64,000 nucleotides of DNA, taken from NCBI GenBank assembly GCA_000827205.1, contig KN832561.1, positions 1,248,281 to 1,312,280 on the forward strand, in the 5' to 3' direction. Within the stretch, counting starts at the first letter, position 1, and every line of letters begins with the position of its first letter. This document shows positions 1-64,000 of this stretch, piece after piece. Origin of the DNA: Plicaturopsis crispa FD-325 SS-3. Its lineage: Eukaryota > Basidiomycota > Agaricomycetes > Amylocorticiales > Amylocorticiaceae. The notes under the pieces are model-generated. The model saw nothing but the letters and a program-made list of their open reading frames with translations, did not search any database and was not told the DNA's origin. The position numbers and the translations under genes are program-made.

Positions 1-1151
1 GGTGTCCTGCGATGGCGAAAGAAGGTGCGCGGCCCTTAGACTGTCCGTAGGCCGTGGCGGCCCCGGATGGTTCATCGAGCCTCATTGGACAACTCGTAGG
101 ACATAAAGAACAGCCCGGCGGCTTCTGAGTCGTCGACTGATCACCGACATGACCTAGTTCTCCGGGATTGTTCGAAACCGCTCAGGCGGGCCTTGCTATG
201 TTTTTGCTTACTTCGTACTTTTTCTTGACCGTTTATGCTCATTTATCTGGTAGAGCCTACGCTCGTAAATCATGTGCGTCGGTGGTGAAAACCCCCACAA
301 TTCACAGTACCGACGGCGGGCTCGCGCTTTCGACTAGGGTCGATGGTATCTCACATCCTCACCTTGTGAAGCATGGAACAATATACAGCAGCCTCCGCTA
401 AGGGCACGTTGATCCTATGTACGCTGCCCGCGGACGCGACGAAGCAGCTCACGCGTCCGACAAATGCCAGTGACTGTGTTTGTTTTCTACGCTCGTTCGC
501 CGCAGTCTCGCCCGCAAAACACGTACAGCTCTCGCGCCGACTGGAAACAACGTCCCCTCCTGCCCAGTAGTTCGCGCCACAAAATCGAATACCCATGCAT
601 ATCGCGCCCTGGTGCTGACACCGTCCTGGTCACACTATCAGCATGCATCCTCCTCAACTAAAGACCCTCTACGGCGACTAAGATAGACGTTGACTACAAT
701 GAGCGATTCTGCTTTGCTGTGCAGACCGCGACTGCCAGCTTCACATCTGAACGCCACAATTCATGGGCTTCACAAGTCGGTTCCTTTGGATATGTACCCT
801 GAAATCATCGACACTCCACGCGCACAAATCACGCCAAGCATCGTCGAATTGGACTGCAATTTTGGGAAGAGGGTATCGTCCTGATCGTCCACGAGATATA
901 TAAATGTATATGACCCTGTAATTAATCAAGGAATAAAAGAGGGGGAATGGGGAGAGAAACGCGGGGTCAGATATAACACAGACGTATATATGCAAGCGAG
1001 GTATGAGCTTAGCTATCGGTCGCAAGAGATGTAAAGAAGGTGGTGCTATCGCGGTCACTATCCGAGGGAACAAACAAGAGGACGAAGTACATGCACCCAA
1101 GCCCAAGTGGGTGGCACGTACATAGCTCCGAGCGAAAAATGGGTGCCACAT
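1..1151. other. no gene recognised
   Basis: Short open frames occur here on both strands but none resembles a known family, and none continues through plausible splice sites. The right end probably carries the 3' UTR of the syntaxin gene. I see no RNA gene or repeat. Confidence 0.5.
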
Positions 1152-2656
1152 TTATTTCGATGCGGTCTTGTTCTGGCCGGGCTTGACAACCACAACGACG
1201 ATGATGATGGCGATGATGATGAGCAGGATGATGAGGATGATGAAGCAGATCCACCGCTTCTTGCGCGCCGCACGCGCAGACGTCACTGCCTTCTCCGTGT
1301 ATCCAAGACTGTGCGAGAAATAATCCTTGAGCGATGGAAGCGTTGGAGAGAAACACGACTACGTACCCGACCTCTGTGTCTTTCTCGACGCCTGCGGCTT
1401 GTGTCTCAATGACGTTGATAGTCTCGTCTTGCTGCTCAACGAGCACACTCATCTGCATTCTGCGTTAGTAAAATGAACAACGGAGAAATACCCGAAGTAC
1501 TTACATCGTTAAAGAGCTGCGCAAGCTCTCCTAGTGTCTTCTCAATTCGCTTGATATCTTCATGTCGTTCTTGAACCTCCCGGTAAGCAGCGTTGGCTTG
1601 ACCATAGCGGTTAGAGTTCATAAGCTAGAACTCCGACATGAGCTACCGAAGGGAGCTGAGGGGAACAAGGGACGTACGGCTTGACTGAATATCTGGCCGC
1701 CCTGATCATCGTTTACAACCGCCTTCACTTCTTCCGGTGTAGCATCGGGTTTGACTGCGTAGGATGCATCAGACAACTAACATTCGTATATCTTGAATAG
1801 CAGCATTACCAATTTTGAATTGTCTCTCCATGCGCTGCTTGTAGCGTTGCCGATACTGCTGTTCCACGGTCTGGTATCCCTGAATAGCCTCGACGAACTT
1901 CGACTTTACCAAGGCCGTCTGTCATATGCGCAGCGGGTCAGATGCCTTCCGGAGTATCAGCAGTCAGATATGCGCACCTGCTGCTTGCGAATTTGTCCGT
2001 CGCGGCCTGAACCGCCCTTCCGTTCAAGGTCCTTGATACGCCGCTTCAGCGTGCTGCTGAGTGCGCTCGTATCTTCGACCAGACCATCCAGCTGCCGCGC
2101 GTTCCGGTCCGCAGCGGCGTCGTCCATGTTGTTCAGTGACCGCGAATGCAGGTCACTGATGCGTGCAACATTGTCGTTGAACGTCCGCAAGCTATCTTGG
2201 ATGGACGAAATCTACGGAACCGCTATCAGCAACCATGCCACTGAAAAGAGCTGGCGGACAGTGCGCACCTCCCCGTAAAACTCGGACATAGGGTCTCCGC
2301 CGCCTCCGCCGCCACCATTGCTAGGGTATAAGTTTGCGGTGCTGCCCTGGACGCTACTCATCTCGTAGGAACGGTCATCCTGCTGCGCATAAGGGTTCGC
2401 CCGGCGGGGCTGGTAGCCACCCGCATCCCCACCGTACCCTCCACCTCCTCCGGCAGCTTGCGTAGGATACGAGTTACTGCCAACAAAATCAACAAAACGC
2501 ATCTGGCGTCAAAGTGTAATATTTCAACATACGTGCTCGCGTTGTAGCTGCCGCCGCCCTGCTGAGCCTGTACAGAACAACATTCAGCCAGCGCCCTCTT
2601 CTACTCGCGAGCCTTGTATTACTGACCCTCATCGCTGCGAGTCTGTCTCTGGCCAT
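1152..2656 (-). CDS. SSO1: plasma-membrane syntaxin (Qa-SNARE), Sso1/2-like
   Basis: t-SNARE that pairs with SNAP-25-like and synaptobrevin-like SNAREs to fuse secretory vesicles with the plasma membrane. The model starts at MARDRLAAMR and has about eight exons. A Gly-rich, Tyr/Gln-rich N-terminal stretch comes first, then an Habc-type helical region with LHSRSLNNMDD and VEAIQGYQTVEQQYRQRY, then the SNARE helix with the central-layer glutamine in LVEQQDETINVIETQA. The C-terminus is basic (RAARKKRW) followed by an Ile/Val-rich membrane anchor of about 20 residues and ends KPGQNKTASK. Exons join in frame across GTAAGT, GTACGT and GTGCGC donors. The SNARE and anchor order is diagnostic of syntaxin; Sso1/2 rather than an endosomal syntaxin is inferred from sequence feel and is less certain. 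Confidence 0.9.
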
Positions 2657-4128
2657 TGTGTTGCTGGTTGCGAAATCCGGTCGTGATGATGTGGGAAGTG
2701 GTGTTGATTAACGAGAAGCAAATACGGTTCGGCGGTCCTTGGAACTTGAGCAAGCAATCAATGCTGCGCAAATACACGGGCTTTTGGAGACGGAAAAGAG
2801 AGGACTGGAGGGAGGGCGGTGTGAGAGGGACCAAAGAGACCGTAGACACGAGCGAGTTCACAAGTGTGGGCTGATGATGGCCGTGACCTGGCCAGACTAC
2901 CATATGGGGAAACACCGCCGCGAAATATTGCAGTGCTGTCTCAGGTCTGAAGGATCGCCCTGCACTGGCAGTGGAGCTGAACAATCCTCTGACAGTACTG
3001 TATCCACTCAGACGCTCGAGTTACAGGTCATGCATTACCATCCGTGGTACTGCTATTCCTGCAAGTTGTCTGATAGAGATGCATATCCGACCAGACGACC
3101 ATTCAACATTGCAAGGGAGTCACCGAGCACACTGCAACAGACAAGGAAGAAGATAGCCACAACGTATTGTTTCTCCTTTACAGTCGACGTTCCCCACGGG
3201 CACGCTGGCGCTGCAGTACGCGTCCCATGACGAATTGAATGCCGTGCCGCGCCCTGTCAGCCAGGGGCCCTTGTGGCAAGGCCATGTTTGGGAAGCTTTT
3301 GTCGCCACTCAATCGCCACCAGCCACCGACCATGTTGCGGTAGAATCAATGCTGTCAATGCACACAAGGCATCAGCGTGTTATGAACCAAAGCAGACCCG
3401 CTTACTTTGTCTTTGCATCCATCAAAATAGGCCTGGGCACCGCTCAGGTGTCCAAGAATTACGCCGAGATGTGGAATTGGGGGCAACGCAAGGTCAGTAA
3501 CTTGAGCTTGGTAACTCGTGTCATGCCTCCCGTGCAATGAGCCGATAGCAGGCTGACTGACATGGATAGCCCGGTATCGCGTCGCCCCGTACGCGTTTCA
3601 AGTCGGGTACTGAAGAGCTCGTGTGCCGGCAACTTGCAAGGAACAGCGTCGGTAGTTCGGGATATCTCTAGGCACTGTTGAGTGAGGCCGACGTGGAATT
3701 TGTGAAGGCATGATCTGACTGGTTCGCTTGGAGAGAGTGGGGACCGTACGTTCTCGAAGACGTCGTTTCGAATGCCGCCACAGTGCTAAGTAGCAGGTTG
3801 AGCTGTTTACGCTGCGACTGCGCACGGAGGCAGATGGGTAGCACTTCTGGAGGCCTTTAAGAGATACCCTGCCGTCTAGTGTGAGGATAATTTGTATGCG
3901 TTCAAAGTGAAAGTGAACATCGGTTGACAGTGGCTGGGAAAGAGATGGGTGAAGAAACGGAGGCAGTCGGTTAGATCTTGCGATGATCGAGTCAGAGTCA
4001 TTTCCCTCCTCCTCACCAAACCTGCTCTACTTTATTTCCTCTGCATACACACATCGCTTTCTCTGGAACCACCGCTGCATTTTCTATCTCGGGCATTTGA
4101 ACACAAATTTATACGATATTTAGACACC
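2657..4128. promoter_or_regulatory. intergenic region between divergent SSO and eIF2B epsilon genes
   Basis: About 1.5 kb between two start codons on opposite strands, so it must hold both 5' UTRs and promoters. Open frames of 100-160 codons exist but look like chance frames without recognisable motifs. A pyrimidine-rich stretch (TTTCCCTCCTCCTCACC) lies about 120 bp upstream of the eIF2B epsilon ATG. Confidence 0.5.
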
Positions 4129-7100
4129 ATGGCTCCCAAGCACTCGGCGGGGAAGGAAAAACTCATCGACGACGAGGACGAAGTCTTGCAGGCAGTCATT
4201 CTTGCAGACAGCTTCAACAAACGATTCAAGCCTCTTACTTCAAGGAAACCTCGGGTCAGCAGTGGCGAACCTTCCACGTTTGATTACCGTACTAATTCTG
4301 TTGACGTTGTAGTGCCTCTTACCCATTTGCAACGCGCCATTGTTAGATTGGACCTTCGAGAGCCTTGCATTAGCAGGCGTACAGGAAATATTCGTTATAT
4401 GCCGATCGCACGCAGAACTTGTGAAGGAAGCCATCAAGTCCGTTCCCGTTCAATCTGCCCTCTTTTTTGGCCCATAGAACTAATCGTGCCCCAGGAACTC
4501 GAAATGGTCAAAGCCCAGCTCAGGGCTCAAGATCGTGCCCATAATCACAGCGAAGGAGACATTCTCCCCTGGCGACGCCATGCGCGACATATACACGCAC
4601 GGGATTATCAAGTCCGACTTTGTGCTCGTCACGGGCGACCTCGTGAGCAGCATACAGATCGACGAGGTCGTGCGGCAGCACAAGGAGCGGCGGAAGACGA
4701 ATAAGGACGCGATAATGACTATCGTCGTGAAGGAGAGCGGCGCGTCGCATCGCACGAGGTGGGTACATTACCCTATTTTCTTTCAACACCGGCACTGAAT
4801 GGGCGAATTCGTGGGTAGATCGAGAGGGGAGTCGTCTGTGTTCGTGTTGGATGCGGAGACGTCGGAGTGCTTGCACTACGAGCCTGTAACAGGGTACCCG
4901 CCGACGAAGATCGCGCGCATACCTCGAGAGGTGCTCGCAGAGCACCCTGAAATAGAGATCCGGAACGACTTCATCGATTGCTCCATCGACGTATGCTCTG
5001 TCGAGGTCCGTCGCGCAGTACAGAGAAGGCGCATTCAGACGTGTCACTGATGTATATTTGTAGGTCCCGTCCCTTTTCCAAGACAATTTCGACTATGCAG
5101 ATATACGACGCGATTTCGTGCACGGCATCCTCACGTCGGATCTGCTCATGAAGAACATATATTGCTACGTCGCAAAGACTGGGTATGCAGCGCGTGTCCA
5201 GGACACGAAGAGTTACGATTCTATCAGGTACTTTCGCCATGCTTATTATTCCGAGGAGACATGCTGACGACGCGCCCCAGCAAAGATATTCTTTCTCGCT
5301 GGACATTTCCTCTCGTGCCGGACGATAACCACCCAGGTGGGCACGCATACGAACACAACCGCGGGAACAGATACATCGCAAAAGACAACACAGTCGTCTT
5401 ATCTCGGTACACCACCCTTTTCTATCTCCACTCACTCGCTTGTGTTAACATTCTCACAGAACATGTAAAATTGGCAACAACACATTGATCGGCTCCAGCA
5501 CCCAAGTATTCGACGGCGTGCAAGTCATCGCATCCGTCATCGGGCAACGGTGTACCATCGGCGCAGGCAGCGTCATCCGCAACTCGTACATATTCGACGA
5601 CACCACGATCGGGCCGAACTGCTTCATCAGTAACAGCATCGTAGGCGCGAACGTGCACATCAAGGAGGATAGCCGCGTCGAGAGCGGGTGTCTCGTTGGC
5701 GACGATGTCGTCGTGGGGCCGCACGCGCGGCTGGCGCCGTTTGAGCGGGTGTCGAAGACGAGGGAGAAGCGGGAGTCTGCGGCAGACGATGACGGGGAGG
5801 AGTCGGATGAGGATTCGGAGCTGGAGGACGCTGAGCGCAGTATGTGCCTTGTCCAGAAAAGTTGGGTTCAGTGTGGCTAATTGGCGTTCACAGTCGACTC
5901 AAAGACGGAATTGGCCATCCTTGGAGAAGGGTCGAATGCGACTGTTTGGCCGAGAGTTTCGTTCCGAGGAGACGAGGATGAGGACGACGAGGATGTGGAA
6001 TCCCCCAGTAATCAACGGTTAATGCGTATTGGTAAAATCTATCAATATTTGCGCGCGACAGGCATGCTGATACTACGTTGCAGGCGACGATACATCTGAC
6101 TTAGAACTCTCCGACCCCGGATCGGTCACCTCAGACGAAGAAGACAGCGACTCGTCCGACGGCGAGGACAGCGGCGCCATAGCCGGCTCCCGACTCGGCC
6201 TCCTCGACGCCTCCTCCACCACCTCCCTACCCACCTCCGACATCCCGAGTGCCGAGGCGGAGTTCCGCGCGGAGGTCGAGCAGTCGCTCGCGCGCGCGTT
6301 CGCGGAGGGCCACTCCGTGGACAACGCGGCGGTGGAGCTGAAGACGCTGCGCATGGCGAGCAACGTGCCGCTCGAGCGCGTGCGCGAGGCCGTCGTGAAG
6401 TCTATTGTCGAACGCATACAGATCGTCGACGGGGGCGCGGTGCCGCAGCGCCAGGAGATCGCACGCGTCATTGGCAGGTGGGGAGAGCTGATACATAAGA
6501 TTGGTGGCGTGGATGCTGTAGAGACTGTCGTTGTTCTTCAGGTGCGTGCTCCCCTGTGGATGAGTTGATTGGTCCTTTGCTGATGAAGGAGAATCACTGT
6601 TATTCAGAATCACTGTGCTTCCTCAGAGCGAATGCCTCTGTTTGGCCAAATACTCGCTGCGTTATATCAGGACGACATCATCGAAGAGGACGATATCCGC
6701 GCATGGCACGATCGACCTGAGTCGAAAGGAGAAGGGTTGAAACCCGGGGACCTGACGGATAATATCAAGAAGTGTTGGATCGTCGGCGCTCGCATGATCC
6801 AGCAGTTCGATGCGCAGGACAGCGACAGCGATGAAGATGCGGAAGAGGATGCAGAGGAGGAAGATGCCGCACAGAGTGACCACGACGTTAGCGCCAAGAA
6901 CTCCGACGAGGATGGTCCAGAAGGCAGTGGAGAGGACGACTCAGAGGAAGAGGGCACGGAAGATGCTACAGAAGAAGGGTCGGAAGACGGCTCGGAGGAA
7001 GATAGTGTCGCGGAGGAAGCAGGCGCAGCTCCAGAGGAGCTCGCCGTCGTTAGTGCCACGGATGCTCCCGCCCCGCCCCCGGTGCACAGTAGCAGTCTAG

Positions 7101-8239
7101 ACGATGAAAAGGGACAGACCGTTGCCGTGCCTTCGAATGAAGACGCTTCAGAAGAAGGATCGGACGACGGCACAGAGGAGGACAGCATCGTGGACGAAGC
7201 AAGCGCACCTATCGAGGAGCCCGCCGTCGTTAGTGCCACGGATGCTCCTGCCCCGCCTCAGGTGCAGAGTAGCAGTGCAGACGATGCAAAGGAGAAGACT
7301 GTCGCTGCGCCTTCGGACGACGAGGGCACTGAGGACGCAACGTCGGACGACGGCACGGAAGAGGACAGTGTCGTGGAGGAAGCAAGCACACCTCTCGAGG
7401 AACCCGCCGTCGTTAGTGCAACGGATACTCCCGCCCCACCTCAGGCGCAGAGTAGTAGTGCAGATGAGGCAAAGGAAGAGACTGTCGCCGCGCCCGCGCC
7501 CGCACCCGAGCACGCTGCTGTGGTCCCTGAGCAAGCACACGGGACCGCCGCTGCAGAGGGTAGCGCGGCAACTCCGAATGTCGATAACCCTGTGGAAGCA
7601 GAGAGAGGAAGCGCCGAGAGTTCGGAGGCCGACGAGTCTGAAGAGGAATCCGAGGAGGGTACGGAGGAAGACGAGTCGGAGGAGGGCACGGAGGAGGACA
7701 GCGTTGCGGATGCCGAGGAAAGCCGTGCTGTAGGCGCACCAGAGGCAGGCATCAGCGAAACCAAAGAGGCCAGCGTCCCAGCGAAGGAAGCACCTGCCGT
7801 GACTCCTGAAACCAAGGGGGAAGGCAGCACCACTGTCAAGCGTGATGTCGGCATCGCGGACAAGCACGAAGATATCGCCTCGGTTATAGACAAATTCAGT
7901 GCCTTGGCCCTCGACGAACGCAAACCTGCGGATGCCGCGAAAGGCGGCGATGCGAATGCGACACCAGGCAAATTAGCAGTGTCAGAGGCGAAACCCGTCG
8001 TAGCACCTCCGAAGAAGGCTACCGTCCCCACCACGGAGGAAGATTCGGACGGCAGCGAGGATGCTGAAGACGATAGTGCTGCAGGCACTGAGGAGGGGAG
8101 CGAGGAGGGAACGGAAGACGAGAGTGGGGAGGAGAGCTATGAAACAGGTGAAGGGGAGAGTGAGGAAAGCAGCGAGGCAGAAGACGATACTCCTCCTGCA
8201 CGGGTCCTAACTCAAGAGCAGCCAGCAGTCACAAAATAG
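4129..8239 (+). CDS. GCD6: translation initiation factor eIF2B subunit epsilon with long acidic repeat tail
   Basis: Catalytic subunit of the GDP-GTP exchange factor for eIF2. Exons: 4129-4254, 4313-4437, 4495-4758, 4819-5005, 5064-5227, 5281-5406, 5460-5839, 5894-6031, 6084-6541, 6629-8239, giving about 1,192 residues. The N-terminal nucleotidyltransferase-like domain has VILADSFNKRFKPLT and SKWSKPSSGLKI. A left-handed beta-helix follows (IGNNTLIG, GQRCTIGAGSVI, IGPNCFISNSIVGANV), then an acidic linker, then the C-terminal W2/HEAT domain with the exchange activity (ILAALYQDDIIEEDDIRAW). Yeast Gcd6 (712 aa) stops just after W2; here the same open frame runs on for about 470 residues rich in Glu, Asp, Ser, Thr and Ala with three approximately 60-residue tandem units. 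The last acceptor (CTCAGAG before 6629) was chosen because the nearer AG breaks the frame. Confidence 0.93.
6980..7520 (+). repeat. three in-frame tandem repeats (about 180 bp each) in the eIF2B epsilon tail
   Basis: Units begin at 6980, 7160 and 7343. Each starts S(E/D)DG(S/T)EEDS and carries (P/L)AVVSATD(A/T)PAPP, then SSS plus an acidic Lys-containing stretch and (T)VA(V/A)P. Units are 60-61 residues and stay in the gene's reading frame. DNA identity between units is visibly high, pointing to fairly recent duplication. Confidence 0.9.
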
Positions 8240-8445
8240 AATCTGAAACACGTTTCTCGCCTCAATTAAAGTGGAGATGGAAGTACAAAATAATCGAACA
8301 TAAGTGCAAAGGGGTATCGATGCATGTTGCTCGTCCGTCCGAACGCAAAGCAATCGAGAGCGGTGGAGAAAGTAGAAAAGGTCCTGGTCAGATGACGTTC
8401 GAATCGTTGTCCGTCATAAATTGAATCACAGGGTGTGTGCTCGTC
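8240..8445. other. convergent 3' spacer between eIF2B epsilon and PMP3
   Basis: A spacer of 206 bp between two stop codons on opposite strands. It holds AATTAAA- and ATAA-type A/T words that could serve polyadenylation; nothing else is recognised. Confidence 0.4.
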
Positions 8446-8859
8446 TCAGTATTTGAGAATGATGTAGAGGGCTGACGAAAAACAGACGTCAGTACTGAGG
8501 AGCTTTCACCGTGTCCGTCCGACTACGCACCGTGGATGATTCCAGGAATCCAACCGAGGATAGTCAACACAATGTTGATCAACTGCGCAGGAAACACGAG
8601 GTCAAAAACGAGCCCGAATATATTGGACATAAGGCCAACTCACGAAGTCTGCACCGCAACCACGCTCAAGGAACACACCAAGAGGGGGCAGGAAGAACGC
8701 AAAGCTGTGAAATGGGCCGTCTGTGAGAAGGAAAAAACGCGTTGCCCTGCAAATTTGGGCTTACATGATCTAACGAAAAGGAGAACATGAGCAACTACAA
8801 AGCGAGCCATGTTGAGAAAAAAAGCATACCTTGATGATATCGGACGCGGTGAAAGCCAT
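8446..8859 (-). CDS. PMP3: Pmp3/UPF0057 small membrane proteolipid
   Basis: Stress-related plasma-membrane proteolipid of the Pmp3 (UPF0057) family; loss in yeast hyperpolarises the membrane and raises Na+ sensitivity. Five exons: 8830-8859, 8765-8769, 8644-8704, 8531-8582 and 8446-8471, totalling 174 nt (57 residues). The protein starts MAFTASDIIKIIFAFFLPP and has the family signature LPPLGVFLERGCGADF, then LINIVLTILGWIPGIIHALY and the end IILKY. It is two membrane helices joined by a short loop. The second exon is only 5 nt (ATCAT); without it exon 1 and exon 3 cannot be joined in frame. The length is exactly that of the family. Confidence 0.96.
8765..8769 (-). other. PMP3: 5-nt microexon (ATCAT) of PMP3
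   Basis: On the minus strand the sequence reads CGTTAG, ATCAT, GTAAGCC. The five bases are flanked by a proper acceptor and a strong donor. They supply one Ile codon plus two bases of the next Ile codon, restoring the conserved DIIKIIFAFFLPP. Confidence 0.9.
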
Positions 8860-9197
8860 TGCGACAGTAGTGAAACTGGGGATTCGAGGGGAATGGCAAA
8901 GGGGAAAAGAGGTAACCGTATCAAAAACGACGACGCAAGGTTTATATAGCGGTCGGCATACGTCATCGGCACAATAGCCCCTGTCTCTGTCTAATGGCTG
9001 TGAATTTGCGCAGTGGCACTGCCACTCACAATCCCCGCCTGAGAGCCTTAGGACCGAGAGATGACCGAGGGTCAGACGCTGGTCAGACGTTCAGGCTGCA
9101 ACTGAAGCTGCAGGTGAGCTATTCAATTAGGCAAACTTGATCAGTACGTGCTGCTAAATGGCCTAAAGAACGATTGACAGTCAATATCCAGCCCTAG
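8860..9197. promoter_or_regulatory. divergent promoter region of PMP3 and BNA7
   Basis: A spacer of 338 bp between two start codons on opposite strands. TATATAG (minus-strand CTATATAA) near 8942 is a possible TATA element for PMP3, about 80 bp upstream of its ATG. No clear operator is seen. Confidence 0.45.
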
Positions 9198-10113
9198 ATG
9201 GCGGCAGAGTATCTCAACATCTCTTACGCGCCAGATGAGCCCACCAACAAGCTTCTGCAGTTCGATATATACTGGCCAGGCAGTGCTCACGCTGACCCTA
9301 GCAGAAGGGTAGATGCACTGGTGTGCTTCGTGCACGGAGGGGCCTGGCGCGCGTGAGTCCATTCCACAACGACGTTGGTTTACCGACTTATTTTTCTATA
9401 GCGAAGACAAAGCTGATCATGCCGATCTCGCACGGAACCTCGCCGCCCACATAGGCTTATGCGTCGCAGTCCCCAATTATCGACTGACGTCTACAAATCC
9501 TACGAGCCAGAACTACCATTTGGCACACCCTGCGCATGCCGAGGACCTTCTGCGATTCCTAACCTTCATTCGCGCTTGGCAGGGTCCCGAGGAAATGAAG
9601 GACCAATTCGTCCCGCGCCAAATGTACCTCATAGGCCACAGCTGCAGTGCTCACATGCTCGCTTCCATCTTCCTCGACTCCTCCACGACCACCCCAAGTC
9701 TAACCCCTCCACCCCAAGTTTACGATGCCGTACAAGCGGTCATCATGTCCGAAGGCATCTACGACATCGACCTTTTGCTTTCGGTTTTTCCAACATACCG
9801 CCAGTGGTTTATCGAGGATACGTTTGGGCAAAGACCCACTTTCGAGGATGTCGATGTTACGGGCTATCCGCTACGATCCGACACGCATATCCATTGGCTG
9901 GTCCTACACTCGACGGGTGACACGCTCGTCGACGTGCAACAGACCGAGAAGATGTATCGCCACCTGTGCAGTTTGCATGGAGTAGCTGGTATTGACCCTC
10001 TTTTGCGGGTGGGGATGGATGCTGACAGGCTGAATGGGGATCATAACGACATACTTCGGGGGTCTGAATACGTTGCGATTATCGGAGAGTACGTCAAGAA
10101 GGTTCGCTCTTAG
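9198..10113 (+). CDS. BNA7: kynurenine formamidase (arylformamidase)
   Basis: Alpha/beta hydrolase that deformylates N-formylkynurenine to kynurenine, step two of tryptophan-to-NAD+ synthesis. Exons 9198-9352 and 9402-10113 give 288 residues. The HGGAW oxyanion-hole motif (CFVHGGAWRA) is typical of Bna7. The nucleophile serine is in YLIGHSCSAHM, the likely acid aspartate in LHSTGDTLVD, and the likely base histidine in NGDHNDIL. The identity is strengthened by the next two genes, which encode the following enzymes of the pathway. The stop codon is only 66 bp from the convergent kynureninase stop. Without the context it could only be called an esterase-like protein. Confidence 0.88.
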
Positions 10114-10179
10114 ATACAACGTACATTGTACACCTTTTTTATTCGATAAGATATCATATAAAGAGCTACGCGTCTCCAT

Positions 10180-12018
10180 CTAAAACAGTGTGTCGAATAC
10201 CGTCTCCAGATGTAATGCTGCACGTTCACAGTCTTCGACGGTGCTATATAGCGGCGCGGGTGCTAAGCGTATCACGTCCGGCTCCCTTTTATCCCCAATC
10301 ACCCCGTAGCTCGCAAGACCTGCGAATACGGTCCTCATCACCTCCGCACCCGGGAAAAATGCTAGCGACAGCTGGGCCCCACGGGCATTCGGGTCTGCGG
10401 GCGTGATGATCGTAAAACCAGGTTTCGAGCCTGCAACCGTTCGCGCTGCGACCTCCTGCGGTGGCACATAGTGTTTCGAAGCAGTGAGCCTCCGTTCGAG
10501 ATCAGCGGTGAGCGCGACCGAACGTGCGCGAAGCGGCTGCATAAACCCTGCTTCCTGAAATATCTGCAGAGCACCGAGAAGGGAAGCGACATTCAGCACG
10601 GACGGATTAGACTGCTGAAAGCCCTGGGCGCCTATAATCGGCGAAAAATCGTGTGGCATCTTGAACCGTGTAGCAGCCTCGTGGCCCCACCACCCCGCGT
10701 ATCTAGCAACATACCGCGTTAGAAAACGAGGAACAGATAATCAACGAGAGACTGCGGTTAAAAAAGGGGGGGGCACACGAAATCCGGGGGGAGCCGTCGG
10801 CAAAGAAGGTGTCCGATGAGAGAAAATGGGGAGAGAACGCACTTTGGCTTTTCGGTGTCATTCCATTTCTCGTGGATATATAGACCAGCGATGCCGCCCG
10901 GGCCCGAGTTGACATACTTGTACGAGCACCAGACAGCAAAATCGACGTCCCAGTCGTGCAGCGATAGGGGCACGTTCCCGATGGCGTGTGCAAGGTCCCA
11001 GCCGCATATACACCCCTGAGGCAGCGAATTCGCGTTAGTACTTCCGCAAAGTAGGATCCGATATCAAGATAATGGAGGGGGGGCGGACGTAATGTCAATT
11101 ATCGATTGAGCTTACTTGGGCTTTCGCAGCTTGCGTGATAGACGCCATGGGGAACCATTGGCCGGTGTAGTACTGCACGCCGCTGAAAAGAACGAGGGCA
11201 ATCGAGGGGCCTTCTTTGGCGATAGCGTCTAGAATGTCCTCTTCTCGGAGGGTGTATTCGCCTTCTCGCGGCGAGAGTTCGAGTACGGCGTCTTTCGGAT
11301 CGAAACCGTGAAGGGAGGCCTGAGAAGCGAATGCATACTGCAAACACGAGTATTTCGATGAGCCCAGACTATAATGTGTACATCCATTCGACGTGAAGAG
11401 AGAAACAAAACACACTTGATCTGAGGGAAATGCTTTTGCCTCGCACAATATCTTGTATCGGTCGGATGAAGGCTTGTAAAACGTGTTCATCATGAGGTGC
11501 AGGTTGGCCGTTAGGGTACTCAGGCATGCCACTTCCGGCTCCTTTGCGCCTATAAAATCGCAATGTGACGGTCAGTACCTGCACGAGGCTCGTGAAAAGA
11601 TCGAGGAGGAACGTGCCTACCAGTTCCGCAAGAAGGGGCGTGACGTGGTTCGCGATGTTCATCCACTCCCTTCCGTGCGGATGGTCAAAGTGGCCTTCAA
11701 CTGCTCTATAGATGCAGGAGCAGCTCAGTCCGGCTCAGAGGCGTCACATGAAAACTAAAACCCACCGTTTACCCCAAACATCCAACTCTTCGTTGACCAG
11801 GGCCTGTGCCCGCCTTGATAAGGGTCCCAGGGAGTTTCCACATAAGTATGTGCAGGGCTCGTCCGCTGGATGAATTAATCGGTCAGCATCTTTGCTTACG
11901 GGCGTAAACAACACTGACCAAGGTCATCGCCGAGGCGGGTTGCACCGATGCTGCGGTTGGTGGGAAACACAAACTCGTGTCTGAGGTTGGGCGTCTCTGC
12001 AGGTGCTGTCGACGCCAT
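10180..12018 (-). CDS. BNA5: kynureninase (PLP-dependent)
   Basis: Cleaves kynurenine or 3-hydroxykynurenine to anthranilate or 3-hydroxyanthranilate plus alanine, using pyridoxal phosphate. The model starts [19 protein letters not shown] and has about seven exons. Visible family blocks: [90 protein letters not shown], where the Lys of SYKY is the PLP-binding residue; and [20 protein letters not shown] near the C-terminus, ending ETVFDTLF. An upstream extension of the open frame exists but the conserved region begins soon after the chosen ATG. Convergent with BNA7, divergent from BNA4. Confidence 0.93.
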
Positions 12019-12260
12019 CTTTATTGCTGTATAGGGCGCTCTGCTGGCGTTGCGGAAGTCGACGTGCGCACCGTAAGTATTCGTCGGACCAAGGGCGCCC
12101 GGGGATCTAAGAGCGAAACCGTAGATCTGTCCCGGATCCCGATGGAATCTGTGAAATACTTCCGAACGGGAGTCGTTCGTCGTCTTTCGTCGTTCAACTC
12201 GACTGCTCTCAGTCGCGGATCCTGTTTGCTGTAAGGAACCGCCATTGTTACTACTGAGAT
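12019..12260. promoter_or_regulatory. bidirectional promoter of BNA5 and BNA4
   Basis: Only 242 bp separate the start codons of kynureninase (-) and kynurenine 3-monooxygenase (+), so both are probably driven from shared control sequence. In yeast several BNA genes are repressed by NAD+ via the Hst1 sirtuin; whether anything similar works here cannot be read from the sequence. Confidence 0.6.
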
Positions 12261-14182
<1,922 letters not shown>

Positions 14183-14819
14183 AAATTGAATGTGTTATCG
14201 CGGAGGGGATATGTCAAACCTTGTTTATTTGGGGCATGTGGGTCCAGTGTTCGTGATGGAAGCGGATCGAGGAGAAGAAGGTCGCATTTCCATATGCGAG
14301 CGCTGTAAATCTAGAATATTTCAATGGCAGTGGGAAATCTGGGACAGGGCGGCGATTAATTGCGGGAGCTATCCGAGCAAGCGAAGAGGTGTCATTTGGA
14401 GGAGACGACCCCGCTTATGATTTAAGCTTGCGGCGCAGGGGGGTGTTGAACGTCCTAGGGATATAATTTTTTTCGCTCTACGAAAGCATGCATGGTGGCG
14501 TGTACACATAAGTCGGAAAGCGTCCGGGAAAACAGCTCAAAACCCAGTGGAATAAGGAAAAAGAAGCAAGCGTCGGTATGAGTGAACAGTGCGATATTAG
14601 CGCGTTAGATGTGTACGGGGATGCCCCAGGAGGCGTTGCGGGAGTGCACAGCGAGAGAGGAAAGCATTTCGGTCATACAAGTGGTAGATATAGCAGAGTG
14701 CAGCGGGAGACGCAACAGATAGCAAGAAGGAGAGCCAGGATTTATGACGCAGAGGCCGCAAAAAAGATAAGGGGGCGTGAGGTGAGGTGATGTCCGTTGC
14801 ATCCTCCAGCCGTCGTCGT
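14183..14819. other. convergent spacer, no gene seen
   Basis: About 640 bp between the stop of BNA4 (+) and the stop of the AT-hook gene (-). Short frames only. ATATAATTTTTTTCG at about 14460 is an A/T-rich stretch that could be a 3'-end signal. Confidence 0.45.
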
Positions 14820-15388
14820 CTACGTCGACTTCTTGGGTGGTCTCCCTCGTTTCTTCTTTGCGCTAGCCTCCGAAGCCTCCCCGCTGGGTCCTGCCTCAGC
14901 AGTTCCTTCTGGCTTGGGCTTGGGCGGGCGCCCCCGTTTCCTCTTAGGGGGCGGCTCCGAGTCTCCTCCTGAGTCGTCTGCCTTCTTCTCCTAAATGTCA
15001 GCGGTGTTTAGCCCACGTCTTTACGGTGAATAAATTCTAAAATACCTTGGGCGGCCTCCCCCGTTTCTTCTTGGGCTCGTCACTCGTCGACGGCCCTGCC
15101 GCAGCGGCCGATGTGGCGGCACCCTTCTTGTTTTTGCTGCCCTTGGGCCGGCCGCGTCCGCGCTTCACAGGCGCCGGCTGCTCGTCGCTACCGACAGCTG
15201 GAGAGGGAATCGGAACGGATCGAAAGCATTCGGTCAGATATGATCTCGGGACGCGCGCATCGATAGCGTGCACGGGCAAATGCGGGCAGCTCACCTTCAG
15301 CATCGTTCTCTGGTGCGGTCTCGTTCTCCTCCTGCTCGTCGTCATATTTGTTGTTGGCCGCGTCCTCCTGTGCGGGGGAGGGGGACAT
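14820..15388 (-). CDS. small nuclear protein with four AT-hooks
   Basis: Predicted DNA minor-groove binder. Exons 15295-15388, 15046-15197 and 14820-14990 sum to 138 residues. The acidic N-terminus (MSPSPAQEDAANNKYDDEQE) is followed by four AT-hook cores: KRGRGRPKGSKNKK, KKKRGRPPK, KRKRGRPPKPK and, at the very C-terminus, KKKRGRPPKKST. Between the hooks lie Ala/Ser/Gly/Pro/Glu-rich linkers (GPSTSDEP, GPSGEASEAS) that look like duplicated units. The architecture resembles HMGA-type or Hmo-like architectural chromatin proteins; no catalytic domain is present. Exon phases fit exactly. Function beyond AT-rich DNA binding is not known from the sequence. Confidence 0.82.
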
Positions 15389-16185
15389 AGCGGTGGATGC
15401 GGCGCGATGTGCGTGTGTGCGTGTTGCCGCAGGAGGTGAGATCGCGCGTCGTCGCGGGGAAGAAGAGAGAGGGGAGAAATGGGGGAAAAGATGCGAGGGT
15501 CGGTTTTATTCGATAAAGCGCCTCCGTGCCGAATATAGACGAATATATATTGTTCTTGTCGCGTGCGTGTATGGCCAAGCTGGGGTCTTATTATCATTCA
15601 GCAATCTTCCCGTTCGTTGATCCCAGCCAGGCCCCCCTCTGATTCGGGGACATGGGTACGTAATTGAAACGCTGCTCTACAGGAGAAAACCATTTATGGG
15701 CTTCAAATACTCTCAGGCCGTCGTCCGTTGGCGAAGAATTCCCCGAGTGGATGCTCGAGGTCGATGCCGGTTGTTGCTGCCGAGACCCACAGAGAGAGCA
15801 GATTAATTATCAACAGATTATCACACCTCCCAGTGTCAATGGATTTTTATCGACCGGTCTCCAACGAGACGGTCTGTCAAGTGGGCAGCATCCATCGTAC
15901 TATTCTCTCGGTGTGAGACCCGCGGATCGGCGGATCCCAGGTAAATTCCAGTGGAAACAGCGGTGCGGACGAGCCTGTCGTCGTGAGTAAAGCCAGATAA
16001 TAAAAATCAGATTCAGAAAAGCAGAGCAAACCGCCGTTGTTCGCCTCGAAAGGCATCGGTGTTCCAGCACCAGGTTGCCGACTCTGAACGAGTAGTCCCG
16101 AGCCACTCGCGGAGTCTAATTGATCGTGCCTCGTCAATTATCCCATCGCATCTCGTCGTTAGTACCTACTTACCGCTGTTCTCTA
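15389..16185. promoter_or_regulatory. divergent upstream region of the AT-hook gene and YOS9
   Basis: About 800 bp between two divergent start codons. No convincing gene. On the AT-hook side there is a polypurine/polypyrimidine stretch around 15455-15490. Confidence 0.4.
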
Positions 16186-17974
16186 ATGCTCTCGTCCTGG
16201 TACTGGCTCGCAGGCTGCAGCTTGCACGTCCTCGCAGCTGCGCGAATACACTCGCTCCCCGAGGACACATATGCCTTTCCAAAATACGGCGTGTCCTTTC
16301 TCAACGGACAGCCCGTCGACGAGGACACCGCGCATCGCTGGCTCCAACACGGTCTCCGCGGCGGCGAACTCGAGTTCCTTGACCAGCCCTGGAGTAGCGA
16401 CGGCGCTAGGACAGCACAGTCGCTAAAGGAGATCGGGGGTGCAGACGGCCAGGTCAGTAACACGTGTACTATCCCTCCATCCGTTCATTCATTCATTCAT
16501 TCCCGCTATCGATGCATCATTTCCATATGCACAGACCGTGTTGTCGGCAGAGCCTCGGTACAGGCTCGAGCACATGAAATTGGGCCCAAAGGCGGCGTAC
16601 ATTTGTTTTGTTCCGCCGCCGCTCGAGACGCCGCCGGAAGAGGAGGACAATGATGCGAATCTGACGCCTGCCCTCGGATGGTCGCTTCTCCAACCACTCT
16701 CCGGGACCTGCTTATACGTACGCCCTGTCCCCCCGTTTCCCGTTGCATCTCCTTCCTAACGACGCGCTAGCACCGTCAAGGGTGGTTTACATACTCGTAT
16801 TGCCACAATCAGGAAATTAGGCAGTTCAGAGAACTCCCCCTCTCGCATCTCCCAGCAGGCAAGTCTCGCACCAGCACAAATGCATTTGGGGTGCTGACGG
16901 TTATGCACAGGCGGATACCAGCCGGAAGAGGACCCGGATGTAAGTGCTGCACGCGACCTGCTTTACCTCCCCGGAGCAAGCGTGTCCGTATCGAGTAAAC
17001 TAATGACGCCACGTGTCTACTACAGTGGGAATCGTACACCCTCGGGCGCGCGCCGCCGACGCCCGAGCCCGGCGCGGAGCTCACGGTGGCAGAGCAGACC
17101 GCGCTCGCGGCGAACCTCGAGCTCGCGCGCGGCGCGGGCTCGCGATACCTCGTGCAGCGCTGGGGCGACGGATCTATATGCGATAAGAATGGGCGCAAGC
17201 GCGAGGTTGAAGTGCAGGTGCGTCCCCCCTTCCTCCTTCCTTCCTTCCTCCCTGTCCCTCCTCCCCCTTCCTCCCTTCCTCGTATGACCCGTTCTGACCA
17301 CCGCACGCCAGTTCCACTGCTCAATGACCATGACCGACACCATCCTCTTCGTCAAAGAAGCCAAAACCTGCTCCTACGTCCTCGTCGTGCACACCCCGCG
17401 GCTGTGCGCCGCGCCAGGGTTCAAGTCGCGCCTCGACGCGCGCGAGGAGGCGCGCATACGCTGCCGCGAGATCGTGCCCCATGCAGCGGTGGGAGGGCAG
17501 GGCGAGCTGCCGGAGTCGGACCACCCGGTGAGGTTGCCGAAGAAGGCGGTGTTGCCGGGGAAGGAGGGTGGGTTGCCTGCGAAAGAGGCCTCCCCGCCTA
17601 CGGAGGAGAAGGAGGGTAAAGGCAAAGAGGAGGATGGCAAGAAGGAGGGCAAGGACGACACGAAGAAAATCAAAGGCACCGGCGCAGACGCCCTTCGGCG
17701 CGCCCTCAGCGCACTCATGGGGCGCGAGGATGGCGCGGTCGTCGTGGAGCTCGACCCTTCGGATTTTGCGGAGTTTGGGCTGGAGGAGGAGGAGTTCGTG
17801 ATCGGCACGGAAGGGTTCATCTCGCCCGAGCTCGCGGCGGCGCTGAGTAAGGCTGGGCTTCCGGTGCGCGATGGGGGTGAGGATGTGGACGGGGAGGAGG
17901 GTGAAGAGGACGGGAAGGATAGGAAGGAGGAGGGCGACGGGGTGCGCGCGGCTGCTCAGAGGGGGAACTTGTAG
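16186..17974 (+). CDS. YOS9: ER lectin OS-9/Yos9 (MRH domain), ERAD receptor
   Basis: ER-luminal lectin that reads trimmed mannose on misfolded glycoproteins and hands them to the Hrd1 ubiquitin ligase. Exons: 16186-16452, 16535-16717, 16771-16858, 16911-16939 (29 nt), 17026-17217, 17312-17974; 473 residues. The protein begins with a signal peptide (MLSSWYWLAGCSLHVLAAA). The MRH (mannose-6-phosphate receptor homology) domain spans CLY-HRQGWFTYSYCHNQEIRQF to SYVLVVHTPRLC, with GGYQPEEDPDWESYTLG, RYLVQRWGDGSICD and QFHCSMT; Gln, Arg, Glu and Tyr sugar-binding positions appear kept. The C-terminal 150 residues are Lys/Glu-rich. The end is AAQRGNL, without the HDEL signal of yeast Yos9. Intron 3 has a GC donor (CAG then GCAAGT). 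Confidence 0.92.
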
Positions 17975-18301
17975 TATTGTAATGAACGGGTTTATTCGTG
18001 CTGTAACTCAAGCGTGATCGACTAGTTGTGCCACTTACCGCTCCCATAATGCGCTGCACCACAACCCTTGCAAAAACATACCATTCCTCGCAAACTCGTC
18101 GAAAACACATACCATCCCTCGCAGACGTCCTCGCAAACCATCCGCCTCGACGAATACTCTTACCACTCTAACAACTCTAACCACTAGCGAAAAATGAACG
18201 GCAGGATCAGATAAAAAAGAGATTAATATTGAAATACACAAGCACTGTTTGTTTTTTCTTCTAGCAGGGTTCAGTAATAGCCTATGTAACAAGGTGAGAC
18301 G

Positions 18302-18440
18302 TAGCCTATAAACAGGTAGCAGCGATGAAGGTAGGTAGCCTATAAACAGGTGCGGGTAGCCTATAAACAGGTAGCAGCGATGAAGGTGTAGGCCTATATA
18401 ACAGGGACGGCCTATATAAACAAGGTGGGCCTGTAAAACA
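18302..18440 (+). repeat. tandem repeat with GTAGCCTATAAACAGGT core
   Basis: The core GTAGCCTATAAACAGGT occurs three times (near 18302, 18336, 18356), twice followed by AGCAGCGATGAAGG, then decays into GGCCTATATAACAGG, GGCCTATATAAACAAGG and GGGCCTGTAAAACAAACAG. Spacing is irregular, about 20-35 bp. Confidence 0.8.
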
Positions 18441-18639
18441 AACAGATGACAGGTCAGCGGCGTATAAACGGGTGAGGAGAAAAGGGGAGACGCACAATGA
18501 ATGGGCGAGCGCTAAAGGCGGGTGAGTCGAAATGTTGGAAAGGACGAAAGGAAGGATAATGCAACGACGCGAATATATAAAGTGTCACATGCGAAATAAG
18601 CGAAGCGAGGCAGAAATGGCGTAGGCGGAGGCGGCGCGA

Positions 18640-18720
18640 AATAGAGATGGCGCAGGCAGTGTGAGATGGAAATGGCGCAGGCAGTGTGAGATGGAAATGG
18701 TCCAGGCGCAGGCAAGGTGA
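18640..18720 (+). repeat. tandem repeat with GGCGCAGGCAGTGTGAGATG core
   Basis: Two near-perfect copies of a 27-bp unit containing GGCGCAGGCAGTGTGAGATG and GAAAT, followed by a partial third copy, in the kinase-side 3' spacer. Confidence 0.75.
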
Positions 18721-18918
18721 AACAGGAAAGAGAGGAAAGGAAAAGAGAGGACGGGGGCGAATAAATGAGGGATAGGGCCACGAGCTGTGCTGGGCGGGCG
18801 TGTGTGTGTACATAAAGACAACTTTTGGTGGATGGCGGGCACTGGGGCGTCGGTGGTTGGCGAGTGCTCGAGTACATGGCCGAGGCTTGAGGCGAAATGT
18901 GCGAAGGAGCGCGCGCGC

Positions 18919-21900
18919 CTAGAAAAACCGCCTCTTATGCTGCTTCTCATCCGCCGCCACCTTCACATGCACATGCTTCGGCACCACCCCGGGCCTCGAG
19001 CACGGCTCGATCCCCCGCAACCACTCGTCCCCATCGTCCTCCTCCCCCGGCGCGCAGTCGTGGTCCACACATACCCCCTCTCCTCCCCCTCCATTTATCC
19101 CATTAACTCCTCCGTTAATCCCATTACCCTCACCCGCATCGAACCCGACATTACACCCACAAAGCAGCCCACTCGTCTTCCCCCTCCCCTTCAGCAGATC
19201 CGTCAGCGTACACCGCGCGCTCGGCTCGACGTGCAGCATGCGCCGCAGCGCCGGGCGCGTCTCGCGCGGGAGGAGCCGGAAGATGGACTCGGCGCCGCCG
19301 CCGGAGAAGGTGACGACGGAGTCCGTGCGGGGGCGGCGTTTTATTGGGGCGGGTGTCGAAGGGGCAGTGGAAGAAGTTGCAGCGGTCGAAGAGGAGGGGG
19401 TGGTGGAAGGGGCGGTGGAGGCGGCAGAGGAGGCGGCGGTTGAGGCGGCAGAGGTGGTGGTGGTGGTGGAGGCGGCAGAGGAGGAAGGGGCGGCAGGAGC
19501 GGGAGCAGGAGCGCTCTTGGCCGACACGTCCCCGTGCGCCGCCATCACCGCCTCCTGCACCTTCTTCACCTCCTGCACCTTCTCCCTCTCCTCTTTCTCC
19601 CTCTCCTCCCTTTCCTTATCCTTCACCTCCCTTTCCTTCTCCTTCACCTGCACATCCTTTGCTTTATCCACCGTATCCTTCGCCCGCGCCTCCTTAGCAT
19701 CCTCCAGCGCCCTAACCCTTCGCGCCTCAACAGCCTCCCCAACCCCCAACGCCCCATTATGTATCGTCGCCGCCCTCCCCCTCTGCCCTATCCCCCCTAC
19801 ACTCATGATCGACGGCAACCCCATCGCACCCACCTTCGGCGTCGGCATGTTCTCCAGCTCGTCCTCCACCTGCGTGGGCGATGTTATAGGTGACGCGGGG
19901 TACATTACAGGCGACGCAGGCGCAGTAGGATAAGCAGTAGGCGACAAAACGGGCGACGAGGGGGGTAGGGCATCGAAGCGCGAGCTCGGGCTGAGGGGGA
20001 GGGACTCGGTGGAGGCGCCGGGGCGCGCGAAGCTGAGCACGGAGGGGTCCATTTCTTGTTTCGCGTCGCGCTCGCGGTGGGTGAGGGCGAGGGAGGAGGA
20101 ATGGGGGTGGTGTGGGAGAGTAGGGAGGGTAGGGAGAGCAGGGGGGAGGGTGGGCGTTTGCGCGGGGTCGGGGTTTGTGCCTTCTGCGCTCGTACCCTCT
20201 ACGCTCGTCTCCGTGTTCGCACTCGCGCCTGTATCCGGGTGCGTAGAGTCGACCGCGCGTTCCGGCGCCCTAACCCTCTCCGGCGCCTTCCGACTCAAAT
20301 CCGGATGCGCATTCACGAACGCCCTAAAAGACGGGTCCGTGCGGGGGTCGGGGATCGTCCACGGAAAACGCCTCAGGACCATGCACATGAAGATGATCGC
20401 AGTGCTCCACACGTCCGTCTTGCGCGGGTCGTACCCCTTCCCCTTCCCCTCCTTCCCCCCATCCCTTCCTCCCCCATCCCCCCTTCCACCTTTCCCGTCG
20501 TCATCACCGTCCGCACTCGCCAACACCTCAGGCGCCAAATACGGATCGCTCCCCACCACGCCCCACGCCAGCGTATGCTGCTTCCCCGGATAATGGAACA
20601 CCGTCGCCGTCCCAAAGTCTATAATCTTCACCACATTGTCCTTCGTCATGACGCAGTTGTCCAGCTTGAGGTCGCGGTGCGCGAGCCCGAGGGAGTGGAG
20701 GTACTCGACGCCGTCGCAGATTTGTCGGAAGACGCAGTAGATCTCCGGGCGGCACATTTTGCCGGACATGACGACGGAGAAGAGGTCGGTGGGGGCGTAT
20801 TCCATTACCTGCGGGGTGTCCATTATACCGCGTTAGCTGCAATTTAGATCGGAGGAGGAGGCAAGGAGGAGAGGGACGAGAAAGAGGCGGGAACTAAGCC
20901 CGATAAGACGAGGTAGTCCCGACCACATACAAAGCACGCAGAAAAAGAGGGAAAAAAAACTCGCGCCTCACGCACCTCATAAAAATGCCCCCCCTCCCTC
21001 ACAATATCCACCGTCTCAATAACATTAACATGCCTCAACGTCCGCCCCACACAAAACTCCGCAGTCACCTTCTTCTCCCACTCCCTCTCACTTTCCCCTG
21101 CCCTCTTAGCCCGGAACTCCTTCACGGCGTAGACGGCCCCGCCGGACTTGGCGGGGGCGCGGATGAGGCGGACGGTGCCGCCCGCGCCGGAGCCGAGGGT
21201 GCGCCCCCATTTGCCGTACTTCTTTTGGAGGTGGGCGTGCGTGGCGAAGGGGTGCGGGGTGGGGTAGGGCGTGGTGGTGGAGGAGGGGTGGTGCGGGGTG
21301 GCGGCTCCTGATGTGTTGTTGGAGGGGGGTTTGGAGGAGGCGGCGGAGGGGGCGACGGAGGCGTGGAGGGACTCGACGGTAGAGGCGGGCGAGGAGGAGG
21401 CGTGCGAGGAGAGGAAGGAGCGTTGTGGGGAGGGCGTCTTGCGCATGCTCTTATCCTTCCCGTTGCTCTTATCTTTATCTTTCCCGTTCTTCTCCTTACC
21501 GCTCGACTTGTCCTTGCCATTAGGCGTATCCTTCCCGCTCTTGCTCGCCTTATCCTTGTCGCGCCTAATAAACGCAGTCAACTTATGTTCCTTCTCCTTG
21601 TGCGGCGTGACGGGGCCGGCGAAGGAGGACGAGGCGGGCGGCATGTTGGGCCGCGGCGTCGTCGGTGATGTGGGCGATAGTGGGACTGCTGTTGAGGGCC
21701 TGCGCGATGGTGTCGCCGCTGCTGTTGATATTGATGCAGCTGTGGAAGTGCAATGCGGCGCAGTGATTAGCGATGGTATAGTTGTTAGAATTGATGACAG
21801 CGCACCTCCTGATGACGAGCCCGGCGCTCCTGTTGATGACGCTACTGCCGTCGAAGACGAAGCTGTCGATACTTATCGTTAGCAAACGCTGCTATTGCTA

Positions 21901-22744
21901 TTACTACTGAAGTTGATGACGGCGCACCTGCTGACGTGGGCACCGCTGTGGCGATGCCGATGGACGCGGCGACGAGCTCGGGCGTTGCGCGCCCCGACGC
22001 TCTCCTCTCACCGCTCGTCAATCCGTTTACATTACTACTCAGCAATCCATTCACCTCTCCACCGTTCACCCCGAGATCGTGTATCCGCACATCATCGTTG
22101 AGCAGAACAGTGGCCGTCCCACCACCCTCCGCTATCGGCGGCGGATCCGGGGACGCGAGGCTGTTCGACGGCGTATACGGCGCCGCGCCATGGTGCTCAT
22201 GGTTATGCGGGGTCCCATGTGCAGCGGAGGAGGTAGAGGAGGAGTGGGGGATGTGGTGGTTGAGGAAGCGCTTGAGGTCGTGGAGGGGCCCGTGGGAGTG
22301 GGATGGCGCGCGCGGGTGGTGGTTGTGCTGTGTATGTGGGTGGGTGGAGGCGGGCATATCGGAAGGCGGCTGCTGGGGAGGGGGATCGTTGAGCGTTGGC
22401 GTTGGGGTGGGCGGGGAGAAGAGGTTCGTGGTGCTCTTGCGGGGGAAGCGGAAGCGGGAGGACTTGAGCGTCTGCTCCGGGTTCGCGGACGCCGGGCGCT
22501 TGGGCGACTTGGTTGTTGGGTGCTTGGGTTGGTCGGGTTGTTGTTGTTGTTGTGGGACGGGGTGTGTGGAGTCGTCGGAGGAGTGGAGGGATGATGTGGA
22601 TGTGGATGTGGACGAGCGAGTCGGCGACGGCGGCTGTGAACGAGTAAACAGGGTCAGTTGGATAGAGTGGATAGAGACGGGGATACGTGCGTTGAGATAG
22701 TGAGTATCGGGGACAGCGAGGAGGGTTGAATGAGGGAGAGGCAT
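18919..22744 (-). CDS. serine/threonine kinase of the Hal4/Hal5 (NPR) family
   Basis: Fungal-specific kinase family that in yeast stabilises nutrient and K+ transporters at the plasma membrane. Exons 21928-22744, 20976-21862 and 18919-20808 sum to 1,197 residues, and the phases fit. The first 500 residues are Ser/Pro/His/Gln-rich with a Lys-rich stretch ([18 protein letters not shown]). The catalytic domain shows [12 protein letters not shown] (glycine loop), [10 protein letters not shown] (ATP lysine), [45 protein letters not shown] (catalytic loop), [11 protein letters not shown] (DFG) and YLAPEVLA. After subdomain IX an Ala/Pro/Ser/Thr-rich insert of about 350 residues precedes the end of the fold ([20 protein letters not shown]). 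Acidic C-terminus ending KRRFF. The start is the first ATG of the long frame; an upstream exon is possible because TTCACAG before PPSPTRSS looks like an acceptor. Confidence 0.88.
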
Positions 22745-23621
22745 AATAGATGGATGTGTAAGAGAGACAGAGAAAGACAAGCCACCGGCTGATGGTCCCT
22801 CGAACCCGATCCAATCTCATCTCTAACAAACATGCCGTCATCACTCTCCCGGCCACCCCATGCCGAACTCCGTGCCGGCCGTAACCTCGGCCTCTCTCAT
22901 CCCTCCCCGCTCATCGTCGCTCTTTCCAATGGACCTCCATCCCCTTCGTCGCTCAACCGTCCCTCCGCCGAACTCGGATACACAGCGAATAGGCTCGTTG
23001 CAAGCCAAACTGACTTAGCACTCGCGCATACTTTCCAGCGGTCCACTCACGGACGTTGAATGCCCTGGGCGTTGCTTTTCAATAACCTGGATCGTCTGCT
23101 CTACGACTGAACGTCGTTCTATAATAGACGCGTCGTGCACAGTCAAATGCAATGCTCACTATACAGTACGTGGTACCCTATCAACAATCCCTTATACTCG
23201 TCAATCAACGCGTCAGAAAGGCTCGTATCGCGTATATGTCATCCTCCGTTTACCTTGCTTTGCCAACCTTTTTGCAGTACGCAGTCCCTCGCCGGTGCAG
23301 CTTCTACGCGTTTGCCCACGCACCTATGCATATCGCAAAGTGCACGTTTGCATATCTGCCCGTGCGTCTCGGATCGCGCTCACTGTTTGTTTTGGTCGAA
23401 TATCGCGTTACTTTCAGGTCTAATTCTGCCTCTCATTCCCAGGTCCTGCTGCGTAACATTGTCTAGCTTTGCTGGTTATCACTCTCCGGTCTCGCCGACC
23501 ACTACCCAGCCGGCCGGCCTTTGCGCACACACCCCGCACAAGGATTCGCCTGTCCACCCAGCACACGTAATTTTGCGCAAGGACGCGACTGAGTCGCACT
23601 CCCTGCGCACTAGTACTGCAC

Positions 23622-23870
23622 CGCCATCGCACTAATATCGGCCGATTCGCGCACCAGTGCTCCGCCAGTTTACGCATGGACGGCACGCCCGAGCGGGGAG
23701 GGCGCAACCAAAAATAAACGCCTCCATTGGACGTACTCGCGCACCCGACTCATGCACGCGTGCAACACCGCCATCGTACTAGTATCGGCCGCTTGGTGCA
23801 CCCGTATCGGCCGATTCGCGCACAGACAGCACGCCCGAGCAGGGAGGGTGGGCACAACCAAAGTAAACGC
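23622..23870 (+). repeat. two diverged copies of an approximately 100-bp unit
   Basis: Both copies share CGCCATCG(C/T)ACTA(A/G)TATCGGCC, then GATTCGCGCAC, then CACGCCCGAGC(G/A)GGGAGGG and AACCAAA(A)(A/G)TAAACGCC. Starts are about 147 bp apart (23622 and 23769). The copies have point changes and small indels, so this is an old duplication. Confidence 0.7.
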
Positions 23871-24964
23871 CCATCATGGACGTGCTGCCGCACCTACGAC
23901 ACGCGCTGTCCGATGCGCGCACTTTGGGGATTAGGACGCGCACAGCCAGGAATGAACGCGTTGAATGCGCGTAGACCACGCTTACGACGCGTCCTAACTT
24001 ACGCGTCAACCACGCGTCGAGTGCATCCCTCACCCCCTGGCTCCAAAAATTCGTGCACGCCTCAGCAGCCCACGAATTACCCACGACGATGCAGTTTGGA
24101 ACGCCGAAATGAGACTCGCAGCGCGGAAATGCCCACAGTAGGCGTTGCATCTCCCATAGGCAACCACGTTCAGCCGGGCATTGTGCGGCCTTACGCACGA
24201 TCGCGACACGGTTTGCGGGAGTAAGCAGCGCGACACGGCTCTCGGACATAAGCAAGCTGCGCGACTCTTTGTCGGCGTGAAGCTCGTGGGCGTGAGCAGT
24301 GCGACAAAGTTATCCCGCGGCGGCATGCCTTCGGCCTTCGTGGCTGCTGCTTCGGCCTTGGTAATTGCACGCCGCTCGCCGAGCCGGCTTCATACTCTCC
24401 ATGCTCCCCACACCGGCGACGGCAGGATCTGTTCATTTGCGGCGTTCATTGGGCCGTATGCTTGGCCAGTGTGTTGGACGGTACACTCGGACCGCACCTC
24501 TCACCGGGCGTACATCTACCGTTCTACCGTTCCTTCGCTGTTCTCGTTCTCCCGCGACGCCCCGACCTCGCTCGTATTGTCCGAATGGGACTGCCATTGT
24601 TAGAGTCGCCTTGCCATTGCTCCCGTCGACTCGTCCCCAGCGGCCCTCCGTCGATTTCGGCCGCGCGTCATTGATGCACTCCCCGTATATCCTCTCCATC
24701 CCGAAATACACTCGCCGTACGCCGTACCCGTATACACTGGTCACTCACCGTCCCCGTATACAATGGTGACTCGTCGTTCGCCATCGCCGTATACCCACAC
24801 TGGCACGCGCACACACGCGCCCACAGCGGCGCTCCGTCCATCTCGGCCCTCCACAGGACACCCGCGCGCCTACACAGGATAGGCGTTGCGCACACAAAGG
24901 AAGTGCGTCATGCACGAAAATGTACACGGGACGTCACGAGCGCTCGGGCACGGCTCATGTAGAT

Positions 24965-25110
24965 TCGGGCACGGGTGGCCGTTATAGTGATGCCCGCTGG
25001 CATGTACAATGCAGTGATGTCCATGGGGTGCAGTTGTGGTGATCCCCGCGAGTATGTATACTAAGTATGCAGTGATGCCCGTGGGGTGCTGCTGTAGTGA
25101 TGTGCACTGC
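24965..25110 (+). repeat. degenerate tandem repeat with GTGATG(C/T)CC core
   Basis: Four imperfect units contain a core like GTAGTGATGCCCGTGGGGTGC (TTATAGTGATGCCCGCTGG, GCAGTGATGTCCATGGGGTG, GTGGTGATCCCCGCGAG, GCAGTGATGCCCGTGGGGTG). Spacing is 30-50 bp. Confidence 0.6.
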
Positions 25111-26759
25111 CAACCTTCACAATATGTTCTGCGGACACCCACCAGTGGTGCTCATTGGCAGCGGGCGCCCGCAGGAGGACCCTTGCCCCCTCACGCGCTC
25201 AGCGCTCAGAAACATAATGCATATATGGCTTTCGGACCGCGGTGCATGACGAGTCAACATCGCTGCAAACATATCCTGGTCCACGGATTGCTTCCCCGCA
25301 CCCGTCCCCGACCCCGTCGCGAGGCTTCTATGCATATATTCTGGGTTGCCTGCCGACGCGCTTCCGCTGCCGTCTGCTTCCTTCCTTCCGTTGTCAGTCG
25401 CCCGGAGCCAGGAATACCCCAGAGCACAGGCACTGCGTTTCATCCCCCTACCCCACCCGCGTCTACCCCACATATACACCCCAAATCATATCATGCTTAC
25501 ACTCCCGTCGCCCTATATAAGGTAGCCTCGCAGACGGACCCTCGTCGCGGTGCATCGGTGCCATTCAATCAAGGTCGCTGGCACTGACGGAGTTCAGTGT
25601 ACTGGCTCCTGTACGCAAGGGTACAGGCTTCTGTACCTACTGGCACTAGCTTCTGTGCCTACGGGTAAGTATGTTATTCGCATATCCTCGCCGTGCGCTG
25701 CTATCGCCATTGGCCCATAGGTAATTCGCAAGCTTGGGCACGCGAATAGAGCTGGTGCTATTGGCAGATAGAGCGTTCGTTGCCCGGGGGCGCGTATGTC
25801 TAAAGCGGTTTGCGCGGACTGCGTGCATGAGCTAGAAATCATATGCAGCGTATGCACGAGCTGTGAAGGTGAGCATTTCACCGACGCCACCATCCCCGCG
25901 CATCTGTCGTCCTCTTGCTCTCTCTTGTTAGACTATTCGTTCCCCGGGCGCGCATATGTCGAAAGCATATGCACGAGCTGAGCAACTCGCCGATGCTATG
26001 CGACTGTGCCCTCCGCGCGCGCTTGCTCACTACAACTGACATGCCGAGTCCGTGCCGAGTCCGTTCCGCCATCGCCTCTGTCATTAGTTAGTACGTCGAC
26101 ACTCAAGATTCGGTTAACGTTGGTGACGTCCGCGCGCCAATCACTGTCCGCTCCTCCAACTCCGGGGTATACTATCTATTCTCGGACGCGCCGGCCGTGC
26201 CCATGGAGCGTTCCGGCCGTGCATACCATCCGTGCCGTGCCGTACCCCATTCCGTGCCGTTCGCCGTCCCAGCCCGTCCGTTATTTTCGCGGCGCGGGGG
26301 TTCGGGCCTCAAGCCATGTGCGGCGCCTCGGGCCTCATGCCATGTGCGAGCGGAGAATATCTTCGCGTGCGGCCTCGCGGTGTGGGGAGCGGGTATATTC
26401 GCGTAAGTACGGCGTCCACCAGTACTGAATCATCGGCGTACTCGGTCTGTGCTGCAAGGACTCGTGCACCTCGACGCCCCCATCGACATTTTACCCACTC
26501 GGGAGGGCCGCACCAGTCCCTGCCAGCCCCGCGCGCCGTACTTCCCCGCACCCCGCCTCCAATCGGGTGCGCCGCTAAGATCTTATTAATGCTATCGCCC
26601 CCACCCTCCGACTGCCCTCCGACATTAAATATAAGATATGCGCGTGCATATGAACTCAGATATGAGCTTGCATATGAACGAACGTTGGGCGATTGATTAG
26701 GTACTCATGATATGATAGCCGAGTAATCGCGGGCGTGTGGTTTATCAGATTCCGGTCGC

Positions 26760-27190
26760 GTACTATCGCAGTCGCGTAGAACCGTCGCGTATGTTGTGGC
26801 GTAGTGATCATGAGGACTACGTTTTGTGGGGTAGAATGTCGGCTCGCGTGTGTCTGTACAACGACGTGGAGGTGCTGACGCGGAGGATATGCGCGTGTAC
26901 CAAACACGGTATCACATCCTTGCCGAATGCCCGCAATACGAAGAACACCGCCACATCCTCCGCAACGCGTCTCAGACCCTATTCCTCCCGGAAATACTGG
27001 GCACGGACGACGGCCTGATGGCGCTAGCACATTTCCTAGAGAAATCGGGAGCGTTTACGAAAACTGGCGCTCCCCGAGTACCCAGAGACACACCGACACT
27101 GGAGGAGGAAGAGGCCACTTCGGATGAAGAAGGATGGGATGAGATATACGACGGAGAGGAGGAGGAGGAGGAGGAGGAGGAAGAGGAGTA
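26760..27190 (+). mobile_element. 3' end of a LINE-type retrotransposon (remnant)
   Basis: The frame ending at 27191 encodes the C-terminal tail typical of basidiomycete non-LTR retrotransposon polyproteins: TRYHILAECPQYEEHRHILR (a zinc-knuckle-like H..C..H pattern), LPEILGTDDGLMALAHFLEK, SGAFTKTG, then a poly-Glu run before the stop. Upstream reverse-transcriptase or RNase H motifs are absent, so this is a 5'-truncated or decayed copy. Downstream DNA to about 27745 is probably its 3' UTR; a short ATC run (TTCATCATCATCATCATC) at 27724 may mark the element's tail. Confidence 0.65.
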
Positions 27191-27724
27191 AAAGGAGCAG
27201 GGAGAGCAGAGGATGCCTCAGGAGGAGGCGGACACACGGACAACCAAAACGACGATCGCCGGAAAACGCCAGACCTCGCGAAGACACCGCAACGTCTTCG
27301 CCATGTCACTGCGTACGCGCACTCACGCGCACACCCGCACCACTACCGAATGCACTCAAGAACCGGGCAGCGGCCTCCACTTCAAGAGGGGTAGCGTATC
27401 GCACCTCGGCCGGGACCTCGGGTTGCGTACTCAAGAATAATCGGCGTCATTCACTTCCTTTTCATTTCCCTTTCCTTTTCTACTGTATCTTTATGACTAT
27501 GCTTACAGCGAACTTATGATCCCTACAGTACATATTATGCTACAGCGCCCTAGATTTCTTGCCTTCCCGAAACCCACCCTGTTCAACATCTACCATAGAA
27601 ATCCCCCGCAAAACTTTACATTCCTCGATATTACTTGCAGATTATCCCCTTATATTTGTTCATATTTGACTACAGTACCTACTTAGTCCGCATCTTAGCC
27701 CTCTGTTGGCTTGCGCGTACCGAA

Positions 27725-27742
27725 TTCATCATCATCATCATC
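27725..27742 (+). repeat. (ATC)n simple repeat
   Basis: Five to six ATC units. Short tandem repeats are common at the 3' ends of LINE copies, which is why it is listed with the remnant; it may equally be chance. Confidence 0.5.
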
Positions 27743-28337
27743 AGCGGAGGATATGCGGCGCGTCCGAGGAAATGCGGAGATTCGGCAAAGGGGCACTATA
27801 CACGGTTTGTACTTGGGCAGGGTGTACAGATCTTCCTATCCCGCGATAAGTATAGTAGAAGGTGTAGAAACCGTACCGCAGCGGGGAGCGACAACATTAT
27901 TTCGCCAGTACGTGAATGGGTATTCCTCTTGGGCGGGCAAACTTCAGCACTCAGCACTTGCTCAGTAGCCGCATGCGACGTCGGCGACGGAGGACAGTGC
28001 AGCGCTTACTTACCTCCCGCGAAGTGCCTCAAGGCTACGGACCTGGCATACGGCTCTTGATCTAGGAGATTTCATTGTTATCTTGACGGCGCAGCCGGAC
28101 ATTGCGCAATAATCTGAGCTTGGCGCAATAATACTCAGAGCTTGGACGCCGGCAGGTCGCCGACTCACCTTGGCACAGTGTCCTCGAGCCTTGGCATGTC
28201 GTCGAGTCCTCGTTCAATATGACCACTGTTCAGTCCTCGCAGACGCGTACTTACAGGTATTTGGATTTACATGCATTCGATGCATTTCACGATTCTGACG
28301 AGGTACAACAGACAACAGGTGATGCAGGACAGGACGC

Positions 28338-29138
28338 TCACACCACAGCTGCGTATTTCTCTACGCTCTCCAAAAGCGCCGCCCACCTCCCGCCGTGCCA
28401 TGTCGCCATAACGCCCCACTCCTCCGGCACCACCAAGCTAAACCACTTCACCCACGACGCGATCGTAATATCCGCATACGTCAGCTCCTCCCCCTCCACC
28501 CAAGGACCCCCGCTCTCCCTCAACCACCCATCCACCTTATCGAACCCCGCCTTCACCTGCACCATGCGCTTCGCCCTCAGCTCGCTGCCCGCCGGCGCGA
28601 GCTCCTCCAGCCGCTTCCCGAAGCTCGCCTCGCGCGTGCGCCGGAAGAACGCCTCGCTGCGCGCGTTCAGCACCTGATTCGTGTTCGGCAGCGTGATCGC
28701 GAACCAGTCCGCCAGCGTCGCCTGGTACGCGCTCTGGAACGCGTGCTGCAGCGCGCGCGTGCGAAAGGGGAGGAGCATGGGCGTGGAGGGGTACGTCGTG
28801 TCGAGGTAGGCGGCGATTTTGATGGAGTCGGAGACGACGATGTTGGTGGAGTTGTCTTTGATTACGGGGAGGGTGTAGTAGGGGCTGCCGTCGCTTTGGA
28901 CGCCTGTGGGCTCCGCGCCGATCTCTTTGCAGAGGGGCTCGATGTCGGGGTATTCAACCCATACGGTTTCGTACGCAAGACCCTTGTAGTTCAGGGTGAA
29001 TCTGGAGATCGTGTTAGCAGCACTTCATGGATCCCTGGGTGCGAACGGGGAGGCTTGCCTGGTTTTCCAGGTGTTCGGAGACCAGCAGTTGATCGGGAGC
29101 TTGCTCGGGATGTCGTAGAAAGTGATTGGAGGAGACAT
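28338..29138 (-). CDS. glutathione S-transferase, GTE/etherase-like (copy 1)
   Basis: Glutathione transferase with an N-terminal thioredoxin-fold and a C-terminal helical domain. Exons 29059-29138 and 28338-29001 give 247 residues. The start MSPPITFYDIPSKLP is followed by the active-site region CWSPNTWKTR, typical of the fungal class related to bacterial LigE-type beta-etherases, then YKGLAYETVWVEYPDI. The glutathione-binding segment is around YTLPVIKDNST and VVSDSIKIAAYLD. The C-terminal GGRWAALLESVEKYAAVV is shared with the neighbouring copy. The single intron starts with GC (CCAG then GCAAGC) where the paralogue has GT at the same place. In wood-decay fungi this class is linked to detoxifying plant phenolics; the substrate here is unknown. 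Confidence 0.88.
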
Positions 29139-29700
29139 GGAGGCGTTCGATACACTGGTACTTATCAGATATCGTTAGACAGCAAGCGGTTGGGTGCGGC
29201 GGATGATGTCAAACTATCGACTCCTCTTACTTATACGTTCGAACGAGGTGCAACGTTCACACCCATGGCTCGCGTAGACACACGAGGCTCTCACGATCTC
29301 CATCGGAAAGTGGCTTTCTGTCAAATCTCTGTCAGCATCTACTTACTCAGCTGTGCCAAGGGATGTGCACACTGCACAGTGCCTGCCGACTCAGCGTCAT
29401 TATCACAACGATATTCAAATTCGAGTTGACGAGGAACCTCAGCCTCACTACTAGTACACTGTACCAGGCTCACAAACTGAATATGCTGTCGACTGTCGCC
29501 TTGCATAGCAATGACAACTAATTCCACCAACCCCACGCGCACGGTATGCAGTGTGCACACTGTCGGTTTGTCATGGACAGCATGAGAAGCGAACCTTGAA
29601 CCTTGGGCGTTGCCCCCATAAGGTGAGTTCATCTCGCTTTTCAGAATCCAGCCTGTGCCACAGGGGGACTTAAAAGTCTACCGACTTGATAGGCTGAAGG

Positions 29701-29832
29701 TAGTCTCGGATCCAGCCGTTTTCGGAGTTTCAAAACCCAAGACACAGAAGTTAGAACCTCCTACAACGTCTGGTGCACTGTGTAAGAGACACCCCCGCGC
29801 AGGTCACGTCAGGGGTATCACGCTCCCAAAAC
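29701..29832 (+). repeat. inverted repeat, left arm (132 bp)
   Basis: Runs from TAGTCTCGGATCCAGCCG to ATCACGCTCCCAAAAC. It matches the right arm at nearly every position except for a 7-bp insertion (within AGAAGTTAGAACC, against AGAACC in the other arm). Confidence 0.88.
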
Positions 29833-30747
29833 GGTATACCCCGATTTCTCAGTTACTCACTGTGCACCGCATGTGTGCTCGAAAATAGAGAAACTTATAT
29901 TAATCTGAATTACATTGGGGGAGATGTACTCTGAATCGGAACGCGTTCAACTTGCGAATGTAGGGCGCGGCCTTACTGGAGCTTTCCCAAGAGTCGGCTT
30001 CGGCGTCGTTGGCCACGATCACATTCTTCTGCGCGCGGCGAGCTGTTGGGAACTGGCGAGGGCGTGGGCACGGGCCCGGCGACGGTGTGAACCCTTCGCA
30101 TTTGTGGAAAATCTGACGTGCCGGCAAGGCAACGCTGCTCGCAGCGCGGGCGGGGGGCTACCAACGGCGTGATTTCACGGGTGTTAGTAGTTGTACGTTC
30201 ATCAGCGCATGACTCACGGTAGCGGGTCCGGACAACTTGCCGTAAGCTGTACATTGAGATGCGAGGATGCGATAGGAGGGGCAGCCGAGCTTGTGCACGG
30301 GATCGATACCTCGTCCACATAGTGCGGGTACACGGAGGGAGTAGCATGGACAACGATGATATGAGAAATGGTAGCGACAGAAATGGCAGCGACTTACCTC
30401 AAGGCCAAATACGGAGTCACCAAACTTCAAACAGCTGCCCACAGGCTGTGTACGCGTCGCGGCGTGCAATACGATGTTTTGCTTCGCTGCGTCGGAGGCG
30501 CCGTTCGAAGTGCCAGCTGGCAACGACATGGCCCCTTCCGGGTGCATCCCAGGCTGCACGTATTTGGAGTGCATCGACAGATCGGGTTGTCGTCAAGCCT
30601 GTGCGGTAGTACCTGTGCGCGTCGGATACCCGAACTTGAAAAGAGTGTTTAAAGAGCGTGCAACGTGCAACATTTGTTTGAAAAGTAGGTGAGTGATCCA
30701 GCGGTGACAAGGGTCACAGAAGGTGACGGAAGGTAACAAAATACCTT

Positions 30748-30872
30748 GTTTTGGGAGCGTGATACCCCTGACGTGACCTGCGCGGGGGTGTCTCTTACAC
30801 AGTGCACCAGACGTTGTAGGAGGTTCTGTGTCTTGGGTTTTGAAACTCCGAAAACGGCTGGATCCGAGACTA
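30748..30872 (-). repeat. inverted repeat, right arm (125 bp)
   Basis: Reverse-complement copy of 29701-29832. The ten bases AGGCTGAAGG directly abut the outer end of both arms but in the same plus-strand orientation, as would happen at an inversion or insertion junction. Confidence 0.88.
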
Positions 30873-30917
30873 GGCTGAAGGGATCGTCCCCAGAGCATGA
30901 GCGTATGGTATGGGCCC

Positions 30918-31736
30918 TCATACCACGGTCCTGTATTTTTCAAAGCTCTCGACGAACGCCGCCCATCTGCCCCCATTCCAGCTCGCCACCTCGTCCCATT
31001 CCTCCGGGGCGACAGTCTTGAACCACCCCACATACGCTGCCACCACCAAATCCGCGAACGACACCGTGCTCCCCATAAAGTACGGCTCGTCCGGGCCGTT
31101 CGCCTCCAGCCACCCATTGATCTTCCCCAACGTCTCCTTTATCGCCTTCATGTGCGCGACGCGCGCCGCACTGCCCGCCGGGGACAACGCCTCCAATCTG
31201 CCCCCGCCGAACTTGGGCTCCATGAACGCACGGAACGCCGCCTTGCTGCTTGGCGTGAGGTACGCATAGATGTTCGGCACCGCGACGAAGTACACCGGCA
31301 CGATCGCCGCCTCGAGCGCGTCGTAGAACGCGTTCTGTAGCGCCCGCGTGCCCGTGGGGAACAGCGCCGGCAGCGCGGGGTACGTGCTGTCGAGGTACGC
31401 CGCGATTTTGAATGACTCGGAGACGACGGCGCCGGTGGATTGGTCTTTGATGAAGGGGACCGTGTAGTGCGGGCTGCCGTCGTCGTTGAGGGAGGTGGGT
31501 GGGGCGCCGGCCTCCTTGGCGGCGCTTTGGATGTCGCCGTACTCGATCCACACGGTCTCGTAGGCGACGCCTTTGAAGTTCAGGGCGAACCTGGGAGTTG
31601 CGATGTGAGCGGCGCTGAGCAATCATGATTGGAGTGCGCGATTCTGACTGTCTTACCTAGCTTTCCACGCGTTTGGAGACCACGAGTTTCTCTCGGTCGT
31701 GCTGGGGATATCGTACAGGGTGATCTGAGGTGCCAT
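30918..31736 (-). CDS. glutathione S-transferase, GTE/etherase-like (copy 2)
   Basis: Paralogue of the preceding GST with the same two-exon layout: exon 1 (31657-31736) is 80 nt in both genes, exon 2 is 30918-31590; 250 residues. Starts MAPQITLYDIPSTTERNSW, then the active-site block SPNAWKAR and NFKGVAYETVWIEYGDI. YTVPFIKDQSTGAVVSESF and KIAAYLDSTYPALPALFPTG follow. Ends NGGRWAAFVESFEKYRTVV. The intron here has a normal GT donor (AG then GTAAGA). Tandem arrangement on the same strand indicates gene duplication. Identity to copy 1 is moderate, so the split is not recent. No targeting signal; cytosolic. Confidence 0.9.
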
Positions 31737-33300
31737 TCTGCTGAAGTGATTGCTTGTAGGGTCCTTAGGCTGCCTTTATACTCAGATCGCTCTGCGACGA
31801 GCACGGCGCTTGGCACGAAGCATCCCTCAGGGTACGCGACTGGGCTCACTGCTCAATCACTGCTCACGCACATTCATCCTCGCCGGCGTGCATCTTCAAC
31901 TCCGTAAAAGTGTATATAGTGTAGTCAGCACATCACGGGTTCGATTGCCTTGGCCGAGCTTGGTGTCGACCGTGACGACTTACTAATGCTTGAGCGCCCA
32001 TGTTTCATTCGCGGGGGTTAGCTCCTGCTCTCAGTGGCGTCCACCTGGATCAACCGGGCTACGTGGGATTCAGACTTCATATCGTCCTCAGCGGCTTATA
32101 ACAGTTTGTGTTGAGATAGATAGCTCACACGACTGGACTACATACTAGTGGGGATACTCGGACACATAGTATACACGTATGGTAATGAATAAATCGCGAG
32201 GTGCCCATTTTTGGAAACGAGGGATGAATATTGGCGTTGAGTAGGAAGCCACGTGGTTGCGTTGTCGACCACTGGCCCGCTTCTTCAGCAAAGCTGCACG
32301 GATACCCTCACCTGCAGCTAAACTCTTGCTGTCTCTTGCTGCACACCGCGTCCGGGTAGGCCATCTTGAGCTGCTCGTTCTGACGCTCGGAACACACGTC
32401 GATTGAGGCAATTCCTGGGCTAGCATTCGCCATCGTGTGCTCCAACAGGGCACTCACATTACGCGCGCTGTGGGCGCATGCAACTCCTCCGGCCACTGCC
32501 AGACACCAATCCCGAGTTCTGCATCCTGCAATGTCCTGGCTACCGCGAGTACAGAGTAGAGAATTGGCACTTGGCTCGTGACGGCAGCGGTCGCGTTGTA
32601 CGCGGAACTTCGGGGTGGTCGTGGAAGGAGGCTATTTTCCCTGCTATAGTGTCTCTAGCTTGGCCTAAAGTGAGCTGTCCGTCGACTTCTGCTGTATGAA
32701 ATGCGTCATGACGAATGATTCCATAGGTCCGAGAATATACCCTTATAATAGTTGGACTGGCCATCTTGACACTTTTCATGATGTACACAAAATGTACACA
32801 AATATTACACGGTGGGCAACATCATCGCGGTACGATACCCAGACTCGCGGAACTCATGTTGCTCCCTAGAATCTGTCATTGTCTTACCGGAGCATGGCAT
32901 TCAACTTGAGACGCATCGTGGATTCCCTCCATGGCCTCTCGCTGTGTCTCGTCTTTTCATACCCACGTCGGAGTTGCTCGACTTCATTATAAATGAAGGC
33001 CTTCGCAGATGGGATGTTCGATACTATCTGGCCGCGATGAAGAAGACTGACACTCCTGGATTTGCATTGGAGGTTGCATACGAGGCAAGTCTTTCCCTCC
33101 GTCAACGATCTCTCGTCCCAACTGAACGTACTCCGTCTGAAGAATATCTTGCCTCATTTCCCGGTATTATTGGAAGTGTATCAAGGGGTACAAGAAACTC
33201 TGTTCCCTGCGAATAGCAATATACACGAGCGTTCAGCCGTCTGATCAGTGTTAAAGATAATATCGAAAAAAAAGTCCTTCCAAGGCACTCGTGAAAAACA
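31737..33300. other. intergenic region, no gene supported
   Basis: About 1.56 kb upstream of GST copy 2 and downstream of the IST1-TBC gene. A plus-strand open frame around 32812-33216 begins at GTG and has no family resemblance, so it is not annotated as a gene. Confidence 0.5.
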
Positions 33301-36300
33301 TCAGCGCAAATCGTCAAACCGCTTGGGATCATCCTCGCTCTCGTAAGCACTCAATAAGTCGTCATATCCCTCGTCGTCCCCCTCCTCCGCAGCGCTCTCG
33401 CGTTTCCTGTCCGTAGAAACTTTGCGCACCATCCTGACCGTTTGCGCGTCGGATACTTTGCGGACTACGCGGGCGTCCTGGCTATCTGTAGAGACTTTGC
33501 GGACCCTGCCACCCTCCTGCCCGTCATGAGAGGTCTTGCGCACGCGACCGGAATGTTGCTGCGCAGAGTCCGTGCCATCGAAGTCGAGTGCCCGGGGCGT
33601 CAACGGTGCGTCATGCGGGTCATGAGAATCCGGGGCCAACGAGTTGGGGCTGGGCGATCTCTGCTCGGGTACAGCGGTCGAATGCGAATTTGCGCGGATT
33701 CGGAGGTTCGACGGCCGCGACGCGTGCCGCTTGGTACGAAGGCGCGGGCTTTTGTTGAACGACGCGAACGATGCCGACGAGTCCGACGTGTCGTCGTCCT
33801 GATGTTTCGGCGGAGGAGTCTTCTTCCTGACAAGTTTCCTAGCCTGCGCAGGAGGCTCCAACGGAGTACCATATGACTCAAGGTCGCGCTGGGAGTCGGC
33901 ATCGACGTCTTCGACGTGGATGGTGCTCCGTCCTTGCATCGCTGCCATGACAGGCGGGGTGCGTGGCGCAGGTGGTGACGCAAGTGTAGCTGGAGAGTCC
34001 TGCCCATCAGATAGGCCCCTTCGTGGAATTGATTTGACCTCACCCTGAGGCATGTCGTAGGACGTAGCGCTCTCGCTGCTTGTACGGCGACCCGCCATAG
34101 GCGGGCTCAGCATTCCACGGTCCGATGTCGTCCCGGAAGACATGGAATCCGGTCGTCCGTAGGGCATCCGGAAATTGGGTGCCATTGGCGAGACAGATCG
34201 CCGGTTGATGGGAACGACTCTGCTGCTGGGAAGCCTGTTACTGGGGCTGTCAGAGTCCCAATCCGAGCTACCCCTCCCTCCTCTTGTCCATACCGGCTTT
34301 CCTAACGCATCGGACGGTGACAAGGACGAGATGGATGATTGCGATTCCTTGTGCATCATTGCTCGTTTGCTTCGCATGACATCGGACCATTGCTCCTGAG
34401 TAGAATGCCCCCGAGTAGAAGGCACCGGAGTGGAATTAGCAGACCTCGACAAAGCTATCGAACGGCTTGGGGTATGCAAGGCTCCCGCCGTCCCGAGCAG
34501 TAAGGGTCTGGGGCCGGACTTGGGCGTAGGTGTCGCCGCTACAGGCGCAGGCAGATGCAGGCCTTGGAAGGAAGCCAGCGACTCCCTCGCTTTGCGCATC
34601 AAGCCACTGTCTGACTGGGGTGAGCTTTTAGGACTTTCTGGACTTGTCGGCGAGAAAGATCCAGGGCCATTGCGAGGCGGAGGCATCATGCTATCGCGGG
34701 GAGGACGGAAGAAGGCCGGACGGGCAGGCGGTGAATACGCAGCACTGCGATCAACTCCGGGCATCGACCCTCTCCGTCCTTCGTCGAGTCTAGGGGGCTG
34801 CCAGGCATTGACGGAGCCACTTCGCGTCTTTCCAAATCCACCGTCTTGTGTAGAAGACGCATCTTGTGGGCTCGGGCTGGTTGCACCTCCACGCACACTC
34901 CATGCCATCGCTTTTGCACGCCAGTTACTGCTGACTTTCGCAAGGGTCGCAGCCGTGTCAGAGTCCTTCAGCTTGTTGGTATAACTCCAGAGGGCTGCCG
35001 ATGCTTGGAGGCTAGGACTAGCATGAGGAGGAGCATCATCTATTTCGCTAGGTGGCGGCGGCAAGGGAGGGAGGCGAGCAGCAGGGGAACGCGGAGATGG
35101 TGTCAGCGGTGTTAGTGGTGACGGAGGCGCATCCATTGCACTTTGGTTGGTCATGCCTCTCCATACCGTGTTCGCAAACCGCGCACTCAGCCCAGGGGAT
35201 GCAGAGCCGTTAGGTTTGGATCTCTCGGTCTCGGTTTCGTTTCCATCGTCAGGTGGGTCATCGCTCTCCGGCTCCTCCTCGGAATCCTCTGGGGATGAGT
35301 CGGGGTCGTCTTGCGAGACTTGGTTGGTGAACCCCTTCCACATTGTCGTTGCAAGTCGGGCGCCCAAACTCAGGCTCTCAGCCTTCTGGGTCTTCGTCTC
35401 GTCCTCTCTACGGCGCGCTAGATCGGAAGCCGTCTGTAGGATCCTGTCGATTCCACCGGCGGCTTCGACCGGATAGAGCTGCAGCAGGGACATGCCCTCG
35501 AGGAAAGCATCGCCCAGCTCCCATGGTCGCAAAGGCGACGGGGGAGGCACTGTGGTGTTCTCGTCGACCCAAAGGCCCGGAGACCTGCGTCCAGGTTTGC
35601 CTAACCGGAAAAGAGGTACCCGTGCACGAATGAGGAGACTCGTGCAGATGTCTAGGAGGTGCTCCAGCTTGGGGTTCGAGTCGCGCTCTCTCATCGGATA
35701 CGAGAATAACGCATCCCAGACCATGAACACCGACGATAACGGTAAGGTTTGTGTGAGTAGAGGAGCCAACCAGCGGCTGAAGCACGATAAGTAGATACCG
35801 GAGAATACGAAATGGACTAACTTACTATGAATAGTGCGGTAGCGCAGGATCCAGTCCCTTCGCATGCTAGTTACGCGCAATTAGCCCATGGTCGCATGCA
35901 CAGTCCATAGAACGTACAAGGTTCTCTGATAAGTCTTGATCTGCCCAAGCAAGTCTCTCACCGAGTTTTCGCATCCACAAATTGCTACCTTCCTCTTCTT
36001 CTAATTCCGCAAACTCGCCGACTATCGCCTCGAATAACCAGAAGGTGTCCGCCTCTGCATGGGCAAGATCTTGTTGCTCGATTTCCTGGACCATTACGGA
36101 GTATAAAGGCACAAGCAGCGACGGTACATGAGGTGAGTGGTGAGCCGGATTCAGGCATGAATGTATGTAGAGAAGGCGCAGCAGTGCCGAGCTGTGCTTC
36201 GGGTGACCGCTTGGGGATGTCCATGCTCTTGAGGGAAGCAGGGTGGTCGGTGCGCCAGGTCGCCGACCCGCAAAGGACTCGGGTTCTGAGAGAGATATCG

Positions 36301-37800
36301 CAGGAATGCCTGTGCTTTCGGCATCGTCAGACTCCAGTCGAATTTCTGGCGTGGCGTTAGAAGAGGCAGCATGGCGCTGGTCTAGGATATGGATCATCCG
36401 TATGCGAGCATCAAGGTTGCTTGCGCATGCGATCTTGATGTCTTCCGGCGCGGAATCATCCAATGGGCAGAGAGGGTTCGGTTCGGGCTCTTCTCCAAGT
36501 CCACCGAAAAGGCTATGAGGAACCCGGGTGAGCTGGTTGTACGCATCCATTAACGATCCGTCCGCGGTAGCTAGAGGCACTGCTGGAGGAGGAAGGTTTG
36601 AATATGTTTCTAGAAGCCGCCGTATGAGGTCCTGCATTCGTTGGTAAGTTGGGCATTCAACCCTTAGAGACAGTCGGGAAACGCACATAATAGCTCTCCC
36701 GTTGCTTGGATATCTCCTTTTCCCATGAGGCTTTGATTACAGGAAGCATCCCGAAAAATAACCTCAAAGGCACGCTGTAAGCAAGTAACACCCTAACTAA
36801 GTTAAAGCAGGCTCACTTCCATACACGGGGACGAATCCAAGGAGGATCATCCGGGATGCCTGAGTGTGTTCATCAAGACACTTCACGACCAGGGAGACAG
36901 AATACTCACCGTTTGAGCATAGTTTTCGTAGTCGAGGAAGATCGACAACAGGTGACGACGCAGGGTCCAAGGCTTCTGACAGTGCATTCAATCTGTGTGA
37001 GAAAAGCTCAACGACAAGGACTTCTTCGTTTAACAGGAAGCACGGCGAACATGTCTTGTGGCCTGAGTTCAGGGGTCCATTTCACTCCATACGACGTCGC
37101 TACGGTGGAAATATAGTCATTGAGTCTGGCGGCAGATATTGGGGGTGCGGACAATGCTTTCAGCACCTAGATAGACGGATGAGCACGCGATCGATCCCCG
37201 TCGACTGTACTCACGCGAGAAGACACATAGTTGTCGCGGTTTCCAATGGCTGAACGCGCAAAGTCTGGTCCCAAGTATTGGATAAGAAATTCGCGAACAA
37301 TATTTAGATCTTCGCGACAATATAAGTAAGCCATGCGCCGATGAGTGGTGACATCCTGCGCACCTTTCGACTCCGTCTGAGGGGCAGCATAAATAATACT
37401 GGCGGCTGCCTCGGCGACGATAGGACTAGGCGTAGTCCTGTAGCACAGGCGTCAGAAGGAGCTGCTAAGACTAGCGCGCGCTGAACTCACCGTTGTTCTA
37501 GTTCATGGAAATGCTCCAGAATAACACCCACGTGCATCTCCAGTACCTCCAATAGATCACCCATAGCATCGTCCTGTATGAGATTCTGCGCTTTCGCCCG
37601 CGCTAGCCCGACATTTCCTTGCTGTAGCAGCGTCGCGATATCCCTGCGCGTGACTTGTCCTGTTGAATCCTTCCGTTCCTGTAGTTGGCCGAGCCGCAGC
37701 GCGGTGAGCCGTAGCTGGCCCTGCAACATCGTTCAGACATGGCAATTGCTGAAGAGAAGGCGGCGCGAACCTTGGCATTGGTAGCATCCCAACTGGCCAT
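33301..37800 (-). CDS. IST1-domain / TBC1D13-like RabGAP fusion protein
   Basis: First exons 37771-37800, 37491-37720, 37215-37437 and 37051-37166 encode an IST1 domain, the ESCRT-III partner that regulates Vps4 (RLGQLQERKDSTGQVTRRDI, LEVLEMHVGVILEHF, AAASIIYAAPQ, FLIQYLGPDF, DYISTVATSYGVKWTPEL). Next exons 36910-36992 and 36815ish-36859 open a TBC domain (LRKLCSNGIPDDPPWIRPRVW) that aligns through its length with TBC1D13: ASWEKEISKQRESYY, LAHAEADTFWLFEAIV, HYSYRWLAPLLTQTL, VFMVWDALFSYP. The TBC-side reading frame has no ATG before the conserved region and starts right at an acceptor, and the IST1 exon joins it in frame through a 58-nt intron (36993-37050). Hence one gene. A tail of about 600 residues, Ser/Pro-rich, ends with VRKVS repeats. 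The Gln finger of the GAP is missing. The GTTCGC donors at 37770 and 37050 are not optimal. Confidence 0.75.
36993..37050 (-). other. 58-nt intron joining the IST1 and TBC exons
   Basis: Donor GTTCGC after phase 2, acceptor CACACAG. Removing it changes ...DAT into codon ATA and continues as LNALSEALDPASSP in the TBC frame. Unspliced, the IST1 frame would stop at 37008 after VKRRSPCR. The same donor hexamer is used by the gene's first intron. Confidence 0.7.
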
Positions 37801-38263
37801 GACGAGCAATATAGTGTGGTGGGTTTACCAGAGTGCCGGAAGTTCGCGGAGTTTAGTAGTCTATATTCTGCGTGTGGCGGAGAGGAACATAAGTATTGAC
37901 CCCTAGGAGATGGATAGAGCGCGAGCTGTAGCCGCAGGATAGCGCGGGATATGCGACTTGAAGCTGGTAGTGAGGTAGCAGAGAGGCACCGCTCGACCGC
38001 GAACAGCGAGTGATTTGGCGAGGGACAAAATATGTGTGCCACGTGGTTTTCATATGCAGCGGTCGTGGTTCTGTAAATAAGTTGTACGCCGCCACTGCGC
38101 CCCTGCGCACGACGGCGCACGTTTACCGCAGTTAAAATGGGAGCCGATGCACTAGAAGGAGACGGTGATCGGACGTGCAGTTGAGTTATTCTGTGACATT
38201 TCGATACAAGAAGGGGGCACTACACAATACACGGAGAAATATACTAAGGATACAAATGTGTAA
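37801..38263. promoter_or_regulatory. region upstream of the IST1-TBC gene
   Basis: About 460 bp between the IST1-TBC start (-) and the stop of the next minus-strand gene. It must hold the IST1-TBC promoter and the 3' UTR of the membrane-protein gene. No gene is seen. Confidence 0.45.
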
Positions 38264-39350
38264 CTAATACCATGGTGGCAGCTGTCGAGTCGTAGCAGTG
38301 CTTCGTCTACTATTATCAGGTCTGCTGCCCGAATTTCGGTGCTCCTCACGGAGGAGTCCATGCTGTGAGCTGGCGCGAGACGAGTAGGAGCGGTCTTCCA
38401 CAGCCGGCGTCGTAGGCCACTGCGCCGTCGAGCCGCTCTGAGCTCTGCCATTTGGGGTGGTGGGCCATTGGGCGGTCGAGCCGCTGCGACTTCTCTCGCC
38501 CATTTCGGGTTTCATGATAGGGATGTGTGATTGTCGGCCCAGTGCAGCTTCTGGGTCGGGGGTTGGTGGAAGCCGTGACCGGCGATATACCATAACGGCG
38601 AGGCATACAGCGTATGCGATGACTGCATGCACGAGGGAGTCAGCGTACAGAACAGAGGACAAAGCGTACGCCGAACTGACGGAATAGAGGTACTACCCAG
38701 CTGGCCATGAGGATATAGAAGAGCATGAGTCGGCAGACGCCCTCTTGATCGGCGGCTGAAAGAGGCAAAGGGTGAGCGGCTGAATTAGACGCAGCAGTTA
38801 CGACGTACTTTGTGTCGGGCAAGAAAAACGGGGGTACCAGAAAGCGAAGGTTCCTGCAGTGCCTGTCCAGTCGTGTGAGTGATTAGGAGGGCATATAACA
38901 TTGGAGATGGCTACTGACCTATGTGTATCGTGAGCAGGAAGAGGACGCGTGCCGCATCTAGAAACGGCCTGAATTTGCAGAGGATTCTGAAACAGATAGT
39001 CAGTCAACTGGTATATCAGATTTAGAGATAACGCACAAGACAGGCAGCATGACAAGTGTGATAGCATTAACGAGACAGAGAACGACGACCAGTGCGCCTG
39101 TCGGTAGAATCGTGACTTTAGCCTTAAGCATCCTCTACTCAGGATGATGGTACTCACGTTCAGACGTGGAAGACGTGTTCCACAGGAAGAATAATTCTAT
39201 GCTCAGCAGAATGACCCATAGCAAGCTAATGAATGAGATGATGGCTGCACATATCCCTCGGTCAGAAAGGATTGCACTTATAAGATGGCTCGACCACGTA
39301 CAGAATGCCACGGCCCTAAGTTTCATGTATACGGGAAAATATTCCGCCAT
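38264..39350 (-). CDS. small multi-TM membrane protein, paralogue A
   Basis: Unknown function. Spliced model starts MAEYFPVYMKLRAVAF and has about six exons with four hydrophobic segments: IISFISLLWVILLSIELFF; ALVVVLCLVNAITLVMLPVL; ARVLFLLTIHIGTAGTFAFW; and LMLFYILMASW..IAYAVCLAVMVY. A motif DQEGVC lies just before the last helix. A soluble C-terminus of about 110 residues is Ser/Arg-rich and contains a duplicated SGSTAQWPTTP unit, ending STATTRQLPPWY. The last intron (GTCAGT...ATGCAG, 58 nt) was chosen because the nearer frame stops. The layout (short N-terminus, four helices, polar tail) is MARVEL-like, but I do not recognise a named family. Shares DQE-GVC and helix 4 features with the gene at 40750-42049. 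Confidence 0.65.
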
Positions 39351-39769
39351 GGTAGAATATTATGCAGGTTGCAGCAAGCGTCCCTTTTCGTGAGTGACAG
39401 TCGGTAGACGTGATGATGTACGTTGGAGGCAGCAGCAGAGTTGAAAATGAAAGTAAACAGCGGGTCCAGCCAATCTTCCAGAGAATGGACGCAGGCAGGA
39501 AACGAGAAACTCCAGATTCCCCGCGGTGAGAGTATTTGTAGGCGTCCATGCCTCCATTGTTGCAAACAAAGGACAATGCTGCAGCCTAAAGGCGTCGAAG
39601 CAGGTCGAAGCGAAGGACAATGGATTAACGCTCGTACAGGGGCCAATTCGGTCCATATTTGGACACGCCACGTGTGTCGTAATATTGCCGTGTCTTTGGA
39701 CTTGCAGTGCTTGACCTCCGACGCCGACGGTGCTCTCCGCATTACTTACAACCTTGAATCCACGCCGCT
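39351..39769. promoter_or_regulatory. divergent region between paralogue A and the proton channel
   Basis: About 420 bp between two start codons on opposite strands. Open frames on the minus strand extend into it but start at non-conserved positions; no additional exon is supported. Confidence 0.4.
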
Positions 39770-40583
39770 ATGGCAGAGTCCGAGCGCGACCCTTTAATAC
39801 CTCCAGACGATGTTGAATCCGGTCTGAAGTCATGCGAAGGCAGCCGGTGGGCTCGTGCGCGGGCAAGGGCCGGGGAGATCCTGGAGTCGCGCCGCACGCA
39901 CCAGCTCGTCATCACACTGGCGCGTTCTATCCCTGTGTCTTACGGTCAACTATCCCGCTCAACAGCTCATTTAGATTGCCATAGACGGCACATGCGTGCT
40001 CATCGACCTCGGGTACACATTCCTCTCACCCGGCTGTGAGGCTATCGCCGGCGACCGCTGGCTAGATATACTATCCTATATATCCGTATGTCGCCCAGTG
40101 TGCTAATGTGCTCGGGCACCGCGTTTCTGACGTAGCGCAGCTCGCTATAACGACTCTCTTTACCGTTGAAATACCCATCACGCTCTGGGCGCTGGGTTCT
40201 GCGTACTACAATCCGGTAGGCGGGGCCCCGCAGGCATGGCTGCACTTGTTCGATGCCCTCGTCATCATCACGACGTTCGTACTTGAGATAGTCCTTGGAG
40301 GCAGGGAGCGCGAGCTCGCGGGCATGCTTGTGCTGCTCCGTTTGTGGCGGCTGGTAAAACTCGTTGGAGGTGAGCACCTCAAATGCGCGCTTAATTGGTT
40401 ATAGACGACGTGATCTTTGCAGGTGTCGCCGTCGGTGCAGGCGAGCTACAGGAAGAAACGTATGAAGACCTGGAGCAGACAAGACGAAAGCTCGAGGAGA
40501 CCGTCAAGGAACTTGAAGCTGTCCGCGCCGAGAATAATGCGCTACGAGAACGAATTGGGCAGCAGGACGCCCCAGAGGACTGA
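39770..40583 (+). CDS. HVCN1: voltage-gated proton channel (Hv1/VSOP family)
   Basis: Voltage-sensor-only proton channel, conducting H+ out of the cell upon depolarisation. Exons 39770-39934, 39975-40085, 40141-40369, 40423-40583; 221 residues, all phases consistent. The N-terminus is polar (MAESERDPLIPPDDVES). S1 carries the selectivity aspartate region (AIDGTCVLIDLGYTFL). S2 has the conserved Glu in TLFTVEIPITLW. S3 has HLFDALVIITTFVLEIVL, aligning with human LDAVVVVVSFILDIVL. S4 reads LLRLWRLVKLVGG, aligning with human LLRLWRVARIING: the first two arginines are kept and the third is lysine. A cytoplasmic leucine-zipper coiled coil follows (LEQTRRKLEETVKELEAV), the usual dimer interface. 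The exon 1 donor (GTGTCT) is weak; the five residues ARSIP before S1 may not be real. Confidence 0.9.
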
Positions 40584-40749
40584 GCTGGACATGCCCTCAT
40601 ACCGGATTATTTATCGGAACTGTAACAGGAAATATAATGCATTATAGGATATACCATACAGAACGACTGCGCGCTGTCTGACCTGGTCGATACAAGATGA
40701 TTCGTCTACGCTAGTGCTACAAATTCAGGAAAACGTCATGAGCGGTCTG

Positions 40750-42049
40750 TCACGGACACGGGATCGTGTGCACCGTTATGCCCTTCGCATAGTCAGCGCG
40801 CACCCACGCGGAGAGCGTGCGTGGCTTCTCGATGGGGAGGTCCTCGTCGCGGTGCACCGACGGGAAGCCCTGCGGCCGCCGCGCAGGGGGAGGGGTGCGG
40901 GGTCGGCTGTGCTGGCTGCCCTCCCGCGACGGCGGCGCAGAGCCGAACGGCTGGTCGACGCCACGCTTCGTACGCAGCCGCTGCGCCCAGGGCGCGCGCA
41001 CGTCGTGCTCCGCGCGGCTCTCGGGGTTGAACATCGACGGGCCGGACTCGGGATCCCCGCCGAGGCGCGACCAGCGCTTGCACACGAGGCGGAAGAGCGA
41101 GAACGGGTCGTCGCTCGGCCGGGAGCGCAGGGACGGCGGGGTGGAGGTGGTGGAGGGGGCGTATACGTCTTTCGTGGGCACGGCTGGGGGCTGGAGGGCG
41201 TCGCGCTCGGTGAACCAGGGGACCTTGTACACCGTGAGGGACCACAGGTTTGGGTAGGTGCGCGCGTGCATCATGGACGTGACGAAGAGCGCAAGGAAGT
41301 ATGCGAGCACTGCAGTGTGTTTAGAATTTATATCAGTTGAATGGGTCGAAAAGCATGCTGGCTTACGCGTCATACTAGAGCTCCAACTAACGGATACGAC
41401 AAGGTAGGAGGATGCGCACACGCCCCAGTGCTCTGTGATAAAAATGAGGGCGTCAATCGCACATCACCACTGCAATATCGGTGCAGCACACACCTTGATC
41501 GCGGCATAAAACGGGTGGCCCGTTCACAGTCGCGTCCAAGGTCGCCGCTACGAACATGTCAGGGATTTGTCGTATCAGCCTATGGCACGGAAGCACTCAC
41601 CGAGCTGCAACGCGCTCAAAATGGCTGTCCACCCGCACTCAAACTGCACCTGCGCAGTGGTCGCCTTCGGGAAGCACAGCTCCACCATGGCACTGTAACG
41701 ACGCATGACAGAATGAGTATCTCGAGGATTCGCGCACTACTGGAGCACTTACACCGCGACGGCGAGTAGCAGGGCGCAGCTGTTGAAGATGAGGAATATC
41801 GCCGCGCCGGGCACTGCGCGCGCGATGTCACTCGAGGAAAGGCGCGCCAAAAAGACGTGGCACTCACCCGGTACTCCAGCTGCCTTCGCAGCGCCAATGT
41901 TCCACGACGCGAACACGAGCGTAAGGATGCCTAGATACACTGCGAGGGCTGCGGGGAGATGTCGTGAGCCGGGACGCGTCCCATGCGGCAAACGGAGTTT
42001 GACACTCACAAAATGCTACGAAGCGAGCGACAATAAACGGGTTGGGCAT
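40750..42049 (-). CDS. small multi-TM membrane protein, paralogue B
   Basis: Unknown function. Spliced model starts MPNPFIVARFVAF and has about seven exons. Hydrophobic segments: LAVYLGILTLVFASWNIGAA; GAAIFLIFNSCALLLAVA; ECGWTAILSALQLAATL; and SSYLVVSVSW..LLAYFLALFVTSMM. The stretch DQEHWGVC precedes the last helix, comparable to DQEGVC in paralogue A. The C-terminal tail of about 160 residues is Arg/Pro/Ser-rich (GSAPPSREGSQHSRPRTPPP) and ends YAKGITVHTIPCP. Located tail-to-tail with the proton channel (167 bp). I read the topology as four helices with cytosolic ends, MARVEL-like, without proof of family. Confidence 0.65.
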
Positions 42050-42895
42050 CGTCGAAGGAGTCTAATGAAGTCGAGGGGAGGGCGTGAAGTCAGCGCACAG
42101 CGCTGGGCTGGTAGTCGTGAGGGCTGCGCTGGGACGGTCGTGAGTTCGGGATTATGAGGGCTACGCGGGCACGGCGGAGAGCATGGTTTAAGTAGTTGAT
42201 ATATGCTGCCAGGTGGCCATGGCTTGTACAGGAAATTTCGGCCATTGTTGTATGGTGGTTCGCGAGAACAAAGAGCACGGCAAGAACAATGGCGGGTGGT
42301 CCGTGCGAGGCAAATGCGCGACGAATGCGTCCGGAGCGGTGCACCATTTCAAGCGACGAGTAGCTATACGTTTATGACAGGTTTCCAATGCTGCTACACT
42401 TTGCAGAGACACAGTGGGTCCCCTCGCCGCTCCGAGATGTTGCGGAGGACTCAGGAATGGCCGAGCAACATTGTCCATGGACTACCGAAAAAGGAAGGTG
42501 CTTCCGCTTTCTTCTGACTGACGTCGGTCAAATTCAAAGCTCTACGCGAGCTCAACATATATGTACGTCCAAGGTCTCAGTGGATGGCACGACAGTCCAA
42601 CTGTGCATGGCTTATAGCCACAGAGTTGTGAGTAGGGGTATCCGCCTCCAACAGCGGCTGGTTTTGCGCCGCTCGGGTATCGGTAATGCCTCTACACATC
42701 TTGCAATATCTACCACCCCGCTCGAGAAGCGTGTCAAGCTTTGCGGGTGATGGGGGAGCTCGGTTCGTAGTCAATGTCATCACGCGTTGTGTGCCCCTCC
42801 CGAGAAACGTAGAGCACCAGAGTATATGCGATAGCACCAGATAGTAGATGTGCAGGAAAGGCAAAGTGACAAGTAACAAGAAGTGTAGCGTCCAT
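42050..42895. other. intergenic region, nothing recognised
   Basis: About 850 bp between the start of paralogue B and the stop of NAC alpha, both minus strand. Open frames of about 100 codons lack recognisable motifs. Confidence 0.45.
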
Positions 42896-44588
<1,693 letters not shown>

Positions 44589-45551
44589 ATGGCCCACTCC
44601 GAGCACTCACATGCCCACAACGACCCGACGGGCTCCGCGCTCATGAGCTTCAAGCCAATCAACGATCTGCACCAGCACATCTGCGCATTCCACGTATACT
44701 CGTAAGTGCCGCGGTGTTTTGCCCGTCCGTCACCAAGCTGAACGCGTCCACCAGACATGACCGCACGCGCCACGTTGAGGCGCACCACTACTGCACGCAC
44801 CTCACCGAGGACCTGCACCAGTGCATCATATACGACACCAACGAGCCCAAGGCCCGTCTCATCGGTATCGAGTACATCGTCACGGAGAAAGTGCGTACCT
44901 ATGTAACCCGAAATTGGCTCGAAACTGGATACTCACGGTACCGTCCCAGGTATTCAAGACTCTATCGGCAGAGGAGAAGAAGTACTGGCACTCTCACAAT
45001 TACGAGGTACGCGCAGGTTTGCTAAGCGAGGGTGACATACAAGCTGCTGAGCACTGTGGAACATCAGATTGGGAGTGCGTTGCTTCAGCTAGAGGTGAGC
45101 GGCTGCATATTCCGTCGCACTAGCCTAAGCCTCTGACGCCAATTTTCCCCAGACCGTGCGCGCCAATCCTAGTAAGTATCGTCCCGCGCCCGTCGCAAAT
45201 GCGCTGACGCGTGCCCGCGTAGACACGGTCGACGAGAGCGTCGAGGGGCCCGTGATGCAGGAGCTCTACACCACCTACGGCAAGACGATTCACACGTGGG
45301 CCTACGACACGACCCCGGACCTCCCCCTCGGCCCGCCGAGCCTCATGCTCTCGTACACCGCCGACGGACAGATCCCGCAGTCCACTATTGACAAGCGCGA
45401 CAAGCGCACAGGCACAAGCACCGCCGCGAAGCGCAAGCTGCGGGATGGTTATCTGGACAAGTCGTACAAGCGCGTAGAGGGCGTAGATACGTGGGAGACT
45501 GGGAAGGCGATCGTGCTGGAGCCGATTGAGCGGGAGGTCAAGGGAATTTGA
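44589..45551 (+). CDS. OBAP / DUF1264 family protein
   Basis: Homologue of plant oil-body-associated proteins (DUF1264); in fungi the role is not established. Exons 44589-44701, 44755-44890, 44950-45006, 45068-45094, 45153-45171, 45223-45551; 226 residues with all phases fitting. Diagnostic blocks: [69 protein letters not shown], then [18 protein letters not shown] and [17 protein letters not shown]. The Cys/His-rich positions are those conserved in the family. Exons 4 and 5 are microexons of 27 and 19 nt; reading straight through them instead breaks the protein. Confidence 0.9.
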
Positions 45552-45833
45552 TAATCTATGTGCCGCAGACCGAAATATTTGTATGACTATGGTGAAATGA
45601 ACACTCTATGTATGCACCCATGTACTGCAAAATTCAAGTGCCATTTGCGAGGACACGTTTTTGAAGGAGATCTTACCGACCACTCGAGTTGCCAAATTTG
45701 GAATCATCTGCAGGACTGTAACGGTCATCACCTGCAGCTTTCCCTTCGAACACCTGCAGCAGGTTCTGCGCATGCTTTGGCCTGACCCGGTCGACGACTC
45801 GACAGTAGCAGTGCGCAGCACCGACGAATCGCA
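45552..45833. promoter_or_regulatory. spacer between OBAP and TSC1
   Basis: A tandem plus-strand spacer of 282 bp holding the OBAP 3' UTR and the TSC1 promoter. Nothing else seen. Confidence 0.4.
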
Positions 45834-48827
45834 ATGACGACGCCTTTAGGACGTCAAGTGCGCCTGCTCCTCGACGAGTCGTCCGACGCACTCCCACTCT
45901 CGGCCATCGTCCTCCTCGCGGACGACTTCGTGCACGAATCGTCATCGTCGGCCTCACCGGAAACGGACGCCCTCGCCCACGTCGAGGAGGAGCTGCAGCA
46001 AATCTACCACGAGTATACCGACCACAAGTCGTTCCTCCCGACCGCGGTCGTGCTCACCGTGCTATTCCGCCTCGCCCCTGTCCTCCCTGCGACGTCGATC
46101 ATCTCGAACTGGTTCGACCCACTGCTGCGCCCCGCCCTGCGCGAGCCACGCCTACCCGCGGACGCCGTTACGTATGCGAAGGAGCTCATCATCTGCGCGC
46201 TGCACCGCACGGACGAGGAGAAAGTGCGCGAGTTCCGCCGCCGGCTGCTTGACCTCTATCTCCTCGACGCGTTCAACGAGAGTTCGCGGAACGACGTGCT
46301 CGAGTGGGCAGAACTTCCGGAGGACGAGCGCGAGAAGCGCACGCGGTGGAAAGCGAACCTGGAGGATATACTGGTGCAGTTTGGGAACGAGCGGCCTAAG
46401 GTGCGGTCGTGAGAGGGATGTTAGTCTGTCAACTTACTGTGCAGGGCAGGATCTTATGACGGAGATAAATGACCATTTCCAGGCGCCGTCGTCGCGCCTT
46501 CAGCTGCTGATGCTTCTGAACCAATACACGTCCCATCCGTCGTTTCTGTCCTCCTCCCCAGTGCTTGCTGCACATCCGCTCATCTCGAGCGTGCTGTACT
46601 CTTTACTCCTCGACAACTCCTCTACTGTCTGCACTATGGGTCTGACCGTTATAGTGAAAGTCCTTCCCATTTTCGCCGTCCACGCATGCGAAGACCTGAA
46701 GCGTTTGCTGCCCTCTCTCATGGCCGTTCTTGCGCGGATAGTGTGCTGGAAGGAGCGGACAAGACCCGAGCACCAGGACTCCGCCCTTCTTGAGGTCGAC
46801 GAAGATCCAGAAGATCAGCACATCCCCGAGGACATTGACGCCCCTGAAATACTCGACCTCCGCGACGACCTCGGATGGCAGCGGCTCGAGCTCTCCTTCA
46901 ACGCTACCGACTCGTCCGCCCCATCGCCCCGCCAACTGTTTACGACGCTGTACTATCTCTTCCCGTGCAACGTCCTACGGTTTCTCCGCAGCCCCTCACA
47001 CTACCTCGCTATGTACGACCTCGCTTCGCCGTACGCGGCCTCCTGGGATGATGCGCTCGACGAGGACCAGATTCGCAGTAAATCCGAGGTGAGTACACGC
47101 GCTGCCCCGTAAGCGCACCGCACGCGCTGACGCACGGACAGAGCCTCGTGCGCGGGCACATCCTGCACCCCTTCGTCATCTGGCGCGACTACAAGTCCGA
47201 GCTCGCGCTGCCGGACTTCTGGGCGCACCACGACGTCGCGCGCATCATGAGCGAGGCGGCAATGCTCGACCTGCGTAACGCGACGCTTGGCGTGCGCGCG
47301 CGGCACCCCGAGCGCGCCGCAACGTCTGGGACGAATACGCCCGCGGCGAGCGTGTTGCTTCGCAGCGACAATGACGATGACCACGATAACGACAATGCGG
47401 TATCCTCGCCGCGGTCCGTTCGGCCGGAGCGCGAGCGCCCGCTTGTGTCTCTCCAGGATATGATCAACACGTCCGTTGCGCTCAAATCGAATGTAGATGT
47501 CGAGATCGTGGATTCGGTGTCGTCTTGGCCGACGTCACTGTTCCCTACCGCGACGAGCTCGCCGGCGAAGGGGCAGCTCGCGCTGCCGCCCGAGTCATTG
47601 TCCGCAGAGGCTCATCGCGAGAGCGATCAGATTCCGGGGCATGTGCTCGAGGCTATGGCGGGCCTGCAAAGAGATGTGCTGCTGCTCAGGAATGAGCTCA
47701 ATTTTGAGCTGTGGCTTTCTCGAGAGAATGTTAAGCACATCGGACGGCTGTACCAGGATCGTATACTGTCCAAGAACGCTGAGGCCGAGCGTCAGAACCT
47801 CGTACGTCCCAACGTTTCCGTTCCAAGAAACTAGTGTATAAGCTAATAGAGTATCTAGCACAACTCGCTCCGAAAATACAGGGCACAAGTACAGGCGCTT
47901 GAGCGGGAGCTGCGGGATCATAAGCAGCAGTCATTGTCTCAGAAGAACAAATACGCGGATTGGAACACGGAGCTCCAGAAAAAGCTGCACAACTTCCGTG
48001 AAGAAAAAAAGTCCTGGATATCCGAAGCTGCTGCGCTGCGCAGTGCGGAGAAGGAAGCACAGGTAAACTGCGTAACCCATCCTGTGCATCGCGTCTTTAT
48101 AACATCGCATTGCACAGGCTCGGTTTGAGGCCCAAGGCAAGCTCCTGGCGGCGGCCACGAAGGAGGTGTTTGAGCACCAAACCCGGTGGAAAGAGAATCA
48201 GCACAAAATCGACCGGCTCAGGGATTACGAGAAGCAGATCGAGCAGGATCTTAAAATGCAGAAGCTGTGGTATGTACGCAGCCTCCGGAACGGCGGCGTA
48301 ATGCTGACGGGTAGGTCTGTGCTTATGCAGGGACGACGATTTCCGAAAATTCAACGAACGCGGGGAGCAGATTGAATTGATGTCCAGCGAGTACAGGAAA
48401 ATGCAAATGCGCCTGGAAAGCTTCGAGAAAACACAGGTTGTTCTAGACGAGCAAGCTCGGTAGGTCCCCCATGCTTTTGTCGAATTCCCCCGGACTGATG
48501 GGTTCCGCTAGTGCATATCGCAGGCAAATCCAGACACTGGAGGCCCAGCTGACGCTCACCAACAGGAAGTTAGAGTCGTCTGGGCGGCAGATGCCGTCAG
48601 CCACCATCGCGAGCTTTGCGAAGGAGAAAAGGGTGCTTACCGAGGCGAACAAACAACTGCGCGAGGAGAATGCGGAGCTGCGGGAGGAAGTGGAGGAGGT
48701 GAATGCGATGGTGGAGATGCTAAAAAATCGGGTGGCGGGGAGGAAAGGGCTGGTGTCTCAACCTGGACAGAGTCCACTTCTGAGTCCCGCGCTGCGGGGT
48801 AGTCCCAGTCTGCCGACCTTAGGATGA
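45834..48827 (+). CDS. TSC1: hamartin (Tsc1) homologue
   Basis: Scaffold half of the Tsc1-Tsc2 complex, the GAP for Rheb upstream of TORC1. Exons 45834-46400, 46450-47088, 47142-47801, 47859-48062, 48118-48269, 48331-48459, 48512-48827; 888 residues, phases checked. The N-terminal half is helical, HEAT-like (LLMLLNQYTSHPSFLSS, LLLDNSSTVCTMGLTVIVKV, LFTTLYYLFPCNVLRFLRSP). A disordered middle follows. The C-terminal 300 residues are a long coiled coil (LQRDVLLLRNELNFELWLSR, NVKHIGRLYQDRILSKNAEA, VFEHQTRWKENQHKIDRLRD) matching the Tsc2-binding coiled coil of hamartin. It ends LRGSPSLPTLG. The exon 2 acceptor is the second of two nearby AGs (CAGGGCAG) to keep frame. Confidence 0.88.
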
Positions 48828-49265
48828 GCACCGCCGCACGTCGGATCCGGGGACGCGTTCTTTGTACATGTACACTGGCTGGAATCTAACTATTGTAAAA
48901 CTCGCATTTTTGTCGGTCTTTCTCGCACTGCCTGAGTCGGTCCTTTCAAACGCGTATTTTTATTTCGACGTATCTTTTCGTGCCGTCGTAGGGCGGAGAA
49001 CGCCGCCGTCGAGCGCAGGGCCTCGGTGGAAGGTGCTGGAAGGATTGGGAGCGTGGGAAAGGCCTAGAGAAGAACGCGTCGAAACTTCGAGAACGAAAAA
49101 GTCCAAGTACAAAAACGCGCACTCGTCTACAGCCCACAGACGCTCGCACTTTTTCTTCCCTCCCATACCATCTCCCATCTACTCCCCCATCCACCCCCGC
49201 ACCTGTGCGTAGTTTCTTGCGCCCTCCGTCGCTGCTTGACGCTGATTTAAATTCTGTAGATCAAA
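48828..49265. promoter_or_regulatory. HSP90 promoter region
   Basis: About 440 bp before the HSP90 ATG, including the 3' end of TSC1 mRNA. It contains a perfect heat-shock element (annotated separately) and a pyrimidine-rich tract just upstream of the likely transcription start (TTTTTCTTCCCTCCC at 49149). Confidence 0.7.
49080..49094 (+). promoter_or_regulatory. heat-shock element (three perfect nGAAn units)
   Basis: CGAAACTTCGAGAAC: three alternating 5-bp units nGAAn-nTTCn-nGAAn, the binding site for an Hsf1 trimer, about 170 bp upstream of the HSP90 start codon. A further GAA follows at 49095. Confidence 0.85.
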
Positions 49266-51709
49266 ATGGCCACTGAGAGCTTTGGCTTCCAGGCTGAGAT
49301 CAGTCAATTGCTTGACTTGATTATCAGTATGTCTTTTATCTACATTGCATTTGCGCTCGCGTACTGACGACGATCATAGACACCTTCTACTCCAACAAGG
49401 AGATTTTCCTTCGTGAACTCATCTCGAACGGATCCGATGCCCTCGACAAAATCCGATATGCATCCCTCACCGACCCCTCCGCTCTCGACACCGAGAAGGA
49501 GCTCTACATCCGCATCACCCCCGACAAAGAGAACAAAATTCTCTCCATCCGGGATACTGGTGTCGGTATGACCAAGGCCGACATGGTGAACAACCTCGGT
49601 ACGATTGCCAAGTCCGGGACAAAGGTACATTTTGCGGCGTCCATACTTTAATCCTTCCTAATCTAATCGACTATCACCTATCTCAGGGCTTCATGGAAGC
49701 GCTTAGCTCCGGTGCTGATATCTCCATGATTGGGCAATTCGGTGTCGGTTTCTACTCCGCATACCTTGTTGCCGACCGCGTGCAGGTCATCTCAAAACAC
49801 AACGACGACGAGCAGTACATCTGGGAGTCGGCTGCCGGTGGAACCTTCACCATCACACCCGACACCGTCAACCCCCCTCTTGGCCGTGGTACCGACATCC
49901 GCCTCTACCTTAAGGAGGACCAGCTCGAGTACCTTGAGGAGAAGAAGATCAAGGACATCGTCAAGAAGCACTCTGAGTTCATCTCGTACCCCATCCAACT
50001 TGCAGTGACCAAGGAGGTCGAGAAGGTACGTGTTTGCCTCTTCAAGCGTAGACAATCAGGGCTCACGCTTTTCTGTTGTACAGGAGGTTGAGGACGACGA
50101 GGCTGTCGAGGAGGAGGAGTCCGAGGACAAGCCCAAGATCGAGGAGGTCGACGACGAGGACAAGCCCAAAAAGACCAAGAAGATCAAGGAGTCCGAGACG
50201 ACCAACGAGGAGCTCAACAAGACGAAGCCTATATGGACACGCAATCCCTCGGAAATCACCACCGAGGAGTACGCTGCATTCTACAAGTCGTTGTCGAACG
50301 ACTGGGAAGACCACCTTGCCGTCAAGCACTTCTCCGTTGAGGGTCAGCTTGAGTTCAAGGCCATCCTCTACATTCCCAAACGGTACGTCGATCTTTCTCT
50401 GATATGTTTTTGCGCGTACTCACGCTTCCCTGCAGTGCCCCCTTCGACCTCTTCGAGACCAAGAAGAAGCGCAACAACATCAAGCTCTATGTCCGCCGTG
50501 TCTTCATCATGGACGACTGCGAGGACCTCATCCCCGAGTACCTCAACTTCGTCAAGGGTATCGTCGACTCCGAGGATCTCCCCCTCAACATCTCGCGTGA
50601 GACCCTCCAGCAGAACAAGATTCTCAAGGTCATCCGCAAGAACATCGTCAAGAAGTCCATGGACCTCATCAGCGAGATCGCTGAGGACAAGGACAACTTC
50701 GCGAAGTTCTACGAGGCGTTCGGCAAGAACTTGAAGCTCGGTATCCACGAGGACGCCCAGAACCGCAGCAAGCTCGCTGAGTTCCTCCGCTTCTACTCGA
50801 CCAAGTCGACAGAGGAGCAGGTGTCGCTCAAGGGTAAGCGCGTTTCTTGTTTTGACATTTTTTGTATCATGTGCTCATCCAGCTGCTCGTAGACTACATC
50901 ACCCGCATGCCCGAGGTCCAGAAGTCCATCTACTACCTCACCGGTGAATCCCTCGCCGCCGTCCGCGACTCGCCTTTCCTTGAGGTCCTCAAGAAGAAGG
51001 GCTTCGAGGTCCTTCTCCTCGTCGACCCCATCGACGAGTACGCCATCACCCAGCTCAAGGAGTTCGATGGCAAGAAGCTCGTCTGCGTGTCGAAGGAGGG
51101 TCTTGAGCTCGAGGAGACTGAGGAGGAGAAGGCTGAGCGCGAGCGGGAGAACGCTGAGTTCGCTGAGCTCTGCACTGTCACCAAGGACGCCCTCGGTGAC
51201 AAGGTCGAGAAGGTTGTTGTCTCCAACCGTATCACCGACTCCCCTTGTGTCCTCGTCACCGGCCAATTCGGCTGGTCGTCGAACATGGTGCGTGTTTTCT
51301 GTACTCATCTTTATGCCTACGCGATTATTAACGACGTCTTTGTCTACAGGAGCGTATCATGAAGGCGCAGGCCCTCCGTGACTCGTCGATGTCGTCTTAC
51401 ATGGCATCGAAGAAGACTCTCGAGCTCAACCCCCACAACCCCATCGTCAAGGAGTTGAAGCGGAAAGTCGCTGAGGACAAGGCCGACAAGTCCGTCCGCG
51501 ACCTGACCTACCTCCTCTTCGAGACCGCACTCCTCACCTCCGGCTTCGCCCTCGACGAGCCCACGTCGTTCGCCAAGCGCATCCACCGGATGATCTCGCT
51601 CGGCCTCGACGTCGACGAGGATGAGGAGGACGCACCCGCCGCGGCGTCGGACGACGCGCCCCCACCACTGGAAGCCGCATCCGCGTCCGCGATGGAGGAG
51701 ATCGACTAA
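49266..51709 (+). CDS. HSP90: cytosolic heat shock protein 90
   Basis: ATP-dependent chaperone. Exons 49266-49326, 49380-49624, 49687-50025, 50084-50382, 50436-50833, 50893-51287, 51350-51709; 698 residues, the usual length. The N-terminal GHKL ATPase shows [38 protein letters not shown] and [16 protein letters not shown] charged linker ([19 protein letters not shown]) follows, then the middle domain with [20 protein letters not shown] and the catalytic arginine loop [14 protein letters not shown], then the dimerisation domain. It ends SAMEEID; the family's TPR-binding end is normally MEEVD. No ER or mitochondrial signal. Confidence 0.98.
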
Positions 51710-52992
51710 ACGGTTTCTTCTCTGCGCTCTCGAGGGTTTGCTGGTTGCTCATTGTACTTACGGACGCCGATTTCTTCTTGTCTCTGTGTTTTTACGCTCG
51801 TCCCTGGTTTCTTTACGCATCTTACGACTCGACATATTAAAGCCATCTGCTAGCATCTTACATCGCAAAATCAATGAATTGTTTTCCGTCATCCATACAT
51901 GACTTGCGTGATTATGACTTGGTGAAGATCGTCTTGTTGACGAGTCAGAAATGTGGAGGTCTCAGTTGGATTGATGTGCTTATCATGGGAGCGGCAGGAG
52001 AGCGGTAAATAAATTGAACCTATCGCTTGACTTGTCGTCCCCACGTCGACCGCTTTCTCCCTTGCATTCCCATGTCCCTCCCCAGTCGGCACACTCAGCT
52101 GCAGCCTGCTTTATGTCGTTGATTGCGACGCGCAACGCACGGCATTCAATATTTAACAGCTTGGAACACTCAGTGCTCCCACTCCTCTTGATCCCCGTCA
52201 TACATATCCTGGCGGCCGTCCATCTGCCGACTGGCTACTGCTACGCCCTTCTGTTACCGCCGACGCCAGGGACACGAAAACACGCGGATCGCCGACTCCA
52301 ACGCGAGCCTCGTTCTTTGTCCTCGAAGCGATTGCCACCGTCCGGCGACAACTTTCCTGGCCATCGATATGCTCCGGGAGTTGATGATAGTGGACCTTGT
52401 GGTACACGACAAGAGGCGACGAGGACGCTGTAGGGCGTGGCAATGGGTGAGCTCGCTGCTCAATGACGAGGATTGACTCGACCAGGCGTGGCACCGCAAG
52501 GCGCGTCGGTCACTGCAGTCACACTCGCAGTGACAGACGCCGTCACGCGTCGACATTCACTCTCATCACCGTCGTCTATTGGATCGCCCAGGGATCGACC
52601 CTCGCTAGTGCCGCTCCTTTATTCTGCGTTTCCGGCTGGGATATCTCTGTCGTTGTGCACGGTAGACTCCGAATATCAGCTAGGGCCGACTAGGAGACGC
52701 GGTTGTGACCGAATTCACGGTCGGTCACGTCGTGTGAGTCAAGCCAATTTTTCCTAAAGCGTGGCTCTCGGCGTTTCCAACGCGTCTTCCTCTTTCCTCT
52801 TTCCAGTCACCGTCTCCATTGTTCGCCCTTTTCTCCTCGCCCCATCCGCATGCTCCCCTTTTCCACTAGCCGCCCTACAACCTCTTAAAGACTCGCTCGT
52901 CTCGCTTTGTATTTGCTCTGTATCTTTATTCGCTTTCTACCAAGACGCCTATCTGCCTTCACTACCAAACTCCTCCTGCAACAATCCCCGCG
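51710..52992. other. intergenic region, nothing recognised
   Basis: About 1.28 kb between HSP90 and the next plus-strand gene. A pyrimidine-rich stretch from about 52780 to 52985 precedes the next start codon and probably marks its promoter and 5' UTR. Confidence 0.5.
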
Positions 52993-53781
52993 ATGAGCCC
53001 CATTGCTGAACCCCAGCCGCGACACGCGTACGCGCACTCGGATCTGGCTACGACGCCTTTCATGAGGTCGCTCTCGTCGCGCTCAGGCTCTCTGGTGCGT
53101 TCTTTTCCTTCGCGACGCGCGTCGTTACGCGACAACCGTCCTTACCCGTCTGCTTTCCAGAACGCGCCCTCTCCCCGTGCCATCGCGAGTCCACAGCGTC
53201 TCTTATCTCCTATTTCGCTCGTAGAACCTTCACCGCGTCGCGCTACATCCGTGAGTAGTAGCTCTCGCTCTTAACTCGTCGTCGCTAACCAAGTCGCGTC
53301 ACAGAAACCCCTGTCCTTGCACTGCCGCTCATCGCCTAGACGTCGCAGCACCCCCAGTCAGCTCTCACGCCATCGCCGGCGCCTCTGTGCGCGTTCCGAC
53401 TGTCCATTTGAGGCTGTCGACGCCCCATTCGAGTGCCTTCCCTGGATCTCTGCACTCGAGGCGACACCGGATGTTGTCGATATGTGGGATCTCGCAGATC
53501 TATCACAGATCGTCATCCACGAGGAGGAAAGCTGCTGTGCAGCTGGGCCTGGGCCAGTGCGGAGGCGCAAAACCTCCCTGCGATCGAGCCCTCTTGGTTC
53601 GGAGAACTCCCCAGCCCGGCACCCGACTATTCCGTACCCGATCGACTGCGATGTGCACTTACGCAGCCCTCGAACGCCCATGACGCGCGGTGCTATGCTA
53701 CCCTCTCAAGTCCGGTTCCACAACCTCCTCCCGGTTTACACCCCTTACAACTCTCATAACGACGAGTCACGCTCGCTCTAG
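52993..53781 (+). CDS. hypothetical Ser/Arg/Pro-rich protein
   Basis: Two exons (52993-53250, 53305-53781) joined by a textbook intron (GTGAGT...TCACAG) give 244 residues. The first third is Ser/Arg/Pro-rich (MRSLSSRSGSLVRSFPSRRA, SPRAIASPQRLLSPISLVEP) with many SP sites. The middle has a more ordered acidic block (FECLPWISALEATPDVVDMW, LADLSQIVIHEEES). The end has RTPMTRGAMLPSQVRFHNLL. The strong intron and pyrimidine-rich leader favour a real gene; I recognise no family. Confidence 0.6.
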
Positions 53782-54758
53782 CAGCGCGCCTTCATCCTCA
53801 CCAGCGGGCCAGCTAATCACGCCCATCTCATAATTATTCATCCCGGCCCCGTACTCACGACACGCCACTCGAAATCCCATGCACACCTCAGATGCGACCA
53901 TACAGCATACAACAATATTTAATGCCCCCTCTGCCTTCAACATTGCAGCATATCGCCCATTTTTACGCATATAATCAATCAACCATCAGCCGGCACGAAA
54001 AAAACATGTATCTCTTCGCCCCGTCATTTATTACCTCGACTTATCGGACCTTCGCCTTCGACTCAACGATATGATCTTTTATCTCTCTACGACGGAACTT
54101 CCCAGCCTGTGACTTATTTCCCTTATTTTATCCGCCGATATCTTCTGTTTTTGCACCTGCTGTTTTTTATATCGCCTCGCCCTTGTTGGTCCGCCAAACC
54201 CGCTCACGACAATACTACGACATAACACGTTAACTTTTCCCTAGCTTTCGGTCTGTGCGCATACTTAATCCACCTACTTACCGTCTCGACTCTCCATGAT
54301 ATGAATACTCGTTATGTGCCTGCCGCTCCCAATCCTGACTGTTTCCCCGTGTCCTGGCCCCCGCGATGTTAGCTCGCGTTTCAATTTGTTGTACTTACTT
54401 AGTATTGTTATCCTCCGACATATCCTGTTTCTGTTACACCTGTCTCATATACTTAGCGCTCGTTCTCACTTATCTCCTCCCCAGTTATGCCTCTCATCTA
54501 TTGTCGTTAATCGAATACAGCCGCATTTATTGTATTAACTGCGAGTAGAAATTCTGAGCCTGAGGCCGGAGGACACTGGACAGACGGTATGTGTTTTCTT
54601 GTAGGAGTAGTAAGTTCTATGTGATTCCCGGTGGATGAACACCAGGTGGATGATATAGCTAATGCTCGACAACGGAGTGTAGTACAGTAAGTAGTACATT
54701 TTTTGAGCGGATGGGGACATCTAGGAAACGTATGATACAGCTGCTAACCGCCAACGCG
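53782..54758. other. convergent 3' spacer
   Basis: About 980 bp between the hypothetical protein (+) and SER1 (-), markedly A/T-rich compared with its neighbours and rich in TTTAT/TATTT words. Likely long 3' UTRs; no gene recognised. Confidence 0.5.
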
Positions 54759-56112
54759 TTACTGAGCGTCCGACGATTTCGCCGCCTCCGCGTTGGCAAT
54801 GAATTCCTTGATGAAGGCAACTAACTTGTCCGTGTCCTCCTCCGTGACGGCATTGTAGAGCGAGACGCGGATACCTGGTTATAAGTCAGCGAAATACGGA
54901 CGAACAGAGATCATTGTACTCACCTCCGACAGACCTAACAAGATTCAAGTTGAGTCGATTTAGCGGCGAAATACGAGGCATGAGGTATCAATGGTGTTGA
55001 ACGCACCTATGCCCTGCTAGTGCCTTCAAGCCCTGCGCATCTGCATCTTTGAGGAACTTTTCCTGCAGCCCGTCGCCCAGGAGGCCAAATGTAACGTTTA
55101 CAGAGCTCCCGGAACCATCCTGGACTTTCCTCTGGAGGATCCCCTTCGCCTCGCCCTCTTTCACCACCGCATACACCTTCTCTGCCTTCCGCTTATTCAG
55201 GGCCTCGTAGTACGGCAGCCCGCCCAGCTTCTTCATATGCTCTAGCACAAGCCCCGAGATGTACAGGGACAGCACCGACGGGGTATTGTAGAGGCTCTTG
55301 TTGTCCGCAATCGTCTTGTACGCAAGCGTCGCAGGGACGGCGGCGGCGCCGAGCTTCGCGGCCGCGTCAACGTCGACCATGCAGTCCTCGCGCACGATCA
55401 CAATCGTCACGCCCGCGGGCCCGATGTTCTTCTGCGCGCCCGCGTAAATGATCGCGTGCTCGCCGAGGTGCGGGATCGGGCGCGCCATGAACGAGGACGA
55501 GTAGTCCGCGACGAGGGGCAGGAGCGTGCCCTTGGGCAGGCGGTGGAAGGGGAACGACGCGGGCGAGTCGTCCTCGTGTGCGTACTCTACGCCATCGACG
55601 GTCTCGTTCGCGCAGTAGTAAATCAGCGCGGGGTCGTCCGAGAATGCGTAGTGCTCGTGCGCGGGGATGTTGTCGAAGGACTTGGCGTCTTTCGAGTACG
55701 GCCGCGCGTCGACCGCGATGTTGACCCGGGAGCCGCCCAGCCGCCGAGCCTCCTCCATCGCCTTTTTGCTCCACGAGCCCGTCACGCAGTAGTCTACGAC
55801 GCGCTCGTGGTCCGGCTCCGGGTGCAGCAGCCGGTGGCGCGCGAGGAGGTTGTACACGACGGCGTCGAACTGCAGCGAGCCGCCGCCCTGCGTGAAGAGG
55901 ATGCGGTGCGTGGAGGGCACGTCGAGCATGGTGCGGATGTTCGACTCGGTCTGGGCGAGGAAGGCGGCAAAGTCCTTCCCGCGGTGCGAGATCTCAGCGA
56001 TGCCTATGCCCGTGCCGTTGAAGTTGAGCAGGCCTTTCGACGCCTCTTCGAGGACGGGCAGAGGCAAGGCTGATGGCCCCGCTCCGAAATTGACAACACG
56101 ACCGTGGGCCAT
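54759..56112 (-). CDS. SER1: phosphoserine aminotransferase
   Basis: PLP enzyme that converts 3-phosphohydroxypyruvate plus glutamate to phosphoserine, step two of serine synthesis. Exons 55007-56112, 54924-54934 and 54759-54874 give 410 residues. The N-terminus has VNFGAGPSALPLPVLEEA and EISHRGKDFAAFLAQTESNI, then LFTQGGGSLQFDAVVYNLL. The PLP lysine is in IIYAGAQKNIGPAGVTIVIV. The C-terminal block GHRSVGGIRVSLYNAV is assembled across an 11-nt microexon. Length is slightly above yeast Ser1 (395). Plain cytosolic N-terminus. Upstream, on the opposite strand, lies tRNA-Ser(GCU), a chance functional echo. Confidence 0.96.
54924..54934 (-). other. SER1: 11-nt microexon of SER1
   Basis: Minus-strand reading TTGTTAG, GTCTGTCGGAG, GTGAGT. 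It supplies the third base of Arg, the codons Ser-Val-Gly and the first base of Gly in the conserved GHRSVGGIR motif. Confidence 0.92.
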
Positions 56113-56454
56113 CTTGAGAGAGAATTAACTGCAGAAAGTTGTGATTAAAGTGAGGTGCCTCTGGTCGGTCATTTGCCCAAAATCAGCTACCCGGAGGCGA
56201 AAGATATCCTTGCGAACATGCCTGATGTTTGGGACAGATGTATTCCCTCTGCGTGTAAGTCTGAATAGCAGCTCCAGATACTGAGGAAGTACCGTGAACT
56301 GAAGTCGACGATAAAGGGAGATCGGTTTTTGAAGACAAAGTCCATCCCGCGGAGTCACAATGACTTCATCTTCGGACGTAGTAGCGCCTGCATTCGAGTA
56401 GGATGCTGCTGGGATGCTGTGATTATAACCTTCAGCCTGCGGAGTCAAATCATA

Positions 56455-56556
56455 GTCACTTTGCCGGAGTGGTTAACGGGATCGCCTGCTATTCTCTCAG
56501 ATTAGCTTGCCAGCGGTTGGGCTTTGCCCGCGAGTGTTCGAATCGCTCAGGTGACG
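56455..56556 (+). tRNA. tRNA-Ser(GCU) with a 20-nt intron
   Basis: Acceptor stem GTCACTT pairs with AGGTGAC. The D-arm is CCG-GAGTGGTTAA-CGG. The anticodon stem ATCGC pairs with GCGGT, and the loop CTGCTA|A carries anticodon GCT (34-36). The intron occupies 56492-56511, right after position 37, the canonical place for nuclear tRNA introns. A long variable arm (GGGC-TTT-GCCC) marks a class II tRNA, as expected for serine. T-arm GAGTG-TTCGAAT-CGCTC. The discriminator base is G. Confidence 0.93.
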
Positions 56557-56559
56557 ATG

Positions 56560-56564
56560 TTTTT
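56560..56564 (+). terminator. Pol III terminator of tRNA-Ser
   Basis: A run of five T residues four bases after the tRNA discriminator. Confidence 0.8.
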
Positions 56565-56722
56565 GTCCAGTCTTCGATTTTACCCAACTTTTACCTGTAT
56601 ACACTGAGGAATGCGCCCTAACTTTTTCTACGCGTCCATCCGGAGTACCCGCCGCATGCAAAGGTCGATATTAAAACAAGGAAATAAACATGATAATTTA
56701 GTGCAACACAGCTGAAATGCCA

Positions 56723-59700
56723 CTACTCATCCCTCCCCATATCAATCACAAAAGTGCTCCTGCCTCCTCTGGGGAGGACGAGAACTTTCTCCGCGCCGTG
56801 TGCCTGATAGGTCTCCGTGCTGGGAAGCGCCATAGACCCCATCGTCAGCTCACCTGCGATAGGCAACGGTGTAACGGCAATCTTGGGGAGTGCCAGCTCC
56901 CCATGATGCAGCGCAATGAGGGTGATGGGGAATGTAAACGTCGCTCCGTCCTAAGGTACGAAACATCAGTCGCACCCCAAGTTGCAACACAAGAAAGACG
57001 CACCGTTGCTGTGAAATCCCCGCGTTTCCGGCCGCTGACCAGCCAATCACGCACCATCTCCTCCACGTCAAATCGCATAGCGTACTTCCGCTCCTGGTTC
57101 CCTTCGTTCGACCCCCAGTGGAAGGACGTATGGATGCTGAGGAGTGCGGACATGGGTTGGCCTGCGTACAATGGGACCGACCGACCAGATGCCTTTCCTG
57201 TGGAAAACGGTGTGGGAAGAACTTGTAGTCGGGCGGCGGCGATGATCTTCAGAGAGAGTAAATTAGGTATATGACGTGACAGCATGAATAGCAGAACGCA
57301 CGTTCATGTGTGGCACGTCCACAGGAATGACGATCTCGCGCCAGTCGCCGAGTGCAGCGACAGAATGGTCACTAGTGCTCATTATCTAGTGCGAGAAATT
57401 AACCACAGACAGAAGTGACCAGGGAACCGGACGCACCTTCTTGACTTCACTCAGGGCCTCGTCGAGCTCGGCATTCTTGTCAGGATGGGGAGGGACATGC
57501 AGTTCTCCCGTGATACCATATTTCTCAACCCAGGAAGCATCACTTTCCAAGGCTTCGATAAGTCGATTGATCATGAGCTCTCGCTGGAATAACTGCGAAG
57601 TAGATTCCTTGGTCACGTCCTCCACTGTGCGCCGTATCATCGATTCCACCTCTGAGAATCAAAGAGTCAACCTCCAGAACCTTTGCGAATAGATTCTGCT
57701 ATACCTTCGCGTAACATCCGATATGTAATTAACAGCCGCAAGGACTCCCGGACTGTGTAATCATGGCGTCAGATAAGTACTTTCCCAGCTGGCACTGAAC
57801 TACAGACCTGGTCCACCAGTAGAGTCAATATGGAAAAGAAAGTTCGCTGGCTGCGCCGGTGTCACTGTCTTCACTGTAGGTCAGCAATCTCGCCGCCCGA
57901 TTTCAAAATGGCATCGAACACGTACGACGATCCCCCGGGACATGCATCCTGCGATGGTCACACCCTCCAGATCCTCGTCTGGACAGTCTAGCTGTGCGGA
58001 ACGGATGCGGACATGCTGATGACTTGTCGTAGAAATAGTGAACTTCGAGAACAGTCTACGTGCCGCGCAGAATGCTTTAGCACGAAAAGTGTAGACATGA
58101 ACGTCTAGATATCCCGTACCTAGTTCCGCGGAAGAAATCTTGTACATTTACAGCAATCGGCAGCGCAGTAGATACGACCCGTGTCAGCCGCAGCGTCCGA
58201 GTCGCCGAGGAATCAGGACCAGTTTTGTATTCCACTTCAATGTTCACTTTCTAAATTAGCCCATGCTCCCGTTAGTTTAGCTCCACCCTGATGCATGGAC
58301 GGAGCACGTACCACAGCATGAAACGCGGATGCATCCGTATGCGGCATCAGGACGGAGACACTAGTATCCGGTTCAACGTTGTTCAACGAGAACGATTCGT
58401 CTGCGGCCTCGAGTGTGTGGTCCACGCCTATACGAGAAAGGGTTAATTTGTGGTGTAAAATGGAGTGGACATGCGAACCTTCTGGATCGCGGAGCTTCGC
58501 CTCCTTGTGCTTGAAGCGAACACCAGAGGAGGTGGACAATTTGATAGACGCATTCGATACGCGATTGCGGCCAGTGCAAACAATGACGAGAAGCGTAGAT
58601 GATGCCCCGAGCTGGACTGTATATTGGCATTAGCACAGTCACCGGAGGAGATGTAGACTCAACTCACTAAGCTGCGGCGGTCGCAAGCGGATGTCAAGTG
58701 CACGAGGATCTCTAGGTATATGTACGACTGTGGACTTCGCTTTGTTCTTCGGCCGATGGGTCCATTGCAGCAGCAGATGCGATATTCGTATCTCGCTGGA
58801 GTCCAGGAGGTAAGCCCCAGACGACGATGTCTGTGAGCAGCTAGGTATGAATGCCTGATCTACGCGATGAATAGGGAACGCACAGGGCAAAATAACTGCA
58901 ACGTCGTTTTTCCTGGGGCCAGAGTTTTGGTCGACGTAGAAAACCTGAGACGCTCTGCGTCACGTCCCGTCAACACCACAGCAATATCGTCAACAGTAAC
59001 GTCCTGCGTACATGTCAGTAACCGGTATACTCGTAATCAAAAGGGATGCTCACGCAAGGCAAGCGGTTTTCGACAGTGACGTCTAAAAGGGAGCCGTCCT
59101 CGGTGTCAGCTGGGCTTGCATTGGCAGATACCCGAATGGACCATGCGGGATGATCAGGGTAGGCTAGATCTGTTGGCGACAGCGTGGTGTAAGCAAGTGC
59201 AAGCGAACGAAGGTCGATTGCAATTACCCGAATCCAGCTCACTGGCGGCGGTGTGCATCGCACCGACGAGACGGGAGACGTACGTTTTCTTATCGTCTTC
59301 AGGTATCAGCATCTCGTTGCCAAGGTCCTCCACATAGGTCTTGAGAAACGATAACATGATATGGATCCAGTCTCTGTCCTTAGATTTCTCCAGAACTTCG
59401 TGGGTATCGATAGCCCGGGAAAGCATAAAGGATTCCAGTGACGTCCATGTATGGGGCGCGTAGTGGGCTGGCAGCGAAGTGTAGGTCTGTAAGGCGACAT
59501 CCATGCGCCCGCGATGCCTGCAATGCCAAGTTAGTATCGAGCTGTAGCAATACATGCACACCTACACGTCGAGGGCCGCCAGGCTACCGTGAAGCTTAAG
59601 CGCAAATTTCCGCCGTCCAGCCTTGGCGTACATATCAATGGCGCGGTTTGTGATGACCACGAAGAGGTCATAAAATTTATCTGCGTCTTCAAGGGAAAGT

Positions 59701-61280
59701 AGAAGTTCCGAGTTGCTTATCCTTTTCGACGACCGCTTTTCTGTGGGCTCCGCAGAGTTCCACGAAGGATGCGGAAACCCCATTGAGAAGGGTGGTTTCT
59801 CAGGGAGATGCCCCGACTTGATGCCTAGCGTATCAAGCTTCATGTCAGTCGGTATGAGGCTTTGCCGATAGATATCGATTGATTAGACTCACTTGATTTC
59901 GCGCAAGTTCGAGGAGTTCGCCTTTGACGGCGTTGAAGCTAATAAGGTTGTGGCCCTCGAAATGATATGCCTGAGCCCAGTCATCACATTGCGCGACAAC
60001 ACTCAGCGCGGAAGAGTACGTCCATGATTCTATGAAGAACTCGGGGATCGTGTTCTGCCCAACATTAGCTGTCACCCGCACACGTGTAATGATGCCTCAT
60101 ACCTCGACTTCACGCAGCCGTCGACCGAAGGCGCCCAAAAAAGCGCTCGACTTTCTGGCTACCTCGATGATGCGGCCCTGCTGGCTGAGCAACGAGCACT
60201 GTCGAGCAAGAAGATATGCCCGGAAATCGAAAACGGATATCGTGTTTGCGAGGATGAGGTCGCGGTAGGGTTTTTTCGTCACAGATAGCAGTGGCGCAGA
60301 GTCGTCTTTCGCTGTTGGCGAAATGAGCGTCCCAAACCACGATAAGTTTTTATCGCGAAGCACTTGGAAGAAGGAGGCCTCGAGCTCGTCGTACACCAAA
60401 AGCGCGTCCTCGAAAAGATTGACATCTTCGAAAGAGCTAGCAAGGCTCTCCTACGCGACAGGAAGAATGCATTCAGTATGCGCCGTATGCTTACATTACT
60501 TATTGCGCAGTATACCTTGAGAATGAAGAAAGTGCAAAAGTTCCATCCCGGCATTTGCCTCTGGCTCTCTGAACGTTTGACTTCCTCTTCCCTCTGAGCA
60601 ACGGCAGAGTTGAAGGCTAGTATGAGACCATCCTTTATTTTGTTGAACAGGTCCGCCCACGCCGCAGGATTATCGTGACCAGTCGACCATGCTAACTGAA
60701 CGCATCTATTTGAACATGTTAGACAAAGTACGACGAAGGGAGGGCGAACCATGACCTGTCTCGTTTGTCCACATTGAAATCAGCTCTCATCTTATCCAAT
60801 ACAGAGCCCTTCATCTGGAAAAATCCCCCTCCAGTATTTCGATTGTCCGGCTTGACAATGTGGAGAATTAGCCATTCTTGGTTCTTCTTGCGCGTAACCA
60901 AACTATGCCAGTCCTTGATTTGTTTTCTAACAGAGGCGCGGTAGGAGTCCAGGTCCTATTCATGCACTCTTGTTAGGCCAAGTCAAACGACGCGCGACTT
61001 GACGACGCACCTCGCACGTCGTGATGTATATGTTCATGAAAGGCTTCTCCAAGATAGTGACTGGTATTTGAGACGTGTGGTCATCACGGACGGTATATAG
61101 GGGAACGAGTGTAACGTCGAGCTCTTGAATTGTGCGAATTGAAGGACGCGATGCAGATTTCCAGTGAATGTTCCGTAAGGGGAGCTGGGAAAGCAGTGCC
61201 TTGTGTGCCTCTTTCCATGTCTCTGACGCGAGAAACGACGGCGCAGCTGCATAAGTGATCCGGGTAGGATGATCAGGCAT
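56723..61280 (-). CDS. TRS130: TRAPPII complex subunit Trs130 (TRAPPC10)
   Basis: Large subunit of TRAPPII, the exchange factor for Ypt31/32-type (Rab11) GTPases at the late Golgi. The model starts MPDHPTRITYAAAPSFLASE and has many exons (about 20). N-terminal blocks match TRAPPC10: SETWKEAHKALLSQLPLRN, KPFMNIYITTCE, QEWLILHIVKPDN, VLDKMRADFNVDKRDRCVQL, RQMPGWNFCTFFILKE, FEDALLVYDELEASFFQVL. The middle is helical (AIDMYAKAGRRKFALKLHGS). C-terminal exons are beta-rich (FDVEEMVRDWLVSGRKRGDF, AGELTMGSMALPSTETYQAH) as in the TRAPPC10 immunoglobulin-like end, finishing FVIDMGRDE. Internal exon borders were not all resolved. The start is 237 bp from the divergent RRP3 start. Confidence 0.88.
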
Positions 61281-61517
61281 CAAAGCGATAGCAAAAAAGA
61301 GTGCGAGCAGAAAGCGAAAGTAAAGACCAGATGGTGGCTTGAAGACCAATGAAATGAAATGAACGCGTCCGTGATCGCTGGCGTTGTTTGGCATCACCTT
61401 CCGAACTTTACACCCGGGCCAGGGCCACGGCCCCGATCGCAGAAACTTTGCCGGCTGTACTTTCACTTTGATTTCACTCTTTTCTGCTTATTTTCCACTG
61501 CTGGGACTCGTAACAAA
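61281..61517. promoter_or_regulatory. divergent promoter of TRS130 and RRP3
   Basis: A spacer of 237 bp between two start codons on opposite strands; no specific element identified. Confidence 0.5.
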
Positions 61518-63110
61518 ATGCCGTCGCCAGAGGAGGCCAGCACCTCTGTCACCCCTGACAGGGTTATCGCCCCAGAAACAGTTCCCACAACCTTCAAGTC
61601 GCTTGGCCTGATTGAGCCCCTCCTCAAATCCCTTGAGCAGATGAACTACAAGGCTCCGACAGAGATCCAGGTCGAATCCATCCCCCATGCTCTAGAAGGA
61701 AGGGACATCATCGGTGTAGCGTCAACGGGGTCGGGGAAGACCGCAGCCTTTGCGCTGCCAATCCTACAAAAATTATGGGACGAACCGAAAGGACTGTTTG
61801 CCTGCGTGCTAGCCCCGACGCGCGAACTTGCATACCAAATATCCCAACAATTCGAAGCGATTGGATCCTCTATGGGCGTACGATGTGTAGTCTTGATTGG
61901 TGGAATTGAGAACAGAATGGCGCAGGCGGTTTCACTGGCCAAGAAACCGCACATCGTAGTCGCGACACCGGGTCGTTTACTCGATCATCTCGAAAATACC
62001 AAGGGGTTCAGTCTTAGAAGTGTCAAATTTCTGGTGCGTTGGGGACAGCCTTCATGCACATGTTCTCCGCTGAGACACAGTACAGGTTCTAGACGAGGCT
62101 GATCGGCTTTTGGACATGGATTTTGGACCTATCATCGACAAAATTCTGAAACTCATTCCGAAAGAGCGCAATACGTATCTTTTCTCTGCCACAATGACTA
62201 CCAAAGTGGCCAAGCTTCAACGGGCTAGTTTATCTAATCCCGTCCGGGTGGAAGTCTCCACCAAGTATGGCCTCGCTTTTGCATCGCCGTTTATCTCCCG
62301 CTGACTTGCACTTCAAGATACCAAACGGTTTCGACATTACTCCAATACTACCTATTCATTCCTCTCAGCAAAAAGGACGTGCATCTCGTCTACCTGGCAA
62401 ATTCTCTGGCGCAAAATTCTATCATTATATTCACAAGAACCGTACACGATGCACAACGGTATATATACATCGCCGCTATCTGAGACGTGTACGCTGAAAT
62501 TTCGGCTGTTTAGGGTTTCGATTATACTTCGCACCCTAGGTTTCCCTGCTGTACCCCTCCACGGGCAATTAAGCCAGAGCCAACGCTTAGGTGCCTTGAG
62601 CAAATTCAAAAGTGGGAGTCGGCGTGTGCTAGTTGCCACCGATGTTGCCAGTCGGTCAGTTCCTTCTGCCTCCCGGCACCCTCCTTCTACTCACTGCTCG
62701 AACATAGTGGCCTCGACATCCCCTCCGTCGACGTTGTGATCAACTTCGATGTCCCGACACACTCCAAGGACTACATACACCGCGTGGGCCGCACAGCACG
62801 CGCAGGGCGTGCAGGGAAATCGATCACGCTCGTCACGCAGTACGACGTCGAGCTGCTCCAGCGTATTGAGGCCGTCGTCGGCAAGAAGATGGAGCTATGG
62901 GCGACGGACGACGAGGAGGTGGCTCTGCTGCGCGAGCGCGTTGACGAGGCAGGGCGGATAGCGGTGACGGAGTTGAAGGAGCAAGGAGGGAAGGATGGTG
63001 GTAAGAAGCGGCGGCGGGATGATGGCGGCGGCCGAGATGATAGAGATCGGGACGACGACGTCGTCGAAGCGGGAATGCCCAAGCACAATAAGAAAAAGGG
63101 CAGACGGTGA
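61518..63110 (+). CDS. RRP3: DEAD-box ATP-dependent RNA helicase Rrp3 (DDX47)
   Basis: Nucleolar helicase needed for 18S pre-rRNA processing. Exons 61518-62033, 62086-62264, 62318-62458, 62514-62654, 62708-63110; 459 residues, phases checked. Motifs in order: F-upstream and Q motif ([26 protein letters not shown]), Walker [37 protein letters not shown] (DEAD), [46 protein letters not shown]. The C-terminal extension is Lys/Arg/Asp-rich ([19 protein letters not shown]) and ends KHNKKKGRR, a nuclear/nucleolar-type signal. The compact size and spacing of motifs favour Rrp3 over Dbp8 or Fal1. Confidence 0.93.
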
Positions 63111-64000
63111 CGATGTGTACTGCTCAGCTATACATATATTACATGGTATCTAGACGTCTCCTGCGGGTATTTGTAGCGGTAGACTGTTGTATCTATGCTG
63201 TCTCTACACACGGTCGAGCGGGCAACCTCCCGGCAGCCAAATTTTTCACTTGAACATAAGGTCTGATCGCAAGACGTACTTGATCCCTTTAATATTAATA
63301 ACAGGAGAGCCCTCATGCAACATGCATTCACGGCCATGGCTAATAAGGCTATGAATTATCGATAGAGGATAGGAGCCACTATGGACCCCGGAACGGGTTG
63401 CAGTATCAGGGATAACGGGTGACAGTTGTAGTTCATCAACTTAACGGGTAACTGCCTGGTTAAACGCAAACGGGTAACATCTACACCACAAAAACTGGTT
63501 AACGCTTCAACTCGCTGAACGGATTACTGTGTCTCTATCTCGAACGGTGGCTAATCGAGCGTGTCGTGGGACCCGTGGGATGTTGAACACAAATTTTTCC
63601 AAGTCCGCAGTTTGCTCCTCGGATCTCAACCTCCACGTCGACGACATCGTCCTCGTCTTCGCCCTCGTCGTTGTCCTCCCCTCGTCGCCTCCCATCTATA
63701 TTCGGGCCTCCCTCATCAACCGTAGGTGCCTCCACATTCGCTATATCATCGCAAGGGACATCGACTTACACGTAGGGATCAGACCTCATTGCTGTTGCGC
63801 TGGCTGGTACATTTTATGGTGCGCCTGAGTAGTTTTCTCGCTTGGCGATCCCTGACGAACCTCGTCCTATCCCGCTGCGCTTCAAGACTGTATTCTGCGA
63901 AGTGGTTCCCTTCACATTTTCACATCTCTGTGCTTATTCGTCTTGTAGCGACACATTGCTTCAACAGTGCCCCCACCTGCCGTCGCTCCTTCGTGCTGGA
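63111..64000. other. end region with ACGGGT repeats, no intact gene
   Basis: No intact coding gene seen. Left part: RRP3 3' UTR. Around 63391-63480 several copies of AACGGGT(T/G/A)(G/A)(A)C occur. Right of that a minus-strand acidic frame (DDEGEDEDDVVDVEVEI) may be the tail of a gene lying beyond the window. Confidence 0.45.
63391..63480 (+). repeat. AACGGGTAAC-type short repeats
   Basis: Copies: GAACGGGTTG (63391), TAACGGGTGAC (63413), TTAACGGGTAAC (63441), AAACGGGTAAC (63468), plus GGTTAAC variants. Such motif clusters are often found at the ends of fungal hAT-like DNA transposons; family assignment is a guess. Confidence 0.5.

Follow-up and report, generated by a model that had tools for sequence, protein, structure and literature searches.

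A putative IST1–RabGAP-TBC fusion gene in the fungus Plicaturopsis crispa

Our analysis of a 64,000-nt window (the whole stretch of DNA examined: contig KN832561.1, positions 1,248,281 to 1,312,280) from Plicaturopsis crispa FD-325 SS-3 points to one gene that probably encodes a 1325-aa IST1-TBC protein, whose TBC half would serve as a Rab-binding or scaffolding module. On the minus strand, 11 exons between 37800 and 33301 form a single 1325-aa frame (Table 1) with a Pfam Ist1 domain (147.5 bits) followed by a RabGAP-TBC domain (40.0 bits), each scoring above its Pfam cut-off; the Pfam run covered the first 653 residues of this final model. The sequence-only reading had already placed IST1 and TBC in one gene, and this holds as the best-scoring structure, with a splice that is the best of 11 in-frame joins, on the strength of genomic signals only. 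An initial gene model of 1347 aa was dropped after the paralogue alignment indicated an intron at 37363-37310 and the TBC alignment an acceptor at 36763.

Table 1 Features of the predicted IST1-TBC gene (window coordinates)
Feature	Coordinates	Strand	Basis or remark
Exon 1	37771..37800	-	ATG at 37800, MASWDATNAK; a phase-0 intron follows residue 10, matching the C2 IST1 paralogue
Intron 1 (50 nt, GTTCGC donor)	37721..37770	-	Position and phase equal those of the paralogue's first intron
Exon 2, IST1 part	37491..37720	-	Pfam Ist1
Exon 3, IST1 part	37364..37437	-	Gene model and paralogue alignment
Intron 3 (54 nt, in-frame, stop-free)	37310..37363	-	Absent from first model; paralogue intron at same aligned position and phase
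Exon 4, IST1 part	37215..37309	-	Gene model and paralogue alignment
Exon 5, final IST1 exon	37051..37166	-	Terminates ...WTPELRPQD, phase 2
Putative fusion intron GTTCGC...CACACAG (58 nt)	36993..37050	-	Scores highest among the 11 joins that keep IST1 and TBC in frame
Alternative IST1-only ending MFAVLPVKRRSPCR-stop, upon intron retention	37008..37050	-	Coding score of 37050-37011 = -5.06
Exon 6, TBC part begins (LNALSEALDPASSPVVDLPRLRKLCSNG)	36910..36992	-	From about SSPVVDL on, aligns with TBC1D22 and Gyp1 over the N-terminal TBC segment
Exon 7, IPDDPPWIRPRVW	36817..36859	-	TBC alignment
Exon 8, KLFFGMLP...	36687..36762	-	Acceptor moved from 36775 to 36763
Exon 9, TBC core including NPAHHSPHVPSLLVPLY (without glutamine finger) and HAEADTFWLF	35918..36631	-	Sequence and alignment
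Exon 10, TBC part	35826..35866	-	Gene model
Exon 11, TBC end, then Ser/Pro-rich tail, C-terminus SEDDPKRFDDLR	33301..35776	-	Stop codon ends at 33301

The IST1 part and its paralogue

Residues 10-172 hold a complete Ist1 domain (PF03398 positions 1-164 of 164; E 4.3e-43); among the PDB matches of this part are IST1 from human and increased sodium tolerance protein 1 from yeast. Removing the intron at 37363-37310, which has CTNAY at 13 nt and again at 17 nt and was predicted in two of three gene-finder runs with the locus left out, lifted the Ist1 score from 129.7 to its final 147.5 bits. A search of the fungus's own genome returned four Ist1 matches, confined to the window locus and contig C2, on which a normal IST1, complete with MIM1 tail, resides. 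The four introns within the window's IST1 domain correspond to those of this paralogue (a hand-built model) in both phase and aligned position.

The window protein shares the complete Ist1 domain with the IST1 family (increased sodium tolerance 1; PF03398), but the normal tail with its MIM1, of which the canonical copy (DDFDALAKRFAALKKR) lies on C2, is absent, and in its place stand a TBC domain and a different tail. Compared with PDB, the C2 paralogue's tail yielded three matches at E up to 10, all of them IST1 peptides (E 0.13-0.31), and the tail of the fused protein yielded six, none of them IST1. At the very C-terminus of the latter we noted RFDDLR post hoc; by composition, the chance of meeting such a pattern within the final 15 residues is p ~0.001, and it occurs there in 0 of 71 predicted proteins.

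The joining intron and the alternatives to a single gene

Rechecking the coordinates on the minus strand bore out the proposed junction: exon 37166-37051 closes in phase 2 and is followed by GTTCGC, the acceptor ...CTCACACAG ends at 36993, and the joining intron (37050-36993) measures 58 nt in phase 2. In a gene-finder model trained on the organism's own genome with the locus left out, this intron scored 4.42 versus -1.07 or less for the other 10 of the 11 in-frame IST1-to-TBC joins; ranked by splice score among 299-340 introns, it sits at the 24th-30th percentile. Its GTTCGC donor is rare, appearing in none of the introns of three locus-left-out runs (0/340, 0/316, and 0/299) and, once the window is included, in 2 of 350, the fusion intron itself among them; the same hexamer is the donor of intron 1, where placement matches the paralogue. 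The sole CTNAY branch motif lies 5 nt from the acceptor, and 207 of the 229 introns having such a motif place it at 8-30 nt. By eye, a TTGAG about 15 nt from the acceptor is a possible substitute branch point. Of 59 control gene 3' ends, 5 likewise offer a donor in compatible phase that scores at least as well and yields an intron of 38-80 nt, and the phase match alone is therefore weak. The homologous TBC N-terminus begins about a dozen residues past the junction.

The ab initio gene finder was discarded as evidence on the fusion in either direction. An earlier run, trained with the locus included, used the fusion intron and also fused a membrane gene lying upstream into the prediction. When the locus was kept out of training, it was broken into fragments and the fusion intron used in none of three settings, all of which recovered the first IST1 exons and none of those between 36992 and 35826.

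If the intron were retained, IST1 would end at a stop codon that does finish at 37008, as had been noted. Scored as IST1 coding sequence, the 40 nt past the donor reach -5.06, and scores as low or lower occur in 4 of 91 IST1 and 8 of 644 TBC in-frame windows (overlapping 40-nt windows, taken from the gene model before its two splice corrections), and this IST1-alone tail looks non-coding. A comparison with predicted gene ends (0/55, 0/60, and 0/63 as low) was set aside as biased, the ends having been picked by the same model. The stop lies 15 nt from the TBC coding sequence at 36992; same-strand gaps between predicted genes (n = 25) have a minimum of 46 nt and a median of 802, and the smallest gap among all neighbouring pairs (n = 49) is -4, figures that rest on a gene finder able to merge neighbours.

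An arrangement of two genes appears unlikely. In it, a short IST1 of 195 aa would stop at 37008, and the TBC gene would have a tiny first exon, located within IST1 or upstream of it, that is spliced to acceptor 36993. Just above 37081 the TBC frame does meet an in-frame stop, and from there to the conserved TBC start it has no ATG, as stated previously; the argument that one gene must follow is a good one yet not airtight, since a very short first exon would suffice for a separate TBC gene. The Gyp1/TBC1D22-like part starts near the junction, so that a separate gene would lack few first-exon codons, and one candidate (ATG 37228, the strong IST1 donor 37214 with GTGAGT scoring 4.9, acceptor 36993 scoring 4.9) exceeds the fusion in raw donor and acceptor score, but it requires a 222-nt intron, at which the length penalty is a default because the intron model covers lengths of up to 150 nt. 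Among 33 enumerated candidates (single first exons, introns of at most 260 nt), the starts at 37052 (0.2, 0.1) and 37334 (-1.3) lie in the IST1 frame, and with the length penalty the best exon outside it scores -2.2 compared to 4.6 for the fusion in the same model. Two genes would further place the TBC promoter within IST1 and leave an IST1 with a non-coding-like ending and no MIM tail.

Somewhat less likely still is alternative splicing that yields both products, the retained intron giving the short IST1 and the spliced one the fusion. Intron retention in fungi is often non-productive, which counts against this option, but the rare donor and poor branch-point geometry would favour partial intron use, and retention adds a 14-codon ending; in one mushroom, 25.2% of transcribed loci are reported to be alternatively spliced and 7.9% of loci to take part in read-through transcripts (PMC4503453). 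It is highly improbable that the two ORFs are translated independently from one bicistronic read-through RNA: PMC4503453 describes read-through transcripts with two to four ORFs in a mushroom-forming fungus, but the ORFs there lie 364 nt from each other on average, separated by stop codons in every frame, and the downstream ORF of the window has no ATG before its conserved start. As with the polycistronic transcripts described there, the coding regions are adjacent on the same strand and could share a transcript; the window frames differ in being joined by a phase-compatible intron, in having hardly any spacer, and in lacking a second start codon.

A TBC domain without its glutamine finger

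RabGAP-TBC (PF00566) was detected at residues 394-526 (E 4.5e-10; 40.0 bits vs a cut-off of 25.2; profile positions 68-193 of 216), and hhalign of the TBC part against three TBC sequences from the same genome gave a probability of 95.3. The intron after 36817, corrected to end at 36763, gives back WKLFFGMLP; this acceptor lifts the TBC score from 36.4 to 40.0 bits and improves the best PDB TBC match from 1.7e-5 to 2.2e-8, and the splice score of the corrected intron is low (1.77). Among solved sequences, TBC1D22A/B and Gyp1 match best. TBC1D13 is not among the listed PDB matches, and the earlier label "TBC1D13-like" stands as a suggested resemblance. At E 0.001, the organism's own genome holds no second copy of the TBC part (four matches, all at the window locus).

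The N-terminal GIP...RPxVWKL..G.LP, the EADTFW, and the RW..LL...WD segments of TBC (Tre-2/Bub2/Cdc16) RabGAPs, including TBC1D22A/B and yeast Gyp1, align with the window protein, which differs from them in its missing YxQ, in having no confidently recognisable arginine finger, and in its fusion to IST1. TBC GAPs normally switch Rabs off with two finger residues, a glutamine finger (YxQ) and an arginine finger (IxxDxxR). In the window protein the stretch from NPA to PLY, aligned to GYxQG, reads NPAHHSPHVPSLLVPLY and contains no Q. Within the same genome, YxQ is present at that place in four of five distinct TBC models (L007/L016, L008, L010/L014, and L015), and the fifth (L005) lacks it in a stretch of uncertain splicing; these five came from the loci tried (L005 to L016) out of a match list of 19 pieces and represent part of the family. 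No clear IxxDxxR was found, a possible relic (QLTRVPHSLF; AYNQLTRVPHSLF with D changed to Q) being read by eye. Aligning the TBC part by MAFFT to four TBC models from the same genome gave too poor a result for placing this finger.

Because one of the two Rab-switching residues is missing, the TBC half is more likely to be a connector than an active switch, as judged from its sequence. The suggestion that the protein couples ESCRT-III/Vps4 regulation to Rab inactivation consequently finds no support in a TBC domain that has no glutamine finger.

Proposed role of the fused protein

A fused ESCRT-III/pseudo-TBC scaffold is the most likely reading of the predicted protein. The second IST1 paralogue would supply the IST1 domain (~residues 1-181), which the phase-2 intron, presumably spliced in the cell, would join to a divergent TBC domain (~182-555), followed by a long, probably disordered Ser/Pro-rich tail. 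The IST1 domain would place the protein on ESCRT-III at endosomes, and the TBC half would bind Rabs or serve as a scaffold instead of working as a two-finger GAP. In place of the lost MIM1, the RFDDLR at the C-terminus may provide a weak MIT-binding motif. More tentatively, it is possible that the lineage turned a duplicate IST1 into a scaffold whose IST1 domain enters filaments of the ESCRT-III/CHMP1 type, with a TBC domain that binds Rabs but is catalytically crippled and with a new C-terminal MIT-binding motif.

Relatives of the locus numbered zero in a collection of viral contigs (seven stretches matched a pattern; a second query gave none) and zero in prokaryotic genome contigs (27 stretches matched), both collections being silent on fungi. 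Judged by titles and the opening of abstracts, our literature search found no fusion of IST1 with a TBC domain or RabGAP, including in Basidiomycota, and it returned nothing on TBC1D13 in fungi or on basidiomycete IST1/ESCRT-III.

ESCRT-III scission and changes of Rab identity occur on the same endosomes, and to our knowledge their coordination involves separate proteins. One polypeptide with ESCRT-III-family and TBC domains would, if true, offer a directly testable link, and as a scaffold it would connect Rab identity and membrane scission within a single chain. It would also mean that a duplicated IST1 has taken on a new role, with the other copy retaining the Vps4-binding tail, and that a compact fungal genome may join neighbouring genes via a single intron.

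Gene structure and the IST1–TBC junction

In the genome searched (33.2 Mb, 49 contigs; the window lies at C8:1248281-1312280), the sequence-only reading had placed an IST1 domain and a TBC domain in one gene, and the coordinates claimed for their joining are borne out on the minus strand. The last IST1 exon (37166-37051) does end in phase 2, and the TBC frame, interrupted by a stop immediately above 37081, has no ATG ahead of its conserved start, as had been proposed. Left unspliced, the IST1 frame reads MFAVLPVKRRSPCR and then stops at 37008. The corrected gene model comprises 1325 aa in 11 exons, with 10 introns.

Coordinates of the introns, motifs and genes discussed
Feature	Position	Strand	Description
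Fusion intron	37050-36993	-	GTTCGC...CACACAG, 58 nt; product reads ELRPQD, then ILNALSEALDP
IST1-domain intron	37363-37310	-	54 nt, stop-free, phase 1
Intron after 36817	36816-36763	-	End corrected to 36763; gives VWKLFFGMLP
WKGFTNQ, WRGMTNQ, WSYTNK repeats	33301-35776 (protein residues 647, 706, 764)		Spaced, in Ser/Pro-rich tail
Four RK[VT]S repeats	33301-33600 (protein residues 1247-1288)		Near C-terminus, kinase-site-like
Canonical IST1 gene	2081-3329 of locus L017 (contig C2)		272 aa, hand-built model; 11-nt exon, GTTTCG donor
Upstream gene	38264-39326	-	Hydrophobic, probably multi-membrane-spanning protein
Two alike adjacent predicted genes	28338-29138, 30918-31736	-	Presumably glutathione S-transferase-like
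Predicted gene	49266-51709	+	Presumably HSP90-like, going by its N-terminus

Two introns were corrected. Taking out the IST1-domain intron, which was predicted by two of three gene-finder runs trained on this genome minus the locus and shares its aligned place and phase with an intron of the canonical IST1 gene, raised the Ist1 match from 129.7 to 147.5 bits; if it is kept, the frame stays intact and the protein gains 18 residues, which would allow two forms. With the acceptor at 36763, the Pfam TBC match (PF00566, spanning profile positions 68-193 out of 216) rose from 36.4 to 40.0 bits, and the top hit in PDB went from 1.7e-5 (TBC1D22B) to 2.2e-8 (TBC1D22A); alignment of the TBC N-terminal segment with Gyp1 and TBC1D22 begins roughly twelve residues past the junction. 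The splice score of this intron is low (1.77), and it passes over the AG of an ACAG whose last base is 36775, which closely follows a CTTAC branch motif, in favour of a GAG acceptor 12 nt further. An ab initio model joined the upstream gene to IST1.

Proposed splicing across the junction and its alternatives

Training of the gene finder drew on 264 kb, made up of the window and 20 stretches of 10 kb, and gave 350 introns; the three locus-left-out settings yielded 340, 316 and 299 introns, among whose total scores the fusion intron lay at percentiles 0.303, 0.297 and 0.241. It was the best of 11 possible in-frame IST1-to-TBC joins (4.42 vs −1.07 for the next). None of the three settings used it, and, weakening the case for it, GTTCGC was the donor of no intron in these runs. 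Since they also recovered no exon between 36992 and 35826, we regard the runs as uninformative on the fusion rather than contrary to it. The first intron of the gene, sited where the paralogue has its first intron, likewise begins with GTTCGC, so this donor is probably in use here. Also against it, 5 of the 59 control genes examined have a compatible donor at their end. The sole CTNAY branch motif of the fusion intron lies 5 nt from the acceptor, compared with 8-30 nt in 207 of the 229 introns carrying one; the motif is absent from 70 of 299 introns, and likewise from two others of this gene, and by eye a TTGAG some 15 nt before the acceptor could be the branch site.

We enumerated 33 candidate TBC first exons, allowing introns up to 260 nt in a model trained with the locus included. 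Ranked on splice signals, the ATG at 37052 takes the first two places (0.2 and 0.1), followed by the one at 37334 (−1.3), and both of these ATGs belong to the IST1 frame. Outside that frame no candidate scored above −2.2, against 4.6 for the fusion in this model. The −2.2 candidate, which is the best two-gene alternative, would begin the TBC gene at ATG 37228 and splice through a 222-nt intron. Its raw splice sites are better than those of the fusion, but it scores −2.2 against 4.6 once the long-intron penalty is included, a default value above 150 nt because lengths were modelled only to 150 nt. An IST1 protein ending at 37008 would have 37050-37011 as coding sequence, which scored −5.06, a value as low as that of 4 of 91 IST1 and 8 of 644 TBC windows (40 nt, 5-nt steps, in a model predating the two corrections), and would lack a MIM1 tail. 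Its stop would lie 15 nt from TBC coding sequence; same-strand gaps between predicted genes (n = 25) have a minimum of 46 and a median of 802, and the minimum among all 49 neighbouring pairs is −4, figures from a gene finder able to merge close neighbours. We consider the fusion likely, as the sole or an alternative product.

The IST1 paralogue, TBC residues and C-terminal tail

Ist1 matches were found at two places in the genome (six frames, E up to 0.001). The canonical gene on C2 matches at 217.3 bits and has a Pro-rich tail with DDFDALAKRFAALKKR at its end; compared with PDB (E up to 10), this tail gave three matches only, all IST1 peptides, with weak E of 0.13-0.31. Each of the four introns within the window IST1 domain has a C2 counterpart of matching phase and aligned position, which argues that the two genes arose by duplication of one; the C2 gene has extra introns absent from the window copy.

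The TBC part, for which the sequence-only reading proposed a TBC1D13-like identity, gave 95.3 in hhalign against three TBC sequences of this genome, whose GYxQG aligns with its HHSPHVPSLLVPLY; there, no glutamine, glycine or methionine lies between NPA and PLY. Among five distinct own-genome models, covering part of its TBC loci, YxQG occurs in L007/L016, L010/L014 and L015 and YCQAM in L008, and L005, where the splicing is uncertain, is without YxQ at that place. By eye, and with the finger placement uncertain, QLTRVPHSLF may be an arginine-finger relic.

The last 685 residues (16% Ser, 12% Pro) form a tail that we infer from this make-up to be disordered, and its WKGFTNQ, WRGMTNQ and WSYTNK repeats are perhaps a short binding motif. 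The protein ends in SEDDPKRFDDLR. R[FLIM]xxL[KR], spotted post hoc, has a probability of about 0.001 by composition within the last 15 residues, and occurred there in 0 of 71 predicted proteins. Human MIM1, in contrast, has a first leucine that this motif lacks, and a PDB comparison of the tail returned no IST1 match. The motif would be part of the TBC polypeptide with or without the gene fusion.

A possible scaffold

No paper describing an IST1–TBC fusion was found in the open-licence literature, and such a protein could still exist in annotation databases. It would be a new domain combination of known families. ESCRT-III tails, IST1's among them, recruit MIT-domain proteins, according to PMC4475061. 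The product is most likely a fused scaffold, a role that, granted the fusion, we put forward tentatively, at somewhat under an even chance: the IST1 domain would bind ESCRT-III partners, the TBC half, lacking normal two-finger catalysis, would bind a Rab or other partner, and short motifs and possible phosphorylation sites would be borne by the tail.
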